This document shows, piece after piece, positions 1 through 44,541 of a stretch of 44,541 nt of DNA (position 1 is the first letter of the stretch; each line of letters begins with the position of its first letter). The translations under genes and the position numbers were made by a program. The stretch lies in the NCBI GenBank assembly GCA_017302015.1, contig JAFLEE010000035.1, positions 1 through 44,541 on the forward strand, read 5' to 3'. Below the pieces are notes generated by a model that was not told the origin of the DNA, made no database searches, and saw nothing but the letters and a program-made list of their open reading frames with translations. The DNA is from Spirochaetota bacterium. GTDB lineage: Bacteria > Spirochaetota > UBA12135 > COTS27 > JAFLEE01.

Positions 1-282
1 GGCGGGAGGGGCGGGCTTGGGCGCTGGTCCTTTCTTGGTCTCAGGCGCTTCGTCTTCCCCATCGGCCTCCGCCTCGGGCGCGGGGACGGGAGCGGCCTTC
101 GCGACGGGGATCCGGGCGCGCCGTTCCGTGAGCAGGGCAGAGCGCGCCGCTTGCACGGCGGGGGTCAGCACCGCCTCGAAGCGCTCCAGGTCGGCCGGAC
201 TGACCACTTCCGGCAATTCACCCTGGGCCAGCGCCATGACCGCGGCGGCGTTCTGTTTGACCTTATCTGCGTCGACGGCCAT
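1..282 (-). CDS. Unidentified protein, 3' end outside the window
   Basis: An open frame runs from ATG at 282 to the window edge, so only the first 94 residues are visible. It begins MAVDADKVKQNAAAVMALAQ, is helical up to about residue 60, then becomes a low-complexity Pro/Ala/Glu/Lys stretch that looks like a flexible linker. No signal peptide or known motif is visible. It starts 6 bp after the glycosyltransferase-like gene, with an AGGGA-type ribosome site inside that gene's end, so it is probably the next gene of the fliFGHI operon. A flagellar or export accessory role is suggested by position only. I do not recognise the family. Confidence 0.6.
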   Translation of the reverse strand, partial: MAVDADKVKQNAAAVMALAQGELPEVVSPADLERFEAVLTPAVQAARSALLTERRARIPVAKAAPVPAPEAEADGEDEAPETKKGPAPKPAPPA

Positions 283-288
283 GGCGGA

Positions 289-1209
289 TCATCCCTGGAG
301 GCGGGCCAGGAGTTCCCGGTCCGCCATGTTGCGGGTCCCCCGCCGTTCCCGGCGTTTTTTCGCTATTTGGCGCACGCGGCGCCATTCCCCGGGTCGACCA
401 CGCAGGAATGCGGAGACCAAGCGCCGGGCGAAGCGCCCCCGGGGCGGCCGCTCGAGGAAATGGGCGAGTTTCACGAGATCGAACTCGCGGCGGAAGACCG
501 TCGTACGCTCATGGGTGCGGTCCGCGCTGCTGAGCACGAATCGATCGTCCACCACCGAGGAGAGGCCGGCCTCCGCCGCCCTGAGCCAGAGGTCGAGGTG
601 CATGGCGAATAGGGAATCGAAGGAGGGATCGAAACCGCCCATCTCGAGAAAAATGCGGCGGGCGTAGATGGCCGCGCCGTGCCACGGGGCCGCGGAGCGC
701 TCGCCGTTGCGGGGGGCGCGCCTGGCCAATTCGAGGCTCTTCCCCGTTTCGCGCCACAAGTAGGCCGTCTCCTGCACCGCGGAGCCGAGACGCACGATCG
801 GCAGGACGGCGAAGCGCGGGGTCTCCTCGTCGAAACGGGAGAGGGCCTCCGCGTCCAGGATCTCCAGTCCGGCGCTGCACGGCAGGAGCGCCGTGAACTC
901 CGCGGGCGATTCGCGGAAGAACAGGTTGAGCACCTCCGCGGGGTGGCCGCTCTCCATGGGCAGGAAGATGCGCACCCGGGGGAAGGCCAGGAGGAACAGG
1001 TGGAGTTTCTCGGAATCGGCGAAGGTGCCCAGCAGGTCGATGAGGGACAACCGCACGCCCCCCTCCCGGGAACTCAGGCGTTCCTGGAGCGCCGCCACGC
1101 TTTCGGTGCGGAAATCGCCCCAACCATTGACGACGGCCACGTGGAGCCGCGGCGCCGCTTCGACTTCCCGGGCGGCGTTGAGTTCCCGGTAACTCGGGGC
1201 CCCCTTCAC
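289..1209 (-). CDS. GT2-like glycosyltransferase in the fliI operon
   Basis: A 306-residue protein. The start is GTG at 1209, whose GTGA overlaps the fliI stop, so it is translationally coupled to fliI. An alpha/beta N-terminus (RLHVAVVNGWGDFRTESVAA, from about residue 21) is followed near residues 180-215 by GAAIYARRIFLEMGGFDPSF and a DLWLRAAEAG segment. These resemble the acceptor-side region of family 2 glycosyltransferases, where a GGFD block is followed by an acidic residue and an LR(A) pair. A clear DXD motif was not located, so activity is uncertain. It occupies the slot where fliJ follows fliI in many spirochaetes, and its sequence is not FliJ-like. A role in flagellin glycosylation is an inference from position. 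Confidence 0.6.
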   Translation of the reverse strand: MKGAPSYRELNAAREVEAAPRLHVAVVNGWGDFRTESVAALQERLSSREGGVRLSLIDLLGTFADSEKLHLFLLAFPRVRIFLPMESGHPAEVLNLFFRESPAEFTALLPCSAGLEILDAEALSRFDEETPRFAVLPIVRLGSAVQETAYLWRETGKSLELARRAPRNGERSAAPWHGAAIYARRIFLEMGGFDPSFDSLFAMHLDLWLRAAEAGLSSVVDDRFVLSSADRTHERTTVFRREFDLVKLAHFLERPPRGRFARRLVSAFLRGRPGEWRRVRQIAKKRRERRGTRNMADRELLARLQG

Positions 1210-2579
1210 GCGGGCCCGCCCAGGACGGAGGTCCTCGCCCGGTTGCCGCGCAGGAGCCCCTCGCCCCGCGTCCGTCCCCCGGAGAGTGCTTTGAGGCGCT
1301 CCAAGGTTTCCGAACTGGCCGATTGCTCATGGATGCCCTGCTTGAGGAAGGCCTTGATCTCGGGGAGGTGGGCGATGGCCTGGTCGGCCACGGGATTCGT
1401 GCCCCGCACGTAGGCGCCGATATTGATGAGGTCCTCGATCTCCCGGTGGGTGGAGATCCACTCCCGCACCTGGTCGGCGGCCGCCTGGTGCTCGGCCTCG
1501 GTGATGTGGATCATCATCCGGCTGATGGAACCGGGCACGTCGATGGCCGGATATTGGTTTTTGTGGGCGAGGGCCCGGGACAAGACGATGTGGCCGTCGA
1601 CGATCCCGCGGATCGCGTCGGAGACCGGCTCGTCCAGGTCGTCGCCCTCGACGAGGACGTTGTAGAGCCCGGTGATGGTGCCCGTCTGGGTGGCGCCGGC
1701 GCGCTCCAGGACGCGTGCGAGCATGGCGGGGACGGAGGGGCCGTAGCCCCGCGAGATGGGGACTTCGCCGAGCGTGGCCCCGATCTCCCGCTGGGCCATG
1801 GCCGCCCGGGTCACGGAATCGACGATGAGCATCACGTGCTTGCCCTGCTCCCGGAAATACTCGGCGATCGTGGTGGCGGTATAGAGGCCCCTCACCCGGG
1901 CCAGCGGCGGGTCGTCGGCGGTGGCGACTACCATGACGCTGCGCTTCATGCCCTCGGGCCCGAGGTCCCGCTCCATGAACTCCTGGACTTCGCGGCGCCG
2001 CTCGCCCAGGAGCGCGATGACGTTGACATCGGCGCTCGTGTTGCGGGCGATCATGGAGAGCAGGGTCGATTTTCCGACCCCGGAGCCGGCGAAGATGCCG
2101 ATGCGCTGGCCGAGGCCGAGGGTGAGCAGGCCGTCGATGGCCCGCACGCCCGTCTCGATGGGGTCGGAGATGAGCTTGCGCTCGAGGATCCCCGCCGGGG
2201 TCGAGAAGATGCTGCGCGTGTTGTGGTAGAAATTGAGCGCTTGGCCGTCGAGGGATTGGCCGATGCCGTCGAGCACCCGGCCGAGCAGTTCCAGGCCGAC
2301 GGGGATCTCGAGGGTGCGCCCCTTGGTGAAGACCGGGCTGCCGCGCACGAGGCCGAAGGTGTCGGTGAGGGCCATCATCTGCACGCGCTTGTCGTCGCGG
2401 CTGACGACCTCGGCGAACGCGTGGCGCCCGTCGGGGAGGTGGATGGTCGCCAGTTCCCCCACCCCGCACTCGGGCCCCTTGCTCTGGATGAGGAGCCCCT
2501 GGATGCTCTGCACCTCGCCCCAGGAGCGGATGGTGTCCGTCTGGTCGAGGAGCGTCTCGTACTTGTCGAAAAGGCCCAT
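1206..2579 (-). CDS. fliI: Flagellar export ATPase FliI
   Basis: FliI is the F1-beta-like ATPase of the flagellar type III export gate, acting at the cytoplasmic face of the basal body. The protein is 457 residues, the usual size. The Walker A loop GSGVGKST lies near residues 165-172, GERRREV near 192 and the Walker B strand MLIVDS near 250. A typical FliI C-terminus ends in a short basic tail. I prefer ATG at 2579, which overlaps the fliH stop as TGATG and has AAAGGG upstream. GTG at 2582 would add one residue. It is cotranscribed with fliF, fliG and fliH. Identification is secure. Confidence 0.97.
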   Translation of the reverse strand: MGLFDKYETLLDQTDTIRSWGEVQSIQGLLIQSKGPECGVGELATIHLPDGRHAFAEVVSRDDKRVQMMALTDTFGLVRGSPVFTKGRTLEIPVGLELLGRVLDGIGQSLDGQALNFYHNTRSIFSTPAGILERKLISDPIETGVRAIDGLLTLGLGQRIGIFAGSGVGKSTLLSMIARNTSADVNVIALLGERRREVQEFMERDLGPEGMKRSVMVVATADDPPLARVRGLYTATTIAEYFREQGKHVMLIVDSVTRAAMAQREIGATLGEVPISRGYGPSVPAMLARVLERAGATQTGTITGLYNVLVEGDDLDEPVSDAIRGIVDGHIVLSRALAHKNQYPAIDVPGSISRMMIHITEAEHQAAADQVREWISTHREIEDLINIGAYVRGTNPVADQAIAHLPEIKAFLKQGIHEQSASSETLERLKALSGGRTRGEGLLRGNRARTSVLGGPA

Positions 2580-3487
2580 CACATCCCTTTGATCGGCTGG
2601 ATGTTCTTGATGGCGGTCTCGATCTCGTCGAGTTGGGCCGAGATGCGCGCGTCGACGTCGCCGAAGTCGGTCTCGATGATGCAGCCGCCCTTCTCCACGT
2701 TGGGGTCCTCGAGGACGTTCACGTTCTCGATGTTGTTGAGCATGCGGTAGAAGTCGTCCTTATGCCGCGTGGTGAGCTCCATGTCGGAGATGTTGACGCG
2801 GATGGTCACCTGGGCGCGGCCCTTGATCTTGCGCAGCGCCTCGCTGACGTTGCGCAGGATGACCGCCTGGTCGCTCTCGGTGATCGCCTTGACCACCTTG
2901 CGGGCGATGAGGATGGCGATGTTGACGAGCTGCTTCTCGCTCGATTCGATGATGTCGTTGCGCTTGTTGATCGTCTCGGCGAGGATCTTCTCGAGGCGCT
3001 GGAGCATGCGCCCCAATTCGACCTTCCCCTCGTCGAAGGCCTTCTCCAGGCCCTGGGCGAAGCCGGCGTCGTAGGCCTCCTTGTCGAGGACGGCCTTGCG
3101 CTCCTCGGCGGCGCGCACGACGCCCTCGGCCTCGCGCTTGGCCTTCTGGACGAGCTCCTCGGCCTCGCGCTTGGCCTGCTCGAGGATCTGGCGGTGCTCC
3201 TCGTTGGCGGTCTTGATGCGCTGGAAGGCGCCCGCCTCGGCGCGCTCGATGATGCGCCGGGCCTCGCTCTCGGTGTTGCGGATGAGGCTGCGCTGGTCCT
3301 CCTCGAACTCGTGGCGCTGCTTGCTGATCTCCTCCTGCACCTCGGCGAGGGAGGGGCCGTGCACCGTCTCGCCCACGACCTCCTGGGAGACGCGAAGCTC
3401 CTCGAGGCTCTTGAACGGGGGCGCGGGGACCTTGAAGGCCTTGGGGGCGGGGCGCCCCGTGGGCATGCGCAGGATTCGGTTGGCCAT
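2579..3487 (-). CDS. fliH: Flagellar assembly protein FliH
   Basis: FliH binds and regulates FliI and links it to the C ring. The 302-residue protein has a Pro-rich N-terminus, a long charged coiled coil from about 50 to 165 (Glu/Lys/Arg/Ala-rich) and a C-terminal globular domain. That domain contains the block GGCIIETDFG followed by DARISAQLDEIE near 275-293, which resembles spirochaete FliH. It starts 2 bp after the fliG stop and overlaps fliI, so fliG-fliH-fliI form one tightly packed unit. Its length is near that of spirochaete FliH and longer than the enterobacterial protein. Confidence 0.93.
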   Translation of the reverse strand: MANRILRMPTGRPAPKAFKVPAPPFKSLEELRVSQEVVGETVHGPSLAEVQEEISKQRHEFEEDQRSLIRNTESEARRIIERAEAGAFQRIKTANEEHRQILEQAKREAEELVQKAKREAEGVVRAAEERKAVLDKEAYDAGFAQGLEKAFDEGKVELGRMLQRLEKILAETINKRNDIIESSEKQLVNIAILIARKVVKAITESDQAVILRNVSEALRKIKGRAQVTIRVNISDMELTTRHKDDFYRMLNNIENVNVLEDPNVEKGGCIIETDFGDVDARISAQLDEIETAIKNIQPIKGM

Positions 3488-3489
3488 GG

Positions 3490-4509
3490 TTACACCACCA
3501 TCTCATCTTCGCCCGAGCGGGCGATGACGACTTCGCCGTCTTCCTCGAGTTTGCGGATGACGTTCACGATCTTCTGCTGGGCCTCTTCCACGTCGCTCAT
3601 GCGGGTCGGCCCCATGAACTCCATGTCCTCGCGCAGGAGGGTCACCGCGCGCTTGGACATGTTGCGGAAGATCTTCTCCTTCACCTCGTCGTCCACCGAT
3701 TTCAGGGCCTTGGCGAGCTCGTTGTTGTCCACCTCGCGCAGCACCTTCTGGATCGACTTGTCGTCGAGGAGCACGATGTCCTCGAACACGAACATGCGCT
3801 TCTTGATCTCCTCGGCGAGTTCGGGGTCCTCCTCTTCGAGGGTCTCGATGATCGTCTTCTCCGTGGAGCGGTCGGCCATGTTGAGCACCTCGACGATGGC
3901 GTCGATGCCCCCGGCGGAGGTGAAATCCTCGCTGGCGATGGTGGAGAGTTTGCGCTCGAGCACCCGCTCGACCTCGCGCAGCACCTCGGGGGTGGTGCGC
4001 TGCATCTTGGCCACGCGCTTGGCGACCTCGGCCTGGATCTCCACCGGCAGTTCCTTGAGCACCTCGGAGGCCTTCTTCGGCTCGAGGTAGGCGAGCACCA
4101 GGGCGATGGTCTGGGGGTGCTCCGATTGGAGGAAGTTCACGAGGTGCTGGGGGTCGGTGCGCCGCACGAAGTCGAAGGGCTTCACCTGGAGGCTGCTGGT
4201 GAGCCGGTTGACGATGTCCATGGCCTTCTGGCTGCCGAGGGAGCGCTCGAGCACCTCGCGGGCGTAGTCGATGCCGCCGTTCAGGATGAAGTCCTGGGCG
4301 ACCATGAGCTCGTGGAATTCCTTGAGGACCGCCTCCTTCTGGGCGGGGTCGATGTGCTCGATGCGCGCGATCTCGAAGGTGAGCGCCTCCACCTCCTCGT
4401 CCTTGAGGTGCTTCATGACCTCGGCCGAGCGCTCGGCGCCCAGGGAGATCATGAAGATGGCGGCCTTCTGGCGGCCGCTGAGTTTGGTTGCTTCTTTGCT
4501 TTCTGCCAT
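3490..4509 (-). CDS. fliG: Flagellar motor switch protein FliG
   Basis: FliG is the C-ring protein that contacts the stator and the FliF C-terminus. The protein is 339 residues. The EHPQT signature of the middle domain lies at 130-134, the MFVFEDI segment at 239-245, and a charged C-terminal torque helix follows (DNNELAKALKSVDDEVKEK). The extreme C-terminus ARSGEDEMVV closely resembles that of spirochaete FliG, one of the best taxonomic clues here. ATG at 4509 has GGGGAAAC upstream and follows the fliF stop by 26 bp. Confidence 0.97.
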   Translation of the reverse strand: MAESKEATKLSGRQKAAIFMISLGAERSAEVMKHLKDEEVEALTFEIARIEHIDPAQKEAVLKEFHELMVAQDFILNGGIDYAREVLERSLGSQKAMDIVNRLTSSLQVKPFDFVRRTDPQHLVNFLQSEHPQTIALVLAYLEPKKASEVLKELPVEIQAEVAKRVAKMQRTTPEVLREVERVLERKLSTIASEDFTSAGGIDAIVEVLNMADRSTEKTIIETLEEEDPELAEEIKKRMFVFEDIVLLDDKSIQKVLREVDNNELAKALKSVDDEVKEKIFRNMSKRAVTLLREDMEFMGPTRMSDVEEAQQKIVNVIRKLEEDGEVVIARSGEDEMVV

Positions 4510-4535
4510 GTGTTTCCCCGGGGTATTTTAACCCG

Positions 4536-6236
4536 TCACTCCTCGGCGATCCAGGACCGGATGAGTTTGGCCACGTCCTCGGGGCGCTCGGCGGCCAATT
4601 GCTCGGCCCGCTCCTGGAGGTCCATGCGCTTCTTGTCGGCCTCGGAGAGGGTCTCCACGGGGGTGTCCGTCTCCAGGGCGCGCAGGGCCTCGTCGCGCTG
4701 CATCTGGCGCTGGCGGGCGAGTTCGCGCTCGCGCAGGCGCTGGCGGCGGATCATCTCCTGGCGGATGAGGCGCCAGGCGATGGAGAGGACGAAGATGCCG
4801 ATGAGGCCCAGGAGCGAGTAGAGCATGGTGCGCTCGAGGCGCCGCTGCTTCAGGTAGGCCTCGTCTTCCTTGCGGAATTGCTCGCCCCGGTCGAAGGGCA
4901 CGTTGCGCACGACGACGAGGTCGCCCCGGCCGCCGTCGTAATTGATGGCGCCGCGCACCGTGTCGGCCAGTTTCTGGAGGTCCTCGGTCGGATAGGGGAT
5001 GTAGCGGCGCTTGAAGCCGTCGTTCTCGGTCAGCGGCTTGCCCTCGGCGTCGAGTTCCTTCTTCCAATCGCCGTCGACGATCACCGAGACCGATTTGCGC
5101 CGGATCTCCACGGCCCCCGCCACCACGCTGGTGCGCTTCTCGCCGTTGACGAAGTTCTCGATGTCCTCGTCCTTGTTGTAGGTGTTCCAGCGGCTGACCT
5201 GCTCCTTGTAGCCGGGGGGGAGGTTGGGCTCCTGCCCGGGGGGCCCCTCGGGGACGTGTCCCTGCCCCTTGTAGGACTCCTTCGTCTTCTTGCGGGAGAC
5301 GTGGAGGGTGTCGAGCACGCGGCTATCGTCGTAGGCGAGGCCCGGGGTGCGGGGCTTGACCACGATGGGGAGGATGTCCTTCTGCTCGTACTGCTTGCGG
5401 TCGAAGGAAAGTTCGAGGTCGACGGCCACCTTGTAGCGGTCGGCGGGCAGCACCCCGAGGAGCGAGGTGCGCACGAGGTCCTCGATCTTGGCCCGCTCCC
5501 GGTCCTTGATGCGGTTCTCCTCGATGGCCTGCTTGATGTGGTTCTCGTACTCGTCGTCGGTGAAATCGTTGATCTGGCGGCCGCTGCCGTCGGAGATGGT
5601 GATGTTCTCCCGGGTGATGCCGTCGATGCCGAGGGCGATGATGCGCTCCACGCCCTTGACGACCTTCTTGTCCTTGAGGAGTTCGGTGAAGCCGGGGGAC
5701 GGGACCAGGGTGACCGCCGCCGTCACCGGTTTGTCCTTCTCGGTGTAGAGCGACCGGTTGGGCATGGTGAGGGTGACCTTGGCGGACTCCACCCACTCGA
5801 GGCTCTGCAGGTGCTTCTGCATCTCGCCCTCGATGGCGCGGCGCAGGTTCACGTTGCGGTCGAACTCGGTGGTGGTCCACTTCTGCATGTCGAAGAGTTC
5901 CCAGCCCTTGATGCCCGCGGGCATCTTGTTCTCCTGGACGAGCTTCATGCGCACCGTGCGGGCGGTGGCCTCGTCCTTCACCATGACGTACTTGTCGTCC
6001 TTGGTGGTGAAGGAGACCTTCATGTCCTGGAGCGTCTTGGTGACCACGGCGTATTGTTCCGGGGTCAGGGGGCGCTGGAGCAGGAGCGATTCGGGGGATT
6101 TCTTGGAATAGAGGAGGGTGAAGGCCACGGCCGCCACCGCCACCGCCAGCACGCCGCCGGCGATGGCCTTCTGCTTGCCGGGCAATTTGACGAACGCCTC
6201 GCTGAGGCGTTTCCAGAGTTCTTGAAGCCGGTTCAT
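4536..6236 (-). CDS. fliF: Flagellar MS-ring protein FliF
   Basis: FliF forms the MS ring in the cytoplasmic membrane, the base of the flagellar motor. From ATG at 6236 the protein is 566 residues, typical for the family. A transmembrane helix lies near residues 20-34 (AIAGGVLAVAVAAVAFTLLY), followed by the periplasmic ring-building domains. A second helix (MLYSLLGLIGIFVLSIAW) lies near 465-485, and a charged cytoplasmic tail ending RPEDVAKLIRSWIAEE is the FliG-binding segment. An in-frame GTG at 6278 would add 14 residues, but ATG 6236 has a G-run ribosome site. It is the first gene of the minus-strand flagellar block. No fliE or flgBC lies upstream, which is unusual for spirochaetes. Confidence 0.96.
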   Translation of the reverse strand: MNRLQELWKRLSEAFVKLPGKQKAIAGGVLAVAVAAVAFTLLYSKKSPESLLLQRPLTPEQYAVVTKTLQDMKVSFTTKDDKYVMVKDEATARTVRMKLVQENKMPAGIKGWELFDMQKWTTTEFDRNVNLRRAIEGEMQKHLQSLEWVESAKVTLTMPNRSLYTEKDKPVTAAVTLVPSPGFTELLKDKKVVKGVERIIALGIDGITRENITISDGSGRQINDFTDDEYENHIKQAIEENRIKDRERAKIEDLVRTSLLGVLPADRYKVAVDLELSFDRKQYEQKDILPIVVKPRTPGLAYDDSRVLDTLHVSRKKTKESYKGQGHVPEGPPGQEPNLPPGYKEQVSRWNTYNKDEDIENFVNGEKRTSVVAGAVEIRRKSVSVIVDGDWKKELDAEGKPLTENDGFKRRYIPYPTEDLQKLADTVRGAINYDGGRGDLVVVRNVPFDRGEQFRKEDEAYLKQRRLERTMLYSLLGLIGIFVLSIAWRLIRQEMIRRQRLRERELARQRQMQRDEALRALETDTPVETLSEADKKRMDLQERAEQLAAERPEDVAKLIRSWIAEE

Positions 6237-6378
6237 GTCGCCCCCCCCGGTGCCCCGAACCCCTCCGGCCCGAAACACGCGGTGTGATGCCGCGCCTTCT
6301 GCAACCTCGTGCTGCGACGCGATACATGTCCACCGCCTCTTGCGGCTTCTCTATTTCCGATCATCGGCCGCCCCGGAT

Positions 6379-6406
6379 AATTCTGTAGTCATTTTTTTAC
6401 AGAATT
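6379..6406. promoter_or_regulatory. Perfect 9-bp inverted repeat between divergent fliF and a secreted-protein gene
   Basis: AATTCTGTA (6379-6387) and its exact reverse complement TACAGAATT (6398-6406) are separated by a T-rich 10-bp spacer. It lies in the 286-bp divergent intergenic region, about 140 bp upstream of fliF and 117 bp upstream of the gene at 6523. It could be an operator for a dimeric regulator or a hairpin. The sequence does not decide which. The surrounding region is clearly more AT-rich than the genes. Confidence 0.4.
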
Positions 6407-6522
6407 CGGCCGATACTTGGGGATTTCCCTCCCCGGAGCGAATTCGAGCGATAATTCAGGGAATATTGCGATCCAGGGCCCTAAAAAAGCCGATGATTTG
6501 AGGGTCCCTCCCTAAGTACCCC

Positions 6523-8985
6523 ATGACTTTCTTCAATAATGGCGCGCGAGTTTTGTCTTTTTTAGGCTTCTGGGGACTCATGGGAGCCTTCGCCGCCACC
6601 CTCCCCACGGCTGTGGTGGAGGAATGTTCCGGAAATACCGCCATTTTGCGCCTCTACCCCGAATCCGGGCAGGTTTTGGACTATCCGAGCGATGGCCTCG
6701 TTTCCAATATGGTGCTCTACAGCATCCAGGCCGGCGAAGTGAGGGCGAGGCTCCGCTACATCCGCAAATCCCCTCCCCGGCTGGAGGCGGAAGTCTTAAC
6801 TGGGAAGGTTAGGCGGGGAGACCCCATCTCATTGTCCCTGGCGCTCAGTTGGGAGCACCTTTTCAGCCATTGGGACGCCAGCCGCATCGCGGCCTATTAC
6901 CGGGCCCGGGTCGAAGAACACTCGGCCCATCTGCTCGATCTCGAGGTTTCCCGCCTGGCCTACGCCCTCGGGTTCACCGTCCGATATGACCTGCGCACCG
7001 AAGAGGGGGTCGAGGCCTTCCTCGCCCGGGCCATGGACAGCCTCGCCCAAAAAGATCCCCGAACCCGCAGGGCCTGGCAGCGCTATGGCCTGCTCCTCTA
7101 CCGCCATTTCGTCCTCGGGCAGAATATCGCGGGAACGGTCGATCTTTTCTTGGATGGGGAAAGCATCCCCGAAACCCTCGATGACGGCCTATTCCTGCGG
7201 GCCGTCGTTCACGGCGAGCAGGGCCGCACGAACCTCGCCCTCGCCGATCTGGGCCGCATCCTCGACCGCAAGAAGTCCATCGCCATGGTGGTGAAAGCTT
7301 CCCTCCTACTGGCCAGATGGCGCCTCGACTTGGGGGATACCAACGCGTGCCTGAAGTACCTGAAGGCCCTGGTCGACGACCCACGGACCGCCGAGGCCGG
7401 GGACGCCTATCAGGACGAAGCGCGATTGGAATACGCGGGGCTCCTCACAAAAATCGGCGTCCTCGACCCGGCGAGAAAGGCGATCCTCCAGATCCGCCAG
7501 GATCCGGGCAACCCGGGAGTGCTCGCCCGGGTCTGGTTCCTCGAATACAGCCTTTTGGGCCGCTTCCCCGGAAACGAGGCCGAGGCACGGCGCCTGAAGG
7601 AGGGCTTCGAGGCGACCTTTCCCGATTCCCCCCTTTTGAGCGAGTTCGATTGGATCCAAGCCCAAGACGCCGTGGCGCGATCCCCCCTTCCCGGCCTTCG
7701 CCGCTTCGATGCCCTAAGCGAGGTCATGAAACGTTGGCCTACCCATGCGGCCGGCGTTCGCGCGTACCACCGCCTCGCCCGGGCCGCCGCCGAACTCGGG
7801 GAGTGGTCGGAACTCGCCCGACTCCTCACCCAAACAAAGACGGTCTTCCCCGCGGGGCCCAGGGCCTGGTCACCGATCCCCACACTTCTGCCGACGATGA
7901 AGGCGGCCATCCTCGCCGAAGGCGGCGAAGCGTCCTATCCGCGTCCCCTGGTGAACGACACTTATTTCTTCAACCTGCTCGAGGATACCCGCACCAATTA
8001 CGCCCCGGGCCCGGGACGGGAGAACTCCAGGCTCTCCCGGTTCAACCAGGAACTCTCCCTGCTCCGTTGGATTGTAGATCCCGTGCTGGAGCAATACGGG
8101 GTCTACGATCCCGAACTCGTCTCCGAATGCTTGGAAACCCTTTATGACCTCGCCCAGGTCCGCGCCGTGGATCCCCTGGGACGGACCAAGGAACTCCGCC
8201 GCCTCTCCCGGGCCCCGAGTTTCCCCCCTCCCGCCAGGAGCATGCTCTCCTGGAAGACCTTCACCACCTTCACGAATGTCGACCCCGCCTACGCGGAAAA
8301 GAACGCCCTGGAGATCCTGCGCCTGGGCGCAGACGCCCGCCATGTGGACGGGATCTTCGATTGGTACGAGAAGACCCTGCGCGGGGAGTTCGATCCCCGG
8401 GTCATCGTGCTAAGGTTCGAGCGCCTGCGAAAATCCTACGATCGGCTGGACCTCCGCCTGTCCGACCTGCGCCGGCGCATGGCCTCCTGGCCCCAGGCCC
8501 CCGAACTCTTGGCCCGTTTGGCCGCCGGAGAAGTCCCCGGTCGGCCCGAGCATGCCATCGTGTGGAACGCCGCCAACGGCTTCGAGGCGTTCCCGCTGCG
8601 GCGCGATCTGCGCGACTTGGGCACGAACCTCGGCTGCCTCATCCTCCAATCGGAAGGCCCGCGCGCCGGGCTGGAAACCCGATTCCTCACCCTCCGGGCC
8701 CGCGACTTCCATTTCCTCTCCGTCACCGTCCTCCAGCCCGATGCCGAGACGGCGGACCAGATGGACGGGGGAACCTTCTGGTGGCAAGGTTGGGACCAGA
8801 CCGATTGGTCGCCGGCCCAGAAGATCCCCTTTCTCTTCCTCGGCAGTGGCGAGGTCACGGCCGTCGTCCCCCTGGACCGGGCGGAATGGAAGGACTCGGT
8901 GAAGCGCCTCCGGCTTGATTTCTTCACCGAGGCCCTGCCCTCGCGCCGCGTGAAGATCCACCTGAAAGAGATCGCGCTCTACTGA
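6523..8985 (+). CDS. Large exported protein with helical (TPR-like) repeats
   Basis: An 820-residue protein with no family I can name. An N-terminal signal peptide is likely (hydrophobic VLSFLGFWGLMGAFA with cleavage after AFA near residue 24). After a small beta-rich section (about 35-95) comes a long alpha-helical solenoid from about 115 to 480, with paired helices of TPR or Sel1 size (for example AMVVKASLLLARWRLDLGDT). The last 130 residues are Trp/Phe/Leu-rich beta segments (GGTFWWQGWDQTDWSP) that could be a carbohydrate-binding-like sandwich. It is divergent from fliF and only 6 bp upstream of the EamA gene, so the two are probably cotranscribed. The start is the first ATG of the frame; a GAGGG lies upstream. 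Confidence 0.75.
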   Translation: MTFFNNGARVLSFLGFWGLMGAFAATLPTAVVEECSGNTAILRLYPESGQVLDYPSDGLVSNMVLYSIQAGEVRARLRYIRKSPPRLEAEVLTGKVRRGDPISLSLALSWEHLFSHWDASRIAAYYRARVEEHSAHLLDLEVSRLAYALGFTVRYDLRTEEGVEAFLARAMDSLAQKDPRTRRAWQRYGLLLYRHFVLGQNIAGTVDLFLDGESIPETLDDGLFLRAVVHGEQGRTNLALADLGRILDRKKSIAMVVKASLLLARWRLDLGDTNACLKYLKALVDDPRTAEAGDAYQDEARLEYAGLLTKIGVLDPARKAILQIRQDPGNPGVLARVWFLEYSLLGRFPGNEAEARRLKEGFEATFPDSPLLSEFDWIQAQDAVARSPLPGLRRFDALSEVMKRWPTHAAGVRAYHRLARAAAELGEWSELARLLTQTKTVFPAGPRAWSPIPTLLPTMKAAILAEGGEASYPRPLVNDTYFFNLLEDTRTNYAPGPGRENSRLSRFNQELSLLRWIVDPVLEQYGVYDPELVSECLETLYDLAQVRAVDPLGRTKELRRLSRAPSFPPPARSMLSWKTFTTFTNVDPAYAEKNALEILRLGADARHVDGIFDWYEKTLRGEFDPRVIVLRFERLRKSYDRLDLRLSDLRRRMASWPQAPELLARLAAGEVPGRPEHAIVWNAANGFEAFPLRRDLRDLGTNLGCLILQSEGPRAGLETRFLTLRARDFHFLSVTVLQPDAETADQMDGGTFWWQGWDQTDWSPAQKIPFLFLGSGEVTAVVPLDRAEWKDSVKRLRLDFFTEALPSRRVKIHLKEIALY

Positions 8986-8991
8986 GGCCCC

Positions 8992-9894
8992 ATGAAACAA
9001 ACTTCCGGTCGCGGCGTGCTGTGGTCGCTCGCGAGCGCCTTCCTCTGGAGCACGACCTTCGTCACCGTGCGCCCCATCCTCGCCGAGGGCCGCGTCGACC
9101 CCATCACGCTCTCGCTGCTGCGCTTCGTCCTCGGCGGGGGAGCCCTCCTCGCCCTGGGTTTGGCCACCCGCCGCCCCGCCCTCCTCCGGCTCTCGAAGCG
9201 CGATTTCATCGACCTGCTGGTCTTGGGTTTCTTCGGCATGCTGGGGATGAGCGCGCTCCTCTTCTGGGGCCAGCGGACCACCACGGCCGTGAACGCCAGC
9301 ATGATCATGCAAACGAGCCCCCTCCTCATCCTCCTCGGCGGCCTCTTCATCGGGGAGCGCGTGCGGCTCCCCCAGATCCTGGGGATCTCGGCGAGCCTCC
9401 TCGGATGCCTCCTCGTCGTCGAGGTGCTCACCCCCCGTGGCCTTCGCCTCCAATCCGGCCACCTCGCGGGCGACCTCCTCGTCTTCGGGGGCGCCGTGTG
9501 CTGGGCGATCTACTCGATCCTCGGGAAGCCGGTCGTCGCCCGCCTCGGCGGCTTCAAGACCACGACGTGGGCGATGCTCTTCGGCGCCGCCCTCCTCCTC
9601 CTGCTTCGCCTCTTCGCCCCGGCCCCGCTCATCTGGCCCGCGGGCGTGTCGGGGTGGGCCCCGGTGCTTTATCTCGCCCTGCTCCCCACCGCGGTGGCCT
9701 TCTACGCCTGGTACGAGGCCATGAGCCTGCTTCCCTTGCCGCTCCTCAACGTCATGCAGTATCTCACCCCGGCCTTCACCCTGTTCCTCGCCTGGCTGCT
9801 CCTCGGGGAGCGCCTCGCGCCCGTGCAATGGGTCGGCGTCGGGCTCATCCTGGGCGGGGTCATGCTGACGGGCCTTCGCCGCCGCGCAAATTAA
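8992..9894 (+). CDS. EamA/DMT-family membrane transporter
   Basis: A 300-residue protein with about ten hydrophobic helices in two homologous halves, the layout of the drug/metabolite transporter superfamily. The first half starts GVLWSLASAFLWSTTFVTVR and the second GDLLVFGGAVCWAIYSILGK. Each carries the W(A/S)xxx(V/I)LxKP-like first-helix signature of EamA domains. Helix ends are marked by GERL and GERV, as in the family. The substrate cannot be read from sequence; members export amino acids, nucleosides or other metabolites. It begins 6 bp after the preceding stop with GAGG as ribosome site and converges on murA. Confidence 0.9.
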   Translation: MKQTSGRGVLWSLASAFLWSTTFVTVRPILAEGRVDPITLSLLRFVLGGGALLALGLATRRPALLRLSKRDFIDLLVLGFFGMLGMSALLFWGQRTTTAVNASMIMQTSPLLILLGGLFIGERVRLPQILGISASLLGCLLVVEVLTPRGLRLQSGHLAGDLLVFGGAVCWAIYSILGKPVVARLGGFKTTTWAMLFGAALLLLLRLFAPAPLIWPAGVSGWAPVLYLALLPTAVAFYAWYEAMSLLPLPLLNVMQYLTPAFTLFLAWLLLGERLAPVQWVGVGLILGGVMLTGLRRRAN

Positions 9895-9921
9895 AACCGC
9901 GGGCGCCGGCAAAACGCCCGC
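9893..9921 (-). terminator. Likely intrinsic terminator of murA
   Basis: Read on the minus strand, GCGGGCG and CGCCCGC pair around a 9-base loop (9899-9905 with 9915-9921), followed by GG and a TTTT run (9893-9896). It sits in the 45-bp convergent gap between the EamA gene and murA. The T-run favours the murA direction. The stem would also form in the transcript of the EamA gene, but no T-run follows there. Confidence 0.55.
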
Positions 9922-9939
9922 CCGCAAGCGGCCGTCAGG

Positions 9940-11226
9940 TCAAACCAGCGTATCGCTCTCCACGGTGATATGGGCGCCGAGGGCCCTCAATTTCTCGGGA
10001 AGTTCCTCGTAGCCGCGGTCCACGTGGTAGATGCGGCGCACTTCGGTGGTGCCGCGGGCGGCCAAACCGGCGACCACCAGGGCCGCTCCGGCGCGGAGAT
10101 CGCTGGCCTGCACCGAGGCGCCGTCGAGGCCCTTGCACTCGCCCAGGATGGCGGTCTCGTTCTCGACCTGGATCTGGGCGCCCATGCGGGCGAGTTCGGG
10201 CACGTGGCTCCAGCGGTTGGGGTAGATGCCCTCGCGCAGGGAGGAGATGCCCTTGGAGAGCGCGCCGACGACGGTGAACAGGCTCTGCAGGTCGGTGGGG
10301 AATTTCGGGTAGGGCATCGTGGTCAAATTGAAGCCCTTGTAGGCGGAGGGCTTCTTTCCCGTCACGGTGACGACGCCCGCCTTCTCGGAGATGCCGATGC
10401 CAATCTCGCGGCAGACGTCGAGCACCGCCTCGAGGTGGTCGGTGCGGCAGGCCTTGAGGCGGATGCGTCCGCCCGTGACGGCGGCCGCGGCGATGAAGGT
10501 GCCGGCCTCGATGCGGTCGGGGATCACGGTCCAATCGCAGCCGTGGAGTTTCTTCACCCCGTGGATGCGCAGCGTCGAGGTGCCCGCCCCCTCGATCTTC
10601 GCCCCCATCTTGCCGAGCATCTCCATGAGGTCGATGGTCTCGGGCTCCCGGGCCGCGTTCTCGATGACCGTCTCGCCGGAGGCCAGGACGGCCGCCATGG
10701 CCACGTTGTCGGTGCCCAGCACCGAGGAGCCGAACTCGCCCATGAGGTCGATGGAGGCGCCCTTCAAGTTGCGGGCGCTGGCGTGGATATCCCCGTGCTT
10801 CATCTCGATCTTCACGCCGAGGGCCGCGAGGCCCTTCAGGTGCAGGTCGATGGGGCGGGGCCCGAAGGCGCAGCCCCCGGGGAGCGATACGATGGCCTGG
10901 CGGTAGCGCGCGACGAGGGGCCCGAGCACCACGATGCTGGCGCGCATCTGCTTGACGATGTCGTAGGTGGCCTCGTGGCGCACGCTGCGGCTGCCGACGT
11001 CCTCCTGGACGATGAGGCGCTCGTCCTCGAGGATGACCTTCTTCCCCAATTTGGCCAGGAGCGCCAGCATGGTGGTCACGTCCTTGAGGCGCGGCACGTT
11101 GCGCAGGATCACGTCGTCGTCGGTGAGGAGCGTGGCGGCGAGGATGGGGAGGGCGGCGTTCTTGGAGCCGGAGACCACCACGTCCCCGTGGAGTTTGGCG
11201 CCGCCTTGGATGACGTATTTCTTCAT
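9940..11226 (-). CDS. murA: UDP-N-acetylglucosamine 1-carboxyvinyltransferase MurA
   Basis: MurA catalyses the first committed step of peptidoglycan synthesis, transferring enolpyruvate from PEP to UDP-GlcNAc in the cytoplasm. The protein is 428 residues, normal for the family. It starts [20 protein letters not shown] with the SGSKNAALP substrate loop. The catalytic loop [17 protein letters not shown] has the PEP-binding Cys at residue 119, equivalent to Cys115 of Escherichia coli MurA, the target of fosfomycin. Because Cys rather than Asp is present, the enzyme is predicted to be fosfomycin-sensitive. It is monocistronic, divergent from the AraC-type gene and convergent with the EamA gene. 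Confidence 0.97.
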
Positions 11227-11280
11227 GGAGGGGAAACCTTCGGGTGGATCGCCCCCGGGAAAACGCGGGGCGTTCTCCCA

Positions 11281-11286
11281 ATTATA
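11281..11286 (-). promoter_or_regulatory. Candidate -10 box for murA
   Basis: On the minus strand the hexamer reads TATAAT, a perfect sigma-70 -10 consensus, about 55 bp upstream of the murA ATG. At 17 bp spacing the -35 position reads CGTCCC, which does not match the consensus, so the promoter is supported by the -10 alone. Confidence 0.45.
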
Positions 11287-11339
11287 CCGTCCGGATTGAC
11301 TGCGGGACGGCCCCCAGGGGACGATCCCCGGGCCCCGCC

Positions 11340-12215
11340 ATGGAAATGCCCGTCGCCCGCCTTCGCGGGCCCCTCCCCTTCGCCGCCCACTATTGGGACG
11401 GCCTGCATTTCGCCATCCATACCCACGCCCATTTCGAGATCATGATCGCCCTCGGCGACGGGGGCCACCACCAGGTGAACGACCGCCATTTCCAGATGCG
11501 CCGCGGCGATATCTTCCTCCTGGGGCCCTACCACGACCATCGCTGCGATTACCCCGATCCCTCGCTTCCGAGGCATTTCAACCTCGCCTTCCTCCCCGAA
11601 GCCGTGGCCGGGGGCGATGGCAGGCCCCTGAAGCTCGAGGAGTGGGCGGTGCTCCACCCCTTCCTCACCGGCGACGCGCCCATGCCCGTGCGCGTCCCCG
11701 ATGACGAGTTCCCCGGCATCCTCGCCTTCGCCGACATCCTCGTGCGCATCGCCCGGGATGCAAAACCCTACCGGGAACGCCTCGGCGTCGCCGCCCTGCA
11801 GGGGCTATTCTTCAGCATCGCCCGACACCACGAAAAACCGGGGTCCCCGCCCGATCCCGTGGCCCTGTCCACCCTGCGGCGCATCGCCGAGCATTTCCGC
11901 GGGGCGGTGACGACCGAAGCCCTGGCCGCGGCCGAAGGGCTCAGCCCCGCCCGGCTCGCCCAGAGATTCAAGCGGGCCACCGGGTCCACCCCCAAGGACG
12001 CCCTCACCCGCCGCCGCCTCATGGAATCCCGCCGGCTCCTCGAGACCAGTTCCCGGTCCATCACCGAAGTCATGGCCGAATCCGGATTCAACGACCTCTC
12101 GTATTTCAACCGAGCCTTCAAGGCGGATACGGGCTATTCCCCGCGGGAGTGGCGCCGCCGCCTCCATACCCAGACAAAAATACCGCCAGGCCCGCCATCC
12201 ATGTCGCCGCCTTGA
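11340..12215 (+). CDS. AraC-family transcriptional regulator
   Basis: About 291 residues from ATG 11340. An N-terminal cupin-like sensing domain (residues 15-100) includes HFAIHTHAHFEIMIALGDG and RRGDIFLLGPYHDHRC, the usual AraC-type pocket with clustered His. A C-terminal double helix-turn-helix (about 180-285) contains the second-HTH signature SITEVMAESGFNDLSYFNRA followed by F..TGYSPREWRR. The ligand is probably a sugar, given the adjacent Gfo/Idh/MocA genes. The start is uncertain because no strong ribosome site is visible; an upstream in-frame ATG at 11244 would add a low-complexity leader. It is the only transcription factor recognised in this window and is a candidate regulator of the 12.4-18 kb genes. 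Confidence 0.9.
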   Translation: MEMPVARLRGPLPFAAHYWDGLHFAIHTHAHFEIMIALGDGGHHQVNDRHFQMRRGDIFLLGPYHDHRCDYPDPSLPRHFNLAFLPEAVAGGDGRPLKLEEWAVLHPFLTGDAPMPVRVPDDEFPGILAFADILVRIARDAKPYRERLGVAALQGLFFSIARHHEKPGSPPDPVALSTLRRIAEHFRGAVTTEALAAAEGLSPARLAQRFKRATGSTPKDALTRRRLMESRRLLETSSRSITEVMAESGFNDLSYFNRAFKADTGYSPREWRRRLHTQTKIPPGPPSMSPP

Positions 12216-12433
12216 AATATCCTAGTTTGTTTACTATAGTTACATATGTTTTTAGGGTTTCATATCTGGGTCAGGCTCGCTCCACTGGCTATTCGGGCGG
12301 TTCGGATCACAGTGGGAAATATTGAAAGTCCCGGCGTCCCCGCCCCGATGCGACTTGGCCGCGCCGAGCCCCGGGTGGAACGCCTCCCCCGTTGCCCAGA
12401 AAAATTCGTAACGTTCGGAATTAAGGAGATTCA

Positions 12434-13735
12434 ATGAGCCAACCCGTCACCGCCGCCCTCGTGGGCGCAGGGCACCGAGGCCTCCTCTACGCGCGCTACG
12501 GCCTGGAGCACCCCGACGAGATGAAACTCGTCGCCGTCGCCGACCCCCGCGACTATAGCCGGGCCCTGGCGGTCAACGAGCACGGCCTTCCCGAGGGGGC
12601 GAGTTTCGCCTCCGCCCGCGACCTGGCCCGATCCGGCACGAAGGCCGACTTCGTCATCAACGGCACGATGGACAAGGACCACCTTCCCACCTCCCTGCCC
12701 CTCCTTGCCGCCGGCTACGATCTCCTCTTGGAGAAGCCCATCGCCACTTCAGCGAAGGACACCCTCGCCCTGCTCAAGGCCGCCCGCCGCGGTCGGCGCA
12801 AGGTGGCCATCTGCCACGTGCTGCGCTACGCGCCGTTCTACGCCGAGATCCGCAAGCGGGTGCTCGCCGGGGAGATCGGGCAGGTGCTCAACGTGCAGAC
12901 GACCGAGCACGTGAGTTATCACCATTTCGCGGCGGCCTTCAACCGGGGAAAATGGGGCAATGTCGCCCGGGGCGGCAGCACCTTCCTCATGCAGAAATGC
13001 TGCCATGACCTCGACCTCATCACCTGGATGAAGAGCGGCAGCCGCCCGGTGCGGGTCTCGAGTTTCGGTTCCCGGACCTATTTCCGCCCCGAGCGCGCCC
13101 CCCAGGGGGCCGGCACCCGATGCCTCGTCGATTGCTCTATCGAGGCCGGTTGCCCGTACTCCACCAAGAACCATTACCTCGACAAGAAACTTTGGACGGT
13201 CTACGCCTTCGACGGCCTCATGGACCGCCATCCCGACCCCAGCGACGCCCAGAAAGAGGCCTACCTGAAGGAAAAAGGCCACCGCTTCGGCGAGTGCGTC
13301 TGGAAGACCGACGGGGATATCGTCGATCACCAATCGGTGCTCATCGAGTTCGAAGACGGCGCAGTGGCCACCCATAATCTCGTGGGGGGCACGGCCCTGC
13401 CAGGGCGCACGCTCCACCTTTTAGGCACCCACGGCGAAATCCAGGGGTCCTTCGAGTCCGGGAAATTCGTCATCCGCCATATCGACAAGACGCCGGGGAA
13501 AGAATACACCGAGGAAATCGTGGATACCGCCATCACCGGCGATTTCAGCGGGGCCTCGGGGGCCCATGGCGGTGGCGATATGCGCCTGGTGCGGGATTTC
13601 GTGCGCATCTGCCGGGGCGAGACGCCCTCCATCTCATCCACCAGCATCGAAGATTCGGTCTACGGCCACCTCACCGGTTTTTGCGCCGATGAATCGCGGA
13701 TGAAGGGCAAGGTCGTCCAAATCCCGAAACTCTAG
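12434..13735 (+). CDS. Gfo/Idh/MocA-family oxidoreductase (433 aa)
   Basis: An NAD(P)-dependent sugar or cyclitol dehydrogenase family member. A Rossmann fold starts at residue 4 (VTAALVGAGHRGLLYARYGL) and the family EKP motif is present (LLLEKPIATSAKD, near residue 97). A C-terminal alpha/beta substrate domain follows. The mid-section CLVDCSIEAGCPYS has three spaced cysteines, as in a subgroup of long Gfo/Idh proteins where they may bind metal. The substrate is not predictable. A strong ribosome site (TAAGGAG) precedes ATG 12434, and an imperfect AACGTT-centred dyad lies at 12405-12420. It ends at a hairpin with TTT, so it is probably monocistronic. Confidence 0.93.
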   Translation: MSQPVTAALVGAGHRGLLYARYGLEHPDEMKLVAVADPRDYSRALAVNEHGLPEGASFASARDLARSGTKADFVINGTMDKDHLPTSLPLLAAGYDLLLEKPIATSAKDTLALLKAARRGRRKVAICHVLRYAPFYAEIRKRVLAGEIGQVLNVQTTEHVSYHHFAAAFNRGKWGNVARGGSTFLMQKCCHDLDLITWMKSGSRPVRVSSFGSRTYFRPERAPQGAGTRCLVDCSIEAGCPYSTKNHYLDKKLWTVYAFDGLMDRHPDPSDAQKEAYLKEKGHRFGECVWKTDGDIVDHQSVLIEFEDGAVATHNLVGGTALPGRTLHLLGTHGEIQGSFESGKFVIRHIDKTPGKEYTEEIVDTAITGDFSGASGAHGGGDMRLVRDFVRICRGETPSISSTSIEDSVYGHLTGFCADESRMKGKVVQIPKL

Positions 13736-13754
13736 GCGGCGGACGGGCCGTGAC

Positions 13755-13776
13755 GCGGGCTCTTCCCGCCCGCTTT
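13755..13776 (+). terminator. Short hairpin terminator after the 433-aa oxidoreductase
   Basis: GCGGGC (13755-13760) pairs with GCCCGC (13768-13773) around a 7-base loop and is followed by TTT. It lies 20 bp after the stop codon in the gap to the convergent CBS gene. The stem is short and the T-run minimal, so termination is plausible but not strong. Confidence 0.45.
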
Positions 13777-13846
13777 CCAAGGCACACTCACCGCTCACCG
13801 CGAGGAATCGCCCACGGCGCCTTGGAGGGCAAAGCCGGGCAGGGCC

Positions 13847-14284
13847 TCAGCTCGCCCCCGAGATATAGCGGTTGAGTTCCTCGATGGCGGAGGCCTGGGT
13901 CTCGATGACCGCCTTCAGCACGTCGCCGATGGTGACGATGCCGAGGAGTTTGCCGTCCTCCACGACGGGCAGGTGGCGGAAATGCTTGGTGGTGATGATC
14001 GCCATGCAATGCTCGAGGGTGTCATTGGGATGCACCGTGAGGAGCTCGCGGGTCATGAGGTCTTCCAGCCGGCTCTCCCGGGAACGGCGCCCTTGCAGCG
14101 CGATCTTGCGGGCGTAATCGCGTTCGGTGAAGATCCCCAAAAGTTTATCGCCCCGGGTCACGAGGACCGATCCGACGCCCTCTTTCGACATGAGTTCGAG
14201 GGCCTCGAAGACCGAGCGCTCGGGGTCCATCGTAAAAAGCGTCGAGCCTTTTTGGGCGAGGATTTTTCTGACGGTGGTGGTCAT
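13847..14284 (-). CDS. CBS-domain pair protein
   Basis: A 145-residue stand-alone pair of CBS domains, about 10-65 and 75-130. The first carries VGSVLVTRGDKLLGIFTERD and the second HFRHLPVVEDGKLLGIVTIG, both classic CBS cores. Such proteins bind adenine nucleotides and act as energy sensors for a partner protein or channel; the partner is not visible here. I chose ATG at 14284 because AAAGGAGG lies just upstream. An earlier in-frame start would add 16 residues without a ribosome site. It converges on the 433-aa oxidoreductase. Confidence 0.94.
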   Translation of the reverse strand: MTTTVRKILAQKGSTLFTMDPERSVFEALELMSKEGVGSVLVTRGDKLLGIFTERDYARKIALQGRRSRESRLEDLMTRELLTVHPNDTLEHCMAIITTKHFRHLPVVEDGKLLGIVTIGDVLKAVIETQASAIEELNRYISGAS

Positions 14285-14698
14285 GGGGCCTCCTTTCAGG
14301 GATGCAAACGGTGATTCGACGCACCGCTCCACGGAACCTTCGGGGCCCGGTGCCGCTCAAAAGGGACATTCCTGAATGAATTAAACTAGCCCCGGAATCG
14401 ATGGAATACAAAAAAACCGAAGGCCGTACCATCCCCCCCAAAGTCTCCCTCGCCTGTCCGATTTGGCGACAAGGAACTTGGATGCTTGGTAAATATCGAG
14501 CCTTCCCACGGGGAAGTCGACGGAAGCGGTCAATCACGGAAGCAGAAACCTGAAAAACATCCCCCAGTTTTGCTGGATAAACGCGCCTCCCTCGAATCGC
14601 GGCTATAGAACTAATAAGTTCGAGCCACTCCAAAACCATGGCCAATGGCTTAAAATTCACGTGGTAATTTCACGTTTTCTTCATTTTCTCGGCAATCG

Positions 14699-14719
14699 AC
14701 TGGGCGGATTCCGCCCAGT
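14699..14719. terminator. Compact 9-bp hairpin in the intergenic region
   Basis: ACTGGGCGG pairs perfectly with CCGCCCAGT around the 3-base loop ATT. On the plus strand it is followed by TTTAGA, a weak T-run. It could be an attenuator or terminator for transcription entering from the left, or simply an RNA structure 220 bp upstream of the oxidoreductase at 14937. Confidence 0.35.
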
Positions 14720-14745
14720 TTAGACAACCTGATGACACAAATTTC

Positions 14746-14763
14746 AAGCGTTTCAAACGTTTT
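14746..14763. promoter_or_regulatory. Operator-like double CG-centred site upstream of a Gfo/Idh gene
   Basis: Two overlapping CG-centred sites, AAGCGTTT (14746-14753) and AAACGTTT (14755-14762), lie about 175 bp upstream of the oxidoreductase start. AAACGTTT is self-complementary and is the core of many LacI-family operators (PurR, CcpA, GalR type). The string TTTCAAACGTT recurs at 18928-18938 upstream of the branching enzyme. No LacI-type gene is in this window, so the regulator is unknown. Confidence 0.35.
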
Positions 14764-14936
14764 CAAATTGAGGCATTAAATCTAGTCCATATTTATGACT
14801 GTCCCTGCCTAGTAGAACACCCCCGAATAGCCGATGCTTCCCTCGTCAGACCTAATCGGTCCGGGGGCAAGGAAGCCGCCGGTTCGCCGCCCGGTGAAGG
14901 AATCGCCAAAGGGTGTCAACGGACAAGGATTTTAGA

Positions 14937-15998
14937 ATGGCCGCAAAGCCTTTTCGCGTCGGGTTCATCGGTGCGGGCGGTATCGCCCATACCCATGCCA
15001 AGAATCTCCTCAAGGTCGAGGGGGTCGAGCTCGTCTGCGCCGCGGACGTGAACGAGACCGGTCTGGAGAAGTTCAAGACCGAACAGAAGGTCGGGAAGAC
15101 CTACAAGGATTTCAAGGAGATGCTCGCCAAGGAGAAGGGCAACATCGACGCCGTGAGCGTGTGCACGCCCAACGGCCTCCACGCCGAGAACACCATCGCC
15201 GCGCTCAATGCGGGCTACCACGTCATCGTCGAGAAGCCCATGGCCATGACCAGCAAGGAATGCCGCGACATGATCGCCGCCGCGAAGAAGGCCGGCAAGC
15301 ACCTCGTGGTGGGCTTCCAGTGGCGCTTCAACCCCAAGACGGTCATGATCAAGAAGCAGGCCGATGACGGGGTGTTCGGCAAGATCCTCTACGTGCGCGT
15401 GCAGGCCCTGCGCCGCCGCGGCATCCCCAATTGGGGCGTCTTCGGCCGCAAGGAACTCCAGGGCGGCGGCGGGATGATCGATATCGGCGTGCACGCCAGC
15501 GAGATGGCCCACTACGTCATGGGCTGCCCCAAGCCGGTGAGCGCCACGGGCAACGCGTGGACCTACATGGGCAATAAGCCCTCCGAGGTCGTCAGCCAAT
15601 GGCCCAATTGGGACCACAAGACCTACACCGTCGAGGACCTCGCGGTGGGCATGGTGCGCTTCGACAACGGCGCCATGATGACCATCGAGAGCTCGTTCTG
15701 CACCCACATCGAGAAGGATATCTGGAACTTCCAGATCCTCGGCGAGAAGGGCGGCGCGACCTTCGACCCGCTCATGGTCTTCAAGGACGAGCACGGCTAT
15801 ATGTGGAACGAGGCCCCCGGCTTCATCCCCGGCGACGACCAGTTCGCCCTCAAGATGAAGCACTTCGTCGAGGTCTGCCGCGACGGGCGCACGAACGAAT
15901 CCAGCGGCGAGCACGGCCTGGCCGTGCAGCAATGGCTGGAGGGCATCTACCTGAGCGCCGAGAAGGGCCGCGAGGTCAAAATCGACGAATTGCCGTAA
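14937..15998 (+). CDS. Gfo/Idh/MocA-family oxidoreductase (353 aa)
   Basis: An N-terminal Rossmann domain (FRVGFIGAGGIAHTHAKNLL from about residue 6) has the EKPMAMT motif near residue 99. The C-terminal domain carries GGGGMIDIGVHASEMAHYVM, with the conserved Asp/His pair of the active site. Length and layout match inositol, glucose-fructose or related sugar dehydrogenases; the exact substrate cannot be told. ATG 14937 has AAGGA 7 bp upstream. GTG 14913 is an alternative that adds 8 residues. It heads a same-strand run with the TIM-barrel protein and a third oxidoreductase, which suggests oxidation and isomerisation of one sugar or cyclitol. Confidence 0.94.
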   Translation: MAAKPFRVGFIGAGGIAHTHAKNLLKVEGVELVCAADVNETGLEKFKTEQKVGKTYKDFKEMLAKEKGNIDAVSVCTPNGLHAENTIAALNAGYHVIVEKPMAMTSKECRDMIAAAKKAGKHLVVGFQWRFNPKTVMIKKQADDGVFGKILYVRVQALRRRGIPNWGVFGRKELQGGGGMIDIGVHASEMAHYVMGCPKPVSATGNAWTYMGNKPSEVVSQWPNWDHKTYTVEDLAVGMVRFDNGAMMTIESSFCTHIEKDIWNFQILGEKGGATFDPLMVFKDEHGYMWNEAPGFIPGDDQFALKMKHFVEVCRDGRTNESSGEHGLAVQQWLEGIYLSAEKGREVKIDELP

Positions 15999-16154
15999 CC
16001 CCGATTCCCCATCCCGGCCTCGCCGGACTCCGCGATGCCGCCCCGTGGCCCACGGCCGGCGGGCGGACCCGGGGCGTCGGCGAGCCCCCCCCTTCACCGG
16101 GCGACCGCTAGGGGGGATGGGGCATTTTTCCAAACCCAATCCAAGGAACACCAC

Positions 16155-16904
16155 ATGTCCATTTTCGCCAATATCCGCAACCCCGGCGTCCAATCCTACT
16201 GCCTGCGCGGGTTCAAAGACAACGCCGTCGTCGCCCAGAAAACCAAGGCCATGGGCTACGACAGCATCGAGATCTGCGCCGTCCACGCCGATTTCGCCGA
16301 TCCCGCGGCGTTCGCCGGGGTTGTCGACATCTACAAGAAGGCCGGCGTGGCCATCGGCAGCATGGGCGTCCAAACCTTCACCGGCGACGAGGCGAAGGAG
16401 CGCAAATGGTTCGAATGCGCCAAGATCGCCGGCGCCAAGTACCTGACGGCGCACTTCACCGTGGGCACCTACCCCGAGGCCGTGAAGGTCGCCATGAAAC
16501 TCTCCGACGAGTTCGGCATCCGCCTCGCCATCCACTGCCATGGCGGCTACATGTTCGGCGGCTCCTTCGACGTGATCGAGCACCTGCTGAAGATCTCCGG
16601 GCCCCAGATCGGGGTCTGCATCGATACGGCCTGGTGCCTCCAGACCGGCCGCGGGAACCCGGTGGAATGGGTCGAGAAATTCGGCGAGCGCCTCTATGGC
16701 ATGCACTACAAGGACTTCACCTTCGACCGCGCCGCCAAATGGACCGACGTCATCATCGGGACGGGCAACCTCAAATTGCCCGAACTCCTCAAGGCGATGG
16801 AGAAGGTGGGCTTCAAGGGCCACGCCGTTATCGAGTACGAGGGCGATGTCGAGAAGCCGGATGAAGCCCTCAAGGCCTGCCTCCAGGCGGCAAAAAAGGC
16901 GTAG
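16155..16904 (+). CDS. Xylose-isomerase-like TIM-barrel sugar epimerase/isomerase
   Basis: A 249-residue AP-endonuclease-2/xylose-isomerase-like TIM barrel. Visible metal or substrate strands include YDSIEICAVHADF, the LAIHCHGGYMFGG strand with two His, IGVCIDTAWCLQTG with the metal-binding Asp, YGMHYKDFTFD, and the final VIEYEGDVEKP with an acidic ligand. These proteins usually isomerise or epimerise keto-sugars or inosose intermediates and commonly sit beside Gfo/Idh dehydrogenases, as here. ATG 16155 has AAGGA upstream; upstream in-frame codons run through GC-rich non-coding sequence and were rejected. Confidence 0.92.
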   Translation: MSIFANIRNPGVQSYCLRGFKDNAVVAQKTKAMGYDSIEICAVHADFADPAAFAGVVDIYKKAGVAIGSMGVQTFTGDEAKERKWFECAKIAGAKYLTAHFTVGTYPEAVKVAMKLSDEFGIRLAIHCHGGYMFGGSFDVIEHLLKISGPQIGVCIDTAWCLQTGRGNPVEWVEKFGERLYGMHYKDFTFDRAAKWTDVIIGTGNLKLPELLKAMEKVGFKGHAVIEYEGDVEKPDEALKACLQAAKKA

Positions 16905-16918
16905 ACCCCATCCCCCTG

Positions 16919-16946
16919 CCCCCTTCTCCGAGACCGGAGAAGGGGG
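16919..16946 (+). terminator. Strong 12-bp hairpin after the TIM-barrel gene
   Basis: CCCCCTTCTCCG (16919-16930) pairs perfectly with CGGAGAAGGGGG (16935-16946) around the loop AGAC. It begins 14 bp after the stop. There is no T-run (TAAGAAGG follows), so it may be a transcript-stabilising or Rho-associated 3' structure rather than a classic intrinsic terminator. It would partly separate the TIM-barrel gene from the third oxidoreductase. Confidence 0.55.
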
Positions 16947-17090
16947 TAAGAAGGGAGTCCTCAAGCAAAGTCATACTCCCCTTCAGACAGGCGTCACCTT
17001 TCGGCACTTCCTACGGCGCGGTGGCCTTAGCGCCATCGAGGCTGGGGGGGCCGGGGGTGAGGCATCATCCCACCATCCAAAGGAGCACCC

Positions 17091-18092
17091 ATGGCCCGCA
17101 TCGCGATCCTCTCCACCGCCCATATCCATACCAAGCAATTTGTCGAGAACATCCTGAAGGCGACGGACGGACGCAAGGCCGTCCTCGTTTGGGATGACGT
17201 CGCCGACCGCGGCAAACGCTACGCCGAAATGGCCCAGGCGCGCTTCGAACCCGAGCTCGGAAAGGCCCTCGCCGCCGCCGACGTCGACGCGTTCCTCATC
17301 TGCGCCGAGAACACGCGCCACCTAAGCCTCCTCGAGAAGGTCCTGCCCCTCAAGAAGCCGGTCTTTTGCGAGAAGCCCATCGCCACCCACACCGGCGACC
17401 TCGCCGCCATCGCGAAACTGGCCCGCAAGACCGGCACGCCGCTCTCGTCGGGCTATTTCCAGCCGTTTTCCGGGACCATGCTCGCCGCCGCCAAACTCGT
17501 CCAAGCCGGCGATTTGGGGAAGATCACCCGGGTGAAGTTCCGCAACGCCCATAACGCCGCCTACGGGCGCTGGTTCGACAACCCCGACCTCGCCTGGTTC
17601 ACCCAGCCCAAACTCTCCGGGGGGGGCGCCTTCCTCGACATGGGCACCCACGCGGTGCACCTGCTGCGCACGCTCTTCGGGCCCGTGGAGTGCGTGTGGG
17701 CCGAGATCGGCAATCATAGCGGCGTCTACCCCGCCTGCGACGATTTCGGCATCGCCCATTTCCGTTTCGCCTCCGGCGTCCTGGGGACGGTGGAGGCCGC
17801 GTGGACCCAGACGGGCGGCATCGGGGGACTCGAGATCACCGGCGCCAGCGCCACGCTCTTTAATAACGGGAAAGAATACGTCATCGGCGCCCCGCGGGTG
17901 GATCCCAAGCCCCTCGAGGCCCTCCCCGCCAAACCCGACCGCATGGACCGCTTGGTGGCCCTCACCCGGGGTGAAGTGCCCGAGGCGGAATGGAAGGCGG
18001 ATCTGGACGCCTGCTTCGACGCCGTCGCCATCGTGGAGGCGGCCTACGAGTCCTCGAAGAAGGGGAAATGGGTGAAGGTCCGCAGCGTCTAA
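17091..18092 (+). CDS. Gfo/Idh/MocA-family oxidoreductase (333 aa)
   Basis: The third oxidoreductase of this region. It starts ARIAILSTAHIHTKQFVENI, a divergent Rossmann entry that lacks the usual GxGxxG, so cofactor binding may differ. The EKP motif is intact (VFCEKPIATHTGD, near residue 96). The C-terminal domain has GGGAFLDMGTHAVHLLRTLF with the conserved Asp and His. ATG 17091 has AAAGGAG upstream. It is on the same strand as the 353-aa oxidoreductase and TIM barrel, after a 186-bp gap that contains a strong hairpin. It converges on the membrane-protein gene at 18097 with only 4 bp between stops. Confidence 0.9.
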   Translation: MARIAILSTAHIHTKQFVENILKATDGRKAVLVWDDVADRGKRYAEMAQARFEPELGKALAAADVDAFLICAENTRHLSLLEKVLPLKKPVFCEKPIATHTGDLAAIAKLARKTGTPLSSGYFQPFSGTMLAAAKLVQAGDLGKITRVKFRNAHNAAYGRWFDNPDLAWFTQPKLSGGGAFLDMGTHAVHLLRTLFGPVECVWAEIGNHSGVYPACDDFGIAHFRFASGVLGTVEAAWTQTGGIGGLEITGASATLFNNGKEYVIGAPRVDPKPLEALPAKPDRMDRLVALTRGEVPEAEWKADLDACFDAVAIVEAAYESSKKGKWVKVRSV

Positions 18093-18096
18093 AGTC

Positions 18097-18708
18097 TCAG
18101 ATCGGGAGACGGCCCTTGGAGAAGAAGAACCAGAGGCCCATGAGGATGGCGGCCAAGGCCACGGAGCCCAGCCGCATATAGAGGTCGGCCTTGTGGATCT
18201 TCCAAGCCTTGCCATCGAGGCGGGCTTGGAGGGCGCCGGTGAGGGCCCGGTACTCGGGCGCGGAGGAAAAGAGTTTGGCCGAGACGCTACATTCCCCGCG
18301 GCGGGCCCGAAGGATGAGGCGCGTGCCGGAGGGGAAACTGAGGCGTTCCCCCTTCCACTCCCCCTTAAGCGCCGCGTCTTTGACGCTCTGGGCGACCAGG
18401 GCCTCGAGATCCTCCTTCCCGAGGCCTTGGAGGACCTTCCTCCGAAGGCCGAAATAGGCCACCACGGTGAACCCGTAGAAGACCGCGGGAATCGCCCACC
18501 CGAGGAGTTTGATTTCAAGGGGAAGGTCGCCCGATGCGGGAACGGCGGACTGGAGCGCGAAGGGGATGAAGCCGAGCGCCCCCGCGAACACGAGCCATTT
18601 TTGGTCGACGAGGAGCGGCTTGCCGGATCGCAAAATTTGGATGGGGGGGATGACCAGGAAGGCCACCCAACTGGCGAAGAAGAAACCGGCGCAGAAAACG
18701 GTGCTCAT
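18097..18708 (-). CDS. Small integral membrane protein, unidentified
   Basis: A 203-residue protein with about four hydrophobic helices: near 3-22, 40-58, 68-88 and 180-197 (LGSVALAAILMGLWFFFSKG). Between the third and fourth helix lies a soluble domain of about 90 residues that contains a small beta-rich part (SFPSGTRLILRARRGECSVS). I recognise no family. The ribosome site AAGGATCC precedes ATG 18708. Only 4 bp separate its stop from that of the convergent oxidoreductase, so no separate terminators exist there. Confidence 0.7.
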   Translation of the reverse strand: MSTVFCAGFFFASWVAFLVIPPIQILRSGKPLLVDQKWLVFAGALGFIPFALQSAVPASGDLPLEIKLLGWAIPAVFYGFTVVAYFGLRRKVLQGLGKEDLEALVAQSVKDAALKGEWKGERLSFPSGTRLILRARRGECSVSAKLFSSAPEYRALTGALQARLDGKAWKIHKADLYMRLGSVALAAILMGLWFFFSKGRLPI

Positions 18709-19052
18709 GGGGGATCCTTGGGACGCCCCCTATTTTACCTTTGGCGGATGAGTGACGGCTACGAAAATCCCCGTTCCATCCCCCATTTTTCCGAATCGAC
18801 GGAAGAAGTGAATAAACCACGCGTCAAAAGGCTACTGGAAACCAGGCATTCGCCGCCTCCGTGCGCGGCGAGGGGAATCGCTGCATCGTGACCTAAGTTC
18901 GAGCCGGCAGGTGTGGTCCTTCTAAATTTCAAACGTTATGCCCTGGGCGTGATGCCATCCTAACCGCCCCGAAATCGGGAGGAGGGTGCGGGTCGGCGCA
19001 TCCAGGTGCATCCCCGCCCAAATCGGTGTATTATCCTTATTAAAGGATCCCC
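18709..19052. other. 344-bp divergent intergenic region upstream of the branching enzyme
   Basis: No gene is visible. It contains the start regions of the minus-strand membrane protein and of the plus-strand branching enzyme. An AAACGTTA site at 18931-18938 shares TTTCAAACGTT with the site at 14751. A TATTAT hexamer (19029-19034) could be a -10 for the branching enzyme, without a recognisable -35. AAAGGA (19042-19047) is that gene's ribosome site. Confidence 0.5.
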
Positions 19053-21278
19053 ATGGCCCAAAAGACTTCTTCCTCCCATGGGGAGGATTCCAATCAGACC
19101 CCCCGAAAAAAGAAGGCAGGGGCAGGGTCCCCAAAAAAAAAGGCCCGATCAACGAGTTCTTCGTCCGTCCCGGGAACTCCACCCGAAGCATTCTCCATCG
19201 TCAAATCAGGAAAGCCAGTGAAATCAACCGGGGCCCCGAAACCTCCCAGTCCCCTCCCCCCCCTTCCCGACCCGATCCCCATGGTCGCGGACGACCCCTG
19301 GTTGGAGCCCCATAAGGGCGAACTCGCGCGGCGCATCCGGGCCTATGACGAAGCCCTCCTCCAAATCCAGAAGGAGTACGGCAGCCTCGAAGACTTCGCC
19401 CTCCTCCACCGGGAACTCGGCATCCATTGGGACGCGAAGAAGAAGGGCTGGTGGTACCGGGAATGGGCTCCGTCGGCCTGGGGCCTCTCCCTCATGGGCG
19501 ACTTCAATGGCTGGAACCGGGAATCCCACCCCCTCGCCCGCCGCGACGACGGCGTGTGGGAACTCTTCCTCCCCCACGCCGAGTACGCGGCGACCTTCAC
19601 CCACGCCTCGCGGGTCAAGGTCCACGTCAACGGCCAAAACGGCCGCCGCGACCGCATCCCCGCCTGCATCACCCGGGTGGTCCAAGACCCCCAGACGATG
19701 GATTTTTCCGGGCAAGTCTGGTTCCCGCCCCAGGCCTACGAATGGCGCGACGGCGCGTTCACCGCCGACGGGAAGGAGCCGCTCTTCATCTACGAGGCCC
19801 ATGTGGGCATGGCCCAGGAGCGCGAGGGGCTGGGCACCTACCGCGAGTTCGCCGACATCATCCTTCCCCGCATCAAGGCTCTCGGCTACAACACCGTGCA
19901 GCTCATGGCCATCGCCGAGCACCCCTATTACGGGTCCTTCGGCTACCACGTGGGCAATTTTTTCTGCCCCTCCTCGCGCTTCGGCACGCCCGAAGACCTC
20001 AAGTACTTGGTCGACCGGGCCCACGGCCTGGGCCTGCGGGTCATCATGGACCTCGTCCACAGCCATTCGGTGAAGAACCTGGCGGAAGGCCTCAACCAAT
20101 TCGACGGCAGCGACGACCAGTACTTCCACCCCGGCGGCCGGGGCATCCACGAGGGCTGGGACAGCCTGCTCTTCAATTACGGCAAGGCCCAAGTGCGCCG
20201 TTTCCTGCTGTCCAACGTGCGCTGGTGGATCGAGGAGTTCCATTTCGACGGCTACCGCTTCGACGGCGTGACGAGCATGCTCTATTTCCACCACGGCGCC
20301 TATACCGCCTTCACGAACTACGAGCAGTACTTCGTCAAGGACGTCGATTGGGACGTCCTCGTCTACCTCCAACTCGCCAATACCCTCCTCCACCGCCTCA
20401 AGCCCTGGGGCGCGAGCATCTGCGAGGACATGAGCGGCATGCCGGGCGCCTGCCGCCCTCCGCGGGACGGCGGGCTCGGCTTCGACTACCGCCTCGGCAT
20501 GGGCATCCCCGATTTCTGGATCAAGCTCATCAAGGAGCGGCGCGATGAGGATTGGAACCTGCGGGAACTCTGGCACCAGGTGACCAATCGGCGTTGGAAG
20601 GAGAAGACCATCGCCTATTGCGAGAGCCACGACCAGGCCCTCGTGGGGGACAAGACCATCGCCTTCCGCCTCATGGACCAGGAGATGTACTGGCACATGC
20701 GGGTCGACGACGGGCACCCCACCATCGAGCGGGGCGTGGCGCTGCACAAACTCATCCGCCTCTTCACCCTGGCCCTTGGCGGCGAAGGGTGGATGAACTT
20801 CATGGGCAACGAGTTCGGCCACCCGGAATGGATCGATTTCCCCCGGGAGGGAAATGGTTGGAGTTATAAGTACGCACGGCGGCAATGGTCCCTGGTCGAC
20901 CACCCCGCCCTGAAGTACCGCTTCCTCTCCGCCTTCGACGCATCCCTCATCCATTTCGCCTCCGAAAGCGGCCTCCTCGCCGCCCCGGGGGCCCGGGAAC
21001 TCCATATCGACGAGACCAACCACGTGCTCTGCGCCGAGCGGGCGAACCGCATCTTCGTGTTCAATTGGGGCCTCGGGTCCATCTTCGATTACCGCTTCGC
21101 CTGCCCCTCGGGCAAGTACCGCCTCGTCCTCTGCTCGGATGACGCGGTCTTCGGGGGCCATGGCCGGGTCGACGGCAAACTCGATTATTTCACCCAGCGC
21201 GAAGCCGATGGCAACGACCGGCTTTCCATCTATTGCACCAGCCGCACCGGCATGGTGTTCCAGAGGGTGGAGGGCTGA
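19053..21278 (+). CDS. glgB: 1,4-alpha-glucan branching enzyme, eukaryotic type (GH13_8)
   Basis: It makes alpha-1,6 branches in glycogen. The 741-residue protein has an unusual basic, Ser/Pro/Lys-rich N-terminal tail of about 85 residues. A CBM48-type domain follows (WYREWAPSAWGLSLMGDFNG, near 130-150), then the GH13 barrel. The nucleophile is Asp404 in GYRFDGVTSMLY, the acid/base Glu458 in CEDMSGMPG and the third carboxylate Asp527 in ESHDQALVGDKT. The RFDGVTSMLY and SHDQALVGDK strings are typical of the eukaryotic/GH13_8 branch rather than GH13_9 GlgB. Synthase, phosphorylase and debranching genes are not in this window. AAAGGA precedes ATG 19053. Confidence 0.93.
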   Translation: MAQKTSSSHGEDSNQTPRKKKAGAGSPKKKARSTSSSSVPGTPPEAFSIVKSGKPVKSTGAPKPPSPLPPLPDPIPMVADDPWLEPHKGELARRIRAYDEALLQIQKEYGSLEDFALLHRELGIHWDAKKKGWWYREWAPSAWGLSLMGDFNGWNRESHPLARRDDGVWELFLPHAEYAATFTHASRVKVHVNGQNGRRDRIPACITRVVQDPQTMDFSGQVWFPPQAYEWRDGAFTADGKEPLFIYEAHVGMAQEREGLGTYREFADIILPRIKALGYNTVQLMAIAEHPYYGSFGYHVGNFFCPSSRFGTPEDLKYLVDRAHGLGLRVIMDLVHSHSVKNLAEGLNQFDGSDDQYFHPGGRGIHEGWDSLLFNYGKAQVRRFLLSNVRWWIEEFHFDGYRFDGVTSMLYFHHGAYTAFTNYEQYFVKDVDWDVLVYLQLANTLLHRLKPWGASICEDMSGMPGACRPPRDGGLGFDYRLGMGIPDFWIKLIKERRDEDWNLRELWHQVTNRRWKEKTIAYCESHDQALVGDKTIAFRLMDQEMYWHMRVDDGHPTIERGVALHKLIRLFTLALGGEGWMNFMGNEFGHPEWIDFPREGNGWSYKYARRQWSLVDHPALKYRFLSAFDASLIHFASESGLLAAPGARELHIDETNHVLCAERANRIFVFNWGLGSIFDYRFACPSGKYRLVLCSDDAVFGGHGRVDGKLDYFTQREADGNDRLSIYCTSRTGMVFQRVEG

Positions 21279-21347
21279 GCCCATGGCCATTTTTTTCCCC
21301 AAAACCGCCTCCGGAATCCTCTATAATGGGGTGGAGATGGACCGCCC

Positions 21348-21692
21348 ATGAGCCTCCAAGCCGCCAAAAACGACGCCGACTTCACCCGACTCTTGGGCGA
21401 AAGCCTGGAAAAACCCGTGTTTTTATTCAAACACTCCTCCACCTGCCCGATTTCCGCCGCCGCCTGGCGCGAATTCAAGGTCTTCATGGAGGCCCATCCC
21501 GACGCCAGTTGCTATATGAATTTGGTCATCGAAGACCGCCCCTTGGCCCGGAAAATCGCCGCCGATACCGGAATCCCCCATGCCTCCCCCCAGGCCATCC
21601 TGTTTCGCGGCGGCAAAGCCTCCTGGAACGCCAGCCACGGGGATATCTCCCGCGAAAATCTCGACCTCGCCTTTCAAAGCCAGACGAAATAA
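21348..21692 (+). CDS. ytxJ: YtxJ-type monothiol bacilliredoxin
   Basis: A 114-residue thioredoxin-fold protein with FLFKHSSTCPISAAAWREF. The single Cys33 in the TCPIS motif matches the YtxJ (BrxC) family, which removes bacillithiol from proteins in species that use this thiol. The second half has the expected IPHASPQAILFRGGK with its cis-Pro-like segment. This suggests the organism makes bacillithiol, though no synthesis gene lies in this window. It starts 69 bp after the branching enzyme and 16 bp before the MORN-like lipoprotein, as first member of a four-gene same-strand cluster. Confidence 0.88.
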   Translation: MSLQAAKNDADFTRLLGESLEKPVFLFKHSSTCPISAAAWREFKVFMEAHPDASCYMNLVIEDRPLARKIAADTGIPHASPQAILFRGGKASWNASHGDISRENLDLAFQSQTK

Positions 21693-21708
21693 CCCCTTGG
21701 AGGATTCC

Positions 21709-23142
21709 ATGCATCGACCGCTCATCCCGATTTTCGCCGCCTTGCTTCTCGCCTCCTGCGGCCTGGTGGGGGGGAATTGGACCCTCCCCTGGAAATCCGC
21801 CCCCGCCGCCGAAAAGACGGCCCTCGACGGCACCGTGCGGCTCTTCGACGAACAGCGGCGCCTCGATCGGGTGCTCCGATACGAGAAAGGTGTCCTCAGC
21901 GGGCCCGCCTTCGGCTATTTTCCCTCGGGCGCCCTCAAATGGCAGGTCCATTACTTAGACGGCAAGAAGCATGGCATCCAAAGGATGTATTTCGAGAACG
22001 GCAAACTGCGCAGCGAGGCCCCCTATATCGAAGGGAAGATGAGCGGCGTCGTCACCGAATACGACGCATCCGGGCGCCTCCTCATGGAGATCCCGGTCAA
22101 GGACGGGCGCATCAGCGGCCAGGTCGTGCGCTACCATTACGATGAGCCCGCCCACGCCCCGCCGGAAACCCGTGGCCTCCCGCCCCGCACCCGGGTGCGC
22201 GAAGCGACCGAGGCGCTCGGGGATCAAGAGTGGGCCGACGCCGGCGAGCGCCGCCCCGCGCCAAGGTCCCTTGGGCGCGGCGCCCTCCGCGGCCAGGAAG
22301 ACCCCGACTCCCTCGTCGATGCCGATGCCATGCTCGGCGAGCAGGACGTGCCCGATTCGCTCCCCGCCGGCGGCCCCTTCGCCCTGGAGCAAGACGGCGA
22401 TTCCCCGGCCCGCGCCGTCTTCTCCTCCCGATGGACCTCGGATGAGGTCGTGGACGCCAGCGCCTCCGCTTACGCCCCCCGCGAACGCCGCGACGAACGC
22501 CCCGTCCGCCTCCGCGACGAGAACCGTAGCCGCCGCACGGCGGCCCGGGAAACGGACACCGACTTCGATCAAGACGTGGCCGTCGAACGGGACGCCCGCC
22601 GCAGCGTGCGGATCGGGCGCCGCCCCTGTGAAGACGACCGACTCGACCCCGTGGCCGAGAACCCGACCTGCGCCCGCGGAAGCGGCTGCCCCTACCACGG
22701 GGCATCCCGCGCCAGCCAGACGACCTTTTGGGATCTCAAGACTCCCACGCCCGCGCAGATGAAAGAAGAAGCCCCGCGGGCTTCCTTGCGCTATACCTAT
22801 GAAGGCCAGGCCCTGCCCAGGGAAGTCACCCGCCGCGCTTCCGAGGCTTCGGACGAAACCGCCCCCTCGGGCCGCCGCCGGGCCCCGGCCTTTACCGACG
22901 ACGAATCCCCGCGGGACAATTTCCGCGATGATCCCGACGCCCTGGCCCGGGAGAACCTCCTGCGCCAGTGGGACCGAAAAGGCCGTAGCAGCTCGGGAAA
23001 TACGGTCTTGGTGCGCCAGACCGACGGGGGCACGGAATACCTCGTCTATCCCGAAGGCGGGCTCCGCGAAGGGGAAGCCTGGCGCGTTCGCATGCTCCGC
23101 CGCGGCCTCGACCCCAACGACGCCATTCGGCGCGGCATTTGA
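21709..23142 (+). CDS. MORN-like repeat lipoprotein with long charged disordered tail
   Basis: A 477-residue predicted lipoprotein. The lipobox LLLASC places the lipidated Cys at residue 17. Residues 40-135 hold four or so short repeats of MORN/YwqK type (GPAFGYFPSGALKWQVHY, KHGIQRMYFENGKLRSE, SGVVTEYDASGRLLMEI). Residues 140-430 are Arg/Asp/Glu/Pro-rich and probably disordered, with little order apart from a CARGSGCPYHG patch near 360. A small ordered C-terminus follows (VRQTDGGTEYLVYPEGG). ATG 21709 has TTGGAGG upstream. The stop overlaps the start of the PHP gene. The function is unknown. Confidence 0.8.
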   Translation: MHRPLIPIFAALLLASCGLVGGNWTLPWKSAPAAEKTALDGTVRLFDEQRRLDRVLRYEKGVLSGPAFGYFPSGALKWQVHYLDGKKHGIQRMYFENGKLRSEAPYIEGKMSGVVTEYDASGRLLMEIPVKDGRISGQVVRYHYDEPAHAPPETRGLPPRTRVREATEALGDQEWADAGERRPAPRSLGRGALRGQEDPDSLVDADAMLGEQDVPDSLPAGGPFALEQDGDSPARAVFSSRWTSDEVVDASASAYAPRERRDERPVRLRDENRSRRTAARETDTDFDQDVAVERDARRSVRIGRRPCEDDRLDPVAENPTCARGSGCPYHGASRASQTTFWDLKTPTPAQMKEEAPRASLRYTYEGQALPREVTRRASEASDETAPSGRRRAPAFTDDESPRDNFRDDPDALARENLLRQWDRKGRSSSGNTVLVRQTDGGTEYLVYPEGGLREGEAWRVRMLRRGLDPNDAIRRGI

Positions 23143-23939
23143 TCGACCTCCATACCCACACCTGGCGCTGCAAGCACGCCAGCGGCACGGTCGCCGACTA
23201 CGCCGCGTCCGCCGCGAACCGCGGCATCTCGGTGCTCGGCGTCAGCGATCATGTCCCGCTCCCCGATGGCGCCTGGCCCGAGCCGCGCATGGGGATGGAC
23301 GAACTCCCCGCCTACCTGGAAGAAATCGCGGAAGCCCGCCGAAGGCATGTCGGGCTGCGGATCCTCGCGGGCTTCGAGTGCGAGTACCATCCGCGCTATG
23401 AAGCCTATTACCGCGAGGAACTCCTCGGCCGCCTCGGCCTCGATTACCTCATCGCCGGCCAGCACTGGTTCGATGCCCCCGGGGGCATCCAGAGCGTGTA
23501 CGATCCCGCTGGCCCCAAAAGCGTTCGGGCCTACGCCGCCAGCGTGGTGGCCGCCATGAAGTCAGGCCTCTTCGCCTTCATCGCCCACCCCGATCTCTTC
23601 GGGTATTTCCATCCCCGATGGGACGGGGAAGCCCTCGCGGCCTCCCGCGAAATCCTCTCCGCGGCGGCGGAACTCGGCGTCCCCCTGGAAGTCAACGGCC
23701 TCGGACTGAGGAAACCCGTCCTCCGGACGGTCGAAGGCGTGCGTCCCCCCTACCCCTGGTCCCCTTTCTGGGAACTCGCCGTGGAGTACCCGGTCGTGGT
23801 CTGCTTCAATTCCGACGCCCACCGGCCCGAGGACGTCGGGGCGGGCATCGCGGAGGGCCATCGCCTGGTCTCGGCCCTCCCGCTCGCCGAAATCCGGGAG
23901 GCCCCCCTCTCGCGCCGTTCTTCGGAGACCGTTCCGTGA
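23139..23939 (+). CDS. PHP-domain phosphoesterase (histidinol-phosphatase-like)
   Basis: A 266-residue PHP-superfamily metallohydrolase. The metal motifs are DLHTHT (residues 3-8), SDHVPLP near 38, GFECEYHP near 88, AHPDLFGY near 149 and NSDAHRPEDVG near 229. Layout and size match HisK/YtvP-type histidinol-phosphatases, but other phosphate-ester substrates are possible and no other his genes are near. The start is TTG at 23139, whose TTGA overlaps the preceding stop, implying translational coupling to the lipoprotein. Confidence 0.9.
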   Translation: MIDLHTHTWRCKHASGTVADYAASAANRGISVLGVSDHVPLPDGAWPEPRMGMDELPAYLEEIAEARRRHVGLRILAGFECEYHPRYEAYYREELLGRLGLDYLIAGQHWFDAPGGIQSVYDPAGPKSVRAYAASVVAAMKSGLFAFIAHPDLFGYFHPRWDGEALAASREILSAAAELGVPLEVNGLGLRKPVLRTVEGVRPPYPWSPFWELAVEYPVVVCFNSDAHRPEDVGAGIAEGHRLVSALPLAEIREAPLSRRSSETVP

Positions 23940-23959
23940 AGCGCGTTGGAGAAACGCGA

Positions 23960-25822
23960 ATGATGAAATGGCCCCCACGGGCCCGGAGGTGCGCGGTGCG
24001 GACCCTGCCGGGCATCCTCCTCGCCATCGGCCTCCTGGGCGCGGACCCCGGGCGGGTCGCCATCGTCATCGGGGTGGATCCCTATCTCTATCTCGCCCCG
24101 TTACGGGCCGCGGAAAACGATGCTCGCCTGATGGGGCCGTGGTTGGCGTCCAATGGCTTTAACGTCCAGACGTTCCTCGGTTCCTCCCCCGACCTCGCGC
24201 GCCGCCCCACGCGCAGCGTGGTCCTGAGGCAGTTGGAGAACCTCGCCGCCCGGTCGGCGGAAGAACCGCCGTCCCAGGTAGTCTTCTATTTCGCCGGGCA
24301 TGGTTGCGCCATCGCGGGGGTGAATTACCTCTGCTTTCCGGACGCGGATGTACAGGTGGAATCCGGCATGCTCTCCATCGATACCGACCTCCTCCCCGCC
24401 CTGCGGCGCATCGACGCCGGGCAAACGATCGTCCTCTTGGACGCGTGCCGGGAGAACGTCACCCTCACGCGCAGCGCGCGAACCCGGGGCCTCAGCATTT
24501 CCGAACTCCCGCGGCGGGAACGGGGCGGCGGGATCTTCATCGTCTATGCGGCGCGGCCCGGCGGCTTCTCCCTCGAGAAAAAAGACGGCTCCCACGGCTA
24601 CTTCACGGAGCAGGTGCTGCGCGGACTTTCGTTGCCCGCCCTCGATACCCTCGACGCCCTTTCCCGTTGGCTGCGCGCCACCGTCGCCGACCTCACGGAG
24701 AAGGAGACCGGATACGCCCAAGTGCCCTTCATCGGCGGCGATTTCGATCCCGCCGCGACCTTCCGTTTGGGCGCCCCGGCGGGCCGCGCGCCTTCCCCCG
24801 TCACCCCGCCGCCGGCCGCCCCGTTGCCCCGCTTCATAGCGCCCGCGGTTGATGCGACCGTGGACCCCTCGGAACGCCGCCCGCGGGTGGCCATCCTGCC
24901 GATCCACTGCGAATCGGTTGAACTCGCGCAAACGGGGGAAAAAATCCAGGCCTTGCTGCGGGACGCTCTCGCGGAAGTGCCCTACCTGTCGCTCCGGGGG
25001 AATTTGGCGGGCCCCCCGGATCCTTGGACGGCCTGCCTGCCGAAGGATTGGCGGCGCCTGGCGAAGGAACTCGGCGCGGAAGTCCTGGTCGCTCCCAGCG
25101 TGGTCGCCTCCCCGAAAAAAGTCCGGCTGATCCTCACCTTCATCGATCACCGGGTCGGGGAAGCCATTCTGGACCAATCCCTCGCTTCGGAAAGCGTCCA
25201 TGAATGGGAAGAGAAGGTCGCGCGCATGGTGGGGGAGTTCCGCCGGGTCTACCGCGACCGGGTGATCCCCAAGGTGGAATGGAGTCCGCTCTCCCCCATG
25301 GGTCAGGTGCGGGGGCCGGCCGAGCTTGTTTGGTCACCCGCCGCGTCCCGCCTCCTTCTCGCCGAGCGGGGCAAAACCTGGGAACTGGATCCCGAAACCG
25401 GGAGCCGCTCCAAATCGACCGTCTCCGAGGAGGACCTGTGCCGCATGCGGGAATCGTCGCGGCAAGGCTTCCCCCCGGGCGCTTCACGTCTAGAGCGCGA
25501 CCCCTCCGGCGCCTGGCAATTGATCGCCGGATCGCGTCGAACGGCTTTGCCCGTCTCGTTCACCCCCGAGTATACGACCCTGAAGCGCGCTTTAAAGGAA
25601 CCCCACTTGATCGGCGGGGATACCGTGCTCTTCCTGGCGGAGCGGTCCCAGGGAGAATGGGCTCCCTTGGCCTGGTTCTGGAAGCTCGGCGTGGGCGTCG
25701 CCCTCGAACCCACCGCCAGCGCCTTGGCCCCGCTCCCCGGGGGCCGCCTCGCGGCCATCCAAGGGGACCAATGGCGCTTGGTGCGCCTTTCGATCCTGGA
25801 TCCTAGGTCGGCGACAAATTAG
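23960..25822 (+). CDS. Caspase-fold (C14) protein with TolB/LpoB-like second domain
   Basis: A 620-residue protein. A hydrophobic segment (LPGILLAIGLLGA, about 16-28) is a signal peptide or anchor. The caspase-like domain (about 30-270) begins RVAIVIGVDPYL, with catalytic His114 in FYFAGHGC and Cys163 in LLDACRENV, so both dyad residues are present. After a Pro-rich linker (about 275-305) comes a domain starting PRVAILPIHCES that has the layout of TolB-N/CsgG/LpoB-type periplasmic domains (about 310-430), then a beta-rich C-terminus resembling propeller blades. ATG 23960 has GGAG upstream; GTG 23936, overlapping the PHP stop, is an alternative. The target is unknown. Confidence 0.85.
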   Translation: MMKWPPRARRCAVRTLPGILLAIGLLGADPGRVAIVIGVDPYLYLAPLRAAENDARLMGPWLASNGFNVQTFLGSSPDLARRPTRSVVLRQLENLAARSAEEPPSQVVFYFAGHGCAIAGVNYLCFPDADVQVESGMLSIDTDLLPALRRIDAGQTIVLLDACRENVTLTRSARTRGLSISELPRRERGGGIFIVYAARPGGFSLEKKDGSHGYFTEQVLRGLSLPALDTLDALSRWLRATVADLTEKETGYAQVPFIGGDFDPAATFRLGAPAGRAPSPVTPPPAAPLPRFIAPAVDATVDPSERRPRVAILPIHCESVELAQTGEKIQALLRDALAEVPYLSLRGNLAGPPDPWTACLPKDWRRLAKELGAEVLVAPSVVASPKKVRLILTFIDHRVGEAILDQSLASESVHEWEEKVARMVGEFRRVYRDRVIPKVEWSPLSPMGQVRGPAELVWSPAASRLLLAERGKTWELDPETGSRSKSTVSEEDLCRMRESSRQGFPPGASRLERDPSGAWQLIAGSRRTALPVSFTPEYTTLKRALKEPHLIGGDTVLFLAERSQGEWAPLAWFWKLGVGVALEPTASALAPLPGGRLAAIQGDQWRLVRLSILDPRSATN

Positions 25823-25912
25823 CGCGCGATTTTTTTCGACATTGCCGACCCGACCGGTCTGATCGCCCGTCCAACCCGCACGATACGCCTCCCAGGGCGA
25901 AACCCCCGGGAA

Positions 25913-26893
25913 TCACTTCACACGATACCCGAGTAGGTCCCCGCCGTTGGCCCGGTAGAGGACATCGCCGCCCACGACTTTCATGCGGTCTCCCCAGGGC
26001 ACGCTCGACTTCATTTTATCGAACGAACCGGTCTGGGTATTGAAGCGCGCGAGCACATACTTGTAGCCCGGGCCGTAGACGACCATATAGAGGTCGTTCC
26101 CGGAAATGGCCGCACACTTGCAATCCACATCCGAATTCGTGAACGTCGAGGTGAACGCCGTTATTTCAGAGAGCGCCGGCGAAGACAAGGAGGCGTCGAA
26201 ACTATAGATCTTGCTGCGGCGGTAGAACCGGTCTTCGGCGGTCAGGTAGACCCTTTCGCCGACGACCCCGATGAGGGCGAGGTATTTGACCGTCGAGGTG
26301 CCCATCAGCATGTCGTTGGAGACGGGAACCGGCCAAAGGGCCCCTTTGGTGTAGCGCACCATGCGGAAATCGATGCTGGTCGTGTTGTCGGTCCGGCGGA
26401 GATAGATCGATCGCGTGTCGGTCACCGCGAAGAAGTCCGAGGGATTCGCATTGCTGTTGGTCGAGGTGCTGACGATGGAGAAATTGGTGCTGTTGTACTT
26501 CGTGAGGTAGCCCGGCGAGTTCGCGCTGGGCCCGTAGAGGAACTTGTCGTTTCCCAGGACCCCGTAATTGTAGAAGCCCGTATCGACGGAGTACAGGTTG
26601 GAAGCGGAGACGAATGTCAGCGAAGGGGCCAGGGCATTATAACTATAGCGGCTATCCACATTGTTATAGAAGGCGTGCAGCACGCCCCCGTCCGTGTACA
26701 GCCGGTCGGGCGAGAAGCCCAGGTAATTCGAATAGACGTTGGTGAACTCGTCCCGATCGGCCGGGTCCGAGGAAGAATTCCCGTAGGGGGAATCGGGTTG
26801 GTAAGCAGAAGGAGAAGTGAAAAAGGCCGAGCAGGAGACCGCGAGAAAAGCAGCCCCCAGGACGACCAGCATCAGGGAAACGGAGCGGTTCAT
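25913..26893 (-). CDS. Predicted lipoprotein, beta-rich, unidentified
   Basis: A 326-residue protein from ATG 26893, chosen because GGAG lies 7 bp upstream; ATG 26899 sits too close to it. A signal peptide (SLMLVVLGAAFLAVSC) puts the lipid-bearing Cys at about residue 21. The mature part is Ser/Tyr/Asn-rich with repeating beta segments of WD/kelch spacing (YSYNALAPSLTFVSAS, KYLALIGVVGERVYLTAEDR), which suggests a propeller. No family was recognised. It is the last gene of a three-gene minus-strand envelope cluster and converges on the caspase gene. Confidence 0.75.
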   Translation of the reverse strand: MNRSVSLMLVVLGAAFLAVSCSAFFTSPSAYQPDSPYGNSSSDPADRDEFTNVYSNYLGFSPDRLYTDGGVLHAFYNNVDSRYSYNALAPSLTFVSASNLYSVDTGFYNYGVLGNDKFLYGPSANSPGYLTKYNSTNFSIVSTSTNSNANPSDFFAVTDTRSIYLRRTDNTTSIDFRMVRYTKGALWPVPVSNDMLMGTSTVKYLALIGVVGERVYLTAEDRFYRRSKIYSFDASLSSPALSEITAFTSTFTNSDVDCKCAAISGNDLYMVVYGPGYKYVLARFNTQTGSFDKMKSSVPWGDRMKVVGGDVLYRANGGDLLGYRVK

Positions 26894-26909
26894 ATTCATT
26901 CTCCGCCGG

Positions 26910-27719
26910 TTATATTCGGAGGCCCATGCCGATCTTCACCCCGCCAAAACCGCTGTGCAGGGGGTCATAATAGAGCCCGACCTGCGCGAAGAGGAATTGG
27001 TATTGAAGCCCCCATTGGCCGCCCACGCCCAACGTCATCTGGTATAGGGCGGAGAAGGGGAACGCGGCGGCGGCCGTCGCCCCGAGGTACATCCCCAACC
27101 CCTTCACGGTGAACAGATAGAAATTGAACCCGAGGTCGGCTCCGATACTGGCGAAGTACGACGGTCCCTTGAATTCGACGAGCCCGATGGTGAGGGTCGG
27201 CTCGAAGAAAAAGACTTTCTTGGCGTTGACGTGCGCGCCGAACTTGACGATCGCACCGCCGCCGGCCATGAAGGTGAGGCCCGAGCGGCCCTGGACCCAT
27301 TTGGCCATGCGCTTCACCACGTGGCGGTCGGTGATCTCGTATGTTTTACGGATGCGGGCCTCGAGATCCCGTTTCTTCAGCACCCAGCCCATATCGCTCG
27401 TGGCGAAAAGCAGGGCGTTCACCGCGCCCATCTGGCGCTCGAGATCCATCCGCGCGGCCAACGCGCGGATATAGTCGAATTCTTCCTCCCCCAATTCGCC
27501 CAATTCGTGGTCGGGGGCATCCTGTCCGCCGCGGATCTTGAAGTGAACGACATTGGAGTTATTGGCGACGGATTCGGCGTCGGCCAATTAGGTCCAGAGC
27601 CCATCGAGGACCATCCGGTAATTGGTCAGCAGGTTGGTGTCGGGGGCCCAGGGGGCCCGACCTTCCGCGAACACCGCTCCGAAGGCGCCCAACGCCAGGG
27701 CCAAGACGAGCTTCTTCAT
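26910..27719 (-). pseudogene. Outer-membrane beta-barrel-like gene interrupted by one in-frame TAA
   Basis: From ATG 27719 the frame encodes a signal peptide (KKLVLALALGAFGAVFA) and 43 residues in all, then TAA at 27588-27590. The same frame continues without a gap from TTG 27587 for 225 codons: a charged helical part, then glycine- and aromatic-rich amphipathic strands ending GGVKIGMGLRI, as in small barrels. The second half alone has no signal peptide and could not be exported, so this looks like one 269-codon gene with a nonsense change, a sequence error or read-through. The usual reading as a separate TTG-start gene is less likely. Confidence 0.7.
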
Positions 27720-27747
27720 GCCGCGTTCCGAGTTCCGCGCGGCCGGT

Positions 27748-28422
27748 TCACTTGACGATCGTCTGGAGGATTTGGCGCAATTCCGTCTTGAGGTGCTCGA
27801 GGCGGTAGCCAGGCACGAAGGCGTGGATGAGTCGGTAGAACACCTCCCAGCGCGTCAGCGCGGACTGGTTCAGGACGAACGTGTAGGTCGTGAAGTCGAT
27901 GACGGCCGTCCGGTAATAGGACGGGTTGGGACCGCGATAACCGATGATGATCAGGTAGCGGATGCCCAGATCGTCGCGGATGCGGTTGAGATCCTTCTTG
28001 ATCTCGACATCGGTGGCGAAATCGCTCTCTTTCTGGGTGGCCTTCTCGAGGAGCGCGTCGAAATCGACCTTGCCGGTGGCGGAAAAATTCTCTTTGAGGA
28101 TCTTCGCCGCCTCCGGATACTTGTGCCGGAGGGTGAAGAAGTTCATGTCGAGGATCTTCACGGGGAAGCCCAATTCGCCGCAAATTTGCACCGCGAGGAT
28201 GGACGCGTCCTGGAGGAAGGTCGATTTCTGGTAGATGGGCCGCCCCTTCAACAGAGAAACGTCTTCATAGACTAGGACGCCGACGCTTTCGCCCGCCTTG
28301 ATCGGTTGGGTCTTGTAGGTGAAATTGTAGTAATACGGGACTTCTTTGATCGGCCAACTGGTGCAACTGGCGAGCGAGGCAATCAGAAAGGCCACACCGG
28401 CGGCCGCGAACCATTTGGTCAT
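27748..28422 (-). CDS. Predicted lipoprotein, unidentified
   Basis: A 224-residue protein from ATG 28422, which has a strong GAGGAG site. An upstream in-frame ATG would put a charged leader before the signal peptide and was rejected. The signal sequence AAGVAFLIASLASC has a good lipobox with Cys at about residue 20. The mature domain has alternating strands and helices (AGESVGVLVYEDVSLLKG, LGIRYLIIIGYRGPNPSYY), vaguely like the nucleotide-free alpha/beta of CsgG or LpoB-type lipoproteins. No family is firmly recognised. It is first in the envelope cluster, 28 bp before the interrupted barrel gene. Confidence 0.8.
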   Translation of the reverse strand: MTKWFAAAGVAFLIASLASCTSWPIKEVPYYYNFTYKTQPIKAGESVGVLVYEDVSLLKGRPIYQKSTFLQDASILAVQICGELGFPVKILDMNFFTLRHKYPEAAKILKENFSATGKVDFDALLEKATQKESDFATDVEIKKDLNRIRDDLGIRYLIIIGYRGPNPSYYRTAVIDFTTYTFVLNQSALTRWEVFYRLIHAFVPGYRLEHLKTELRQILQTIVK

Positions 28423-28771
28423 GATGAACTCCTCAAGGCGATTTGAGGACAACTCTATACCGGATCAGATGGTTTATCAAATAGATCTATATATTTGTCA
28501 TATTTATTCGCGCACGAAACGCGACGCCGACAAGGCACTCCTCGACACGAAAGAACGGCTCGATGTTCGTCAATAGAATGATACAAACGCGCAAGGATTC
28601 CAAGGATCCCTGGGCCCGACCCGGGAACCCGCAAGAACTAAAGTCGTTCTAAATTGGAAAGGCTAAAAATATCGAGGCCTAACCTGGACACAGGCTACCC
28701 ATGCTCACGATGCCAAACGCCGTCCCCCCGGCACCGGGGATCCGAACGAGCAAGCGAGGAACGCGTCCGGC
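28423..28771. other. 349-bp intergenic region between lipoprotein and adenosine-deaminase genes
   Basis: No gene was recognised. The left third is AT-rich and holds a candidate promoter for the lipoprotein operon plus a 10-bp perfect palindrome ATAGATCTAT (28481-28490). The right part is GC-richer with no clear structure. The deaminase gene on the same strand ends at 28772, and I see no hairpin with a T-run there. Confidence 0.5.
28454..28480 (-). promoter_or_regulatory. Candidate promoter for the envelope-protein operon
   Basis: On the minus strand TTGATA (28475-28480) and TATAGA (28454-28459) are separated by 15 bp, a sigma-70-like pair with short spacing. The -10-like box lies about 32 bp upstream of the lipoprotein ATG. 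The AT-rich setting supports it, but the spacing is suboptimal. Confidence 0.35.
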
Positions 28772-30079
28772 TTAGACGATGACCAAGGGATATTGGCGCC
28801 GAAGCTTCGCGATCTCGGCGCTCATGAGTTTCCAGAGCACTTTGCGCTCCGGATGGAAGGTGGCCAAGGCCCCGTTCTCGACGAACGTAAGGATATCGGC
28901 GATGGAGAAATGGAGATGCCGGTGGAACGCCCAGAGTTCCTGGGAGAGATCGGTCTTGAAGAAGGTCGGATCGTCGCTATTGACGGTGAGGTTGAGGCCC
29001 TTGGGATGGAAGACCTGGGCGGGATGGGAATCCAGGGTCCGGGTATAGCGCCCGGTGAAGACGTTGCTCGTGAGGCAGAGTTCGATGGGCGTGCGGCGCT
29101 TGGCGAGGTCGGCCATGAGTTTTTCGTCCTCGATGGCGGCCATGCCGTGGCCGAGGCGCTCGGCGCCGAGATCCTTCAGGGCCGACCATACGGATTCGGG
29201 CCCCACATCCTCGCCCGCGTGGGCCACGACGTGCAGACCGGCCTTCACGGCCTTGCGGAAGGTTTCTTTGAAGAGCCCGGCGGGGCCCGCCTTCTCGTCG
29301 CCGCCCAGGCCGATCCCCAGCACCAGGTCGTTGGGGCTTTCGAGGACGCGCGCGAGGTTCGCCTTCGCGTTTTCGGCGCCGAAAGTGCGGCTGACGTCGA
29401 TGAGGAGGCGCACCCGGGTGCCCTCGCTCCGTTCGAGGTTGCGGATGCAGCGCGAGAGGGTCTCGAGCATGGCCGGATACGTGAAGCCCTTCTGGACGAA
29501 TTTGCTGATGGCGAAGAAGATTTCGGCGTAGACGATATGGTTCTTCTTCAGGTAGACGGCCAGGTCCTCGAACAAGCGCTCGAAATCGGCGAGTTCGGTC
29601 ATGGCGTCCTGGAGATTGACGAAGGCGCGGATGAACTCGCCCAGGTTATGGAAGGTGAAGAGGCGCTCCACATCCTGCGCCGTGCGGATGGCGGACTTGG
29701 GGTTGCGCCGGGCCATCTCGAGGAAGGTCTCCTTGCGGATGCAGCCCTCGAAATGCAGGTGGATCTCGGTCTTGGGGATGGCCCGGAAGAACGCCCGCAC
29801 CTGGCGGTCGAGGGCCTCCGGATCGGCGAATTCCTTCGACGGCTCGGCGCGGTAGAGACCGCGACGCTTCTCCTCGAGCAGGCGGCCCAGGATCACGGCC
29901 CCGGGCGTATAGGGCTTGGAGGCGTAGAAGAACCAGGAGACGGGCTTGCGGCTGCCCCGAACGGATCCCTCCACGAGATGGCCGTAGTGCAGGTCATGGC
30001 AGGCCTCGATGGCGAGTTCCAGCACCCCTTTCGGGGCCGAGGCGGCCTTGTTTTTTTTGCCTTTGACGACGGTGCTCAT
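28772..30079 (-). CDS. Adenosine/AMP-deaminase family protein with N-terminal extension
   Basis: A 435-residue metal-dependent hydrolase that deaminates adenosine or a related purine. The zinc ligands are visible: His107 and His109 in KTEIHLHFEG, His287 with the catalytic Glu290 in HAGED, LGHG near 309-312, and Asp369-Asp370 in NSDDP. The first 95 residues are extra compared with the roughly 340-residue bacterial adenosine deaminase, and include LELAIEACHDLHYGHLVEGS and a WFFYASKP patch. Substrate cannot be fixed as adenosine over N6-modified adenine or AMP. It is divergent from cheD. Confidence 0.9.
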   Translation of the reverse strand: MSTVVKGKKNKAASAPKGVLELAIEACHDLHYGHLVEGSVRGSRKPVSWFFYASKPYTPGAVILGRLLEEKRRGLYRAEPSKEFADPEALDRQVRAFFRAIPKTEIHLHFEGCIRKETFLEMARRNPKSAIRTAQDVERLFTFHNLGEFIRAFVNLQDAMTELADFERLFEDLAVYLKKNHIVYAEIFFAISKFVQKGFTYPAMLETLSRCIRNLERSEGTRVRLLIDVSRTFGAENAKANLARVLESPNDLVLGIGLGGDEKAGPAGLFKETFRKAVKAGLHVVAHAGEDVGPESVWSALKDLGAERLGHGMAAIEDEKLMADLAKRRTPIELCLTSNVFTGRYTRTLDSHPAQVFHPKGLNLTVNSDDPTFFKTDLSQELWAFHRHLHFSIADILTFVENGALATFHPERKVLWKLMSAEIAKLRRQYPLVIV

Positions 30080-30226
30080 GGGTTCCCGGGCTCTTCGTGT
30101 ACTTTAACGGAGGCCCAAAGGATAAAATTCATCCCCGAACCCAAGATTATTCCCCGCGGGAAGACCTCAATTTTATCCATTAGGCGACCGAAGCGCCACC
30201 CGGAACCCTCCATCGGATAATCCACG

Positions 30227-31940
<1,714 letters not shown>

Positions 31941-31977
31941 CCGACGCAGGCCCGGCGGCCCGAACCGACGCAAAAAG

Positions 31978-32005
31978 GGCCGCGCAGAGATGCGCGGCCT
32001 TTTTT
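31978..32005 (+). terminator. Strong intrinsic terminator between gap and pgk
   Basis: GGCCGCGC (31978-31985) pairs with GCGCGGCC (31992-31999) around a 6-base loop and is followed directly by six T. An A-run precedes the stem, so it could also act on the opposite strand. It lies 37 bp after the gap stop and would limit read-through into pgk. Confidence 0.85.
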
Positions 32006-32118
32006 CGGCCAAGCGGGCGCATGGCGAATCCCCCACCCTCCCCCAGGAACCCGAGCGAACACGAGACCCCGCTGACGAACCACCGAGGCGCGACCCGAGC
32101 GCCGCACAAGGAAACCCC

Positions 32119-33330
32119 ATGAACAAGAAGAGCATCCAGGACATCGACCTCAAGGGCAAGAAGGTCATCGTGCGCGTCGACTACAACGTCCCCATCAAGA
32201 ACGGGAAGATCAGCGATAACGCCCGCATCGCGGCGAGCCTGCCGACGATCAAGCACCTCCTCGGCCAGGAGTGCGCCATCATCCTGATGAGCCACCTCGG
32301 CCGTCCCGACGGCGAGAAGAAGCCCGAGTTCAGCCTCCAACCGACGGCGGTCGAACTCTCGCGCCTCCTGGGAAAGCCGGTGGCCATGGCCCCCGACTGC
32401 GTGGGCCCCGAAGTCGAAAAACTCGCCCTCGCGCTCAAGCCGGGCGAGATCCTCATGCTCGAGAATGTGCGCTATTACAAGGCCGAAGACGACAAGAAGG
32501 ACAAGGAGGGCCGCAAGGCCTTCGCCAAGCGCCTGGCCTCCCTCGCCCAGGTCTACGTCAACGACGCCTTCGGCACCGCCCACCGCGAGCACGCCAGCAC
32601 GGCCAACGTGGCCGAGTTCCTCCCCGCCGTCTGCGGCCTCCTCATCCAGAAGGAACTCGACTATCTCGGGAAAGCCATCGAGCATCCGGTGCGGCCCCTC
32701 GTGGCCATCCTCGGCGGGGCCAAGGTCAGCGACAAGATCCCCGTCATCGAGAACCTGCTCAAGAAGGCGGACAAGGTCATCGTCGGCGGCGGCATGGCCT
32801 ACACCTTCTACAAGGCGATGGGCTACGAGATCGGAAAATCCCTCTGCGACATGTCCCTGGTGGACACCTGCAAGAATTTCCTCGCCGAGGGCGCGGGCAA
32901 GATCGTCCTCCCCATCGACAATAAGGTCGCCGGCGACTTCGACTTCAAGAACATGAAACTGCTCACGCCGCTTAAGACGGTGCTCTGCAGCGCCATCCCC
33001 GCCGACAGCGAGGGGCTGGACATCGGCGAAAAGAGCGTCGAACTCTTCCGCGGCATCATCCTCTCGGCCAAGACCATCGTCTGGAACGGCCCCATGGGCG
33101 TCTTCGAGTGCGCGGAGACCGCCAAGGGCACCTTCGCCATCGCCCAGGCCATGGCCGAGGCCACCGGCAAGGGCGCCGTCACCATCATCGGCGGCGGCGA
33201 TAGCGCCTCGGCCGTGAAGGACGCCGGCCTCGTGGAGAAGATGACCCACGTCAGCACCGGCGGCGGCGCCAGCATGGAGTTCCTCGAGGGCAAGACCCTC
33301 CCGGGCATCTCCTTCCTCAACGACAAATAG
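32119..33330 (+). CDS. pgk: Phosphoglycerate kinase
   Basis: Transfers phosphate from 1,3-bisphosphoglycerate to ADP in glycolysis. From ATG 32119 the protein is 403 residues. It has the N-terminal substrate motif [12 protein letters not shown] (residues 17-28), the MSHLGRPDG segment near 58-66, the hinge region [13 protein letters not shown] near 195, and the C-terminal GGGDSASAV with the nucleotide-binding glycine loop near 357. ATG 32119 follows an AAGGAAA site. An upstream in-frame start at 31990 would add a 43-residue leader encoded by the terminator tail and was rejected. Confidence 0.98.
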
Positions 33331-33357
33331 CCGCCAATCGACCTCCCAGGAGCCCCC

Positions 33358-33648
33358 ATGGCCAAAAAGACGAACCGCGCCCGCGCGCCGGAGACCGCCG
33401 AACCCCAAACGGACGGGTGCTGCGGCCCGGACGGCTGCTGCTGTGGGGAGAAGGCCCCCAAGCCCGCCAAGCAGGTCCACCACCACTCCTCGGCGCTCGG
33501 CGGATTCTGGTTCCTGGGGGCCGTGGGCACGGGGTTCTGGATGGTCTCCCATGCTACCGGTTTCTGGCCGGTCTCCATGGCGGTCCTGAAGGCGATTTTT
33601 TGGCCCGTGGTGGTGATGTATAAGGTCGCGGCCCTGCTGGGCCTCTGA
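33358..33648 (+). CDS. Small cysteine-rich membrane protein, unidentified
   Basis: A 96-residue protein with a striking N-terminal cluster, DGCCGPDGCCCGE (five Cys), followed by HHHSS at about 42-46, then two hydrophobic helices (GGFWFLGAVGTGFWMVSHAT and VSMAVLKAIFWPVVVMYKVA). The Cys/His cluster looks like a metal-binding site on a membrane anchor. The C-terminal WP..MYK pattern resembles short two-helix proteins of unknown function in other bacteria. ATG 33358 has a perfect AGGAG site. It starts 27 bp after pgk, probably in the same transcript. Confidence 0.8.
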   Translation: MAKKTNRARAPETAEPQTDGCCGPDGCCCGEKAPKPAKQVHHHSSALGGFWFLGAVGTGFWMVSHATGFWPVSMAVLKAIFWPVVVMYKVAALLGL

Positions 33649-33710
33649 CCCGACGCCTCATTGCTTTTTCGCCCCGAGAGGGGCTAAGATCGCGCCTTGC
33701 GGGGGATCCC

Positions 33711-35588
33711 ATGGCATCCAATCTCGTCTCGATGTTCCTCGAAGCGGCGGCGACTTGGCCGCAGCGGCCCATGCTCTGCTGGAAGGCCCGGGACGGGGAA
33801 GACTGGACGCGCCTGAGCTACGCCGGGGCCCGTGAGGCCTTCTACCGCGTGGCGACCCAACTCCTCAAGTGGCGCCTCTCGGGCAAACACATCGCCCTCT
33901 TTTCGGACACGACCCCCGAGTGGCTGATCGCCGATTTCGCCTGCCAAGCGGTGGGCGCCGTCGATGTGCCGAGGGGCCTTAGCACCTCCGAGACCGAAAT
34001 GGCCTTCATCCTGAAGCATTCGGGGTCCCTGGGGGCGATCGTCCAGAACGAGGCCGTCTACCGCAAACTCCCCCGCGCCTTCTCGCGCAGCCGGCCGATC
34101 CTCTGCTTCCAGCGCTTCACCGGCGCCGGGCGCAATGTCGTTTTCTTCGAGGACGTGTCTGCGAAGGGCCCGAGCGACCGCAAGGCGGTGGACCGCCTCA
34201 TCGGGCGCATCCAACCCAAGCACTTGGCCTCCATCGTCTACACCTCGGGCACCACGGGCAACCCCAAGGGGGTGATGCTTTCCCACGCGAACTTCATGCA
34301 CAATGTGCGCGTCGGGCCGAAATTCCTGACCCTGAAGGACGAGACCTACCTGTCGCTCCTGCCGATATGGCACGCCTACGAGCGCACCTGCGAGTACCTG
34401 TGCGTGAGCATCGGCACCACCTTCTACTACACCAATAAGCGCCGCTTCAAGGACGACATGGGCCAGGTCAAGCCCACCATCTTCCCGTCCGCCCCGGCGG
34501 TCTGGATCGCCGTCTACAACGCGTTCATGGACAAGATCGCCAAGAGCCCCCTCCCCCGCCGGCTCCTGGCCCGCTTCCTCATCCAGAACGCCGTGCGCCA
34601 CGTGCGCGCGAGGCGGGTGGTCGAGGGAAAGCTCATCCGCCGGCCCCAAGCCCCCGTCGACGCGGGAACCGTGCTTTCCAATACCGTCGCCATGCACCGC
34701 ACGGCCGTCTTCTACCACTTGGCCCAACGCCTGGTGTTCAAGCACCTCACCGCGCTCACCGGAGGCCGCCTGAGGCGGGCGATCTCCGGGGGCGGCGCGC
34801 TCCCCGACAATATCGACGATTTTTTCGAGGCCGCCAATTTTCCCCTCATGAACGGCTACGGCCTCACCGAAACGGCCCCCATCATCTCCACGCGCACGCC
34901 CGAGACGAACGTGCGCGGGACCATCGGGGCGCCGCTGACCGAACTCACCGTGCAGATCCGCGACCTAGAGACCCGGAAGCCCCTGCCCGTGGGCGAGATC
35001 GGCTTCATCTGCGTCAAGGGCCCCAGCGTCATGCAGGGCTATTACAAGAATCCCAAGGAGACCCGGCGCATCCTCGGGAAGGACGGCTACCTCAATACCG
35101 GCGATATCGGCTTCCTCGACGAGGCCGGCCTGTTGGCCATCACCGGGCGCCGGAAGGAAGTCATCGTCCTCATCTCGGGCGAGAACATCATGCCCAACGT
35201 CGTCGAGGACGAACTGATGAAGTGCCGCGAGATCGCCCAGTGCATGCTCGTCGGTTCCGACAAGAAGGTCCCCGCGGCCCTCATCCACCCCAACGAGGAG
35301 CTCCTCCTGGAATACGCCCAGAGGATGAACATCCAATTCGGCGATTACCATGAACTGCTCAAGCACCCCCAGGTCGTGGAGCATTTCCGGCTGCTGGTGA
35401 AGCAGTACGTCAACGACAATACCGCGCGCATCCAGCCGTTCGAGCGCATCGGCCACTTCGCGCTCATCGAAAAGCCCTTCACCGAGGGCGAAGAACTCAC
35501 CAACACCCAAAAACTGCGGCGCGACTATATCGCGGCCAAATACAAGCACGTCATCGACGAACTCTACGGCCGCCACGGCTACGGCTAG
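33711..35588 (+). CDS. Long-chain acyl-CoA synthetase (AMP-forming, FadD15-like)
   Basis: A 625-residue ANL-superfamily ligase that activates fatty acids to acyl-CoA through acyl-AMP. The P-loop IVYTSGTTGNPKGVMLSHAN lies around 175-195, the A5 motif GYGLTETAPIIS near 382, and the TGDIGFLDEAGLLAITGRRKE block around 463-483. The overall length and the gap between P-loop and A5 match the long-chain (FadD15/FAA1) group rather than acetyl-CoA synthetase. It is preceded by a G-run ribosome site and stands 62 bp after the small cysteine-rich membrane protein gene. Confidence 0.93.
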   Translation: MASNLVSMFLEAAATWPQRPMLCWKARDGEDWTRLSYAGAREAFYRVATQLLKWRLSGKHIALFSDTTPEWLIADFACQAVGAVDVPRGLSTSETEMAFILKHSGSLGAIVQNEAVYRKLPRAFSRSRPILCFQRFTGAGRNVVFFEDVSAKGPSDRKAVDRLIGRIQPKHLASIVYTSGTTGNPKGVMLSHANFMHNVRVGPKFLTLKDETYLSLLPIWHAYERTCEYLCVSIGTTFYYTNKRRFKDDMGQVKPTIFPSAPAVWIAVYNAFMDKIAKSPLPRRLLARFLIQNAVRHVRARRVVEGKLIRRPQAPVDAGTVLSNTVAMHRTAVFYHLAQRLVFKHLTALTGGRLRRAISGGGALPDNIDDFFEAANFPLMNGYGLTETAPIISTRTPETNVRGTIGAPLTELTVQIRDLETRKPLPVGEIGFICVKGPSVMQGYYKNPKETRRILGKDGYLNTGDIGFLDEAGLLAITGRRKEVIVLISGENIMPNVVEDELMKCREIAQCMLVGSDKKVPAALIHPNEELLLEYAQRMNIQFGDYHELLKHPQVVEHFRLLVKQYVNDNTARIQPFERIGHFALIEKPFTEGEELTNTQKLRRDYIAAKYKHVIDELYGRHGYG

Positions 35589-35615
35589 GGGCCTGTGTGG
35601 CGTCTCCCCGTTCGC

Positions 35616-35637
35616 CGGTTTCACCGGGCTGAAACCG
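35616..35637. terminator. 8-bp hairpin after the acyl-CoA synthetase
   Basis: CGGTTTCA (35616-35623) pairs perfectly with TGAAACCG (35630-35637) around a CCGGGC loop. No T-run follows on the plus strand, so it is either a weak terminator or a 3' structure. It lies 28 bp after the stop, in the 276-bp gap to the convergent deacetylase, which holds no gene that I can support. Confidence 0.35.
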
Positions 35638-35864
35638 TCTAAACGGGTGCCGGCGCAAGGCCTCGCGCCTTCCGCAGGGCGAAGCCGGCGAGGATCGCAC
35701 GTTCCCGATTTGTATGCCTCGGCTCTGCGGGAGATGCGCGGCAGACTCGGATCGCCCGCATCGCCTTCGAGTCCTGATGATGCGGGGACTTCCCGCCCGA
35801 TCCCCTCGGGCCGAGCGGGGATCGGGGCCCTTTTCGGCGGATCGAGCCTGGCATTGGAGAAAGT

Positions 35865-36752
35865 TTAAGGCCCCTCCCGCACCCCGTCGAGCCTCACGAA
35901 ACGAACGCCACGGGACCTAAGCGTTTCCACGATGATCCGGGTCGCGGGCGCGGCGTTCCAGGACGGCTGGTTCAAGTGCATGATGACCACGGAACCCGGC
36001 TTGCAGGCGCGCAGCACCCGCCCCGCGATGGCTTGGGCGGTTTGACCGCCGCCCACATCGCCCGAAAGGACATCCCAGCCGGCCACCCGGTGGCCGAGGG
36101 AAGCGGCGAGGTCCATGGCCACATCGTCGTAGTACGCGGTCCCCGATCGGAAAAAGGACGTTCGGCGTCCGGTGAGGCGCTCCAGGAGGGCCGCATTCCC
36201 GGCGATCTCCATGACCGCGGCGGCGAGGTCGGGGGTGCTCGGGATGCGGTAGATCTCCCGGGGGCTTACGGCGCAGGGGCGATGGGTCAGCCCATGGTTC
36301 TCCACCTGGAAAAGGCCGTTGGTGGCGAGCCGCCGGAAATTCCCGAGATTGCCGTTGGTGACCCAGCGCCAACTGACGAAGATCGTGGCGGGCACCCGGT
36401 CGGCCTCGAGGAAATCGACCAGCGGCGCATTGAACCCGCTCCCGTACGTCCCGCCGCAGGCATCGAAGGTGAGCGCCACTTCATTGGAGGCCGTCTCCAA
36501 GCGCCGGAAAGTGGTCGGATGGAACTCGGCGAAACGCCGGGGGATCCTTCCCCGGTATCCATCCAAGGTGGCCGCCACCCGATTGGACCAATAGGGGTCG
36601 CGGCCCACCGATTCTTCCGCCGTCCATCGGCCCGCTTCCGGCGGGAGCGCCGGCAAAACCTTGGAAGGTTTGGCCTTTTCCACCGTGCAAGCCGCAAAAA
36701 CGGCGAGACAAATCGCCCCGATCAAAGCGAAAACCAGCCTAGGGGAATCCAT
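35865..36752 (-). CDS. Polysaccharide deacetylase (NodB) lipoprotein
   Basis: A 295-residue protein with signal peptide and lipobox (GAICLAVFAAC, Cys near 22), predicted to be envelope-anchored. The NodB fold begins VALTFDACGGTYGSG near 92, where the usual second Asp of the TFDD motif is Ala, as in a known TFDACGG subgroup. The metal-binding His pair is in NHGLTHRP (H-x3-H). Later motifs FFRSGTAYYD and VIMHLN complete the fold. The substrate is likely peptidoglycan or another N-acetylated glycan. Only a weak ribosome site precedes ATG 36752. The hairpin repeat array lies 234 bp upstream. Confidence 0.88.
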   Translation of the reverse strand: MDSPRLVFALIGAICLAVFAACTVEKAKPSKVLPALPPEAGRWTAEESVGRDPYWSNRVAATLDGYRGRIPRRFAEFHPTTFRRLETASNEVALTFDACGGTYGSGFNAPLVDFLEADRVPATIFVSWRWVTNGNLGNFRRLATNGLFQVENHGLTHRPCAVSPREIYRIPSTPDLAAAVMEIAGNAALLERLTGRRTSFFRSGTAYYDDVAMDLAASLGHRVAGWDVLSGDVGGGQTAQAIAGRVLRACKPGSVVIMHLNQPSWNAAPATRIIVETLRSRGVRFVRLDGVREGP

Positions 36753-36986
36753 TCGTTTTACCCGAAAAATCTTGTGATTTCATTCATGGGCGGGGTACGC
36801 CGTCGGATTGACTGACCAGATTCACGCGAGGGGGCCACGGATCCATCTGCCTTATTGTCCAATCATTTTCCAGCGGAGATGGCGAGCGAGGGCGAAGCAT
36901 CCGGTTTCTCCGCCAACCCTCGAATGTCGCCGATCCAGCCCAGGAAACGGTGTCAGGCCGTCGGGCTTCCGTTTGGATCCCAAATT

Positions 36987-37216
36987 GCGCCTTCCGGGCG
37001 CTGGGAACCGGTCTCACGCCATCCGGGCGTCGTGCCGGTTCCCACGTCGCGCCTTCCGGGCGCTGGGAACCGGTCTCACGCCATCCGGGCGTCGTGCCGG
37101 TTCCCTCGTCGCGCCTTCCGGGCGCTGGGAACCGGTCTCACGCCATCCGGGCGTCGTGCCGGTTCCCTCGTCGCGCCTTCCGGGCGCTGGGAACCGGTCT
37201 CACGCCATCCGGGCGT
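36987..37216. repeat. 62-bp tandem repeat, 3.7 copies, each with two nested hairpins
   Basis: Three full copies (36987, 37049, 37111) and a 44-bp partial copy (37173-37216) are almost identical; I saw one base difference, A for T at position 37044. Each unit starts with hairpin A (stem GCGCC/GGCGC, loop TTCCG). It then has hairpin B: a 9-bp outer stem GGGAACCGG/CCGGTTCCC, a 4x4 internal loop, an inner stem ACGCC/GGCGT and loop ATCCG. The core CGCC-WTCCG-GGCG thus appears eight times, with loops alternating T and A. All three plus-strand frames are open, because 62 is not a multiple of 3; I do not regard these as genes. Confidence 0.95.
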
Positions 37217-38696
37217 GAATACGCAGTTCCCGTAGCCGGGTCAGGAGGAAGGCGGAGAAAGTTCTAGAGGCTGGGGTGGAGCGGTTGTAGGAGTCGAGGC
37301 AAGTGACGAGGCGCAGGCGCCTCGGGTCGACTTGGGCGCAGACCGTCCCGCCATCATGGAAGAACCAATGGCGCGTGCCCCAAAGGCTGCCGATGCAGTG
37401 GTGGAGGCGCTGGCCGAGCAGGGCCAAGGCGTAAGGATCCTTCACGCGTAGTACCTCAAGGTCATCGGGGAGCGCGGGGATGATCGCGCGCGCGGGCGCC
37501 GGGATTGGCGCGGGGACTCTGGCCATTGGAAGCGGCCTGGGTGCGGCGTCGGGGATGGGAGGGACATACTGGTCCCAATGCTTCCAGGCCGCGCGGAAGA
37601 CGGTGTCGACGCCCATCATGCCGTGGTTCCAGGAGGCGTCTTTGAGGCACTGGATGAGGTTTCCCGCCACCGGGCGAAGGTGCGCCCGGGCCGGCGTGTA
37701 GCCGAACTCCTCCCAGATGCCCCGGCCATGGAGGATGTAGCGGTGGAGTTCATCCACCCTCCGGAGTTTCCCGGAGAAGGAGTTATCGCGCGGGTCCGCT
37801 CCCGGCATCGGATGGCGAGCGAGGAGTTGGTGGACCGCATCGGGTTGGAGGGGCCCCTGGAGGAAGGCTTGGTCCCAGACGCCGAGGACGTACCACCCGA
37901 GGCGCGTACGGGCCGGGGGATGGCCCTCCCGGCCGCGGCGCACCAAGCCCCCCGCCGGGAGATTGTGGGGGGCGCGTTTGATGAGGTTCGGGGCTTCCCG
38001 GTGCAGGCGCTGCCAAAGGGCCCAAATCGCCGCCCCACGACCGCGTTGCATGAGGCCGAGCCGCATGAGTTGCACGCGCCACGCGCCGAGGGTGGCATCC
38101 CACTCGTCTTCATGGATCGTCTGCGGAAGTTCGAAGTCGAGGGCCGCAAAGAGGCGCTCCACTAGGTGGCGCGCAAAACCCCGCGGGATTCGGGAAAGGT
38201 CTCCTTCCATGATGCGAAGAGGCTCCGGGGCCAGGATGCGCCTCAAAACCCGCCAGGCTTCCACGAAAAGCGGGTGGCGCCATAGGAGCTCGGAGCCCGC
38301 TTCTTCGAGGTCGATGAGGAGGGGGGCATGGGCCCTCGCCGCGATCCCCCCCAAGACTTGGGTCGATTCGAAGCCCTCGGGATTCACGGAGAGCGCAAGG
38401 GATTGGAGGACCCGATCGTTTCGCCCCCGTGACATTACCCGAACCAAGCGCCTCACGGAATCGAGGGAAACTCGGGGGGCGTTCCCCTTCCGTTGCGGAA
38501 AGCGGCGGAAGAGCATGGCGATCTGCCACGCGAGGAAACGCGGCTGGGATCCGAAAAAACTCGCCCAGGGAACCCAGAACGTCTCCCAGCGAAGGTCCCC
38601 CGGGGAGCGGATTGCCGCCTTCACCCCGTCGACCGCGAGCGTGAGAAAAAAATCCAGGCCGCGATCTGACATCCGCAGCGCCTTCGCCATCGCCAT
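37200..38696 (-). CDS. PcfJ-like protein
   Basis: A 498-residue protein of mostly helical, Arg/Leu/Trp-rich sequence. The C-terminal part from about 410 (LRVKDPYALALLGQRLHHCI, then GSLWGTRH) matches the PcfJ-type domain, with the HHC at 432-434 and a later LVTCLDSYNRSTP segment. PcfJ is named from the enterococcal plasmid pCF10; its biochemical role is not established. No recognised nuclease or transposase motif is visible in the first 400 residues. The final residues HARMA and the stop codon are encoded inside the 62-bp repeat array (37200-37216), so the array lies in its 3' end. A TAAAAT box lies at 38738-38743, about 42 bp upstream. The start may be ATG 38696, 38690 or 38669; ribosome sites are weak. 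Confidence 0.75.
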   Translation of the reverse strand: MAMAKALRMSDRGLDFFLTLAVDGVKAAIRSPGDLRWETFWVPWASFFGSQPRFLAWQIAMLFRRFPQRKGNAPRVSLDSVRRLVRVMSRGRNDRVLQSLALSVNPEGFESTQVLGGIAARAHAPLLIDLEEAGSELLWRHPLFVEAWRVLRRILAPEPLRIMEGDLSRIPRGFARHLVERLFAALDFELPQTIHEDEWDATLGAWRVQLMRLGLMQRGRGAAIWALWQRLHREAPNLIKRAPHNLPAGGLVRRGREGHPPARTRLGWYVLGVWDQAFLQGPLQPDAVHQLLARHPMPGADPRDNSFSGKLRRVDELHRYILHGRGIWEEFGYTPARAHLRPVAGNLIQCLKDASWNHGMMGVDTVFRAAWKHWDQYVPPIPDAAPRPLPMARVPAPIPAPARAIIPALPDDLEVLRVKDPYALALLGQRLHHCIGSLWGTRHWFFHDGGTVCAQVDPRRLRLVTCLDSYNRSTPASRTFSAFLLTRLRELRIHARMA

Positions 38697-38900
38697 GGGA
38701 GTAGGATGCCATGATTCCGTGGGGTTCGACTCAACTTATTTTAAATTGCCGACGGGTCGTGGCTGCGGATCGTTACTTACTCGAGATCGCACCTTACTAA
38801 TTTCTGCAATCTCCTTTGACTCCTCGATCTCAAAAGACTCGGGACCCTCCCGATTTTTACCCTCGTTGACGCGATAAAAAAAATACTCACCTTCCCCGCC

Positions 38901-38912
38901 TGAAACGTTTCG
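38901..38912. promoter_or_regulatory. GAAACGTTTC palindrome (LacI-like operator)
   Basis: TGAAACGTTTCG contains the perfect 10-bp palindrome GAAACGTTTC (38902-38911), with a central CG as in LacI-family operators. It is 20 bp from the second palindrome, so two dimers could bind on nearly the same face of the helix. No LacI-type gene is in this window. Confidence 0.4.
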
Positions 38913-38931
38913 ATTCAAGGGTTCCGCGTCA

Positions 38932-38949
38932 GGCGTAAACGTTTACGCC
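38932..38949. promoter_or_regulatory. Perfect 18-bp palindrome (LacI-like operator)
   Basis: GGCGTAAACGTTTACGCC is its own reverse complement over 18 bp. A long perfect dyad with the AAACGTTT core is unlikely by chance in GC-rich DNA, and its form is that of PurR/CcpA-type operators. It lies 80-100 bp upstream of the cysteine-cluster gene and 236 bp upstream of the PcfJ-like gene. Confidence 0.55.
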
Positions 38950-39028
38950 CGCTGCTTTGAACGCGAGGGTCCTGTTCCCACGGCCCTGGGTCGCCCACGC
39001 CCCGAAAAGTGGCGTCGAAGCTCCGTGG

Positions 39029-39391
39029 ATGGCATCATCCCAGCCGATGGAAAAACCCGACGACGCCGAAATGGCCATCCCCGCGGACTGCGTGGCTTGC
39101 GGCGTCTGCTGCTTCTCCGGTCTCGCGGCCTACGCCCGCGTCACCGGGGACGATTGGACCCGCCTCGGGCCCGAGGCCGACCGGCTGGCCCATTTCATCG
39201 ACCACCGCGCCTTCATGCGCATGGTCGATTGCCACTGCATCGCCCTGGATGAACGCAAGGACGACTCGGGCTCCCGCCAGTACTTCTGCACGATCTACGA
39301 GAAGCGCCCCCAGATCTGCCGGGACTTCGAGCGCGGCTCACCCAGATGCCGTGGGGAACTCTGGGCGAAATCCCTCGCGTTCCGCGACTGA
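39029..39391 (+). CDS. YkgJ-family cysteine-cluster protein
   Basis: About 120 residues with the family Cys pattern: CVACGVCCF near 24-32, DCHC near 74, then CTIYEKRPQICRDFERG and a final C. These are thought to bind zinc or iron-sulfur; the biochemical role is unknown. The start is uncertain: ATG 39029 or 39047 (or 38957) all lack a strong ribosome site. It converges on the TAXI gene with 13 bp between stops. Confidence 0.85.
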   Translation: MASSQPMEKPDDAEMAIPADCVACGVCCFSGLAAYARVTGDDWTRLGPEADRLAHFIDHRAFMRMVDCHCIALDERKDDSGSRQYFCTIYEKRPQICRDFERGSPRCRGELWAKSLAFRD

Positions 39392-39404
39392 AACGCCCCG
39401 TGGC

Positions 39405-40775
39405 CTAGGCCGGTGTATTTTCGAGGCGGTGTCGCACGAAATTGATGTGTTGGCGGAGGTTGTAGAATTGGCCGGCGAAGGACGCCGGCATCTTCAGGAG
39501 GTCGACCGCGCGCTCGATCTGGGCGAGGCGCTGGAGATAGAGCGGCCGCGATTCGGGCGCCGGGTGCTTCACGAGGTCCTTCTCGAGCTCCATGATGGCC
39601 CGGTACCAGCGCTGGATGCGCAGGTCGATGCGGATCTTAAAGAGCATGGGGATCAGCCGGATGCCCGGGATGAGCACCACGATGATCGGCACGATCCCGA
39701 TGAGGATCCGGTTGAGCATGCTGGCGAGCCAGAACGGCAGGACCCGATAGAGGAAACTCTTCCCCGATTTGTAATAGTCCGCCGCATCCCGGCTGATGGC
39801 GAACTCGCCCTCGATGGGCGCGGGGAACTCGCCGCGCTTGCGGTAGATGCCCGGGCCGCTATAGAGGGCGCGCGCGGACTCGAGGAGCAGGTCGGAGAGG
39901 GCCGGATGGAGCGTCTTGCGCGCCACGAGGTCGACGGAGGGGCCCACAAGCATCAGATCACGGGCGGGGATATTCCTGCCGAAATCCCAGGTGCCCTGGG
40001 GGACATCGAGGCGGTAGAGGAATGAATTGCGCCGCACGTAGCCGTCGGCCTGGGTGAAATGATACAGGCGGATGCCCTTATCGTTGCGCAATTTGCGCAT
40101 GGTCGAGGAGGAGGCCGAATCGCCCATCAGGAAGGCTACATCGACCTTGTCGGCCAAGAGGGCCTTGGCGGCTTCCTCTCCCTCGAGGAACACGAGCACC
40201 GTCTTCGGGTCATCCGCGACCCCATTGGCCGCCAGGAGGGTCATGGCCGTGCGGTGGGTACCGCTCCCGGGGATGCCCACCGCGATGCGGTGCCCCGCGA
40301 AGCCGGAGATGAGTTCGGTTTCGCCGTCGTTATAGAAGATCTGGATCGGCTCGACATAGAGCGAACCCAAGGACACGAGGCTGGGGTAATTCGTGGGGGA
40401 GGTGTTCCCCATGCGGTAATTGGTGCCGCGGGAAGTGCCGCTGATGACATAGCCGATATCCACGGGGAACGCAGGGTCCGCCAATCGCGTGAGGTTCTCG
40501 AGGGCCCCCGATGAATTGAGGATCTTGAGTTTGACCCCGTTCTTGGCGAGGTCGCGCTGGAGCCGCGCGGCATTGGAGTGGAATTGGCTGCCGACGGGCC
40601 CCGCGCTGATCACCAGGGTATCGGGCGGGGCGGCGTGGAAGAACCAGAAGATCCCGAAGCCGAAAACGAGGAGGGTGAGGAGCACGATGCTGAGGGTCGC
40701 CGCCGGCCCGAGGCCGAAGACCTCGTTGAAATACGCCTGTAGACGGACCAACCCGACCTTTTGGCTGACGCTCAT
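39405..40775 (-). CDS. TAXI-family solute-binding protein with membrane domain
   Basis: A 456-residue protein. An N-terminal transmembrane helix (TLSIVLLTLLVFGFGIFWFF, about 27-46) anchors a TAXI-type periplasmic binding domain (about 52-330). That domain includes TLVISAGPVGSQFHSNAARL and AVGIPGSGTHRTAMTLL, the family signatures. A second hydrophobic region (about 342-383) and a charged helical tail follow. TAXI proteins bring solutes such as glutamate or other organic acids to TRAP transporters; no TRAP permease is visible here, so this may be a sensor-like variant. GAGGAG precedes ATG 40775. It is 83 bp after pfk on the same strand. Confidence 0.88.
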   Translation of the reverse strand: MSVSQKVGLVRLQAYFNEVFGLGPAATLSIVLLTLLVFGFGIFWFFHAAPPDTLVISAGPVGSQFHSNAARLQRDLAKNGVKLKILNSSGALENLTRLADPAFPVDIGYVISGTSRGTNYRMGNTSPTNYPSLVSLGSLYVEPIQIFYNDGETELISGFAGHRIAVGIPGSGTHRTAMTLLAANGVADDPKTVLVFLEGEEAAKALLADKVDVAFLMGDSASSSTMRKLRNDKGIRLYHFTQADGYVRRNSFLYRLDVPQGTWDFGRNIPARDLMLVGPSVDLVARKTLHPALSDLLLESARALYSGPGIYRKRGEFPAPIEGEFAISRDAADYYKSGKSFLYRVLPFWLASMLNRILIGIVPIIVVLIPGIRLIPMLFKIRIDLRIQRWYRAIMELEKDLVKHPAPESRPLYLQRLAQIERAVDLLKMPASFAGQFYNLRQHINFVRHRLENTPA

Positions 40776-40858
40776 GGGATCGCTCCTCGGCGCGGGATTC
40801 GAAACGCGCCCCTAACCATACTCCGCGGCGCCCGAATTATCAAGCCTCGATGCCGGGG

Positions 40859-42196
40859 TCAAAGGTCGGCGAGCCAGTTTTCCTGCCGGGTCGCGGTGAG
40901 CACGCTCTGCCAGAGTTGCTCCTCGGGCCGGATCTTCCGCCGGGACCGGATGGCCAGGGGGATGGGGATGTAGGTGAACTCGCCGTGCCAATAGCCGACC
41001 ACCAGATTGGAGAAGCCCGCCAAGGCGGCATGCACCGCGTTCTGGGCGAGGTGGAGGCAGAAGATGGGATCGGTCCCCTGGGCCGGTACGGAGCGGATGA
41101 GATAACTGGGGTCGAAATATTTCGTGGAGTGCTCCACCCCCCGCGCCTTCAGGTAGCGCCCGATCTCGTCCCGCAGGAACACGCCGATGTCCTCATGGAG
41201 GAGGTTTCCCGAGGCGTCCTTCCCGCGGGTCCCCGCCGTCAGGAGGTCCTGCCCCGCGCCTTCGGCGACGACGACGACCGCATGGTGCTTCCTCTCGAGG
41301 CGGCGCGCGAGGGCCGGCAGGAACCCCCGCTCGCCCTCGAGGGGGAAGGGCACCTCCGGCACCAGGCAGAAATTGACCACCGAATTGACCAGGGTCGCGC
41401 TGGCGGCGATGAAGCCGGAATCTCGCCCCATGAGTTTGACGAGGCCGACGCCGTTCCAGGCGCCCTTGGCTTCCTGGTGGGCGCAGCCGATGACCGGGCT
41501 CGAGGCGCCGACGGCCGTCTCGAACCCGAAGGTGCGTTCGGTGAAGTTGAGGTCGTTATCGATGGTCTTGGGGATGCCCACGACCACCAGTCGGAGACCC
41601 CGTTCCTTCACTTTCCGGGCGATCTCGCCGGCGCCCCGCTGCGTGCCGTCGCCCCCGATGGCGAAGAGCACGTGGATGCCCAACCGGTCGAGGGTATTGA
41701 CCATGCTCTCGACGTCCTGGTTGCCGCGGGAGGAACCGAGGATCGTGCCCCCGTCCTCGTGGATGGTGTCGACGACGTCGGGATCGAGGACGACGGGTTC
41801 GAGGCCGTAGCGCGGTTCCAGCCCCCGGTAGCCGTAGCGGATGCCGAAGATCTTGTCGATGCCGTAGGTGTACCAAAGCGTGTTCACCACGCCCTTGATG
41901 ACGTCGTTGAGGCCCGGGCAGAGCCCCCCGCAAGTGACGATGGCCGCGCGGGTCCATTTCGGGTCGAAATAGATCTTCTCGCGGGGGCCCGCCTGCACGA
42001 AGCCGGGGATCGGCAGGCCCGCCTCGCGCAGGGCCAGGATGCGCCCCGTGTCGTGGAAATAGCAGACCCGGCCGCCGTCGTCGACGAACGGCACGTCGCG
42101 CAGGGGGGAGGGCAGCGTGGGCTCTCCCACCCGGTCGATGGAGAAATCGAGGCGGGCGATCTCCAGGTCTTCGGCGCCGATGTTCGGTTCGGTCAT
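40859..42196 (-). CDS. pfk: 6-phosphofructokinase, TP0108/plant-like group
   Basis: A 445-residue glycolytic kinase that phosphorylates fructose-6-phosphate. The motifs are CGGLCPGLN (89-97), GGDGTQRGA (181-189), PKTIDND (209-215) and MGRDSGFIA (256-264). The Gly in GGDG at the phosphate-donor site points to ATP rather than pyrophosphate, whose enzymes usually have GGDD. The PKTIDND string is shared with the TP0108-like and plant groups. The first 80 residues are an extension typical of this clade. It starts 22 bp after the glycosyltransferase-like gene upstream, with a GGGGGA ribosome site. Confidence 0.93.
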   Translation of the reverse strand: MTEPNIGAEDLEIARLDFSIDRVGEPTLPSPLRDVPFVDDGGRVCYFHDTGRILALREAGLPIPGFVQAGPREKIYFDPKWTRAAIVTCGGLCPGLNDVIKGVVNTLWYTYGIDKIFGIRYGYRGLEPRYGLEPVVLDPDVVDTIHEDGGTILGSSRGNQDVESMVNTLDRLGIHVLFAIGGDGTQRGAGEIARKVKERGLRLVVVGIPKTIDNDLNFTERTFGFETAVGASSPVIGCAHQEAKGAWNGVGLVKLMGRDSGFIAASATLVNSVVNFCLVPEVPFPLEGERGFLPALARRLERKHHAVVVVAEGAGQDLLTAGTRGKDASGNLLHEDIGVFLRDEIGRYLKARGVEHSTKYFDPSYLIRSVPAQGTDPIFCLHLAQNAVHAALAGFSNLVVGYWHGEFTYIPIPLAIRSRRKIRPEEQLWQSVLTATRQENWLADL

Positions 42197-42218
42197 GGGA
42201 TCCCCCGGCAGTCCCCGC

Positions 42219-43592
42219 TCAGGTTCCCTGGCGCATGAGCACCGTCTTCACGGTGCGCAGCAGGATCGTGACGTCGAGCCAGGGATGGTAGTGGTAGCAG
42301 TACCACAGGTCGTACTTGAGTTTCTCGACGGGCCCGGTGTGGTAATCGCCGTGCACCTGCGCCAACCCCGATAGGCCGGGAAGGGCGATGAAGCGCTCCC
42401 CGAAGCCCGGCACCGACTTCTTGAAGGCGTCGACTTCCTTGGCGATGAGCGGCCGCGGGCCGATGAACGACATCTCGCCGCGGATGATGTTGACCAATTG
42501 GGGGAGTTCATCGAGCCGCGTGCGCCGCAGGAAGCGACCCAAGGGCGTGATGCGCGGGTCGCCGCTCTTGGCCTGGGAGAGGTTATGCTCGTCTTCGACG
42601 TACATCGTGCGGAATTTGAAGATGCGGAAGGGCCGCTCGTAGCGCCCGACCCGCGCCTGGGCGAAGATCCCGGGGCCCTTGGAATTGGCGCGCACCGCGA
42701 TGAGCAGGGCGGCCATGAGGGGCGCCGTGAGGAGGAACAGGCTCATGGCCATGAAGAAATCGGCCAAGCGCTTGAAGTCGTAGAGGTTGGAGATGGATTT
42801 CCGGATGCGCACGAAGGGGATGTCGCCGATGCGGATGTATTGGGGCTGCCCGATCATGATCTCGTAGACCCCGGGATCGAGGTAGAGGAAGGTCCCCGCC
42901 ACCGTGCGGCTATCGATGGCCTCGAGGATGCGTTCGCGCATATCGAGGGTCTCGACCGAGAGGAGGACGAGGTCGGGCCGCTGCTCGCGGATGATCCGGT
43001 CGGCGTCGACCCATTTGCCGATGACCCGGTAGACGTAATGGTCGGCCGCGCCCCCCGGCCTCTCCGCCGACTCGTCGAGCACCCCGAGGATGCGCGTGCG
43101 GAAGGCGGCCTGGCGGCGCAATTCGCGCAGCAGCCGCAGGGTCTTGTCGTTGCGGCCGATGACCAGCACCCGTTTCACCGAGTCGCGGAAGAGGATCTGG
43201 AAGAACAGCAGTCGGATGGCGAGTTCTCCCAGGGCGTTGAAGGCCAGGAAGACGATGAGGTTGGACCGGGGGACCGCGAAGGGGTTGGTCAGGTAGAAGG
43301 TGATGGTGATGGCCCCGAACAGGAGCAGCGAGATGACGATGAGGCGCGTGAGGTGCTGGCGGAAACTCCAGCGGAGGTTCTCCTCGTAGAGCCCCAGGCC
43401 GTAACAAAGGAAGCCATAGAGAGCGAGGAACCCCCCAAAATAGAGGAGGAGCTCGGTCGTCACCCGCACCGGCGCCTGGGTGATGAAAAGGCCGAAATTA
43501 TAGGTGCTGCGCAGCCGGAAGGACAGGAGCACGGCCCCCACGAAGACGAGGAGATCGATGACCAGGAGGGCGTTTCTTCGGCCGGTATGCAT
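42219..43592 (-). CDS. Undecaprenyl-phosphate sugar-phosphate transferase, WcaJ/PglC-like
   Basis: A 457-residue polyprenyl glycosylphosphotransferase that starts exopolysaccharide or glycan assembly on undecaprenyl phosphate. About four N-terminal helices are followed by a CoA-binding-like domain (about 140-240), then a helix and the catalytic domain from about 270 to 450. It contains ARVGRYERPFRIFKFRTM, RTRLDELPQLVNIIRGEM and FIGPRPL, the diagnostic bacterial sugar-transferase motifs. It leads a minus-strand run with pfk and the TAXI protein and is divergent from flgB. Confidence 0.93.
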   Translation of the reverse strand: MHTGRRNALLVIDLLVFVGAVLLSFRLRSTYNFGLFITQAPVRVTTELLLYFGGFLALYGFLCYGLGLYEENLRWSFRQHLTRLIVISLLLFGAITITFYLTNPFAVPRSNLIVFLAFNALGELAIRLLFFQILFRDSVKRVLVIGRNDKTLRLLRELRRQAAFRTRILGVLDESAERPGGAADHYVYRVIGKWVDADRIIREQRPDLVLLSVETLDMRERILEAIDSRTVAGTFLYLDPGVYEIMIGQPQYIRIGDIPFVRIRKSISNLYDFKRLADFFMAMSLFLLTAPLMAALLIAVRANSKGPGIFAQARVGRYERPFRIFKFRTMYVEDEHNLSQAKSGDPRITPLGRFLRRTRLDELPQLVNIIRGEMSFIGPRPLIAKEVDAFKKSVPGFGERFIALPGLSGLAQVHGDYHTGPVEKLKYDLWYCYHYHPWLDVTILLRTVKTVLMRQGT

Positions 43593-43705
43593 GGGGGGGG
43601 CCCGGGCTCGCCGGGGCTATAGAGTACCCTTTTTTCGGCCAAAACAGAAGCCCGAACCCCGAATCGGGAGCCCCCCGAAGTCCCCGGCCCCTGGAAAAAA
43701 GGCTC

Positions 43706-43737
43706 TTGCCCCCCGGGAAAATCCCGATAAATAGCCT
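43706..43737 (+). promoter_or_regulatory. Candidate promoter with near-zero leader for flgB
   Basis: TTGCCC (43706-43711) and TAAATA (43728-43733) are 16 bp apart, resembling a sigma-70 pair. Only four bases separate the -10-like box from ATG 43738, so transcription would begin at or next to the start codon. No Shine-Dalgarno sequence is present in the intervening bases. The string CCCGATAA (43723-43730) also resembles a sigma-28 -10. A CGGGA/TCCCG dyad (43714-43726) overlaps the spacer. Confidence 0.35.
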
Positions 43738-44163
43738 ATGTTCGGAAATTCCCTTTTCGGCAAATCCCTCGACATCCAGCAGCGTATCCTCGGCGTCGAC
43801 AGCCTGCGCAAAGAGGTGATCGCCGACAATATCGCCAATGTGGACACGCCCCAATTCAAGCGGAAAATGGTGAGTTTCGAGAGCGAACTCAACCGGGCCC
43901 TCGACAGCGAGACCGCCGAATCGGTCCCGACGAACCGAACCGAGAGCCGGCATTTCGACTTCAACGAGCGCAAGGATTGGCGCGGGGTCCAAAGCCGCAT
44001 CCAGGTCGAGTACGACACGAATTACCGAAACGACAAGAACAACGTCGACATCGAAAAAGAGATGGGCGACGAGGTCAAGAACACCCTGCACTACCAGGCC
44101 TTGACCCAGGCGATCAGCGGTTCCTTCCGCCGCCTGCGCAGCGTCTTCAGCCAAGCGGCCTGA
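43738..44163 (+). CDS. flgB: Flagellar proximal rod protein FlgB
   Basis: FlgB is part of the proximal rod of the flagellar basal body and is exported by the FliI system. The 141-residue protein has the rod signature IADNIANVDTPQFKRKMVSFESELNRAL, with ANVDTP near 38-43. The C-terminus LTQAISGSFRRLRSVFSQAA is the usual rod-protein tail helix. Length and wording resemble spirochaete FlgB. It is the first gene of a plus-strand operon, followed 17 bp later by flgC, and lies 37 kb from fliF in the opposite orientation. Confidence 0.96.
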   Translation: MFGNSLFGKSLDIQQRILGVDSLRKEVIADNIANVDTPQFKRKMVSFESELNRALDSETAESVPTNRTESRHFDFNERKDWRGVQSRIQVEYDTNYRNDKNNVDIEKEMGDEVKNTLHYQALTQAISGSFRRLRSVFSQAA

Positions 44164-44180
44164 TAGGGGGGCCTTGAACC

Positions 44181-44541
44181 ATGGGACTCTTCTCCTCCAT
44201 CAACACCTCGTCCTCCGGGCTCTCGGCCCAGCGCCTGCGCATGGACATCATCTCCGACAATATCGCCAACGCCAGCACCACCCGCACCAGCGAAGGCGGC
44301 CCCTTCCGCCGATCGCGCCTCCTGCTGCGCCCCCGCGACGAGATGCCCACCTTCCACAGCCATTTCCTACCCGAGCCCTTCCAGCCCCGCGTGGGCACCG
44401 GCGTGCGCGTGGTGAAGATCGAGAAGGACCAGTCCCCCACCCGGTGGAACTACGACCCCGCCCACCCCGACGCCGTCAAAAGCGGCCCGCGCGCCGGCTA
44501 CGTCGAGATGCCCAACGTGAACGTGGTCACCGAGATGGTGG
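44181..44541 (+). CDS. flgC: Flagellar rod protein FlgC, 3' end outside the window
   Basis: Partial; 120 residues are visible from ATG 44181, which has a GGGGGG ribosome site. It begins MGLFSSINTSSSGLSAQRLR with the rod signature DNIANASTTRT, then EGGPFRRSRLLLRPRDEMP, and ends in YVEMPNVNVVTEMV, the conserved FlgC helix region. It follows flgB by 17 bp and is part of the same operon, probably with fliE beyond the window. Confidence 0.95.
   Translation, partial: MGLFSSINTSSSGLSAQRLRMDIISDNIANASTTRTSEGGPFRRSRLLLRPRDEMPTFHSHFLPEPFQPRVGTGVRVVKIEKDQSPTRWNYDPAHPDAVKSGPRAGYVEMPNVNVVTEMV

What the first reader, a model, noticed from the sequence alone, without database searches (positions are those of the whole stretch)
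36987..38696. PcfJ-like gene with an attached array of nested-hairpin repeats
Directly seen: a 62-bp unit repeats 3.7 times with almost no variation, and each unit folds into one small hairpin and one two-tier hairpin sharing the core CGCC-WTCCG-GGCG. The array begins outside the gene and ends inside its last codons. In the gene's mRNA the loops would read CGGAA and CGGAT, giving up to eight identical stems in the 3' end. Established: PcfJ-type proteins occur on a conjugative plasmid and elsewhere, and their function is unknown. Inference: the array may be a structured RNA or DNA substrate recognised by this protein, making a two-part system (protein plus repeat). It does not look like REP/RAYT (no transposase motif) or CRISPR (no spacers). 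The near-identity of copies suggests recent expansion or strong selection.
Basis: partly seen in the sequence, partly recalled or inferred. Interest (0 to 1): 0.78.

Follow-up and report, generated by a model that had tools for sequence, protein, structure and literature searches.

The report
Genome-wide CsrB-like GGA hairpin arrays
The repeat beside this gene is one of about 35 copies of an undescribed structured repeat that is scattered through this bacterial genome and some distant relatives; its hairpin loops carry the motif bound by the global RNA regulator CsrA, so it may be a set of CsrA-catching RNA sites rather than a partner of the neighbouring gene.

Summary
The array is real: 62 bp x 3.7, 36987-37216, reaching into the last 17 bases of a minus-strand ORF. 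It has nothing specific to do with that ORF. A covariance model of the unit finds 79 units at about 35 loci of this genome (E<=0.01), and a second model finds it in other families of the phylum. The unit, read on the minus strand here, is a simple hairpin B followed by a two-tier hairpin A, both with a pentaloop NGGAN closed by C-G, and a 5-nt linker. Stems change completely between loci but stay paired (280 of 1309 cells changed on both sides); the GGA loops stay. In the relatives the loops read CAGGAUG, CAGGAAG, CAGGAGG and CAGGACG, matching or nearly matching the published CsrB repeat motif CAGGA(U/A/C)G. One relative's element hits Rfam CsrB at E 2e-6, below the gathering score. The genome has a normal csrA and no Y1 transposase. 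The "PcfJ" gene matches no family; the genome's one Pfam-level PcfJ gene has no array. Best reading, unproven: a dispersed, locally amplified repeat whose transcripts present paired CsrA-binding hairpins. Main rival: a selfish hairpin repeat whose loop is recognised by something else.

The parts
36987..37216 (-). array of 62-bp units, (B-A)n when read on the minus strand
   Evidence: TRF; covariance model R1 hits 37012-37073, 37074-37135, 37136-37197 (E 1e-14 or better) and 36951-37011
37202..37216 (-). B hairpin 1, loop CGGAT; supplies the last codons and stop (TGA) of the ORF
37159..37197 (-). A two-tier hairpin 1: arms CCGGTTCCC/GGGAACCGG, inner stem GCGCC/GGCGC, loop CGGAA, linker GACGA
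37140..37154 (-). B hairpin 2, loop CGGAT
37097..37135 (-). A two-tier hairpin 2, loop CGGAA
37078..37092 (-). B hairpin 3, loop CGGAT
37035..37073 (-). A two-tier hairpin 3, loop CGGAA
37016..37030 (-). B hairpin 4, loop CGGAT
36987..37001 (-). A inner hairpin 4, loop CGGAA; outer arm degenerate (end of array)
37200..38696 (-). 498-aa ORF upstream of the array in sense; no family match; not part of the repeat system

Best explanation
The array is one locus of a dispersed, locally amplified family of structured repeats. The unit is read on one strand as hairpin B plus two-tier hairpin A; each shows a pentaloop NGGAN closed by C-G, the core of CsrA/RsmA binding sites. Proposed mechanism: when transcribed (as 3' or 5' ends of neighbouring mRNAs, inside other transcripts, or as separate RNAs) each unit presents two closely spaced GGA loops that a CsrA dimer can hold, and arrays multiply them, so that the transcripts titrate CsrA in the manner of CsrB/RsmZ and, where the unit lies in a leader or trailer, place that gene under CsrA. 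Shown: architecture, dispersal, covariation, loop conservation across the phylum, an intact csrA gene. Inferred: transcription, CsrA binding, titration, and that dispersal is by copying.
For: Model R1 (8 units): 79 matches at about 35 loci of the genome at E<=0.01. Covariation on 78 distinct aligned hits: 94.7% of cells paired against 70% in shuffles, 280 double changes against 77, slid structures 28-38% paired (the alignment was fitted to the model, but the unfitted 14-row A4 gives 98.1% against 75.6%). Among 14 diverse B-A units the B-loop GGA is invariant, the A loop is GGA in 13 and CGA in one, and the closing pairs are C-G (14/14 for A, 12/14 for B) while other stem pairs swap. In intergenic 5-nt-loop hairpins of 1.58 Mb of the genome, GGA is the mid-loop triplet in 55 of 288; the next triplet has 16; no such excess in coding sequence. 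In G011, G022, G042, G054 and G014 (other families of the phylum) the architecture recurs (16, 13, 15, 3 and 1 matches at E<=0.1) with different stems and loops CAGGAUG, CAGGAAG, CAGGAGG, CAGGACG. CAGGA(U/A/C)G in hairpin loops is the published CsrB repeat motif (PMC7652899). Rfam CsrB RF00018 hits the G042 element at 35.5 bits, E 2e-6. The genome encodes CsrA, 87 bits, with L4 and R44 kept (residue roles from my own knowledge), aligning to RsmE, whose structure with RNA is 2jpp. In G054 one copy lies in the rRNA operon spacer in sense, thus is presumably transcribed. In tandem gene pairs the sense orientation prevails 11 to 4.
Against: No binding or RNA data. The Rfam CsrB hits are below the gathering score of 71, and arrays of this genome score at most 16.9; the window array gives no CsrB hit. 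About one loop in seven in this genome reads NCGAN (11 of 77), which lacks the GGA that CsrA needs. SELEX sites prefer a six-nucleotide loop and four or fewer contiguous pairs (PMC7652899); these are pentaloops on 5-bp stems with a further outer stem. Four loci are antisense to both neighbours and 11 lie in divergent intergenic regions. No T-run follows the arrays, so no separate terminated sRNA is evident. csrA is in 57 of 60 phylum genomes, most of them without detected elements, so co-occurrence tells nothing. G-U intermediates are rare and pair swaps common (40 G-U, 24 A-C of about 1300), which a DNA-level origin could also give.
Confidence: 0.42

Rival explanations
1. A selfish, non-autonomous dispersed DNA repeat (REPIN/BOX/MITE-like). 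The hairpins are needed as single-stranded DNA or RNA during copying, the GGA loop is the recognition base of an unidentified mobilising enzyme, and tandem arrays arise by slippage; any effect on host genes is incidental.
For: Copies at unrelated loci in either orientation; shared subfamilies (arms TCGGTCGCC, CGGACGGC) at different loci and mosaic arrays; units overlap ORF ends and supply stop codons; stems nearly perfect Watson-Crick with few G-U, as arm-to-arm DNA correction would give; contigs C4, C107 and C47 end in or beside arrays.
Against: No Y1/RAYT transposase in the 93%-complete genome; no conserved terminal tag or inverted termini outside the stems; loops stay CAGGANG across families of the phylum while everything else changes, which needs a common recogniser; always the same strand within an array.
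Confidence: 0.33
2. mRNA 3'-end stabilisers or transcription-termination aids (BIME-like), selected at the ends of genes, without a specific loop-binding protein.
For: Many arrays begin within about 50 bases of a stop codon (window, L123, L141, L177, L183, L184, L194); very stable folds.
Against: 11 loci are in divergent regions and 4 antisense; no T-runs downstream in either sense; loop sequence conservation unexplained.
Confidence: 0.12
3. One reading: the array is the substrate of the adjacent PcfJ-like protein.
For: Adjacency and overlap with the last codons of the ORF.
Against: About 34 other loci without this gene; single copy of the protein, no relatives in 60 phylum genomes; the Pfam-level PcfJ gene of the genome has no array nearby.
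Confidence: 0.02

Closest known systems
CsrB/CsrC/RsmX-Y-Z sRNAs (Rfam RF00018 and relatives)
   Same: Many hairpins with GGA in the loop, motif CAGGA(U/A/C)G, in tandem on one RNA strand; csrA in the genome.
   Different: Dispersed at about 35 loci instead of one to a few sRNA genes; fixed B-A unit with a two-tier stem and 5-nt linker; no terminator; outside Gammaproteobacteria as far as can be told; below Rfam's gathering score.
REP/BIME/REPIN elements with RAYT
   Same: Intergenic palindromic repeats, amplified locally, scattered through the genome.
   Different: No Y1 transposase, no GTAG/CGTC-type tag, direct orientation of units, arms change completely between loci.
BOX elements of Streptococcus pneumoniae (own knowledge)
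   Same: Modular repeats with a variable number of internal units that fold as RNA beside genes.
   Different: Different modules and sequences; no GGA-loop signature known to me.
TAACTGA repeats of Beggiatoaceae (PMC4679880)
   Same: Genome-wide intergenic tandem repeats proposed as sites of a post-transcriptional regulator, CsrA among the candidates.
   Different: 7-bp unit without GGA; the author judged canonical CsrA unlikely for that reason.

Membership tests
CsrB/RsmB RNA (RF00018) | score over the Rfam gathering cut-off (71 bits) | tested here: not met
   35.5 bits in relative G042 (L228), 16.9 in own L183, none for the window array
CsrB/RsmB RNA (RF00018) | multiple hairpins with GGA in the loop on one strand | tested here: met
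   60 of 121 distinct hairpins (stem>=4, loop 5) in the arrays are C-NGGAN-G; within an array always on one strand
CsrB/RsmB RNA (RF00018) | binds and titrates CsrA | not testable with these tools
   needs binding assay or CLIP
CsrB/RsmB RNA (RF00018) | separate sRNA gene with Rho-independent terminator | tested here: not met
   no T-run over 6 within 60 bases downstream of arrays, no difference between strands
REP/RAYT | Y1 transposase (PF01797) in the genome | tested here: not met
   no match in G000, control genomes ring; genome 93% complete
REP/RAYT | conserved tag at the foot of a conserved palindrome | tested here: not met
   arms vary at nearly every position
PcfJ (PF14284), for the ORF | match to the Pfam model | tested here: not met
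   no hit even at E 10; the genome's PcfJ match is another gene, C81:22513
CRISPR | repeats separated by unique spacers | tested here: not met
   head-to-tail 62-bp unit, 99% matches, no spacers

The most novel reading that the evidence does not exclude
A bacterial phylum uses a mobile, amplifiable RNA element with paired CsrB-type hairpins that seeds CsrA-binding sites at dozens of genes, so that the CsrA regulon and the size of the CsrA sponge evolve by repeat dispersal and array length.
Probability: 0.25. Interest if true: 0.88.

Novelty: new variant of a known kind. Interest (0 to 1): 0.62.

Why it matters
CsrA is widespread, but antagonist RNAs of the CsrB type are described mainly in Gammaproteobacteria, and elsewhere the protein FliW is the known antagonist (PMC7652899). 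If these repeats bind CsrA, they would be a CsrB-like RNA system in another phylum, spread by repeat copying instead of as single genes, and a case where a dispersed repeat carries a defined protein-binding RNA module. Even without CsrA, a structured repeat that keeps its loops while exchanging all its stems across families of a phylum points to an unidentified recogniser.

Tried and rejected
Protein route: Pfam, NCBIfam, PHROGs, plasmid and phage tblastn, genome-contig scan with the 498-aa protein gave nothing. Strand test by G-U against A-C pairs: 40 to 24, leaning to the sense RNA but not independent and not decisive. Context test: sense bias 11 to 4 in tandem pairs, suggestive only. Terminator idea rejected for lack of T-runs. 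Same-order genome G002 (39% GC) shows no GGA-loop excess in a 400-kb sample. Rfam on the window: only chance matches.

Full report
What was checked first. It contains four hairpins GCGCC-TTCCG-GGCGC and four ACGCC-ATCCG-GGCGT, the latter wrapped by GGGAACCGG/CCGGTTCCC. On the minus strand, the strand of the neighbouring ORF 37200-38696, the loops are CGGAA and CGGAT. The array covers the last 17 bases of that ORF. Both strands fold far better than shuffles.

The gene is not the key. The 498-aa protein matches no Pfam or NCBIfam model even at E 10, no PHROGs family, has one copy in the genome, no relative at E 0.001 in 60 genomes of the phylum, and none in plasmid or phage records. The one Pfam-level PcfJ gene of the genome is elsewhere (C81:22513, 26-29 bits) and has no tandem array in the 3.1 kb fetched around it; BLASTP between the two proteins gives only E 0.089 around a shared HC-G motif.

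The repeat is a family. A search of the genome with the core CGCC-WTCCG-GGCG found further arrays with different units. Tandem Repeats Finder on 1.58 Mb of the genome found about ten arrays of period 52-62 with the same anatomy. Read on the strand with GGA loops, every unit is hairpin B (stem about 5, pentaloop), 2-4 bases, then hairpin A: outer arm of 7-10 bp, inner stem of 5 bp, pentaloop, a 5-nt linker (mostly R-A-N-N-A), outer arm. Several arrays clearly begin with B and end with A. A covariance model of eight units (R1) gives 79 matches with E<=0.01 at about 35 loci, in a genome of 5.43 Mb and 165 contigs. C4 and C107 end within 4-42 bases of an array and C47 begins inside one, so the numbers are lower bounds for copies, and C4/C107 may be two ends of one locus.

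Structure is conserved by compensation. On 78 distinct aligned matches 94.7% of cells pair, 280 cells are changed on both sides (77 in shuffles) and sliding the partners by 1-3 columns drops pairing to 28-38%. That alignment was fitted to the model; the ungapped 14-sequence alignment A4, placed by hand geometry, gives 98.1% paired and 53 double changes against 13.6. Many changes are swaps (G-C to C-G, A-U to U-A) and G-U pairs are rare, which fits strong selection on pairing but also DNA-level arm-to-arm correction.

The loop is the conserved part. In A4 the B-loop GGA is invariant, the A loop is GGA in 13 of 14, and the loops are closed by C-G (A 14/14, B 12/14) while neighbouring pairs swap freely. 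Over all arrays, loops are A or C, G (C in 11 of 77), G, A, then A/G/T, closed by C-G in 71 of 77 (the set was chosen by the pattern NSGAN). Without choosing arrays, among intergenic hairpins with stem>=5 and a 5-nt loop, GGA is the mid-loop triplet 55 times of 288, the next triplet 16 times; in coding sequence there is no excess.

Relatives. A second model in the order B-A (R2) finds the unit in five other genomes of the phylum: G011 16, G022 13, G042 15, G054 3, G014 1 match at E<=0.1 (G011 contributed one of the 14 model sequences). Their stems share almost nothing with ours, but the loops read CAGGAUG, CAGGAAG, CAGGAGG, CAGGACG, and the linkers AAUCA, GAACA, AAUAA, GAAAA. Some are tandem too (G022 C94, C101). 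In G054 a copy lies between the tRNA genes and the 23S gene of a ribosomal RNA operon, in sense. The same-order genome G002 has none. The phylum is not named by the tools; genome sizes, flagella and near-universal csrA suggest Spirochaetota, which is my inference only.

What it probably does. CsrB was recognised by its repeated CAGGA(U/A/C)G in hairpin loops, and SELEX sites for CsrA have GGA in a hairpin loop (PMC7652899). Rfam's CsrB model, made without these sequences, hits the G042 element at 35.5 bits, E 2e-6, though its gathering score is 71. This genome's CsrA is canonical and aligns over its RNA-binding domain with RsmE, entry 2jpp. I therefore propose that transcripts of these repeats hold CsrA on pairs of loops about 30 nt apart. 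Against this stand the NCGAN loops, the stable stems, the antisense and divergent placements (4 and 11 loci), the lack of terminators and the absence of any binding data. The strongest rival is a selfish repeat with an unknown recogniser; it is not a REP/RAYT pair, since no Y1 transposase is present. The two readings are compatible: a dispersing repeat can carry CsrA sites.

Novelty. I found no paper describing such a family (the library is open-access only). The nearest published idea is the TAACTGA repeat network of Beggiatoaceae, where CsrA was considered and set aside because GGA is missing (PMC4679880). I rate it a new variant of a known kind, with the caution that membership in the CsrB family is not met by score.

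Noticed in passing
L106:70-110 and 310-345; L143:640-690 and 1450-1510: A second kind of single two-tier hairpin with a very regular plan: arm ending GCA, C opposite T mismatch, GCGCnCC-NGGAN-GGnGCGC, T, TGC arm; arms differ between copies. Looks like a sister class with GGA loops.
   Followed up: partly
L235:1501-1558 (G054): A unit of the family sits in the spacer of a ribosomal RNA operon, between two tRNA genes and 23S, in sense.
   Followed up: partly
L228 and L234 (G042), about 1470-1610: The unit lies within a longer near-identical dispersed element of about 130 bp, with AGCAAAACA-like ends and a further covarying hairpin GGTYCACGATGRACC.
   Followed up: no
G000 stems, alignment A3: Compensated changes are mostly pair swaps with very few G-U intermediates, unusual for RNA families and unexplained.
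   Followed up: partly
L182, L180, L187, L188, L053: Where one hairpin of a unit has lost GGA (ACGAG or ACGAA), the other usually keeps it.
   Followed up: partly
L225:520-1797 (G000 C81): The genome's only Pfam-level PcfJ gene, 425 aa, without repeats nearby.
   Followed up: yes
window 23618-25822: ORF with a caspase domain (PF00656), 734 aa.
   Followed up: no
L109:7733-7858: Degenerate 34-bp tandem repeat with GTGGGGAATAT, unrelated to the family.
   Followed up: no
L233:2887-2974 (G022): Group II intron about 1.3 kb from a unit of the family.
   Followed up: no
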